DNA of 35,528 nt from an uncultured Erythrobacteraceae bacterium (GTDB lineage Bacteria; Pseudomonadota; Alphaproteobacteria; Sphingomonadales; Sphingomonadaceae), in NCBI GenBank assembly GCA_946482075.1, contig CAMLQG010000028.1, positions 1 through 35,528 of the forward strand, given 5' to 3'. Within the stretch, counting starts at the first letter, position 1. Each line of letters starts with the position of its first letter. Shown piece after piece: positions 1-35,528 of the stretch. Below the pieces are notes generated by a model. It saw only the letters and a program-made list of their open reading frames with translations. It was not told the DNA's origin and did no database searches. A program made the translations under genes and the position numbers.

Positions 1-861
1 GAAACGGGCGCCGGCCAGCACGGCGTCGCCACCGCCACCGTCTGCGCCCGTTTCGGCCTGCCCTGCGTGGTCTACATGGGCGCGACCGATGTCGAACGGC
101 AACAGCCCAACGTCTTCCGCATGAAGCTGCTGGGCGCGGAAGTCATCCCGGTGGAAAGCGGTGCGAAGACGCTGAAGGATGCGATGAACGAAGCGTTGCG
201 CGATTGGGTCGCCAACGTGCATGACACCTTCTACATCATCGGCACCGCCGCCGGTCCCCACCCCTATCCGGAGCTGGTGCGCGATTTCCAGAGCGTGATC
301 GGCCGCGAAGCGCGCGAGCAGATCCTGTCTCGCACCGGCAAGCTGCCCGACCTGCTGGTGGCGGCCGTGGGCGGCGGGTCCAACGCGATCGGCCTGTTCC
401 ACCCCTTCCTCGACGATGCGGGCGTGGCGATGATCGGGGTCGAAGCCGCGGGCCACGGGATCGAGACCGGCCAGCATGCCGCCAGCCTGACCGGGGGCGT
501 GCCCGGCGTGCTCCACGGCAACAAGACCTATCTGCTGCAGGACGAGGACGGCCAGATCACCGAAGCCCATTCGATCAGCGCGGGACTCGACTATCCCGGC
601 ATCGGGCCGGAGCACAGCTGGCTGCATGAAAGCGGCCGGGTGAAGTATCTGCCGATCACCGACAATGAGGCACTGGAGGCCTTCCAGACCTGCTGCCGCC
701 TGGAAGGCATCATCCCGGCCCTGGAAAGCGCCCATGCGCTGGCCGCCCTGCCCAAGATCGCCAAGGACTATGGCAAGGACCAGATGGTTCTCGTCAACGT
801 ATCCGGCCGGGGAGACAAGGACATCTTCACCGTGGCGAAGCATCTGGGAGCCGAGCTGTGA
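1..861 (+). CDS. trpB: Tryptophan synthase beta subunit, 5' end missing
   Basis: TrpB condenses indole with L-serine to make tryptophan, using PLP, in an alpha2-beta2 cytoplasmic complex with TrpA. The frame is open from base 1 and begins with ETGAGQHG, whose Glu matches the catalytic Glu109 of the Salmonella enzyme. The PLP-phosphate loop GGGSNAIG follows at about bases 370-393, and the family sequence [10 protein letters not shown] is also present. About 108 N-terminal residues, including the PLP-binding lysine, lie upstream of the window, so the gene is cut by the window edge and not broken. The stop codon overlaps the trpA start by 4 bases (GTGA), which suggests translational coupling of the two subunits. 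Confidence 0.97.
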
Positions 862-1661
862 CCGCGCGCCTTTCTGCCGCTTTCGGCAAGGGCCGCGCGG
901 CTCTCGTCACTTTCATCACCGCCGGCGATCCCTCGCCTGCCGCCACGCCAGCGCTGCTCGACGCGCTGGTGGAAGGCGGGGCGGATGTGATCGAACTCGG
1001 CATGCCCTTCACCGATCCGATGGCCGATGGCCCGGCGATCCAGGCGGCCAATCTCCGCTCGCTGGGCGTCGGCACGAAGACGGCAGACGTGCTCGCCATC
1101 GCGCGCGGTTTCCGCGAGCGGCATCCCAGTGTGCCGCTGGTGCTGATGGGCTATGCGAACCCCATGATCGTGCGCGGGCCGGAATGGTTCGCAGCCGAAG
1201 CCGCCAAGGCCGGCGTGGACGGCGTGATCTGCGTCGACATCCCGCCGGAGGAGGACGCGGCGCTCGGCCCGGCGCTCCGCGCGGCCGGCATCTCGCTGAT
1301 CCGGCTGGCGACGCCCACTACCGATGCGGCGCGGCTTCCCGCCGTGCTCCATGGCTCCTCGGGCTTCCTCTATTACGTCTCGGTGGCTGGCATCACCGGC
1401 AAGCAGCAGGCCGCGATCGCCTCGATCGACGAGGCCGTCGCACGGCTGAAGGCAGCTACCGACATCCCCGTCGCGGTGGGCTTCGGCGTACGCACGCCCG
1501 AGCAGGCGGAAGCCATCGCCCGGGTCGCTGACGGCGTCGTGGTCGGTTCCGCGCTGGTCGATCTTATCGGCGAGCACGGCGCACAGGCCGCCGGACCTGT
1601 GCGTGAACTCACATCGGCTCTTGCCGCAGCGGTGCAGCATGCGCGAAAGGAAGCCGCATGA
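858..1661 (+). CDS. trpA: Tryptophan synthase alpha subunit
   Basis: TrpA cleaves indole-3-glycerol phosphate to indole and glyceraldehyde-3-phosphate and channels indole to TrpB. The product has 267 residues, a normal length. The active-site segment [15 protein letters not shown] carries Glu46 and Asp57, equivalent to the catalytic Glu49 and Asp60 of the enterobacterial enzyme, and the phosphate-binding glycine region near the C terminus ([10 protein letters not shown]) is present. The GTG start is chosen because it overlaps the trpB stop by 4 bases and gives the usual short N terminus before the first strand. The stop overlaps the accD start in the same way (ATGA). Confidence 0.97.
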
Positions 1662-2512
1662 GCTGGATCAACCGCATTCGCAAATCGCTGCCCTTCGCCA
1701 AGGACAAGCGCGAGACGACGTCGGACAATCTGTGGGTCAAATGCCCCAATTGCCGCGAGATGCTGTTCGCCAAGGAGTATGAGGAGAACCTCTCGGTCTG
1801 TCCGCGTTGCGAACATCATGGCCGCATCGGCGCGGACGAGCGGCTGCGCCAGGTGCTGGACGAAGGCTTCGAAGTGCTGCCTTCGATCAAGGTCAAGGAG
1901 GACCCGCTCCGCTTCCGCGACAGCAAGAAATACGCCGACCGGCTGAAGAGCGCCCGCGCCGCCAATCCGCACGGCGATGCCTTCACCGCTGCCCAAGGCT
2001 CGATCATGGGCCACAAGGCGGTGGTCGGCGTGCAGGACTTCTCCTTCATGGGCGGCTCGATGGGCATGGCGGTGGGTGCGGCCTTCGTGGCGGGGGCAAA
2101 GCGCGCGCTCGAACGGAACTGCGCCTATATCGTCTTTACCGCGGCCGGCGGGGCGCGGATGCAGGAAGGCATATTGAGCCTGATGCAGATGCCCAAGGCG
2201 ACCGTGCTGACTCGCCGCCTGAAGGAAGCGGGCCTGCCCTATATCGTCGTCCTGACTGACCCGACGACCGGCGGCGTCACTGCGAGCTATGCGATGCTGG
2301 GCGATGTCCATATCGCGGAGCCGGGCAGCCTGATCGGCTTTGCCGGCCAGCGCGTGATCCAGGATACGATCCGCGAGAAGCTGCCCGAAGGCTTCCAGCG
2401 CGCGGAATATCTCTACAAGCACGGCATGGTGGACATGGTGATCGACCGCAAGGAGCTGCGCAGCACGCTCGCCCGCCTGCTCGACTACCTCCAGCCCGCC
2501 GAAGCGGCCTGA
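1658..2512 (+). CDS. accD: Acetyl-CoA carboxylase carboxyltransferase subunit beta
   Basis: AccD forms, with AccA, the carboxyltransferase that moves CO2 from biotin on BCCP to acetyl-CoA, giving malonyl-CoA for fatty-acid synthesis. The product has 284 residues. An N-terminal zinc finger is visible with Cys29, Cys32, Cys48 and Cys51, followed by the crotonase-like carboxyltransferase domain ([22 protein letters not shown]). Both are typical of bacterial AccD. The start overlaps the trpA stop (ATGA), placing it in the trp transcription unit. The trpA-accD-folC order is common in alphaproteobacteria. accA is not in the window. Confidence 0.97.
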
Positions 2513-2527
2513 GGGCCGCTCAATGTC

Positions 2528-3877
2528 GTGAAGGATTTCGCGACGTCCGACAACCCGGCGGTCCAGGCCCAGCTTGACCGCCTTGCCGCGCTCAGCCTGC
2601 CGCAGGGGCGCTTCGGGCTGGAGACGATCCGCACGATCCTGGCCCGGCTGGGCGATCCGCAAAAGCGTATCCCGCCCGCCTTTCACGTCGCCGGCACCAA
2701 CGGCAAGGGTTCGACCAGCACCTTCCTGCGCGCGATCCTGGAAGCACAGGGGCTAGCGGTCCATTGCGCGACCAAGCCGCATCTCGTCCGCTATAATGAG
2801 CGCATCCGCCTCGCCGGCAGGCTGATCGAGGACGATCTACTGGCAGAGCTGCTGGCCGAAGTGCTGGATGTATCCGAGGATCTCGGCCCCAGCTTCTTCG
2901 AAGTGACGACAGCGGCCACGTTCCTCGCCTTTTCCCGCATTCCGGCGGACGTCTGCATCATCGAGGTCGGGCTGGGTGGACGGTTTGATGCTACCAACGT
3001 TCTGGAACGGCCCGTGGCCTGCGGCATCGCTTCTCTCGGTATCGATCACGAAGCCTTCCTGCTGCGTCCGGAAGAAGGCGTACCCGCGCATCCGCTGGCC
3101 CGCATCGCGTTCGAGAAGGCCAGCATCGCGCGGCCGGGCAGCCCGCTCGTGACCCAAGCCTATCCTCCGCAAGCGACCGCCGAGATCCTGCGCGTGGCCA
3201 GGCAGATCGGAACCAAGGTCGCCATGCGGGGGCAGGAATGGTCCGCCGATATCGGGAAGGACATTGCCTATCGCGATTCAGCGGTGAAGCTCTCCCTCCC
3301 GCTGCCCACCATGGCCGGGGCCCATCAGGCCGACAATGCCGCGCTTGCCATCGCCATGCTGCGGCACCAGGAAGTCATTCCCGTCTCCGCCCAGGCGATG
3401 GCCCAGGGCATCTACGAGGCGCGCTGGCCAGCCCGGCTCCAGACGCTGGGCGAAGGCCCGCTGACAGCACTTCTCCCCGGCGTCGAGATCATCCTCGATG
3501 GCGGACATAATCCCGATGCGGCGCAGGCGATCGCCGCCGCTCTCGCCGATCGGCCGGTGCTGAACGTCGTGATGGGCATGCTCGCCAATCGCAACGTCGC
3601 GCGGTTCCTCACCCCGCTCGCCGGGCAGACCGACCGGCTATGGGCGGTCCCAATCCCCGGTTCCGACCATCATGACCCGGCCGACATCTGCCGCACGGCG
3701 GAGGACCCGCTGGGCATCTGGCCCGCCAGCACGGCTACCGACGTGGCCGATGCGCTCCGCCAGATCGCGGTGATGATCGAACGCGAGGGCGACAACCGGC
3801 CGCAGACGGTACTCATCGCCGGCTCGCTCTACTTGGCCGGGCGGGTCCTGGCGGCCAATGGCGAGGTTCCGGACTGA
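2528..3877 (+). CDS. folC: Folylpolyglutamate synthase / dihydrofolate synthase
   Basis: FolC adds glutamate to dihydropteroate and then gamma-linked glutamates to folates, using ATP. The product has 449 residues, usual for the bifunctional bacterial enzyme. The Mur-ligase-type P-loop HVAGTNGKGST lies at about residues 53-63 and the central motif IEVGLGGRFDATN further on. The C-terminal Mur-ligase-like domain contains ILDGGHNPDAAQ. The start is a GTG 15 bases after accD. An ATG at 2523 is in another frame and closes at once (TGA at 2529), so it is not used. It is the last gene of the trp-acc unit and faces the convergent permease gene. Confidence 0.95.
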   Translation: MKDFATSDNPAVQAQLDRLAALSLPQGRFGLETIRTILARLGDPQKRIPPAFHVAGTNGKGSTSTFLRAILEAQGLAVHCATKPHLVRYNERIRLAGRLIEDDLLAELLAEVLDVSEDLGPSFFEVTTAATFLAFSRIPADVCIIEVGLGGRFDATNVLERPVACGIASLGIDHEAFLLRPEEGVPAHPLARIAFEKASIARPGSPLVTQAYPPQATAEILRVARQIGTKVAMRGQEWSADIGKDIAYRDSAVKLSLPLPTMAGAHQADNAALAIAMLRHQEVIPVSAQAMAQGIYEARWPARLQTLGEGPLTALLPGVEIILDGGHNPDAAQAIAAALADRPVLNVVMGMLANRNVARFLTPLAGQTDRLWAVPIPGSDHHDPADICRTAEDPLGIWPASTATDVADALRQIAVMIEREGDNRPQTVLIAGSLYLAGRVLAANGEVPD

Positions 3878-3886
3878 TTTTCCCCG

Positions 3887-3936
3887 CTCCTTCGAGACGC
3901 CGTTTCGACAAGCTCAACGGCTCCTCAGGATGAGCG
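3887..3936. repeat. Palindromic repeat between convergent folC and permease genes
   Basis: This short element can fold on GCCGTT (3899-3904) and AACGGC (3916-3921) around a TCGACAAGCTC loop. It is flanked by CTCCTTCGAGAC and CTCCTCAGGATGAGC. An 18-base part of it recurs inverted at 9105-9122, and its CTTCGACAAGCTC core recurs at 18444-18531. It overlaps the last codons and the stop of the minus-strand permease. It probably serves as a bidirectional terminator. Confidence 0.7.
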
Positions 3937-5592
3937 TATCTCCTCTTCCTGCTCATCCGCGTCTCGAAGGACCCGCGCCTGCCGCACCCATTCGATCGCG
4001 CAGAGAACCACCGCGATCATCCCGATCGCCGCGGTGAAGTAGAACACCGGCGCATAGCCGCCCCCATCGATCTTCTCGCCCAGTGCGGCTCGGCCGAGCG
4101 AACCGACCAGCACGGTGAGCGAGGAAAGCAGCGCATATTGCACGGCCGCGTGGCTCTTCGCCGTGATCGAGGAAAGATAGGCGACGAAGGCCGCACCCGC
4201 GAGGCCGCCCGCCAGATTCTCGCCGGTGATCGCCAGCAGCAGGCGCGAAAGCCGGGCATCCGCGCCGAACAGATCGGTCAGCCAATAGAACCCGCTGGCC
4301 TGGCCGAATGCATCCAACCCGGCCCCGCCCTGCGCCAGATCGGCATAGAGCAGGTTGGTCAGCGCGGCGAGCAGCGCGCCCAGCAGCACGGTGGGCATCC
4401 GGCCGAGAAGGGTGAAGAGCATCGCACCGAGCGCGATCCCCGCCATGGTCATCCCCACGCCGAAGAACTTGGATGCGAGCGCGACTTCATCGTTCGTGTA
4501 GCCCAGTTCCTGGATGTAGAAAGGCAGCGCGAAGGGGCCCCAGATCGAATCCGTCAGGCGATAGGACAACACGATCGCCAGCACGAGGACCGCAGCCCAG
4601 CGCAGACGGCCGATCAGTTCCGCCAGCGGCTCGATCAGCGCCTCATAGGCATGGTCGAGGAAATTGCGCCGGCGCTGTTCCTCATCGCTCGCCAGATGCC
4701 GGCCCTGCCGCCGCCAGCCATCGAGCACGGCGGCGATGATCGCAGGTACCACCACGGTCGCGATCACAATCAGCGGACCGTAGAATTTGATGAATTCGGT
4801 GGCGTCCGGCCGATCGGCAGGCGCGGCGCTGAGCGAATGGATCATGAAGCTGATCACCGCCAACAGCGCCCACCCCCATAGCACGCCCACGATAGCGAGC
4901 GCGATGCCCTGAACCCGGTCATTGAGCCCGCGCCGGGCCAGTTCGGCGTCGGTTTCCAGGCTTTCATCCCAGCCGGTGTCGGGCGCGAACCAGCTGATCG
5001 CCATCACCGCCAGCATGAAGACGCCGAAGCCCATATAGACGCCGGGCCAGCCAACCCGCGCAGCCACGATCAGCGCCAGCGCGCCGCCCGCCAGCGCCGC
5101 CAGGCGATAGCCGAGCTGGTAGATGGAGGAGAGCACTTCGATCGGCGCTTGCTCGTCCGCCACTTCCACCCGCCAAGCGTCGATCACGATATCCTGCGTG
5201 GCGCTGGCGAAAGCGGCGATGCCGGCGATCAGCGAGAACATCCCGATCGATGCTGCCGGGTTTATCGCCGACATCGCGATCAGCGAAAGGCCGACCAACG
5301 CCTGGATCGGCATCAGCCAGCTACGCCGCCGTCCCATCCGCCAGAGCAGCGGGATGCGTCCGCGATCGACCAGTGGCGACCACAGGAACTTGAAGGCATA
5401 GGCAAGGCCGATCAATGAGAAGACGCCCATGGTCTCCAGATCGACCCCGGTCTCCCCCAGCCAGGCATAGAGCGTGCCGAGCAGCAGCGCATAAGGCAAG
5501 CCGGCGGCCATTCCGTAGACCAGCATGATCCCCGTCTTGCGATTGGAGAACGCGGTCAGCAACAGACCGAGACCCTTGCGCTGCTTTGTCAT
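3925..5592 (-). CDS. ampG: AmpG-type major facilitator permease
   Basis: AmpG imports GlcNAc-anhydroMurNAc muropeptides across the inner membrane for peptidoglycan recycling, which also feeds beta-lactamase induction. The N-terminal third has family features: GLPYALLLGTLYAWL in helix 1, TMGVFSLIGLAYAFKFLWSP, then a basic loop MGRRRSW. Many hydrophobic segments follow. At 555 residues it is longer than E. coli AmpG (491), mainly through a polar loop of about 50 residues (DGWRRQGRHLASDEEQRRR) in the middle. GGGAGG lies 4-6 bases before the ATG. The last codons come from a palindromic repeat, so the C terminus may be altered. Substrate is inferred from family only; no ampC, ampD or nagZ is nearby. 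Confidence 0.78.
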   Translation of the reverse strand: MTKQRKGLGLLLTAFSNRKTGIMLVYGMAAGLPYALLLGTLYAWLGETGVDLETMGVFSLIGLAYAFKFLWSPLVDRGRIPLLWRMGRRRSWLMPIQALVGLSLIAMSAINPAASIGMFSLIAGIAAFASATQDIVIDAWRVEVADEQAPIEVLSSIYQLGYRLAALAGGALALIVAARVGWPGVYMGFGVFMLAVMAISWFAPDTGWDESLETDAELARRGLNDRVQGIALAIVGVLWGWALLAVISFMIHSLSAAPADRPDATEFIKFYGPLIVIATVVVPAIIAAVLDGWRRQGRHLASDEEQRRRNFLDHAYEALIEPLAELIGRLRWAAVLVLAIVLSYRLTDSIWGPFALPFYIQELGYTNDEVALASKFFGVGMTMAGIALGAMLFTLLGRMPTVLLGALLAALTNLLYADLAQGGAGLDAFGQASGFYWLTDLFGADARLSRLLLAITGENLAGGLAGAAFVAYLSSITAKSHAAVQYALLSSLTVLVGSLGRAALGEKIDGGGYAPVFYFTAAIGMIAVVLCAIEWVRQARVLRDADEQEEEIRSS

Positions 5593-5770
5593 CGATCCTC
5601 CCGGCCCAACCGAACTCCGACCCTAGCGACATGCGGGAGCCGGACAAGACTTGCAAGCGAACCGCGCCGACCACTCCCCGGCAATGCGGGCAGGTTTTCG
5701 CAATTCCGCTTTCTACCGGCTTTGGAACGATGCGGTTTCCTTCCGAACAGTCAGAGAGTAGCAGCGGGAT
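5593..5770. other. Divergent intergenic region, permease and helicase
   Basis: These 178 bases separate two divergent starts and must hold both promoters. I saw no convincing -35/-10 pair, hairpin or operator in it. Confidence 0.5.
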
Positions 5771-8542
5771 ATGCCCGCCCTTCCCCTTTCCGCGCTTCAC
5801 GCCAGCCATGGTGGCGTCTGGCTGCGTGATGCGAATGGGGCGACTCGTGCCATCGGCAAGGGCGATGCGATCATGGCAGCGGCCGATACGCCGCTCCTGA
5901 TCCTCAACGCCCCGCTGGTCGCCTCGCGGCTCGGCTATCCCGATCTTTCGGGGCTCGATCTGCTGGAACTGTTCGCCTTCATCCACCCCGCCCGCTTCAT
6001 GGTGCCGACGCCCAAGGGGCTCACTCACGCGCTCGGGCTGGACGAACCGGCGAGCGACGACGCCGTGCCCGAACTGCTCCAGCGCGCGGCCGGTGCCTTG
6101 TTGGAACGCTGCGAAGCGGACGATTGGGCGGAACGCGAAGGCGCATGGTCGGTCCTCCAGTCTTTGGCCAAGCTGCGCTGGCCCTGGGCGCCCGTCCTTG
6201 CCCCGCACATCCGCCGGCCGCAGCGGGCCGAACGCTGGCTGTTCTCCCGCCTGTCCGAATGGGAAGAAGCGCCCGAGCGCGCACAGCCCGCGCAAGTGAC
6301 GCTGGCACAGGAAGAGGTCGCCGCACGCTTGGCCCGGCTGACGGGCGAAGGCGCCGAACAGCGCGAAGGGCAGCGCGCCTATTCGGGCGAAGTGGCCGGT
6401 ATCTTCGCCCCGCGCCAGCGCGGCCACGCGCCCCATCTGCTGCTGGCTCAGGCGGGAACCGGGATCGGCAAGACGCTAGGCTATCTGGCCCCCACCTCCC
6501 TCTGGGCGGAGAAATCGGGCGGCACGGTCTGGGTCTCCACCTACACCAAGAACCTCCAGCGCCAGTTGCGTCGCGAAAGCGCCCGCGCCTGGCCGGAATG
6601 GCGGGCGGACGGCAGCCGCCCCGTGGTTGTGCGCAAGGGACGGGAAAACTATCTCTGCCTGCTCAATCTGGAAGACGCACTGCAAGGCGGCTTCGGCGGG
6701 CGCGCCGCGGTGCTGGCGCAGCTGGTGGCGCGCTGGGCGGCCTATACCACCGATGGCGACATCGTGGGCGGCGACCTGCCGGGCTGGCTTGGATCGCTTT
6801 TCCGCAACCGCGCGATCCGTTCGCTGACCGATCAGCGCGGCGAATGCGTCTATGCCGGCTGCCCGCATTATCGCAAATGCTTCATCGAGCGCGCCGCGCG
6901 GGCCAGCGCCAATGCCGATCTGGTGATTGCCAACCACGCGTTGGTGATGGTGAACGCGGCCCGCGGCCGCGATGTCGCTCAGCGCCCGACGCGGATCATC
7001 TTCGACGAAGGCCATCACGTGTTCGAAGCGGCGGACAGCACTTTCGCCGCGGCGCTCACCGGGCAGGAAACGATCGAGCTGCGCCGCTGGATCATGGGCC
7101 CGGAACGCGGCTCGAAAGGGCGGCGGCGGGGCTTGTCCGCCCGCCTCGCCGATCTCGCCTCCTATGACGAACAGGGCGGCAAGGCGATTGGTGCCGCGCG
7201 CGATGCTGCAAGCGAGCTACCCAGCGATGGTTGGCTGCAACGGCTCGCGGAAGGCGCAGCCGACGGCGCGATCGAGCGCCTGTTGGCCGCCGTGCGGGCG
7301 ACAACCTACGCGCGCGACGAAAGCGGCGGTCAGGAAGCGGGCTATGGCATGGAAACCGAGGCGGCCCAGCTCGACGGCAATTTCGTGGAACTGGCGGGCC
7401 AGGCGCAGGCCGCGCTCGCCGCGATCCGTCAGCCGCTTCTGCGCCTGGGCGTGCGGCTGGAAGCGCTGCTCGAAGAGCCGCCCGACTGGCTGGATGGCCC
7501 CGGCCGCGCGCGGATCGAGGGAGCGCGCCATTCCCTGTCCTGGAGAGCCGATCTCCTGTCCGCCTGGGAAGCGCTGCTCGAACGGCTCGGTGGCCCCGCA
7601 GACCCGGATTTCGTGGACTGGCTGGCGGTTGACCGGTCGGATGCGCGCGAATTCGATGTGGGTATCCATCGCCGCTATCTCGATCCAATGAAGCCCTTCG
7701 CGCGCACGGTACTCGAACCGGCGCACGGCGTCATGCTGACATCTGCCACCTTGACCGACCGCGCCGGTCGCGAAGGGCCGGACTGGAACAGTGCGATCGC
7801 GCGCAGCGGTGCCGCCTGGATCGGCACCGTGCCGAAGATGACCGAGGCGGAAAGCCCGTTCGACTATGCGAACCAGGCAGAAGTGCTGATCGTCACCGAT
7901 GTGCCCAAGGGCGATATCGCGGCGCTGGCGGGTGCTTATGGCCGACTGATCGAAGCCAGCGATGGCGGCGTGCTGGGCCTGTTCACCGCGATCCGCCGCC
8001 TGCGCGCAGTGCATGGCCGGATCGCCGACCGGCTGGCGCGCGCTGGACTGCCGCTTTACGCGCAGCATGTCGATCCGATCGACACCGGCACGCTGGTGGA
8101 CATCTTCCGGGACGATCCGCGCGCTTCGCTCCTCGGCACCGACGCTCTGCGCGACGGCGTGGACGTGCCCGGCCACAGCCTGCGCTGCGTGGTGATGGAA
8201 CAGGTCCCGTGGCCCAAGCCTTCCATCCTCCACCGCGCGCGCCGCGCGGCCAATGGCGGCTCGTCGCATGATGATCGCATCATCCGCGCACGGCTGGCAC
8301 AGGCGTTCGGGCGGCTGATCCGCTCCAGCGGAGATCGCGGCCATTTCGTGATCCTGTCGCCCGCTTTCCCCAGCCGGCTGCTCAGCGCCTTTCCCCTGCA
8401 TGCGCCTGTCATGCGTCTGACACTCGACGAGGCTTTACAACGTGTCGCCGCCCATGGTTCACTCGGGCAGTCATCTTCCCACGGGGTTTCCTTGGGGAAA
8501 GATGATCCGGCGGGGATTCCCGCGGCACGGGATGAAGGATAG
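5771..8542 (+). CDS. DinG/XPD-family ATP-dependent DNA helicase
   Basis: This is a superfamily 2 helicase of the iron-sulfur DinG/XPD type, expected to unwind DNA 5'-3' in repair or R-loop removal. Visible are Walker A AGTGIGKT (residues 228-235), a STYTKNLQRQL motif Ia, four cysteines fit to hold a 4Fe-4S cluster (296, 359, 364, 370), the DEGHH box at 412-416, LTSATL, and a C-terminal QAFGRLIRS motif VI. At 923 residues it is about 200 longer than E. coli DinG. The N-terminal 170 residues contain a segment (about 42-90) resembling the second half of a DnaQ-type exonuclease fold without clear catalytic acids. The last 20 or so codons overlap a hairpin. Exact role in the cell is unknown. Confidence 0.88.
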   Translation: MPALPLSALHASHGGVWLRDANGATRAIGKGDAIMAAADTPLLILNAPLVASRLGYPDLSGLDLLELFAFIHPARFMVPTPKGLTHALGLDEPASDDAVPELLQRAAGALLERCEADDWAEREGAWSVLQSLAKLRWPWAPVLAPHIRRPQRAERWLFSRLSEWEEAPERAQPAQVTLAQEEVAARLARLTGEGAEQREGQRAYSGEVAGIFAPRQRGHAPHLLLAQAGTGIGKTLGYLAPTSLWAEKSGGTVWVSTYTKNLQRQLRRESARAWPEWRADGSRPVVVRKGRENYLCLLNLEDALQGGFGGRAAVLAQLVARWAAYTTDGDIVGGDLPGWLGSLFRNRAIRSLTDQRGECVYAGCPHYRKCFIERAARASANADLVIANHALVMVNAARGRDVAQRPTRIIFDEGHHVFEAADSTFAAALTGQETIELRRWIMGPERGSKGRRRGLSARLADLASYDEQGGKAIGAARDAASELPSDGWLQRLAEGAADGAIERLLAAVRATTYARDESGGQEAGYGMETEAAQLDGNFVELAGQAQAALAAIRQPLLRLGVRLEALLEEPPDWLDGPGRARIEGARHSLSWRADLLSAWEALLERLGGPADPDFVDWLAVDRSDAREFDVGIHRRYLDPMKPFARTVLEPAHGVMLTSATLTDRAGREGPDWNSAIARSGAAWIGTVPKMTEAESPFDYANQAEVLIVTDVPKGDIAALAGAYGRLIEASDGGVLGLFTAIRRLRAVHGRIADRLARAGLPLYAQHVDPIDTGTLVDIFRDDPRASLLGTDALRDGVDVPGHSLRCVVMEQVPWPKPSILHRARRAANGGSSHDDRIIRARLAQAFGRLIRSSGDRGHFVILSPAFPSRLLSAFPLHAPVMRLTLDEALQRVAAHGSLGQSSSHGVSLGKDDPAGIPAARDEG
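8471..8505. repeat. Hairpin inside the 3' end of the helicase gene
   Basis: TCATCTTCCC pairs with GGGGAAAGATGA with one bulged A, around a short loop. It lies about 35 bases before the helicase stop and just before the next gene's start, so it could affect coupling or mRNA stability. It is not followed by a T run. Confidence 0.45.
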
Positions 8543-8552
8543 TTTCAGACGC

Positions 8553-9095
8553 GTGAAACTTCTTGGCCTCTTCCGTCATGCGAAATCGTCATGGGACGAT
8601 AACGGACTGCGCGATTTCGACCGCCCGCTCAACGGACGCGGCCGCAGGGGCGCGGCGGTGATGGGCAAGCATATCGTGGAACACGGCGTCCGCTGGGAAC
8701 ATATCCTGGCGAGCCCGGCCGCGCGCGTGAAAGAGACGCTTGCCGCCGCGATCAAGGCGGCCGGCCGTGCCCCCGGCATCACCTGGGATGAACGGATCTA
8801 CATGGCAGGTCCGTCGACACTGCTGGAAGTCGTGCGCGAAACGGCGGCTGAGCATGGCTCGCTCGTGCTTGCCGGCCACAACCCCGGCCTGCAGGAACTG
8901 CTGTTCGAACTGGTGGGCGATGCGGACGATCCCTTGCTGGACGAGATCGCCGGCAAATATCCCACCGCCGCTTTCGCGGTGCTCGAACTTGCGATAGACG
9001 AATGGAACCAGATCGCACCCGGTTGCGGCAAGCTCGTGCATTTCGCCCGTCCGCGCGATCTCGATCCCCGGCTCGGACCGCAGATGGCGGAGTGA
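8553..9095 (+). CDS. sixA: SixA-type histidine phosphatase
   Basis: This is a small member of the histidine phosphatase superfamily, resembling SixA, which removes phosphate from phosphohistidine in phosphorelay or PTS proteins. The catalytic RHAKSSWDD motif is at residues 8-16 (phosphoacceptor His9), followed by RPLNGRGRR, and the second active-site histidine lies in LAGHNPGLQELL. The product has 180 residues from the chosen GTG. An in-frame ATG at 8532 would add seven residues and overlap the helicase end by 11 bases. I prefer the GTG because family members begin only a few residues before RHA, but the choice is open. It is probably co-transcribed with the helicase. The true substrate is unknown. 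Confidence 0.85.
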   Translation: MKLLGLFRHAKSSWDDNGLRDFDRPLNGRGRRGAAVMGKHIVEHGVRWEHILASPAARVKETLAAAIKAAGRAPGITWDERIYMAGPSTLLEVVRETAAEHGSLVLAGHNPGLQELLFELVGDADDPLLDEIAGKYPTAAFAVLELAIDEWNQIAPGCGKLVHFARPRDLDPRLGPQMAE

Positions 9096-9104
9096 ACCCT
9101 GCAC

Positions 9105-9122
9105 CGCTCATCCTGAGGAGCC
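9105..9122. repeat. Fragment of the 3.9-kb palindromic repeat
   Basis: Eighteen bases (CGCTCATCCTGAGGAGCC) are the exact reverse complement of bases 3919-3936. It lies between the convergent sixA and cyclic-di-GMP genes. It looks like a truncated copy of the repeat and is too short to be a strong terminator alone. Confidence 0.6.
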
Positions 9123-9149
9123 CCTTCTCACCATGAGCCGGCTTCCCCT

Positions 9150-11969
9150 CTAAACGATCCAGTTCGCGCGATCCTGCTGGTCTGGCATTGTCGCGGCCGG
9201 AGCGCTGGGCTGCGCTTCCCGGCTTTGTCCGCCCACGGGCATCGGCCGGCCGAACAGATAGCCCTGCACTTCGCTGCAGCGTTCCCTGCGCAGGAACTCG
9301 AGCTGATCCTGCGTCTCCACCCCTTCGGCCAGCACGGGCACTTCCAGGCTGCGCCCGAGCGCCAGGACCGAGCGGATGATCGAGCGTGACTGATGGCTCT
9401 TCTCGAGATCGGCAAGGAATGACCCGTCGATCTTGATCTTGTCGAACGGGAAGGAATTCAACGTGTCGAGCGAGGAAAAGCCGGTGCCGAAATCGTCGAT
9501 CGCGATCGTCACCCCCAGCGCCTTGATCTGCCGAAGATTATGGAGCGCGCGCAGCTTGTCGGTGATCAGCGCGCTTTCGGTGATTTCCAGCTCCAGCCGC
9601 TCCGCCGGCAGGCCGGAGACGATCAACGCACGCATCACCATCCTGGCCAGATCGTTCTGCACCAGTTGCACCGGCGAGATGTTGACCGAGACGCGCAACG
9701 GCCGCTCCCAGCCCGCCGCATCCTCGCATGCGCGCTGTAGAACCCATTCGCCGATCCGCACGATCTCGCCGTTTTCCTCCGCGATCTCGATGAAGCGCGT
9801 GGGCGGAATCTCGCCCAGCTCGGGATGGTTCCAGCGCAGTAGCGCCTCGTAGCCGACGATGGATTCATCCGGGACGGACCATTGTGCCTGATAGACGAGG
9901 GAAAGCTGGTTGCGATCCGTCGCTCCACGCAACTCCTTGGCGAGATGCTTGCGGGCGCGCACCTCATCATCCATGCCCGACACGTAGCGGCAGACCCGCT
10001 CGGTGGCGGACCGCTTCGCGCGATACATGGCAAGATCGGCAGCACCGCACAGTTCCTCGCCGCTCGCGCCGTCACGCGGCCCTTCCGCGAAACCCAGGCT
10101 CCCACTGTATGGCAACTCGTACTCGCCGCAGCGCACCGTGCCTTCCATGCTGCGACCCAGGCGGTGCACGAAATCGTCGGCCTCGGCATCCCTGCGCAGC
10201 ACCTTGAAGGCCGCGAACTCATCCCCGCCGAGCCGCGCGAGGAACTCGCCTTCCATCAGCGCATCGCTCATGCGCGCTGCAACCTGCTGAAGAAAGGCGT
10301 CACCCGCCGCATGGCCGAAGCTGTCGTTCACATCCTTGAAATTGTCGAGATCGACAATGATAAGGCCGATACGGCCGCCATTTTCCCCGATCTGATCCAG
10401 CCGCTCCGCCAGCGCGCGGCGGAAGGCCTCGCGATTGGGCAGCCCCGTCAGCGCATCATGCATCGCCATGTGATGGATGCGCTTTTCGACGCGGTGGCGG
10501 TCGGTCACATCCTCCACGGTGAGAACCCAGCCTCCACCCGCCATCACCCGATGCGTGACCGTGACCACGCAGCGTTCGGAAAACTCTTCGGTGATCGAGC
10601 CGCCGCCGGGACGGTCGAACAGGGCGCGATAATGCTCCACCGCCTCGTCCAGTATATCGTCCTCCAGCGCTTCGCCCCGCCGCGCCTCGATGATCAGGCG
10701 CACGCATTCGCGGAAAGTGATGTCCGGTTCCAACGAGCCAGGGGCAAGGCCGAGCACTTCCTCGCACCGCGTATTGGCGAGGACGAGCTTCTCGTTCTCG
10801 TCGATCAGCGCAAGGCCCTGGTGCATGTTGGAAAGGGCTGCATCGAGGCTGCGCGCCAGTTCACGCAGCTGTTCATCCTGCGCCTTGCGCTCGCTGATGT
10901 CTCGCGTGATCTTGGCAAAGCCCTGCAGCATGCCGCGATCGTCGAAGAACGGCTCGATCAGGACGTCGCTCCAGAAGCGCGTCCCGTTCTTACGACAACG
11001 CCAGCCATTGGCCGCGAAGGATCCGGTTTCGCGCGCAATCTGGAGGGCGCGCTGGGGCACGCCCAGTTCGCGATCGACCTCGGTGTAGAACCGGGAAAAG
11101 TTCATCCCGATCGCTTCTTCGGCCGTGTAGCCCTTCACTCGGCGGGCGCCCTCGTTCCAGGTCATGATCCTGCCTCCAGGATCGAGCAGGCAGATCGAGG
11201 TATCTTTGATCCCCTGCGCCAGTAGGCCGAACTGCTTCTCGCGGTCCTGCATCTCGAGCGCGCCGCGCCGCGCGAAGAAGATCGCCGTTCCGCAATAGGT
11301 TGCAGCCAGGATAGTGACGACGCCCAGACCCAGGCCCATCTCGAGCGTGCCGATCCCGGCATCCGCCGTCAGCACGACCCTGGTGTGGAAATCGGCGATC
11401 GCGCTCAACGCGAAATACTGCATGGCGATGAACCCGCCGCTGAACGACAAGCCGCACAGAAGCATGTAGTTTCGCCGCAGCGCCCAGGTTGCCATGGCGG
11501 AGAAGATCGTGGCTACCAGCAGCGATATACCGAACTGCGACGCTGACTGGACCAGAGGATCCGGCGCCTGCACGCCTGCCATGCCGGCATAGTGGATGCC
11601 GACCATGCCGACCACTGCCGCGATCGTCTCGCGCAGTGCGTGATAGGATATCCGATCGCGCTGGACCGTCTGTGCGAGCGCGCAGCCGAGTGCGATCGAA
11701 ACGCCGAGCGACAGCAGGATCATGGGCATGGAGAATACCATCGCCCCGCTGTTTTCGTGCGCCAGAGCGCCGATGAAATGGGTGGACCACGCGCCGAAAC
11801 CGAACAGCGTGCCCGCGATCATCCTCAGCCGCAGCGCCTTGCGCCCATCATGCGTCGGGAAGCGCTGGGGCACATAGACAGCGATCGCCACCGCCACGAT
11901 GCAGGCGAGAACGGCGAGCGCTATCAGCAGGGGATTGAAATGATTTAAGAGCACCTGCCCTATGCCCAT
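9150..11969 (-). CDS. MHYT-PAS-PAS-GGDEF-EAL membrane cyclic-di-GMP protein
   Basis: The protein (939 residues) has about seven hydrophobic segments in the first 235 residues with MHYT-type motifs: STHFIGA near 62-68, GIHYAGM at 124-130, and AMQYFAL near 182-188, the last with Gln in place of His. MHYT domains are thought to bind copper and sense a gas or redox signal. Two PAS-like regions follow (about 250-360 and 372-490). The GGDEF domain has an intact LGGDEF (580-585) but no RxxD inhibitory site in the usual place. The EAL domain has EALLRW (708-713), an ITES motif and DDFGTGFSSL. Both synthesis and breakdown of cyclic-di-GMP look possible. The gene stands alone, with no adjacent effector. 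Confidence 0.93.
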   Translation of the reverse strand: MGIGQVLLNHFNPLLIALAVLACIVAVAIAVYVPQRFPTHDGRKALRLRMIAGTLFGFGAWSTHFIGALAHENSGAMVFSMPMILLSLGVSIALGCALAQTVQRDRISYHALRETIAAVVGMVGIHYAGMAGVQAPDPLVQSASQFGISLLVATIFSAMATWALRRNYMLLCGLSFSGGFIAMQYFALSAIADFHTRVVLTADAGIGTLEMGLGLGVVTILAATYCGTAIFFARRGALEMQDREKQFGLLAQGIKDTSICLLDPGGRIMTWNEGARRVKGYTAEEAIGMNFSRFYTEVDRELGVPQRALQIARETGSFAANGWRCRKNGTRFWSDVLIEPFFDDRGMLQGFAKITRDISERKAQDEQLRELARSLDAALSNMHQGLALIDENEKLVLANTRCEEVLGLAPGSLEPDITFRECVRLIIEARRGEALEDDILDEAVEHYRALFDRPGGGSITEEFSERCVVTVTHRVMAGGGWVLTVEDVTDRHRVEKRIHHMAMHDALTGLPNREAFRRALAERLDQIGENGGRIGLIIVDLDNFKDVNDSFGHAAGDAFLQQVAARMSDALMEGEFLARLGGDEFAAFKVLRRDAEADDFVHRLGRSMEGTVRCGEYELPYSGSLGFAEGPRDGASGEELCGAADLAMYRAKRSATERVCRYVSGMDDEVRARKHLAKELRGATDRNQLSLVYQAQWSVPDESIVGYEALLRWNHPELGEIPPTRFIEIAEENGEIVRIGEWVLQRACEDAAGWERPLRVSVNISPVQLVQNDLARMVMRALIVSGLPAERLELEITESALITDKLRALHNLRQIKALGVTIAIDDFGTGFSSLDTLNSFPFDKIKIDGSFLADLEKSHQSRSIIRSVLALGRSLEVPVLAEGVETQDQLEFLRRERCSEVQGYLFGRPMPVGGQSREAQPSAPAATMPDQQDRANWIV

Positions 11970-12078
11970 TTGCGCGGAATATCGGGCATGCCATACGGCA
12001 GAAGCGTAAATCGGCCCTTAACCGACCGCCGAAAACCGCAGCCGGAAAATAGCCTAACTTACTCCGATCTGGAGAAAA

Positions 12079-12483
12079 TCAGCCGGCAAGCGCGGCGGCG
12101 AGCCGGGCGCGGATCGCGCGCAGCTGGGGCAGGATATCGGGCGGAACCGACAGCACCGATAGCGCGCCCGAGGGTGCGGAAGACGGAACCGGAGGTGCCG
12201 GACGCGCGGCAGGCTCGCCCGCTTCCAACGCGAGGCGGGCTCCCCGCAAAGTGTAGCCTTCCTGGTTGACCAGCCGGTCGATCGTTTCCACCAGGCTGAC
12301 ATCGGCAGGCCGGTAATAGCGGCGCCCGCCGCTGCGCTTCAACGGCCTGAGCATCGGGAACTGCTGTTCCCAATAGCGCAGCACGTGCTGGCGGATGCCG
12401 AGCGCATCGGCGACTTCGCCGATCGTCCGCATCGCGCCGGCATCCTTGCCGTCGTCGAACAGCGGCCCGATCGAAGAATTCAT
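12079..12483 (-). CDS. MerR-family transcriptional regulator
   Basis: This 134-residue product begins with a MerR-type winged helix ([23 protein letters not shown], then [11 protein letters not shown], residues about 18-60), which binds promoter DNA as a dimer. The C-terminal part is short, rich in Ala and Pro, and has no cysteines, so no metal site is seen and the effector is unknown. The ATG overlaps the ihfA stop by 4 bases (ATGA), so it is probably translated with ihfA. A MerR-like gene directly after ihfA is a common arrangement in alphaproteobacteria; its targets are not known to me. Confidence 0.9.
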
Positions 12484-12779
12484 CCTTCGAGTATCCTGTC
12501 CTTCAGGATCTGGCTGGCGCGGAAGGTCATCACCCGGCGCGGCGTGATCGGAACTTCGACGCCGGTCTTGGGATTGCGGCCCACCCGTTCGGTCTTGTCG
12601 CGCAGCAGGAAAGTCCCGAAACCGGAGATCTTCACGTTCTCGCCATCCGCCAGAGCATCGCTCATATGCTGGAGAATGGCTTCGACGAGTTGGAGCGATT
12701 CCGCGCGCGAAAAACCGAGCTTGCGGTTTATCGTCTCGGCCAGATCGGCTCTGGTAAGCGTGCCAACAGAACGCATCAT
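12480..12779 (-). CDS. ihfA: Integration host factor subunit alpha
   Basis: IHF is a heterodimeric nucleoid protein that bends DNA sharply and supports transcription, replication and recombination. The product has 99 residues, as usual. The alpha-subunit signature is clear: TLTRADLAE at the N terminus, KISGFGTF in the middle, and the DNA-binding arm [20 protein letters not shown] near the C terminus. Two adjacent ATG codons can start it; the first has AAGGGG upstream. It lies 118 bases after fabH and has its own likely promoter. The beta subunit gene is not in the window. Confidence 0.95.
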
Positions 12780-12827
12780 GAGGCAATCCCCTTAATTGCC
12801 GCGGCTCCTAATATCCGAATGGCGCGA

Positions 12828-12855
12828 AGATTACCGGATTATTTCGTTTTATCAA
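12828..12855 (-). promoter_or_regulatory. Probable sigma-70-type promoter of ihfA-merR
   Basis: On the minus strand TTGATA (12850-12855) and TAATCT (12828-12833) are separated by 16 bases, within an AT-rich stretch about 50 bases before the ihfA ATG. This suggests that ihfA-merR can be transcribed separately from rpmF-plsX-fabH. Prediction only. Confidence 0.55.
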
Positions 12856-12897
12856 TGCGGGGGCAGGGAATTTTCCCCCAAGGTCTCAAATGCTGTC

Positions 12898-13863
12898 TCA
12901 AATTCGGATCAGGCTGGCGCCCCAGGTGAAACCGCCACCCATCGCTTCCAGCATCACGAGATCGCCCGGCTTGATCCGCCCGTCCTGCACCGCGACGTCG
13001 AAGGCGAGCGGCACGGATGCTGCCGAGGTATTGGCGTGGCTGGCGACTGTCATCACCACCTTTTCCGGCGGAAGTCCGAGCTTTTTTGCCGTTGCTTCGA
13101 GAATCCGGGCATTTGCCTGGTGCGGCACGACCCAGTCGATATCCTGCGGCGCCATGCCGGCGGCGTCCAGCACTTCGCGCAGCACCTCCGCCAAATTGAC
13201 CACCGCGTGGCGGAAGACTTCGCGGCCCTTCATGCGCAGCTTGCCCACCGTCTGCGTGGTCGAGGGGCCGCCATCGACATAAAGCAGCTGATTGTGCTCG
13301 CCATCGGCATGGAGGCGACTCGCGAGGATGCCAGGGCCGTCCTCCTCCACTTCGGCCGCTTCCAGTACCATAGCGCCGGCGCCGTCACCGAACAGCACGC
13401 AGGTGGTGCGATCTTCCCAGTCGAGGATGCGGCTGAACGTCTCCGCGCCGATAACCAGCGCGCGCTTCGCCTGACCGGAGCGCAGCATCGCATCGGCCAC
13501 GGTGAGCGCGTAAAGAAAGCCGGAACACACCGCCGCGACGTCGAACGCGATGCCCCCATTGCAGCCCAGCGCATCCTGGACGCGCGTAGCGGTGGCCGGA
13601 AAGGTCTGGTCGGGCGTGGCGGTGGCCAGCACGATCAGATCGATCGATTTCGCATCCATCCCCGCGGCGGCGAGCGCCTTGCGCGATGCTTCGATCGCCA
13701 GACTGGACGTAGTCTCGCCTTCACCGGCGATGTGGCGCTGGCGGATTCCGGTACGCTCGACGATCCACTCATCCGTGGGATCGACCTTGGCGGCGAGTTC
13801 GTCATTGGTCACCGCCCGGCCCGGCAGCGCCGAGCCACTGCCCCGCACGACAGACCGGATCAT
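12898..13863 (-). CDS. fabH: Beta-ketoacyl-ACP synthase III
   Basis: FabH condenses acetyl-CoA with malonyl-ACP and starts each fatty-acid chain. The product has 321 residues. The catalytic triad is visible: Cys113 in AAVCSGF, His248 in VPHQAN and Asn278 in SHANTSAA, with the C-terminal GGGFTWG loop. The ATG is chosen because it gives the standard [10 protein letters not shown] start and overlaps the plsX stop by 4 bases (ATGA). It forms the usual rpmF-plsX-fabH unit linking fatty-acid initiation with phosphatidic acid synthesis. The frame stays open upstream of this ATG inside plsX, but that part is shadow. Confidence 0.96.
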
Positions 13864-14924
13864 GCCGCGGCATCCCCTCGCTGGTGTGAGCCCGAGCGAA
13901 GGTTTTCCGCGCCCAAAGTTGCGAGATCGGCGGAGATACGTTCGGTCAGGTTTTCCTCCAGCATCCGCGCGGTAAGTGCCACCGCATTGGCAACGCCCAG
14001 CGCCGTGGCGCTGCCATGGCTTTTCACGACCACCCCGTTCAGGCCGAGGAACACGGCGCCATTGTGGTTGTTCGGATCGAGATGATGGCGCAGCAACTCC
14101 GTCGCGGGACGCGAGATCAGGAAACCGATCTTCGAACGCAGCGAACTCATGAAGCTGCGGCGCAGCAGATCGCCCACGAAGCGGGCCGAGCCTTCGATCG
14201 CCTTCAGCGCGACATTGCCGGAAAAGCCATCGGTCACCACGACATCGACATCGCCGCGATTGATCTTGTCCGCTTCGGTGAAGCCGTCGAAGCTCAGGGC
14301 AAGGCCGGTGGCGGCACGCAGCTGGGCCGCCGCAGCCTGCACTTCTCCGGTGCCCTTGGTTTCCTCGGTGCCGATGTTGAGCAAGCGCACGCGCGGATGG
14401 TCGCGGGTGGAGATGATCCGCGCATAGGCGGCGCCCATGATCGCGAATTGCACGAGGTTGCGCGCATCGCATTCGGTGTTCGCGCCAAGATCCAGCATGA
14501 TCACGTCATTGTCGCCCAGCGTGGGCATGCGCGCAGCGAGCGCGGGGCGGTCGATCCCCGGCATTGTGCGCAGCGCGAGCTTGGCCATCGCCATCAGCGC
14601 ACCGGTATTCCCGCCGCTGACCGCAGCACCGGCATCGCCGTTCTTCACCGCGTTGATCGCAAGGCCCATCGAGGTCGTCTTGGCGCGGCGCAGCGCCTGA
14701 GTGGGCTTCTCATCGCCCGAGACGATATCGGCAGCGTGGAGGATCTCCGACGCGCCGCGCATATTGGGATGTGCTTCCAGCGCGGCCTTGATGCGCGCTT
14801 CATCGCCTACGAGGAGGAATTTGAACCGGTCGTGACGGCGGCGGGCCAGCGCGGCCCCTTCGACCATCACGCGCACACCCTCGTCTCCGCCCATCGCATC
14901 GACAGCGATACGCGGCAGGCTCAT
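13860..14924 (-). CDS. plsX: Phosphate acyltransferase PlsX
   Basis: PlsX converts acyl-ACP to acyl-phosphate, the donor for PlsY in phospholipid synthesis; it acts at the inner face of the membrane. The product has 354 residues, as usual. Family features are the N-terminal [12 protein letters not shown], the [10 protein letters not shown] segment, [12 protein letters not shown] and [13 protein letters not shown]. The ATG lies 28 bases after the rpmF stop, and the stop overlaps fabH by 4 bases. It is the middle gene of a conserved unit. Confidence 0.96.
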
Positions 14925-14952
14925 GGCAACGGACTCCTACGGAACGGTGGAC

Positions 14953-15132
14953 TTAGAGTCCGACGGCGACAATCTCGCGCCCGTTGTAGTGGCCGCACGC
15001 CGTGCAGAGATTGTGCGGGCGCTTGAGCTCGCCACAATTGGAGCATTCGTGGAACGCTTCCACTTTCAGCGAGTCGTGCGCGCGGCGGTTGCCACGGCGG
15101 GAGGGCGAGACTTTTCTCTTCGGGACAGCCAT
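14953..15132 (-). CDS. rpmF: Large ribosomal subunit protein bL32
   Basis: This 59-residue basic protein begins [20 protein letters not shown], the signature of L32, a component of the 50S subunit. Two Cys pairs, Cys30/Cys33 and Cys43/Cys46, form the zinc-binding version of the protein. It ends in a TAA. L32 upstream of plsX-fabH is a very widespread bacterial order, which supports the call and the strand. Confidence 0.96.
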
Positions 15133-15255
15133 TGCGGCACCTGTTCCTGCAAATTCCGAGCGTTGTTCGAAGCCGCCCTAGGGGAACGTCCGGCATTGCA
15201 CAAGCCCGCTTGCCGGACCCGTGCGCCTGAACCCCAGTTGGCGGCGAAGGCGCGG

Positions 15256-15283
15256 CCTATACCGAATTTTCCGAAGGTTGCAA
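15256..15283 (-). promoter_or_regulatory. Possible promoter of the rpmF-plsX-fabH operon
   Basis: On the minus strand TTGCAA (15278-15283) and TATAGG (15256-15261) stand 16 bases apart, about 125 bases before the rpmF start, in the 179-base gap after the hydrolase gene. This is the best match I see in the gap. The long leader would leave room for regulation, but no structure is evident. Confidence 0.4.
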
Positions 15284-15311
15284 GCGTTGCGGGCACGCCT
15301 TTTTCCAACGG

Positions 15312-16022
15312 TCAGCCCGGCCCCTGGTTCTGAATCGCACCGGCCCCTCTTTCGGCCCAGCGCAGCGCATGATCGCCCACGAACGGATTGTTCTGCCGCT
15401 CCGCACCAAAGTTGCTGGTCGGGCCGTGTCCGGGCACGAAAGTGATGTCGTTGCCGAACGGCCAGAGCTTCCGGGTGATCGAATCGATCAGTTGCTGGTG
15501 ATTGCCGAGCGGAAAATCCGTGCGCCCGATCGAGCCCTGGAACAGCACGTCGCCCACAATGGCGAAGCGAGACGGCTGGTGGACGAACACGACATGGCCC
15601 GGCGTGTGGCCTGGGCAATGGACGACATCCAGCTCCAGTTCCCCCACAGTTACCGTGTCGCCGTCGTGGAGCCAGCGGTCCGGTTCGAACGGTTCCCCCA
15701 GGATGCCGAAGCGCCCGCCATCCTCGTCCAGCCGGGCGATCCAGAACCGGTCATCCTCGTGCGGACCTTCGATCGGCAGGCCGAGATCCTTCGCCAGCAC
15801 GCCGGTGGCGCCGCAATGGTCGATATGGCCATGGGTAACGAGCAGCTTCTCCAGCGTGACACCGGCCTTGGCGACCATCGCTTTCAGATGATCGAGATCG
15901 CCGCCGGCATCGACCAGCGCGCCGCGCATCGTCTTCGTGCACCAAAGCAGGGTGCAGTTCTGCTGGAGCGGCGTGACCGGGATGATCGCCGCGCGCATCG
16001 GGGGTTGGGGCGTGTCGGACAT
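15312..16022 (-). CDS. Metallo-beta-lactamase-fold hydrolase, glyoxalase II-like
   Basis: The 236-residue product has the full metal-binding set of this fold: THGHIDHCG with His64, His66, Asp68 and His69, then His139 in CPGHTPGH, Asp158 in IVGDVLF, and His199 in VPGHGPTSNFG. The pattern is closest to the small YcbL/GloB-like thioesterases that hydrolyse S-acyl-glutathione. The substrate cannot be read from the sequence. An internal ATG eight codons downstream (MRAAIIPVTPLQQN) is a possible alternative start. It lies 45 bases after the S24 repressor gene on the same strand and may share its transcript. Confidence 0.88.
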   Translation of the reverse strand: MSDTPQPPMRAAIIPVTPLQQNCTLLWCTKTMRGALVDAGGDLDHLKAMVAKAGVTLEKLLVTHGHIDHCGATGVLAKDLGLPIEGPHEDDRFWIARLDEDGGRFGILGEPFEPDRWLHDGDTVTVGELELDVVHCPGHTPGHVVFVHQPSRFAIVGDVLFQGSIGRTDFPLGNHQQLIDSITRKLWPFGNDITFVPGHGPTSNFGAERQNNPFVGDHALRWAERGAGAIQNQGPG

Positions 16023-16067
16023 GCAAGCGATGTGGCGGCTGGCGCGGCCGAATGCAATGGTTTCCGC

Positions 16068-16742
16068 CTACAGCCGCCCGGCCTTCCACACCACGCGGCC
16101 GATCACGTCCACATCCGCCAGATCGGCGTCGATCGGCGGATATTCGGGATTGAGGCTGATGAGGGTCACTCTGCCGGGCGTGGCGAGCTGCACGCGCTTC
16201 ACCAGACAGGCATCGCCCAAGCGCAGCACGTGGATACCTTCGCGCAGCGGGCGCGGAGTGCGATCCACCAGGATTTCGTCCCCGTCGCGCAGTAGTGGTT
16301 CCATGCTGTCTCCTTCCACCGCGATGGCCGACAGCATCGCGGCTTCCAGCCCCTGTTCGCGCAGCCAACGGGCGGAGAAACGGAAATTGTCGAACGGACG
16401 CTCATCGAGGGGAACGGTACCCCGCCCGGCCGAAGCCCCCAGCGCGAGACGCGGAACGTCGACCCAGCCATCGCGCAAGCGGCCTCGCGAATCAGGCTGA
16501 ATCGAGGAATTTTCCCCCGCTCCGCCAAGCTCGGCTTCGGCCACGCCGAAGAATTCGGCCAGCCGTGCCCGATCGTTCTCTTCCAGCTTCCGCGGGCTGC
16601 CCTTGCGGATAAATTGCTGTAAATAGCTGGGGTTACGACCAATCATATCGGACAAGGCGGACAGGCTCACCCGCCGTTCTTCCGCCAGGGTCAACAGCTT
16701 CAAGCGCGCGCCGGAAAGGGACTTTTCCTCATGTTCTGTCAT
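16068..16742 (-). CDS. S24-family (LexA/CI-like) repressor
   Basis: The 224-residue product has an N-terminal helix-turn-helix (about residues 12-66) and a C-terminal S24 self-cleaving protease domain. Catalytic Ser146 lies in VEGDSMEPLLRDGD, and Lys182 in CLVKRVQ is 36 residues later, as in LexA-type proteins. An Ala105-Gly106 bond in GASAGRG sits about 40 residues before the serine, where such repressors cut themselves. It is not canonical LexA, lacking the LexA N terminus, and is closer to phage-type repressors. Paired TCCTA/TAGGA half-sites cover its upstream region, which suggests self-regulation and control of the divergent small genes. Its inducing signal is unknown. Confidence 0.88.
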   Translation of the reverse strand: MTEHEEKSLSGARLKLLTLAEERRVSLSALSDMIGRNPSYLQQFIRKGSPRKLEENDRARLAEFFGVAEAELGGAGENSSIQPDSRGRLRDGWVDVPRLALGASAGRGTVPLDERPFDNFRFSARWLREQGLEAAMLSAIAVEGDSMEPLLRDGDEILVDRTPRPLREGIHVLRLGDACLVKRVQLATPGRVTLISLNPEYPPIDADLADVDVIGRVVWKAGRL

Positions 16743-16749
16743 TTTTCTA

Positions 16750-16782
16750 TCCTATCATAGGATTTTTCCTAGACAAGTAGGA
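16750..16782. promoter_or_regulatory. Operator-like inverted repeats of the S24 repressor
   Basis: TCCTATCATAGGA (16750-16762) is a perfect palindrome around one base. TCCTA-N6-TAGGA follows at 16767-16782. Thus four alternating half-sites occur in 33 bases, right before the repressor start and 48 bases before the divergent gene. On the minus strand a possible TTGTCT (-35) and TAGGAT (-10), 16 bases apart, fall within the repeats, so binding would block repressor transcription. Operator function is inferred. Confidence 0.65.
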
Positions 16783-16829
16783 TTTCACCGCCGACACACA
16801 TGGCCTGACGACTCAAACGGGGAGACGAC

Positions 16830-17018
16830 ATGCTGATCCGCAAGATCGAGAAATTCCTGCGCAAGACCAAGATGCCCGCCACCAAGTTCGGCCGACTCGC
16901 CGCGCAGGACCCGCGCTTCGTGCTCGATCTGCGCAACGGCAGGGAGCCCCGCGCCGCGATGGAAAAACGGGTAGAACATTTCATGAACAGATATGCGGAG
17001 AGCCAGCATGCGCATTGA
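16830..17018 (+). CDS. Small basic protein, possible DNA-binding
   Basis: This 62-residue product is predicted mostly helical and basic (IEKFLRKTKMPATKFGRLAAQDPRFVLDL in part), ending in a helix MEKRVEHFMNRY. The TKFGRLAAQDPRFVLDL stretch resembles a helix-turn-helix recognition unit, and similar short proteins are frequent in sphingomonads as hypothetical proteins. GGGGAGA lies 5-11 bases before the ATG. It is divergent from the S24 repressor across the paired operators, and its end overlaps the next gene. It may be a Cro-like partner, but that is a guess from position and size. Confidence 0.75.
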   Translation: MLIRKIEKFLRKTKMPATKFGRLAAQDPRFVLDLRNGREPRAAMEKRVEHFMNRYAESQHAH

Positions 17019-17364
17019 TCCCGACAATCCGATCCGGCTCCGCCGGTCGCGCCAGTCGACGCCCGCGCGGCTACGCGACGCGCTGTGCGATCTCGCCCGC
17101 GGCCAGGCGCGCATCGATCGCCACGCCGAACGCGCCTGGGCCAGCATCACCTTTGCGGGCACGCGCCATACGCTCGACCTCGTCTTCGAAGGCGCGGAAG
17201 CGATCGAGGCGGGCGAGCTCCTGATCGACGCGCTGCCCGAACATGAATTCGCCCTGCCCGGCCAGCTCGTCGCCGACGCCGCCGTGATCGCGGTGGAACA
17301 CACGATGCTGCCCGTTCCCCATATGCGGGTCGGCGTGGAACTGCTGCTGCTGGAAGATGCGTAA
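17008..17364 (+). CDS. Hypothetical protein, sphingomonad type
   Basis: I do not recognise a domain in this 118-residue product. It begins with a basic segment (IRLRRSRQSTPARLRDAL), then has a predicted alpha/beta body with TFAGTRHTLDLVF and ends in a hydrophobic run. No cysteines other than one, no signal peptide and no membrane segment are seen. The ATG at 17008 has GGAG upstream and overlaps the preceding small gene by 11 bases, so the two are probably translated together. A start at 16993 would add five residues. A long palindrome follows the stop and probably ends the transcript. Confidence 0.72.
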   Translation: MRIDPDNPIRLRRSRQSTPARLRDALCDLARGQARIDRHAERAWASITFAGTRHTLDLVFEGAEAIEAGELLIDALPEHEFALPGQLVADAAVIAVEHTMLPVPHMRVGVELLLLEDA

Positions 17365-17376
17365 TAGATATCCCCT

Positions 17377-17449
17377 TTCGTCATTCCCGCGAAAGCGGGA
17401 ATCCATTGCTACTGCTGAAATGGATTCCCGCTTTCGCGGGAATGACGAA
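17377..17449. repeat. Long perfect palindrome, probable bidirectional terminator
   Basis: Two 31-base arms (17377-17407 and 17419-17449) are perfectly complementary around an 11-base loop. Each arm also holds a small hairpin, TTCCCGC-GAAA-GCGGGAA. The element lies between two convergent genes. Its nested hairpins match the layout of the other repeats in this window but the sequence is a separate family. Confidence 0.85.
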
Positions 17450-17468
17450 GAGAGGGAGGAAGCGGTGA

Positions 17469-18413
17469 TCAATAGCCTCGAACGGGATCGTAGAGCGGTT
17501 CCGGCGCGAGGCCTTTCGCATAGCGATCGAGATTGCCGATCAGCCGCTCGACCGCGAGGCCGAACATCGTCTGCTGCGACCGGCCGGACAGGTGCATGGT
17601 GATATGCGCATTGTCGAGCGACCAGAGCGGATCGTCCGCCGGCAGCGGTTCCGGGTCCGTCACGTCGAGCATGGCGGCCGCGATGCGCCTTTCGGCCAGC
17701 GCCCGGGTCAGCGCAGCCTGATCGATCAGCGTTCCCCGCGCGACATTCACCAGCACCGCTTCGGGCCTCATCGCCGCGATCTCCGCCTCGCCGACGATAT
17801 GCCGCGTCTCGTCGGTCGCGGGCGCCGCCAGCACGATCCAATCGAACTCGCCGACGCGCGCCTGCCATTCGTCGGGCTTGAGCGTCCCGCCCGAGCCCGA
17901 ACGCGTCACGCCCGTCACCTGGACGTCGAACGCCTGCAACCGGCGCTCGAGTTCGCGCCCGATGGAACCATGGCCGATGATCAGCGCCCGGCTGCCGGCG
18001 AGCTGCCGCCTGCCCGGTGCTTCGATCGGCCATTCCCGCGCGCCTCGCATCCGCAGCACTTCCGGGTAGTTCTTGGCGATCGCCAGCATGCCCATCACGA
18101 TATATTCCGCGATCGGCGCGGCGTTGATGCCCGTGCCCTTGGTGATGACCACCCCGCGTTCCATCAGCAGGTCGAGCGGCATGAAGTCCACGCCTGCCCC
18201 CAGCGTCACCAGCCAGCGCAGCTTCTCCGCCCGGCGCAGCGCCTGATCGTACCAGGACACGTCCATCATATCGAACCAGCCGATCTCCGCGCGCGGCGCG
18301 AGTTCCAGCAGTTCGGCCGGCGAGGCGAAATAGGTGACGTCCAGCCAGTCGGGCAGCCGGCCTTCGAGCAGCGGGCGCGCGGGCGCGGGGAAGACGGCGG
18401 TGGTCTTGTTCAT
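17469..18413 (-). CDS. D-isomer-specific 2-hydroxyacid dehydrogenase
   Basis: The 314-residue product is an NAD(P)-dependent oxidoreductase of the D-2-hydroxyacid family, which interconverts 2-oxo and D-2-hydroxy acids. The dinucleotide loop GHGSIG is at residues 147-152. The catalytic set is Arg226 in NVARGTLID, Glu255 in DPEPLP and His274 in ITMHLSGR; in this protein the last block differs from the common TPH-x-G, as in some plant- and GyaR-distant subgroups. The start MNKTTAVF at 18413 is chosen because the frame upstream runs into a palindromic repeat. The substrate is not evident. Confidence 0.87.
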   Translation of the reverse strand: MNKTTAVFPAPARPLLEGRLPDWLDVTYFASPAELLELAPRAEIGWFDMMDVSWYDQALRRAEKLRWLVTLGAGVDFMPLDLLMERGVVITKGTGINAAPIAEYIVMGMLAIAKNYPEVLRMRGAREWPIEAPGRRQLAGSRALIIGHGSIGRELERRLQAFDVQVTGVTRSGSGGTLKPDEWQARVGEFDWIVLAAPATDETRHIVGEAEIAAMRPEAVLVNVARGTLIDQAALTRALAERRIAAAMLDVTDPEPLPADDPLWSLDNAHITMHLSGRSQQTMFGLAVERLIGNLDRYAKGLAPEPLYDPVRGY

Positions 18414-18443
18414 GTTCTCTCCAGCGGCGCGATCCCAAATCAC

Positions 18444-18531
18444 CGTTCGTCCTGAGCTTGTCGAAGGACCGCTTTTCGCTTTGCCGCCACTAGAAAAGAA
18501 GAACTGTGCTTCGACAAGCTCAGCACGAACG
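18444..18531. repeat. Inverted repeat upstream of the dehydrogenase gene
   Basis: Arms of 23 bases (18444-18466 and 18509-18531) pair with one mismatch, and share the CTGAGCTTGTCGAAG core with the repeat at 3887-3936. The element sits between the cysS 3' end and the dehydrogenase start, both on the minus strand. It probably ends cysS transcription or stabilises its mRNA. Confidence 0.8.
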
Positions 18532-18556
18532 AAAATCGGGATTTCCAGGACAAATC

Positions 18557-20101
18557 TTAGCCCAGCTTCCATTCCCAGCCCAGCGGATCGCCGTCCATCA
18601 CCTCGATGCCCTGTGCGGCGAGTTCATCGCGCACCGCGTCGGACGCGGCGAAATCCTTCTCCTCTCGTGCTGCCCTGCGGCGGTCCATCGCGGCTTCGAC
18701 CTCGGCCTCGGCGATGGTGGCGGATTTGGGCCGGATGCGCAGATCGACGCGATCGAGAGAAAGCAGGTTCAACCCGAGCACACTATCCATCGCGGCAATC
18801 ACGGCCAATTTCTCGCCCGGATCAACCTTCTTCAGCGCCAGCACTTCGTCGAACACGGTCAGCGCCACCGAGGTATTGAGATCGTCCGAGACAGCCGCAT
18901 CGAAGCGCTCGATCAATCCGCTCATCCTCTCCGGCACGGGGAGGGGGACCGCCGCAGGCGGTGGAGGGGGCTGTCGGTCAGGCGCTGCATCCGGAGGAGA
19001 ACCCCCTCCACCATGCTGCGCATGGTCCCCCTCCCCGTGCCGGGGAGGATTGAGCTGCCCCACCGCCATCACCATCCGCTTCAGCCGCGTGAGCGCCGCG
19101 CCGAGACCATCCCACGAAAACTCCAGCTCGCTGCGGTAATGCGCCTGAAGGCACATCATGCGGTAGGCGAGCGGGTGGTAGCCCTTGTCTATCAGCAGCT
19201 GGAGGCGAAGGAATTCGCCCGAGCTCTTGCTCATCTTGCCCGAGCGTTCGACCAGGAAATTGTTGTGCATCCACAGCTTCGCGCCGCTGTTGCCGGGCAC
19301 GTCCAGCCCGTTGGTGCAGCAGAAGGCCTGGTTCTGCGCGATCTCGTTGGGATGATGGATCTCGCGATGGTCGATCCCGCCGGTGTGGATGTCGAACGGG
19401 AAGCCCAAGAGCTTGCCCGACATCACCGAGCATTCGAGATGCCAGCCCGGCGCGCCGCGGCCCCAGGGGGAATCCCATTCCATCTGTCGCGTCTCGCCTT
19501 CGGGCGTCCTGCGCCAGATCGCGAAATCGGCCGGGTGGCGCTTGCCTTCGACTTCATCAATGCGGCCTTCCGCATCTTCGTTTTCGCGAAGACGCGCAAG
19601 CCGGCCGTAATCGGCCACGGTCGAGACATCGAAATAGAGGCCGCTCTCCAGCTCGTAGCAATGCTTGTCCGCGATGCTCTTCGCGAATTCGATCATCGCC
19701 GGCACGTAATCCGTCGCGACCGACCATTCCATCGGCTGGCGGATGTTGAGCGCCTTGATATCGGCCCAGTATGCCTCGGTATAATGCCGGGCGATATCCC
19801 AGATCGACTGTGCGCGTTCGGCCGCCGCCTTCTCCAGCTTGTCCTCGCCCGCATCCGCGTCATCGGTCAGATGGCCGACATCGGTTATGTTGATGACGTG
19901 CTTGAGCGCATAGCCTTTCCAGCTCAGCGTGCGGCCGAGGATATCCGCGAAGACATAGGCCCGCATATTGCCGATATGGGGATAGTTGTAGACCGTCGGC
20001 CCGCAGGAATAGACGCGCGCCTCGCCCGGATGGACGGGCTCGAACGCTTCGAGCTGGCGGGTCAGGCTGTTGAACAGCGTCAGCGGCGCGGCATAGGTCA
20101 T
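18557..20101 (-). CDS. cysS: Cysteinyl-tRNA synthetase with in-frame palindromic insert
   Basis: CysRS charges tRNA-Cys. Class I motifs are HIGN (residues 42-45) and KMSKS (289-293), and the zinc ligands Cys33, Cys224, His249 and Glu253 are all present. The product has 514 residues, about 50 more than E. coli CysRS (461). Residues about 351-392 form a Gly- and Pro-rich loop (GGGGSPP, QPPPPP) encoded by the palindromic repeat at 18926-19051. It falls after the catalytic core, where the anticodon-side helices begin. Without it the length would be about 472. The frame is intact on both sides, so the protein is probably functional. Confidence 0.95.
   Translation of the reverse strand: MTYAAPLTLFNSLTRQLEAFEPVHPGEARVYSCGPTVYNYPHIGNMRAYVFADILGRTLSWKGYALKHVINITDVGHLTDDADAGEDKLEKAAAERAQSIWDIARHYTEAYWADIKALNIRQPMEWSVATDYVPAMIEFAKSIADKHCYELESGLYFDVSTVADYGRLARLRENEDAEGRIDEVEGKRHPADFAIWRRTPEGETRQMEWDSPWGRGAPGWHLECSVMSGKLLGFPFDIHTGGIDHREIHHPNEIAQNQAFCCTNGLDVPGNSGAKLWMHNNFLVERSGKMSKSSGEFLRLQLLIDKGYHPLAYRMMCLQAHYRSELEFSWDGLGAALTRLKRMVMAVGQLNPPRHGEGDHAQHGGGGSPPDAAPDRQPPPPPAAVPLPVPERMSGLIERFDAAVSDDLNTSVALTVFDEVLALKKVDPGEKLAVIAAMDSVLGLNLLSLDRVDLRIRPKSATIAEAEVEAAMDRRRAAREEKDFAASDAVRDELAAQGIEVMDGDPLGWEWKLG
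18926..19051. repeat. Palindromic element inside cysS
   Basis: About 126 bases consist of two inverted arms of about 50 bases around a 30-base centre. The arms share CCGGCACGGGGAGGGGGACC and GGTGGAGGGGG, and differ only at one base and in an inner mini-hairpin (GCC-GCA-GGC versus ATG-CGCAG-CAT). The length is 42 codons and adds no stop. Borders are estimated from the protein alignment I know of for CysRS, not from a pre-insertion allele. Confidence 0.85.
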
Positions 20102-20158
20102 GGCGCGCGCTTTGCACGGGCCGGCCGGGATTGGTCAAGCGGAGCGAACGTCCCTTGC

Positions 20159-20250
20159 CGTCATTGCGAGCGACCGACAGGTCGCGCGGCAATCCAGAGC
20201 GGCACAATCCGGCTCTGGATCGCCGCGGGCCTTCGGCCCTCGCGATGACG
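20159..20250. repeat. Palindromic repeat between cobT and cysS
   Basis: CGTCATTGCGAG and CAATCCAGAGC on the left pair with GCTCTGGATCGC and CGCGATGACG on the right. Each arm has an extra mini-hairpin (CGACC-GACA-GGTCG-like and GGGCC-TTC-GGCCC). It belongs to the same family as the elements near 29224 and 34305. It lies just after the cobT stop and probably separates it from cysS. Confidence 0.8.
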
Positions 20251-20255
20251 ATAAG

Positions 20256-22076
20256 CTATTCCACTTCGAACAGGCCGGCCAACTGCTCGATGATCGTGCC
20301 GCCCAGCTGCTCCACATCCATGATCGTTACCGCCCGCTTGTAATACCGCGTCACGTCGTGGCCGATGCCGATGGCGACGAGCTGGACCGGGCTCAACCGC
20401 TCGATCCAGTCGATCACCTTGCGCAGATGCTGTTCGAGATAGCCGGCGCTGTTCACGCTCAGCGTGGAATCGTCCACCGGCGCGCCGTCGGAGATGACCA
20501 TCAGGATGCGGCGATCCTCCGAACGGCCGAGCAGCCGCTCATGCGCCCAGAGCAGCGCTTCGCCGTCGATATTCTCCTTGAGCAGCCCTTCGCGCATCAT
20601 CAGGCCGAGATTCTTGCGCGCGCGGCGCCAGGGTTCGTCCGCCTTCTTGTAGATGATATGCCTGAGGTCGTTGAGGCGGCCGGGCTGGGCGCGCTTGCCT
20701 TCCGCCAGCCAGGCCTCGCGACTCTGCCCGCCTTTCCAGGCGCGCGTGGTGAAGCCGAGGATCTCCACCTTCACGCCGCAGCGTTCCAGCGTGCGGGCGA
20801 GCACGTCCGCGCTGATCGCCGCGATCGAGATGGGCCGCCCGCGCATCGAGCCGGAATTGTCGATCAGCAAGGTCACCACCGTGTCCTTGAACTCGACATC
20901 CTTCTCCATCTTGTAGGACAGCGAATGGCCGGGCGAGACGATCACGCGGGCCAGCCGCGCGGCATCCAGCAGCCCTTCCTCCTGGTCGAAATCCCAGCTG
21001 CGGTTCTGCTGCGCCATCAGCCGGCGCTGGAGGCGATTGGCGAGCCGCGTCACCACGCCCTGCAATCCGGTCAGCTGGCTGTCGAGATAAGCGCGCAGGC
21101 GGGTGAGTTCCTCTTCGTCGCACAATTCCTCGGCGCCCACGATCTCGTCGAAGCGGGTGGTGAAGACCTTGTAGTCGAAATTGTCCGGAAACTCGGTCCA
21201 CGGGCGGTTCGGCCGGACGGGGAGCATGCCGTCCTCGCCTTCGTCGCCCATGTCGGCTTCGCCCATCTCGCCATCCTGGTCGGGATCGGTCTCGGCGTCG
21301 CTCGTCTCGTCGCCTTCGCTGGGCTGGCCGGCGATCTCGCCGCGCTGGTCCTGCTCCTCGCCATCGTCCCCCTGGTCGTCCTGCTCCTCGCCCTCGTCGA
21401 TACCTTCCTCTTCGTCGGTATCGTCGCCCTGCTCGCGTTCCAGATCCTCGGCCTCGGTGAGTTCCAGATGGCGCAGCATGTCGAGCGAGAGCGACTGGAA
21501 GGCTTCCTGGTCCTCGATCGCATTCTTCAGCGCGTCGATATCGTCGCTGGCCTTATCCTCGATCCAGGCGCGCAGCATCTCGACGCCTTTCTCCGCGACT
21601 GCGGGAACCGGCTGCCCGGTCAGCTTCTCGCGCAGCAGCAGGGCGAGCGCGGCCTGTACCGGAACTTCATCGGCATTGCCCGCGCGCGTGATTGGATCGT
21701 TGCCCATGCGCACCATCAGGGCTGCGTCGAGGTTCTGGCGGATGCCTGCGTAATCGTTCGAACCCAGCGCTTCGTAGCGTACCGTCTCGATCGCATCGTA
21801 GCAGGCGCGCGCGGCAGGCTCGGTCGGCGCATTGCGCGTGTGGAGGGCAGCGTCGTGATGGCGCTGGCGCAGCGCGAAACTGTCGGCGAAACCGCGCGCT
21901 TCCACCGCCTGCTCGCGCGGCAGCCCGCGCGGCGGCATCGGCACGCGCACCAGCTTGTTGGTCTGCGAAGGCGTGTCCGTGGTCCAGGCGACATCGAGTT
22001 CCGCATCGCGGCCGAGCGCGCGCGACGCGCCGACCAGCGCGCTGCGGAAACGGTCGAGGGGGTTCTCTTCTGCCAA
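20256..22076 (-). CDS. cobT: Cobaltochelatase subunit CobT
   Basis: CobT works with CobS, an AAA+ ATPase, and CobN to insert cobalt into hydrogenobyrinate diamide in aerobic cobalamin synthesis. The product has 606 residues. The N-terminal domain is followed by a very acidic linker (about 208-284, rich in Asp, Glu and Gly) and a von Willebrand A domain with the MIDAS motif DNSGSM at 406-411. All are normal for CobT. cobS and cobN are not in the window, although cobS is often adjacent in alphaproteobacteria. The gene follows the aldolase by 30 bases and may share its transcript. Confidence 0.93.
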
Positions 22077-22106
22077 GCCCTTGCGTCGCGCTACTTCAGG
22101 ATGGAA

Positions 22107-22763
22107 TCACTTGAGGATCGTCTGGCCGGTCTTGGCCCAGTCGGCCAGGAAGCCTTCGATGCCCTTGTCGGTCAGCACATGCTTGAACAGCCCGCGGATG
22201 ACGGCGGGCGGCATGGTGGCGACGTCCGCGCCGATCTTCGCGCATTGCAGCACATGCACCGGATGGCGGATCGACGCCGCGAGGATCTCGGTCGCATAGG
22301 CGTAATTGTCGTAGATCAGGCGGATATCTTCGATAAGCTCGATCCCGTCGAACCCGTTGTCGTCATGCCGGCCGATGAAAGGCGAGATGAACGTCGCGCC
22401 CGCCTTGGCGGCCAGCAGCGCCTGGTTGGCGGAAAAGCACAGGGTGACGTTGACCATCGTGCCTTCGCCCGTCAGCGCCTTGCAGGTCTTGAGGCCGTCG
22501 ATCGTGAGCGGCACCTTGATGCAGACATTGTCCGCGATCTTCCGCAGCACTTCGGCTTCCTTCAGCATGGTCGGATGATCGAGCGCGACCACTTCCGCGC
22601 TGACCGGGCCATCCACCAGCGCGCAGATTTCCTTCGTCACTTCGATGAAATCCCGGCCGGACTTGGCGATCAGCGAAGGATTGGTGGTGACCCCGTCGAG
22701 CAGGCCGGTGGCGGCGAGATCCTCGATCTCGGAGATTTCGGCAGTATCGACAAAGAATTTCAT
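22107..22763 (-). CDS. fsa: Transaldolase / fructose-6-phosphate aldolase family
   Basis: The 218-residue product is a short transaldolase-type Schiff-base aldolase. [13 protein letters not shown] starts it, [13 protein letters not shown] follows, and the catalytic Lys83 lies in CIKVPLT, like Lys85 of E. coli FsaA. Families of this size include both FSA and true transaldolases (TalC), and I cannot tell which is present. It may feed the pentose phosphate pathway. It is followed by cobT and preceded by a DUF4197 gene on the same strand. Confidence 0.92.
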
Positions 22764-22842
22764 GATGTGCTCCGAAGGTCTGATTCCCTGCCGCTATATG
22801 CGCCCCCGCCGCGACATGCCAGCCGGGCGGCGGCGGCAGGGA

Positions 22843-23526
22843 TCAGCGGGCGTGGAGAACCCCCTTGATCAACGGATCGTTCGTGCTGCGCGGGTCGGAA
22901 CGGATATTCTCCTCCTCCCGGCCGATCTCCGTCCAGATCACATCATCCACTCTGTCGGCGAACTCGTTCGCGAGGCGCGCGGGGTCCGTGCCGATCAGCC
23001 CGGCGAGCGCCTGGGCGACCAGCGGATCGTCCGCCACGCGCAGCGCATCGGTCAGTTCGGGCACCATGACTTCGATCAGCCGGCCGGCCATCTGCTGGCG
23101 CAGGAAGGCGGTGGCGGCGGATGGCCCGCCGCGCAGCAGCGCTTCGGCATTGGCGATGCCGATCGTGCGCACCGCATCGGCCACGACCGGCGCGGCGCGA
23201 TCGGCCCCGCGTTCCGCCATGCGGGAGAAGGCGCGTTCCATCCGCTGCTTCAACAGCGCGGACGTGAGAATGCCGGTCAACGTGTCGCCGCGCCTGCCGA
23301 GCAGGTCGCCCAGTCCCAGTTCGGCCATCTTCTGGTCCCAGAACCCGCCGGGCGCCGTCATCCGCATGAAGGCGCGCTCGCTCGACAGGATCAGCAGGCG
23401 GCGGATCGTCTCGGTCAGGCTGAAGCTCTGCATGGTGGAACAGGCGGGCAGCGCGAGCACGCCGCCGGCGGCCACGCCCGCGAGAAAGCTGCGGCGTCCG
23501 AACTGCACATCCGAAATTGCGGTCAT
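22843..23526 (-). CDS. DUF4197 protein with Tat/lipoprotein-type signal
   Basis: The product (227 residues from the ATG at 23526) carries a twin-arginine-like start, GRRSFLAGVAAGG, followed by LALPACS, which resembles a lipobox with Cys near residue 29. It is thus expected to be exported, perhaps as a lipoprotein. The rest is helical and matches my recollection of DUF4197 (ILTSALLKQRMERAF, GGPSAATAFLR). No function is established. An ATG 11 codons upstream would place the signal further in. It lies divergent to priA across 61 bases. Confidence 0.8.
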   Translation of the reverse strand: MTAISDVQFGRRSFLAGVAAGGVLALPACSTMQSFSLTETIRRLLILSSERAFMRMTAPGGFWDQKMAELGLGDLLGRRGDTLTGILTSALLKQRMERAFSRMAERGADRAAPVVADAVRTIGIANAEALLRGGPSAATAFLRQQMAGRLIEVMVPELTDALRVADDPLVAQALAGLIGTDPARLANEFADRVDDVIWTEIGREEENIRSDPRSTNDPLIKGVLHAR

Positions 23527-23587
23527 ATCTGCGCCCTTATCCTTGTCGCTTCCCACCACTCCAGACCATATCTAGAGCATCCCCATC

Positions 23588-25753
23588 ATGAACCGCGCCC
23601 GACTCCTCATCCTCAACGCCGCGCTCGGCCCGCTCGATTATCGAGTCCCGGACGGTATGGATGTCAAGCCGGGATCGGTGGTGGCCGCCCCGCTCGGCCC
23701 CCGGCAAGTGATCGGCATCGCCTGGGAGCCGGAGCGGCTGCCCGCCAATTCGGTGCCCGACAGCAAGCTGCGCCCACTGCTGGGCGTGCTGCCAGTGCCA
23801 CCGCTGAAAGCCGAACTGCGCCGCCTGGTGGAATGGGCGGCGGATTACTACTGCGCCCCGCTCGCTTCGGTGGCGCGCATGGTGCTGTCCAGCGGGGGTG
23901 CGCTCAAAGGCTCGGGCACGATCACCGAATATCGCCTGTCGGGCCAGTTGCCGGACCGGATGACTCCCCAGCGCGAGATCGCGCTCGACCTGCTGCAGGG
24001 CGAACAGGCGACGATCCGCGAACTGGCGGAAATCGCGGGCGTATCGGACGGCGTGCTGCGCGGGCTGGTTTCGGCCGGCGTGCTGGAGCCGGTCGCGGTC
24101 GATTGCGACCGGCCTTTCCCGCGTGCCGATCCCGATTTCGCCGCGCCGGAACTCAGCGTGGAACAGGCCGAAGCTGCCGCCCGCTTCGTGGATGCGGTGG
24201 ATGGCGGCAAGTTCGCGCCTTTCCTGCTCGACGGCGTGACGGGATCGGGCAAGACCGAGGTTTATTTCGAAGCGGTGGCAGAAGCGTTGCGCAAAGGCCG
24301 GCAGGTGCTCGTCCTGCTGCCCGAGATCGCGCTGACCGCAAACTTCCTCCACCGCTTCGAACAGCGCTTCGGCGGCGCGCCCGTGGTCTGGCACAGTTCC
24401 CTGAAATCGACCGAGCGGCGCCGCGCCTGGCGCGCGGTGGCGCGAGGCGAGGCGCAGGTCGTGGTCGGCGCGCGCTCCGCGCTGTTCCTGCCCTATGACC
24501 GTCTCGGCCTGATCGTGGTGGACGAAGCACACGAAGTCTCGTTCAAGCAGGATGACGGCGTGCGCTACAATGCGCGCGACGTGGCGGTGATGCGCGCGCG
24601 GTTCGAAAGCGTGCCCGTCATCCTCGCCAGCGCCACGCCGGCGCTCGAAAGCCTGCAGATGGCGGAAAGCGGCATCTACGAGAAGATTGACTTGCCCGCG
24701 CGTTTCGGCGGCGCGCAGATGCCGGCGATCGACATCGTGGACCTGCGCAGCGAACAGCCCGAGCGCGGTCGCTGGCTCGCGCCCCGGCTGGTCGAGGAGT
24801 TGAAGGCCCGGCTGGAGCGCGGCGAACAATCGCTGCTGTTCCTCAATCGGCGCGGCTATGCGCCGCTGACGTTGTGCCGCCATTGCGGCTATCGCTTCCA
24901 GTGCCCCAACTGCACCGCCTGGCTGGTCGAACACCGCCTGTCGCACCGGCTGGCCTGCCATCATTGCGGACACGAGACTCCGCCGCCCGAAGCCTGCCCC
25001 GAATGCGGGACGCCCGATTGCCTTGTCGCTTGCGGGCCGGGAGTGGAACGCATAGCGGACGAAGTGGCGGAACTGCTGCCCGAAGCCCGTGTCGCGGTGG
25101 TCACGTCGGATACGCTCAATTCCACGGAACGCGCGGCGGAATTCGTCGCGGCAGCGGAGGAGAAGCTGATCGACGTGATCGTCGGCACGCAGCTCGTCAC
25201 CAAGGGCTTCCACTTCCCGGAACTGACGCTGGTGGGCGTGGTCGATGCCGATCTCGGCCTGGAAGGCGGCGATCTGCGGGCGGGCGAGCGCACCTATCAG
25301 CAGATCGCCCAGGTCGCCGGCCGCGCCGGGCGCGGCACCAAGCCGGGCGAAGTGCTGATCCAGACCCGTCACCCCGACGCGCCGGTGATCGCGGCGCTCG
25401 CTTCGGGCAATCGCGACGAGTTCTATGCGGCGGAAACCGACGCGCGCCGTCAGGCCGGCGCCCCGCCTTTCGGCCGCTGGGCCGCGATCATCGTGTCCTC
25501 GGAGGACGAGGCCGAAGCGCGCGAGGCAGCCCGTGCCATCGGCGGCACGCGGCCCAATGCACCCGACACGATGATCCTGGGCCCCGCCCCTGCGCCCCTG
25601 TCCCTGCTGCGCGGGCGCTACCGCTATCGCCTGCTGGTGAATGCGCGGCGATTTGTCGAAATACAGCAATTGCTGCGCGAATGGTTGTCTGGCGTCGCCC
25701 TACCCCCCGGTGTGCGCGTGACAATCGACATCGACCCGTACAGTTTCGTCTGA
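23588..25753 (+). CDS. priA: Primosomal protein N' (replication restart helicase)
   Basis: PriA recognises stalled forks and D-loops and reloads DnaB. The 721-residue product has the N-terminal fork-binding domain (LDYRVPDG), Walker A GVTGSGKT (216-223), the DEAH box (312-315), and eight zinc-binding cysteines (430, 433, 439, 442, 457, 460, 470, 473). The C-terminal helicase motif is QVAGRAGRG. Length and motifs are standard. In several alphaproteobacteria priA is near fsa and upstream of the atp operon; here atpH is about 8.8 kb away. Confidence 0.97.
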   Translation: MNRARLLILNAALGPLDYRVPDGMDVKPGSVVAAPLGPRQVIGIAWEPERLPANSVPDSKLRPLLGVLPVPPLKAELRRLVEWAADYYCAPLASVARMVLSSGGALKGSGTITEYRLSGQLPDRMTPQREIALDLLQGEQATIRELAEIAGVSDGVLRGLVSAGVLEPVAVDCDRPFPRADPDFAAPELSVEQAEAAARFVDAVDGGKFAPFLLDGVTGSGKTEVYFEAVAEALRKGRQVLVLLPEIALTANFLHRFEQRFGGAPVVWHSSLKSTERRRAWRAVARGEAQVVVGARSALFLPYDRLGLIVVDEAHEVSFKQDDGVRYNARDVAVMRARFESVPVILASATPALESLQMAESGIYEKIDLPARFGGAQMPAIDIVDLRSEQPERGRWLAPRLVEELKARLERGEQSLLFLNRRGYAPLTLCRHCGYRFQCPNCTAWLVEHRLSHRLACHHCGHETPPPEACPECGTPDCLVACGPGVERIADEVAELLPEARVAVVTSDTLNSTERAAEFVAAAEEKLIDVIVGTQLVTKGFHFPELTLVGVVDADLGLEGGDLRAGERTYQQIAQVAGRAGRGTKPGEVLIQTRHPDAPVIAALASGNRDEFYAAETDARRQAGAPPFGRWAAIIVSSEDEAEAREAARAIGGTRPNAPDTMILGPAPAPLSLLRGRYRYRLLVNARRFVEIQQLLREWLSGVALPPGVRVTIDIDPYSFV

Positions 25754-25777
25754 ACTGTTCGGGAAGAGGGAATCGAA

Positions 25778-26395
25778 ATGCTGACCATCCACCACCTGCG
25801 CGTCTCGCAATCCGATCGTGTCGTCTGGCTGTGCGAGGAACTGGGCCTCGATTACGAGGTGAAGCTCTATCTGCGGCGCGAAGACAACATGCTGGCGCCT
25901 GACGACTACAAGGCGCTGCATCCGATGGGCATCGCGCCGGTGATGACGGATGGCGACGTCGTGCTTGGCGAAACCGGTGCGATCACCGATTACATCGTCG
26001 CGAAATACGGCGACGGCCGGCTGGTCCCGCCGGTCGACAGCGCGGACTTTCCGCACCATCTTTATTGGTATCATTTCGCCAATGCGACGCTGATGCCCAA
26101 CATGATGGGCAAGATGATCCTCGCCATGGCGGGCGTCTCCGATGCCGGAGCAGCCTTCCTGGACGACCGCAAGCACCGTGCCTGGGCGATGATAGAACAG
26201 CGGCTGAGCGAGGCGGAATTCTTCGGCGGAGCAGAGCTGACCACGGCCGACATCATGATGATGTTCCCGCTGACCACGATGCGCAATTTCACCGGCGACA
26301 CGCTGGCGGACCTGCCGAATACGGAAGACTACCTCGCGCGGATCGCCGAACGCCCGGCCTATCAGCGCGCCAGGGCGAAGGCGGAGCCGGATTGA
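25778..26395 (+). CDS. Glutathione S-transferase family protein
   Basis: The 205-residue product has a thioredoxin-like N domain (MLTIHHLRVSQSDRVVWLCEELGLDYEV, in part) with a cis-proline region (GIAPVM) and the glutathione gamma-Glu-binding ETGAI turn. A helical C domain follows with LTTADIMM, the GST motif. Ser10 or Ser12 could be the catalytic residue. It is 24 bases after priA, with GGAAGAGGG in between as a ribosome-binding site. A strong hairpin terminator follows. The substrate is unknown. Confidence 0.9.
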   Translation: MLTIHHLRVSQSDRVVWLCEELGLDYEVKLYLRREDNMLAPDDYKALHPMGIAPVMTDGDVVLGETGAITDYIVAKYGDGRLVPPVDSADFPHHLYWYHFANATLMPNMMGKMILAMAGVSDAGAAFLDDRKHRAWAMIEQRLSEAEFFGGAELTTADIMMMFPLTTMRNFTGDTLADLPNTEDYLARIAERPAYQRARAKAEPD

Positions 26396-26397
26396 AA

Positions 26398-26423
26398 AGG
26401 GGGGCTGAAGCCCCCCTCGCTTT
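26398..26423 (+). terminator. Intrinsic terminator after the GST gene
   Basis: AGGGGGGC (26398-26405) and GCCCCCCT (26410-26417) form a perfect 8-bp stem with a TGAA loop, right after the GST stop at 26395. The sequence continues CGCTTT, so the T run is short. Confidence 0.75.
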
Positions 26424-26478
26424 GACGATTGTATCGATTGTAAACACGGACGATCTGCGTTTCGATGTCGCGTACCTG

Positions 26479-26508
26479 CTCTCCCCTCCCCTTCACGGGA
26501 GGGGAGAG
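26479..26508. terminator. Perfect hairpin between GST and EthD-like genes
   Basis: CTCTCCCCTCCC and GGGAGGGGAGAG form a 12-bp stem with a 6-base loop (CTTCAC). It lies 31 bases after the minus-strand EthD-like gene's stop and is fit to end transcription from either side. Its CTCCCC/GGGGAG make-up resembles the arms of the cysS element, so it may be a related repeat. Confidence 0.7.
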
Positions 26509-26539
26509 TGCCGCCCCCTCGAACCCAAGGGCGATCAGT

Positions 26540-26950
26540 TCAGGGTAGAACGGGGTCCGGCTCGGCGAAGAAGTCGACGCCCGTGTCGGCTTCATCACAG
26601 ATGATCATCACGGTCTTGCTGTCGTCGAGGAACTTGCGCTCGTCCGCCTTGAGGATGGGCTGGATCTCCGGATCGTTGAATATCCGCCCGATCTCTTCCA
26701 CGGCGGCCATGTCCTTCACCCGCATCTCGGTGATCGCGTCATAACCGATATCGTAAAAGGCCGGCTCGCTTCCTTCCGGAACGTTGCTCGGGTCCAGCGC
26801 GGCGAAGGTCGGATAGTTCCTCACATACCCCGTGAGAAGATGCCCGATATATTTCTGAGCAAAGCGGGAATGACTCTGCTCATAGTGCTCTCGGAATTCC
26901 GCAGGCGTAATTCCCGGCTTGCGCTTCAAAAAGAATATCAACTTGGCCAT
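26540..26950 (-). CDS. EthD-like dimeric alpha-beta barrel protein
   Basis: The 136-residue product starts MAKLIFFLKRKPGITPAEFREHY, the typical first strand and helix of EthD-type ferredoxin-like domains, and contains a YDAITEMRV strand. EthD proteins occur with ether-, polyketide- and aromatic-degradation genes and often act as small enzymes or accessory proteins; the role here is unknown. GGGAG lies 6-10 bases before the ATG. The gene begins one base after the stop of the AraC-type gene, so the two are co-transcribed and probably coupled. Confidence 0.82.
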   Translation of the reverse strand: MAKLIFFLKRKPGITPAEFREHYEQSHSRFAQKYIGHLLTGYVRNYPTFAALDPSNVPEGSEPAFYDIGYDAITEMRVKDMAAVEEIGRIFNDPEIQPILKADERKFLDDSKTVMIICDEADTGVDFFAEPDPVLP

Positions 26951-26951
26951 G

Positions 26952-27974
26952 TCAGTCTCCCAGCGGCTTGGTGATCTCAATCGATGTCGATGCGACGGAA
27001 TTCCCGCTGCAGGAATCGATACTTCTTTTGCGGTATAATGAAGGGGTTATCGCAAATTCGGCTTTGAATAGACGGCTGAAATGGGCCGATGTCTTGAAGC
27101 CCGACGATTTCGCGATCTGTTCGATGGAAACGTCGGGACACGAATTCCGCAGCCGATCGCGAGCGCGCTGAAGACGTCCCTTCCAGAGGATCTTGGAGAA
27201 GGTCGTGTCATTCGCCTGCAGGACGTAGCCGAGATAGCGGGCGGATACTCCGAGATGCGCGACGGTGCTTTCGAGCGACAGAGACGGGTCTTCGAGATTC
27301 CCTTCGATGTAGCTCTGGAATTCCGCGAAACGTTCGGCCCCGCGGCGATCATTCCGGGCGACGAGTGCGTTCTGCTGTTCGAGCAGATCCGCAATGGATG
27401 CCAGCAGCCCTTCCGAAAGCGAGGACGCAACCTGCTGCGACATGCGCTCTCCCGTCCGTCCGAGCAGGCTGACGATCTCCCGTATTGTCGAAGCTTCGGG
27501 TCCGGACAGATCGAGCGGTCGAGCCAGCCGATCTGCTTCCTGGAGGAAGGGGAAAAACAGATAACCCGGGACCATCAGTTGGAAGGACTCGTACTCGCCA
27601 TGCTCGTCGCAGCGCGTTTTCGCATAAAAGGGAGTGTTTGAATCGATAAAGGTCGCCTGGCCAGCCTCGACAATGTTGTTCCCGAACGAGCGAGTCACCT
27701 GCAAGGAACCCTTCTGGACGAACCAGATCACCCGAAAGCCGACTTGATTCCGCCGTATATGAGCCCACCCCCGGCGATAACCCAAGCGGCAGTAGGATGC
27801 GGATAGTCGCGTCAACGCAACCGGATATTGAAGTGCCTTGTAGAAGCCGAAATTTCCGGTGGATCTCGCCTCGACTTCCAGATCGCCTTCAAAGAATTCG
27901 CGCGAGGATATTTTTGCCAAGGAATTGCGCGCGGCAGGCGAAATCTTCCCGTTTGTGGAAACCAAGCTGCGCAT
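26952..27974 (-). CDS. AraC-family regulator, first of a divergent pair
   Basis: The product is 340 residues from the ATG at 27974, which has GGAGAG upstream. The N-terminal half looks like an AraC-type cupin ligand domain (VIWFVQKGSL, VEAGQATFIDS). The C-terminal 100 residues hold two helix-turn-helix units ending in IAKSSGFKTSAHFSRLFK, then a typical AraC tail ITPSLYRKR. An in-frame ATG 12 codons upstream is less likely. It faces a second AraC gene and is followed by the EthD-like gene. Codon and base use look less GC-rich than in the flanking genes. Confidence 0.88.
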   Translation of the reverse strand: MRSLVSTNGKISPAARNSLAKISSREFFEGDLEVEARSTGNFGFYKALQYPVALTRLSASYCRLGYRRGWAHIRRNQVGFRVIWFVQKGSLQVTRSFGNNIVEAGQATFIDSNTPFYAKTRCDEHGEYESFQLMVPGYLFFPFLQEADRLARPLDLSGPEASTIREIVSLLGRTGERMSQQVASSLSEGLLASIADLLEQQNALVARNDRRGAERFAEFQSYIEGNLEDPSLSLESTVAHLGVSARYLGYVLQANDTTFSKILWKGRLQRARDRLRNSCPDVSIEQIAKSSGFKTSAHFSRLFKAEFAITPSLYRKRSIDSCSGNSVASTSIEITKPLGD

Positions 27975-27989
27975 CGGGGCCTCTCCGCC

Positions 27990-28106
27990 GTGACCATTTG
28001 ATCTTGTCACACCGCTATTTGATAGGCGCGAAGCCGGCAGAGGCCCATAAAGGCAGCTTGATTTGCGCTCAGAAGAAAGATTTATTCACCTCGCCTCTGC
28101 GAAGCC
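27990..28106. promoter_or_regulatory. Repeats in the gap between the two AraC genes
   Basis: The 216-base divergent gap holds GTGAC-N11-GTCAC (27990-28010), an 8-base inverted pair GCAGAGGC (28037-28044) and GCCTCTGC (28093-28100), and an 8-base direct repeat GCGAAGCC (28028-28035 and 28099-28106). Such sites could bind one or both regulators. I found no clear promoter boxes. Confidence 0.4.
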
Positions 28107-28190
28107 TTGCAAAAGAAGGATATAAGGCGAAGGATCGAGCCCTTCTTGCGCGTGACCGAAAATATCGCGGTGGTCGACTGGAGAGATATC

Positions 28191-29168
28191 ATGCGAAAGC
28201 CGATATTGTCGTTCGTCGGCCCGTTCGATCGGGCGAAGGCTCAACGCTATGTCGAACGAAGCCGGCGAGAACACAATTTCGGCCATCCCGAACCCGTGGA
28301 AGATGGCCAGCTTTTTCGCGTAAGCTTCGAGAAAGGCGCGAAAGGCCCTTTCCAGGTCTACTCGCATACTTCTTACGATCGATATGTCCTGCGCAGGACG
28401 GCGGCCGATGCCCGCCGGACGCCGGGTGACGAATTCGCCGTCTCGTTCGTCGAAAGCGGGGCAATGATCGTGACCCAGGCCGGGAACACGATCCCGGTCG
28501 AGGCGGGCCAGATGACTCTGCTGTCGATGAACCTGCCATACACGGTGGAACACCTGCCGAGCGAGGAAGCGCCGTTCAAAGTGATCTACACGCATATCCC
28601 GGGCCATGCGATCGACCCCAATCGACGTCTCAACAAGGGGCCGATGGTCGTTCGCTCGAACGAGTACGACACGATCAAGCGCGTGTTGCTGCTGCTGTTG
28701 GAATGCGGCGACGAACTGGGAATCAAGACGTCCAAGAGCCTGTTCACCCTGATGGTGAACAGGCTTCGCCATGCGTTGAATCTGTCCGGGCGACCGCAGG
28801 ACAGCATGAGCAGCGACGACAAGTTCGATGCCGTCGTGCAGCATATCAGGCATAATTTTTCGAACAGTCTGATCGATCTGCGTTCGACGGCCGACAGCGT
28901 CGGCATCGCGGCGCGCACGATCAACTACCTCACGCTTCGCAGGGGAACGTCTTTTTCCGAGATACTATGGGATACCCGCATCGGCGCGGTCCGATCCTGG
29001 CTGCTCAACCCGGAAATGGCCGCGATCTCCCTTCAGCAGATCGCGCTTGCCGCCGGCTTCAAATCGGCCGCGCATATGAGCACCAAATTCAAGACCAAGC
29101 TCAACATGTCGCCGCTCGCATTCCGGAAGGCGGCCAATTCCGGTTTTGAGGCGCAGAGTCTATCCTGA
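28191..29168 (+). CDS. AraC-family regulator, second of a divergent pair
   Basis: The product is 325 residues from the ATG at 28191, preceded by GGAGAG. The N-terminal region (GDEFAVSFVESGAMIV, VEAGQMTLLSMNLPYTVEH) fits an AraC-type cupin-like ligand domain. Two helix-turn-helix units follow, ending in IALAAGFKSAAHMSTKFK and LNMSPLAFRK. A TTG at 28107 could add 28 residues but has no ribosome-binding site. It shares its fold but not close sequence with its divergent partner. The ligand is unknown. Confidence 0.88.
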   Translation: MRKPILSFVGPFDRAKAQRYVERSRREHNFGHPEPVEDGQLFRVSFEKGAKGPFQVYSHTSYDRYVLRRTAADARRTPGDEFAVSFVESGAMIVTQAGNTIPVEAGQMTLLSMNLPYTVEHLPSEEAPFKVIYTHIPGHAIDPNRRLNKGPMVVRSNEYDTIKRVLLLLLECGDELGIKTSKSLFTLMVNRLRHALNLSGRPQDSMSSDDKFDAVVQHIRHNFSNSLIDLRSTADSVGIAARTINYLTLRRGTSFSEILWDTRIGAVRSWLLNPEMAAISLQQIALAAGFKSAAHMSTKFKTKLNMSPLAFRKAANSGFEAQSLS

Positions 29169-29184
29169 TTGGATAGCAACATCC

Positions 29185-29338
29185 TTGGTCCTTATCCCTT
29201 TTGCATCCGTAGGTTGGTCCATTCGTCATTGCGAGGAGCGAAGCAACGAAGCAATCCAGAGCGGAACGAGAGTCGCTCTGGATTGCTTCGCTCCGCTCGC
29301 AATGACAAGGTTACGGATGAGAACGGGATAAGGACCAA
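29185..29338. repeat. Nested palindrome between AraC and ada genes
   Basis: The core (29224-29306) is the CGTCATTGCGAG...CAATCCAGAGC family. Outside it a second set of arms pairs: TTGGTCCTTATCCC (29185-29198) with the matching stretch ending at 29338, and CATCCGTA with TACGGATG. A 10-base direct repeat, CAACATCCTT, flanks the whole (29177-29186 and 29336-29345). It lies between convergent genes. Confidence 0.8.
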
Positions 29339-29352
29339 CATCCTTCCAGGTC

Positions 29353-30390
29353 TCAGCCCCGCCCTTCCCTCCGCAGCAGTTCCGCCTTGATCGCGGGACC
29401 ATAGGCATAGCCGCCGAGATCGCCGCCTGTGCGCACCACGCGATGGCAGGGGACCAGCACCGCCACCGGGTTCGCGCCGTTCGCGCTGCCCACCGCGCGC
29501 ACGGCTTTCGGATTTCCGGCAGCGGCGGCGAGTTCGGCATAGCTGCGGGTCTCGCCCGCCGGGATGCGGCGCAATTCGCGCCAGACGGCTTCCTGGAAGG
29601 CGGTGCCGCAGACATCCAGCGGAATGTCGGGATCGCTGCCGGGATGCTCGACCGCCTGCACGATCCGGTTGACCAGCTCGCCGAAATTCCTGTCGCCCGG
29701 CTCCAGCCGCGCCTTGGGGAAGCGCTGCTCCAGCGCCTCGCGGCCTTCGTTGAAGGAGAGGCGGCATACGCCCTTCTCCGTCGCGGCGACCAGCATGTCG
29801 CCGAGCGAGGTCTGCACCACGGCCCAGCGGATCGTCACCCCCGCTCCGCCGCGCGCCCAGGCGGACGGGCTCATGCCCAGCCGTCCTTCCATCGCGGCAT
29901 AGAAGCGCGAGGGGGCAGAGAAGCCCGCGCCGTGGATCGCCTCGGTCACCGGCGCGCCGGCTTCGAGCAGAGCTTCCGCGCGTTCGGCCTTCAGCGCGCG
30001 GGCATAGGCGGCTGGCGACAGGCCGACGCGGCGCTTGAACACGCGCTGGAAATGCGTGGCGGAATAGCCAGTGAGCGCGGCCAGTTCGGCGAGGCCCGGC
30101 GCGTCCTCCGCCTCTTCGATCGCAGCGCGCGCGCGCGCCACCGCTTCCTCGTCGCGCGAGACATCATCGGGCAGACAGCGCTTGCAGGCGCGATAACCGG
30201 CCGCGACGGCCGCTTCGGCCTGGGCGAAGAATTCGACATTTTCCGGCAGCGGGCGGCGCGCGGGGCAGCTCGGACGGCAATAGATGCCGGTGCTTTTCAC
30301 CGCCGCGACAAAGCGGCCGTCTGCTGCCCGATCGCGCGCGTCGAAGGCCCGCCGCATCTCCGCGAGCGCGTGGGGATCGCTGATATTCAT
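29353..30390 (-). CDS. ada: Bifunctional Ada: DNA methyl acceptor and regulator
   Basis: Ada takes methyl groups from phosphotriesters and O6-methylguanine, and when methylated activates alkylation-response genes. The 345-residue product has zinc cysteines at 38, 42, 69 and 72, the same positions as in E. coli Ada, with Cys38 the phosphotriester acceptor. An AraC-type helix-turn-helix follows (about 90-178). The C-terminal methyltransferase has PCHRVV with acceptor Cys315. The ATG has AGGAAAGG before it; the frame is open further upstream but without a good start. No alkA or alkB is next to it. Confidence 0.95.
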   Translation of the reverse strand: MNISDPHALAEMRRAFDARDRAADGRFVAAVKSTGIYCRPSCPARRPLPENVEFFAQAEAAVAAGYRACKRCLPDDVSRDEEAVARARAAIEEAEDAPGLAELAALTGYSATHFQRVFKRRVGLSPAAYARALKAERAEALLEAGAPVTEAIHGAGFSAPSRFYAAMEGRLGMSPSAWARGGAGVTIRWAVVQTSLGDMLVAATEKGVCRLSFNEGREALEQRFPKARLEPGDRNFGELVNRIVQAVEHPGSDPDIPLDVCGTAFQEAVWRELRRIPAGETRSYAELAAAAGNPKAVRAVGSANGANPVAVLVPCHRVVRTGGDLGGYAYGPAIKAELLRREGRG

Positions 30391-30407
30391 GCCTTTCCTA
30401 TATAGGG

Positions 30408-30459
30408 ATGCGCGGGCGCATGCGTCCCGTTTCTTGCGGTCAAAGCCGGAGAAGCGCAT
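30408..30459. promoter_or_regulatory. Possible Ada-box-like sites before ada
   Basis: The 115-base divergent gap between ada and the molybdoenzyme gene holds ATGCGC-GG-GCGCAT (30408-30421) and AAGCGCAT (30452-30459). AAGCGCA matches the core of the E. coli Ada site. Whether this Ada uses that site is unknown. Confidence 0.35.
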
Positions 30460-30505
30460 ATATCGGCAGAAAACGGGGTGTATCCGCCCTGGTGCGAGAG
30501 GTGAC

Positions 30506-32725
30506 GTGAGCAAGCCCATCATCGGCGGCGGGACGAAGAAGATCCTCTACGCGCTGTCGACGGCGCGGCGCATGGGGCTGAAGAACAGCGCCAAGGCGCT
30601 GACCTCGCACAATACCTGCAAGGCCTGCGCGCTGGGCATGGGCGGCCAGGCGGGCGGCATGGTGAACGAGCTGGGCGAGTTCCCGGCCGTCTGCAACAAG
30701 TCGATCCAGGCGCAGTCGACCGATATCCAGCAGCCGATCCCGCTCGATGTCCTCGCCCATCCCCTTGCGGATTTTGCGGAGCTGGACGGGCACGAACTCG
30801 AGCATCTCGGCCGGCTTGCCACTCCGCTCCATAAATATGCCGGAGACGATCGCTATCGCCCGGTAGAGTGGGACTGGGCGCTGGCCCGCGCGGCCCATGT
30901 GCTGGGCGATACAGCGCCGGATCGCGGACTGTTCTACAGTTCGGGCCGCTCATCCAACGAAGCGGGCTTCCTGTTCCAGCTTCTCGCGCGCGCCTGGGGC
31001 ACCAACAACGTCAACAACTGCTCCTATTACTGCCACCAGGCGACCGGCGTCGGGCTGAAAAGCACGATCGGCACCGGCACCGCCACGGTGGAGCTGGCCG
31101 ATCTCGAACATGCGGACCTGTTCCTGGTGATCGGCGCGAACCCGTCTTCCAACCATCCGCGCTTCATCCACAAGCTCAAGGCCTGCCGCGACCGGGGCGG
31201 TGAAGTCATCATGGTCAACCCGGCGAAGGAAGCGGGCCTCGTCCGCTTCGCGCTGCCCAAGAGCCCGCGTTCGCTGCTCAAAGGCGGCGACTGGATCGCC
31301 AGCGACTATCTCCAGCCGCGCATCAATGGCGATGCCGCGCTGCTGAAAGGGCTGGCCAAGGCGATCCTGGAAGAGGGTCTCGAAGCGCGCGATTTCATCG
31401 CCGCGCACACGCTGGGCTTCGACGCCTACAAGGCGGACATCCTCGCCACCGGCTGGGACGAGATCACGCGCGGCTGCGCGCTGGCGCAGGAGGATATCCG
31501 CAAGGTCGCCCACAAGATCGCCAGGGCCGGGAACGCCGTCTTCGCCTGGGGCATGGGGATCACCCACCACACCAATGGCAGCGATACGGTGGAAGCTATC
31601 GCCTGCCTCGCGCTGCTGACGGGCCATATCGGCCGGCCCGGCGCGGGTATGCTGCCGCTGCGCGGCCATTCCAACGTCCAGGGCATCGGCACGATCGGGG
31701 TGAAGCCGGTGCTCGCCCGGGACGTGATGGACGCGATCGAACGCGGCTTCGGCATCACTCTGCCGACCACCAAGGGCTATGACACGATGGCCGCGCTGGA
31801 AGCGGCGCGCGACGGCCATATAGATGCCGCGGTGATCATGGGCGGCAATCTGCTGGAAGCCACGCCCAACCGTGCCTTCGCGCAAGCCGCGATGGACGGG
31901 ATCGGCTTCAAGCTGTTCCTCACCACCACGATCAATCGCGGCCATGTCGAAGCGGTCGACGGCGAGACGATCATCCTGCCCGTCACCGCGCGGGACGAGG
32001 AGTGGGAGCCGACCACCCAGGAATCGATGTTCAACTTCGTGCGCCTGTCCGATGGCGGAATCGACCGGCTGGACAATGTCCGGCCCGAAGTCGCGATCCT
32101 GGCGGACCTCGCTCAGCGCCTGCTGCCCGGCAGCAAGATCGATTTCGCCGCCTTCCGCCACCACCGCCATATCAGGGAAGCTATCGCCCGGATCGTGCCG
32201 GGAATGGAGGAACTGGCCGATATCGACGTGGCGAAGCGCGAATTCCATATCGCCAACCGCCTGCTCCACACGCCGGAATTCAAGATGCCGGGCGGCAAGG
32301 CGCAATTCGTTGCCCGCCCCCTCCCCGCCTTGCCCGAAAGCGGACTGATGCTCACCACGGTGCGTTCGGAAGGGCAGTTCAACTCGATCATCTACGAACG
32401 GACCGACAGCTATCGCGGCGGAGCGAGCCGGATGACCGTGATGATGAACGAGGAAGACATTGCCGAAGCCGGGCTCGCCGAAGGGGACAGGGCCACGCTC
32501 GTCTCCGACCACGGGCGGATGGAAGGTGTGACGATCAAGGCGCACGACGTCGCGCGCGGCGCGGTGCTGGCCTATTATCCCGAAGCCAATGTGCTCACCG
32601 GCACTGCGGTGGATCCCCGTTCCCGTACGCCCGCCTTCAAGGCCACGCCGGTCAAAGTGGAACGCTTTGTCGATCCGGTTGCGCGCAGCCGCGCGCCGCG
32701 TCACATAGGCGCCGATGCGCGCTGA
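30506..32725 (+). CDS. YdeP/FdhF-family molybdopterin oxidoreductase
   Basis: The 739-residue product belongs to the large molybdopterin oxidoreductase group, near YdeP of E. coli (759 residues). Near the N terminus three cysteines (38, 41, 63) are visible where four would hold a classical 4Fe-4S cluster. Cys176 in CSYYCHQATGVG corresponds to the selenocysteine/cysteine position of formate dehydrogenase H. The molybdopterin segment ANPSSNHPRF and a C-terminal dinucleotide-binding domain (YPEANVLTG) follow. The codon for Cys176 is TGC. A GTG start after GAGAGG is chosen because the upstream frame crosses the ada gap. No fdhD or mobA is nearby. The substrate is unknown. Confidence 0.85.
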   Translation: MSKPIIGGGTKKILYALSTARRMGLKNSAKALTSHNTCKACALGMGGQAGGMVNELGEFPAVCNKSIQAQSTDIQQPIPLDVLAHPLADFAELDGHELEHLGRLATPLHKYAGDDRYRPVEWDWALARAAHVLGDTAPDRGLFYSSGRSSNEAGFLFQLLARAWGTNNVNNCSYYCHQATGVGLKSTIGTGTATVELADLEHADLFLVIGANPSSNHPRFIHKLKACRDRGGEVIMVNPAKEAGLVRFALPKSPRSLLKGGDWIASDYLQPRINGDAALLKGLAKAILEEGLEARDFIAAHTLGFDAYKADILATGWDEITRGCALAQEDIRKVAHKIARAGNAVFAWGMGITHHTNGSDTVEAIACLALLTGHIGRPGAGMLPLRGHSNVQGIGTIGVKPVLARDVMDAIERGFGITLPTTKGYDTMAALEAARDGHIDAAVIMGGNLLEATPNRAFAQAAMDGIGFKLFLTTTINRGHVEAVDGETIILPVTARDEEWEPTTQESMFNFVRLSDGGIDRLDNVRPEVAILADLAQRLLPGSKIDFAAFRHHRHIREAIARIVPGMEELADIDVAKREFHIANRLLHTPEFKMPGGKAQFVARPLPALPESGLMLTTVRSEGQFNSIIYERTDSYRGGASRMTVMMNEEDIAEAGLAEGDRATLVSDHGRMEGVTIKAHDVARGAVLAYYPEANVLTGTAVDPRSRTPAFKATPVKVERFVDPVARSRAPRHIGADAR

Positions 32726-34289
32726 GATTCTGGCCCACAGACTGATCCTGAAGACTCTCGCCTGCCTGCTCCTGCTGGCGGCAGGCTTCGCGCTGCCCAC
32801 ACCCACGCGCGCGGACCCGTCCGACATCACGGCCGCCGCGCGCGGCGTGGTGCGCGTGGTCATCGTGGGACAGGATGGGAGCGAGTTGTTCCCCGTGTCC
32901 CACGGCACCGGCTTCGCGGTCACTTCCACCAAGATCCTCACCAACGCCCATGTCGTGGCCGATCTCGCCTCGGTCGCCGGTCTCTCCATCGCGATCGTCC
33001 CGCCTGAAGGCAGCGAAGCGGTGCCGGGCAAACTGCTCGCCTACTCACCCCGCAACGATCTGGCCCTGATCGAGACGGAGAAGCCGCTGCGCCTGCCGCC
33101 GCTCGCCATCGCGTCGGTCCCACCAGGCGATGGTACGGCGGTGGTCTCCGTGGGCTATCCGATGAATGTCGATCGCGCGCAGGGTCTGACCATCGCGGAC
33201 GTGTTCCGCTCGCAGCCGCCGGTGAAGAGCAGCGGCTTCGTATCGGGCGAGCGGCCGTCGCGCAGCTTCGACACCGTGCTCCACACCGCGCCCATCGCGC
33301 GCGGCAATAGCGGCGGCCCGTTGCTCGACAGTTGCGGACGCGTGGTGGGTGTGAACAGCTTCGGCGCGGAAACGCAGGATGCGGACGCGGAATTCTACTT
33401 CGCCGTCTCCGCGCGCGAGATCCTGCCCTTCCTGCGCGAGAACCAGATCGCCCCCGTCGTTGCCGCCATGCCCTGCCGCAGCCTGGCCGAACTGGATGCG
33501 GCAGAACGCGAGCGCACCGAAGCCGACGCGCGCCGCTCGATGGAGATTGCCGCCCGCCAGGAAGCCGAGCGCGAGCATCTGCGCGAGGAAGCGCGCGGCA
33601 AGGCCACGCTCGAGGTGATCGCCGAGCGCGAGAACGGCATGGCTCTGGCCGGGCTGATGCTGGCCGCGGCTATCCTGGCAGGCGTCGCCGCGATGCAGGC
33701 GCAGGGGCGTGGCGATCGCCGCCGGATGAAGATCGCGAGCGGGCTTGCGGCTCTCGCGCTCCTCGCCATTCTCACCGCCTGGTTCACGCGGCCGAGCATG
33801 GACGCCATCGAGGAGCGTGCAGTCGCCGCTCTCAAACATGCGCCGCGCACCGCAGCCAGGCCGATCGCGCCGAAGAAGAGCGACACGGCGATGGTCTGCA
33901 CCTTCGATAGCGCGCGGAGCCGCGTCACCAGCACCGAAGTCACCGACGTGCCGCTCAAATGGCAGCAGGACGGCTGCGTCAACGACCGCACCCAGTATGG
34001 GCTGGCGGACGGACGGTGGAGCCGCGTGCTCGTGCCCAACGACGAGGATTCGGTGATCGTCGCGCGCTATGATCCCGACAGGTCCGAATATCGCACCGAA
34101 CGCTATCTCCTCGGCCGCACCGCGATGGACGCCGTGCGGGCCGAGCGCGCGAAGGTGGAAGCGCCGGCCTGCGGCGGGGGAGCGGCGGCGGCGCAAAGCC
34201 TGGGCGAACGGCAGGCGGCGCTTCTCGCCATGCTGCCGCAGCAGCCGAATGAGCGGCTGATCTATAGCTGCAAGGCGCCGGGGGAGTAG
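32715..34289 (+). CDS. Exported trypsin-like serine protease with two C-terminal membrane segments
   Basis: The 524-residue product begins with a signal sequence (LACLLLLAAGFALPTPTRA). The HtrA/Do-type catalytic triad is His79 in TNAHVV, Asp115 in RNDLALIE and Ser199 in ARGNSGGPL. There is no PDZ domain. A charged, likely coiled-coil stretch (about 258-310) leads to two hydrophobic segments (near 313-335 and 343-358). A C-terminal domain of about 150 residues with four cysteines follows and is unknown to me. The start overlaps the molybdoenzyme stop by 11 bases, so translation is probably coupled. Confidence 0.85.
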   Translation: MRAEILAHRLILKTLACLLLLAAGFALPTPTRADPSDITAAARGVVRVVIVGQDGSELFPVSHGTGFAVTSTKILTNAHVVADLASVAGLSIAIVPPEGSEAVPGKLLAYSPRNDLALIETEKPLRLPPLAIASVPPGDGTAVVSVGYPMNVDRAQGLTIADVFRSQPPVKSSGFVSGERPSRSFDTVLHTAPIARGNSGGPLLDSCGRVVGVNSFGAETQDADAEFYFAVSAREILPFLRENQIAPVVAAMPCRSLAELDAAERERTEADARRSMEIAARQEAEREHLREEARGKATLEVIAERENGMALAGLMLAAAILAGVAAMQAQGRGDRRRMKIASGLAALALLAILTAWFTRPSMDAIEERAVAALKHAPRTAARPIAPKKSDTAMVCTFDSARSRVTSTEVTDVPLKWQQDGCVNDRTQYGLADGRWSRVLVPNDEDSVIVARYDPDRSEYRTERYLLGRTAMDAVRAERAKVEAPACGGGAAAAQSLGERQAALLAMLPQQPNERLIYSCKAPGE

Positions 34290-34304
34290 GGCCGCCTGCT
34301 TGCC

Positions 34305-34389
34305 CGTCATTGCGAGGAGTAGAGCGACGAAGCAATCCAGAGCCCGGCGCGCAAACGCTCTGGATTGCTTCGCTCCGCTCGCAATGACG
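34305..34389. repeat. Palindromic repeat before the atp operon
   Basis: CGTCATTGCGAG (left) and CTCGCAATGACG (right), and CAATCCAGAGC with GCTCTGGATTG, form a hairpin of the same family as 20159-20250 and 29224-29306. It follows the protease gene by 15 bases and may end its transcript. Confidence 0.8.
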
Positions 34390-34515
34390 AAGAGGGTGGA
34401 GTGTCGCCCGCTCACAAGTTTTCGCCGCTTTGCAGCATGAACGGCAATATAAGACCCCGACTCGGGTTGCGTTGTCGGAACCTCGATGCTAGGCGCGCGC
34501 AATCTTTGCCGGAGG

Positions 34516-34529
34516 GGCCGTTTTCGGCC
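34516..34529. promoter_or_regulatory. Short hairpin in the atp leader
   Basis: GGCCG-TTTT-CGGCC followed by TTTC lies about 55 bases before the atpH start. It could be a weak attenuator or a stability element. The rest of the 195-base gap shows no convincing promoter; TATAAG near 34450 and TTGCGT/TAGGCG near 34465 are weak candidates. Confidence 0.3.
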
Positions 34530-34584
34530 TTTCATGGCAAGGGAAGACATCCGTTTCTTCCGGACCCGAAAAGGACCCCTTCGC

Positions 34585-35528
<944 letters not shown>

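Follow-up and report, generated by a model that had tools for sequence, protein, structure and literature searches.

The minus strand of the window (the whole 35,528-nt stretch of DNA analysed here) carries cysS at positions 18557..20101, a 514-residue open reading frame named as a cysteine–tRNA ligase by its profile matches to PF01406 and TIGR00435, the latter above its cut-off (357 versus 340 bits). The product scores below the cut-off of NF011108 (478 versus 780), and its C-terminal Pfam domain PF23493 lies slightly below threshold (22.3 versus 23). Within this gene, at 18924..19050, sequence, arms and fold define an inverted dimer of palindromic units, which we label ‘type A’, a name coined in this analysis. 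By position the element extends from codon 351 to codon 393, with no stop in the reading frame. Unit 1 (19002..19049, minus strand, delimited by sequence and fold) consists of an outer hairpin CCTCCCC..GGGGAGG and an inner hairpin GACCATGC..GCATGGTGGAGGGG, and unit 2 (18925..18970, plus strand, delimited by sequence and arm comparison) is its inverted counterpart; each unit in the window combines the outer with the inner hairpin, closing GACC..GGTGGAGGGG. The centre that separates them (18971..19001), delimited by sequence, fold and other copies, differs between copies. The 27-nt arms (18924-18950 and 19024-19050) are 96% complementary across a 73-nt spacer, and the coding strand of the element folds at −108.7 kcal/mol (z −11.1), a value equalled by none of 200 dinucleotide shuffles. 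Five of its six frames are open, and the one in use reads NPPRHGEGDHAQHGGGG...VPLPVPER. An earlier note on this DNA had described a palindromic repeat lying in frame within cysS, and the arms, the fold and the stop-free frame bear this out.

The same note had credited the repeat with 42 extra residues, which proved too many. Repeat-free CysS have a median length of 487 residues (146 open reading frames) against 514 in the window, and the net gain is only ~28 because the site has lost ~12 native residues, judged by eye against the nearest relative (L001). Native loop residues are also absent, again by eye, from L153, the other carrier of a type A dimer whose loop was measured, so that plain insertion would not suffice in either case and replacement or later deletion is needed. 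The loop spans 63–65 residues in these two carriers, compared with a median of 34 among the 137 repeat-free loops measured.

Pattern searches found no second copy of the element in the window, and nothing in the window reached the Rfam gathering score. The likeness that had been drawn between the element and the intergenic repeats of the window holds for layout, as those at 18444-18531, 29224-29306 and 34305-34389 are also inverted pairs, but fails for sequence, which is unlike type A. The first, with TTCGACAAGCTCAG arms (34 nt, 85% complementary), lies directly beyond the 3′ end of cysS, and similar arms occur in frame in TruB of locus L333. The other two are copies of a CGTCATTGCGAG..CGCTCGCAATGAC inverted repeat and form CGTC-REP-like dimers. 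A further CGTCATTGCGAG-type repeat (20159-20227) precedes the cysS start by ~60 nt; the gene thus holds one repeat and has others on either side.

In an AlphaFold model of the window CysS, residues 351-390 form coil between a helix at 330-350 and a helix at 391-404, and the lowest block confidences of the model (35 and 36) fall at residues 361-380. This low confidence is partly explained by a thin alignment, in which P0002 alone of 46 rows shares the insert, and the core segments 78-86 and 280-296 also score below 50. In alignments to solved relatives, the best-matching stretch breaks off at residue 339-349 in seven of eight cases (317 in 9yru), and the match to 3sp1 resumes at residue 399. 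Model and alignments support the proposed placement of the insert in a loop between the core and the C-terminal helices, where it is probably read through as a disordered, Pro/Gly-rich loop, and CysS with the insert would presumably be made and active. It is highly improbable that the insert is instead removed like an intein or skipped by the ribosome like a mobile bypassing element. Ribosomes are known to hop over some palindromic elements within genes, but the type A copies read in CysS and TruB stay in frame and stop-free, which skipping would make unnecessary (these sites were selected by that same property), and 42 residues are below the size of an intein.

Repeat families at the CysS loop

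We compared 166 CysS sequences from the window, the metagenome protein P0002 and three sets of 80, 60 and 24 loci, in line with the comparison of relatives that the earlier note had proposed. The 80 are the best 80 of 548 confirmed stretches and not a random sample; the 60 come from 157 genomes, 153 of which gave a match, with more distant CysS left out; and the 24 come from 29 type-A-carrying genomes after five distant sequences were dropped. Ten are duplicates by identical core, leaving 156. No recognised repeat occupies the site in 146 of the 166 (137 of the 156 after duplicate removal), L142 being labelled as without a repeat as it shows type B only by a looser pattern; the loop of L141, read directly, holds none.

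The type A dimer is present in three of the 166 (the window, P0002 and L153), a type A monomer in one (L004) and the outer hairpin alone in another (L014). P0002 has the same insert as the window, with 80% identity across 96% of the query region, whereas the L153 dimer belongs to another type A subfamily (GGTGGCATC..GATGACGGAGGGGG, versus GGGGGACC..GGTGGAGGGG in the window) and lies at the same codon, nine residues past a conserved RLKR. A second repeat, type B, occupies the loop in 13 of the 166 (12 of the 156). It runs CGTCATGCTGAACTTGTTTCAGCATCC .. ACCCTGAAACAAGTTCAGGGTGACG, is translated as RHAELVSAS...WTLKQVQGD, and looks like a member of the CGTC REPs, whose layout it shares in its CGTC end, its stem-loop units and its head-to-head dimer CGTCATGCTGAACTTGTTTCAGCATCC .. 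CAAGTTCAGGGTGACG. A third, type C, is found in two (TGTCTTCCCGGCGCAGGCCGGGATCC .. GGCCTGCGCCGGGGTGACG in L062; L108 was assigned by its peptide). The 60 sequences from the 157 genomes were drawn regardless of repeats and contain one each of types A, B and C (L153, L106 and L108), giving a base rate of ~3/60. Different repeat families have landed repeatedly in the CysS loop.

When the type B stretch of the L026 CysS was searched against ~5.8 billion proteins, 334 of 453 candidates matched at E ≤0.01, and among the matches listed (120 of the 334) all 120 carry both PF01406 and the RHAE..VQ peptide. In two CysS proteins, P0126 and P0106, the type B loops are further expanded (RHTDTQTRHADPNPRHADTQ and VVVVQGNVAGVQG, respectively), as if parts of the repeat had been duplicated within the loop. 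Loops without any repeat also vary, from 9 to 59 residues in the 137 measured, and the window insert might on that account be taken for an ordinary variable loop of sphingomonad CysS whose complementarity arose by chance. We give this practically no credence, as it is refuted by the copies in many genomes and is at odds with the 27-nt arms and a fold z-score of −11.

Type A in other genomes and genes

Type A is a dispersed, GC-rich palindrome with a unit of ~47 nt that often forms an inverted dimer of ~110–150 nt. Its dispersal was measured in the genomes of relatives, where ~47-nt matches to a single unit alone also occur. Type A DNA was matched in 13 of the first 16 genomes and in at least 74 of 149 genomes from the family of G012, a lower bound because five candidates were scored per genome; G012 itself (Novosphingobium aerophilum, a culturable species; the genome of L056) has 69 matches and carries type A in truB (L197). 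We assembled 154 type A sites from best hits (20 + 28 loci), 30 stretches around listed G012 hits and 60 hand-picked stretches, a non-random set that reduced to 150 unique and 143 usable sites. A copy was placed in a gene when it lay in frame, was free of stops and had flanks scoring as coding in that frame. Looking for the element inside other genes, as the earlier note had suggested, found it in frame at 23 of the 143 sites, and neither of the outcomes which that note had named as telling against it, a universal CysS loop without the palindrome and an element never found in genes, was observed.

The hosts are TruB (five copies), ValS, GlyS, TrmD and MetH (two each), and, with one copy each, LeuS, UvrC, LigA, LigD, Mfd, methylmalonyl-CoA mutase, an ImuB-like protein, HpnB, a SAM methyltransferase and a glycosyltransferase 25; a second, near-identical UvrC copy (L188) was collapsed. 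Family profiles flank the element on both sides in 21 of the 23, with support from one side only for the SAM methyltransferase and the glycosyltransferase 25 (L180 and L303). All three insertion phases are used, in a set that leaves out GlyS L196, where the motif came from another copy at the start of the frame, and ValS L174, which gave no motif. Homologues without the repeat were seen for CysS and, in a visual reading of 30 loci, for TruB. Enzymes that charge or modify tRNA hold 12 of the 23 in-gene copies and repair enzymes five, counts unadjusted for gene length or loop content. In general, such enzymes make up a few per cent of genes.

The type A peptide is also present in an MCM (P0004) and a carboxyltransferase (P0005), whose profiles span it, and, from protein-search output alone, in seven TruB (P0129 matching the full query), two Mur ligases, a PF00749 protein, a NuoF/formate-dehydrogenase-like protein and a phage terminase-like protein. 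The last of these, P0133, resembles the phage terminase large subunit, and prophages might carry the element. BchY (P0003) was not counted as an insertion; its peptide precedes the start of the profile (residue 81), so the annotated BchY start codon may be wrong. At L306, five type A matches lie close together, in a 1.2 kb stretch scored as non-coding. Dimers were found in genes at 23 of 112 sites and monomers at 0 of 31 (Fisher p 0.004), a contrast we do not press, since the sites derive from best hits and L004 is a monomer in a gene.

TruB was found in 98 of 99 genomes, and its loop was read in the 30 best loci, which are biased because the query carries the insert, and in five earlier ones, three of which coincide with the 30. 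Among the 30, type A is present in four (L309, L310, L312 and L318), type B in two (L315 and L328) and a CGTC repeat with GCGAAGGCGGG stems in two more (L319 and L320). A family with TTCGACA/TGTCGAA arms, resembling the window repeat at 18444-18531, occupies L333 and probably L323, and other GC-rich repeats occur in L313 and L325, where the arms match perfectly over 20 and 25 nt, and, more weakly, in L317 and L322; the remaining 16 loops hold no recognised repeat. The type A copy in L288 is in phase 1 and the four others are in phase 2. The TruB loop, like that of CysS, is occupied by different repeat families, and it is at these two loops that several families have been shown, the other genes having so far type A alone.

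Inheritance and age of the CysS inserts

We placed the repeats on a single-gene tree, built with FastTree from the CysS core, and counted changes by Fitch parsimony, which cannot separate gains from losses. The five type A carriers require five changes on five separate branches, the 13 type B carriers nine changes and the two type C carriers one. All labels taken jointly require 16 changes (15 with L142 corrected) against 18–21 in 200 label shuffles, which means that some carriers owe their repeat to shared ancestry. Node support is low near the window and P0002 (0.206 at the node joining P0002 and its neighbour, 0.85–0.88 around the window), and the two may therefore share a single insertion.

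In 12 type B carriers (L106 was excluded as a duplicate of L080), synonymous differences amount to 100/905 (11%) within the repeat arms, compared with 6221/17182 (36%) upstream and 2392/4803 (50%) downstream, and none of 333 core blocks of 15 codons is as low as the arms. The repeat DNA is thus either younger than the surrounding gene or kept alike independently of it.

These observations bear on whether the inserts are ancestral to the group and were lost in most lineages, in which case a common site would not mean recurrent insertion. Carriers agree in position within a few codons and some are clearly kin, the parsimony counts are blind to the direction of change, and node support is weak where it is decisive, all of which would suit such a history. 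Against it, a single site holds three repeat families, the changes number five for the five carriers of type A, nine for the 13 of type B and one for the two of type C, the window and L153 carry different type A subfamilies, the TruB copies of type A differ in phase, and the type B arms have diverged far less than the gene on either side. We consider ancestral presence followed by loss unlikely and favour recurrent insertion. The conservation of type B arm synonymous sites across genera, together with the very stable fold of the window element, could also indicate that the hairpin is kept in cysS for a function in RNA or DNA, such as pausing, mRNA stability or an RNase III or gyrase site, with the peptide incidental. 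We rate this as less probable still, since most of the compared CysS genes do without the element while many different genes have one, and a recent repeat insertion would equally give conserved arms. The reading we prefer, and hold to be very probably correct, is that a dispersed, non-autonomous type A palindrome entered a CysS loop without shifting the frame and is translated with the rest of the gene.

Known repeats, mobilisation and significance

Several known repeat classes resemble type A in part. The CGTC REPs of alphaproteobacteria (Di Nocera et al. 2013, PMC3733652), with an unpaired CGTC end, an 8–9 bp stem and a 4–5 nt loop, are likewise short palindromic units, mostly inverted dimers, that are mainly intergenic and sometimes genic, including in tRNA synthetases and TruB. 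Type A differs in that its units, which run TCCTCCCC..GGAGGGG, are longer, have no unpaired CGTC end and form two hairpins instead of a single stem. That paper reports that ‘E. lithoralis’ and S. alaskensis carry REPs within their genes for tRNA synthetase and tRNA pseudouridine synthase B, that different REPs lie at about the same recB site in two Xanthomonas, and that R. conorii truB holds a Rickettsia palindromic element (RPE), and states that its authors found no dedicated transposase for the CGTC REPs. The earlier note knew of no described equivalent in sphingomonads, but REPs inside their tRNA-synthetase genes are already published (PMC3733652), and the principle is not new. Among the titles and abstract openings of the top-ranked open papers, we found no publication that deals with the type A family or with the sharing of one loop by several repeat families.

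In mode of insertion type A resembles RPEs, palindromes of 105–146 bp that are in frame in many unrelated genes of an alphaproteobacterium (PMC2229807, PMC10969869, PMC3733652). Type A is similarly a dispersed palindrome of ~100–150 bp that lies in frame in several unrelated genes and is absent from homologues (absence being checked for CysS and TruB), a likeness by description and not by sequence, as type A is GC-rich and its hosts are sphingomonads. Bacterial MITEs such as ERIC, RU and Correia share with it a size of ~100–200 bp, a stem-loop structure, open frames and in-frame fusions (PMC2229807), but for type A, where filled sites were compared, no target-site duplication is readable, and the search for a parent transposon covered Y1 transposases. 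GTAG REPs, which have RAYT transposases, are also palindromic dimers and some are intragenic (PMC3733652), whereas type A unit ends lack the GTAG tag and no Y1 transposase was found in most of its carrier genomes. Specifically, the Y1 transposase profile PF01797 was found in none of 12 type-A-carrying genomes, G012 included (5 of 14 control genomes were positive), and in 10 of 19 genomes of a second list that shares G012 with the first, so that no REP-type transposase was found in 20 of the 30 carrier genomes. Instead of flanking the Y1 gene, as in RAYT-mobilised REPs, type A is near only one of ten Y1 loci (L343). Mobilisation by RAYT is therefore unsupported, and the scarcity of Y1 in carriers and near type A favours a non-autonomous element moved by another enzyme or by repair.

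Type A dimers have on average 4.87 of six frames open in genes (23 copies) and 4.94 elsewhere (86 copies), compared with 3.87 and 3.74 in shuffles. As in-gene and other copies are alike, openness is inherent to the element and not acquired in genes, and we make no claim that in-gene copies were selected for it. The element is bordered by T before and A after in 19 of the 22 in-gene copies with readable borders, as judged from filled sites. We propose that type A would insert as a non-autonomous element, copied and moved by some enzyme or by a repair process. Because the element leaves most frames open, insertions of fitting length could survive where a loop is permissive; selection would then remove those that damage genes, and most in-gene insertions would presumably be lost in this way. 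We can also imagine, though we think it doubtful, that across sphingomonads certain loops, few in number and belonging to enzymes of translation and DNA repair (CysS, TruB, ValS, GlyS, TrmD, UvrC, MetH and others), are shared palindrome landing sites through insertion preference or functional selection, beyond mere tolerance.

In-frame genic palindromes are best known from Rickettsia, which is obligately intracellular, and here they are common in culturable sphingomonads. That one loop of a given enzyme can hold repeats of different families raises the question of whether such insertions are neutral, selected or targeted, which natural pairs with and without the repeat make testable, as they do the question of why tRNA and repair enzymes host them.
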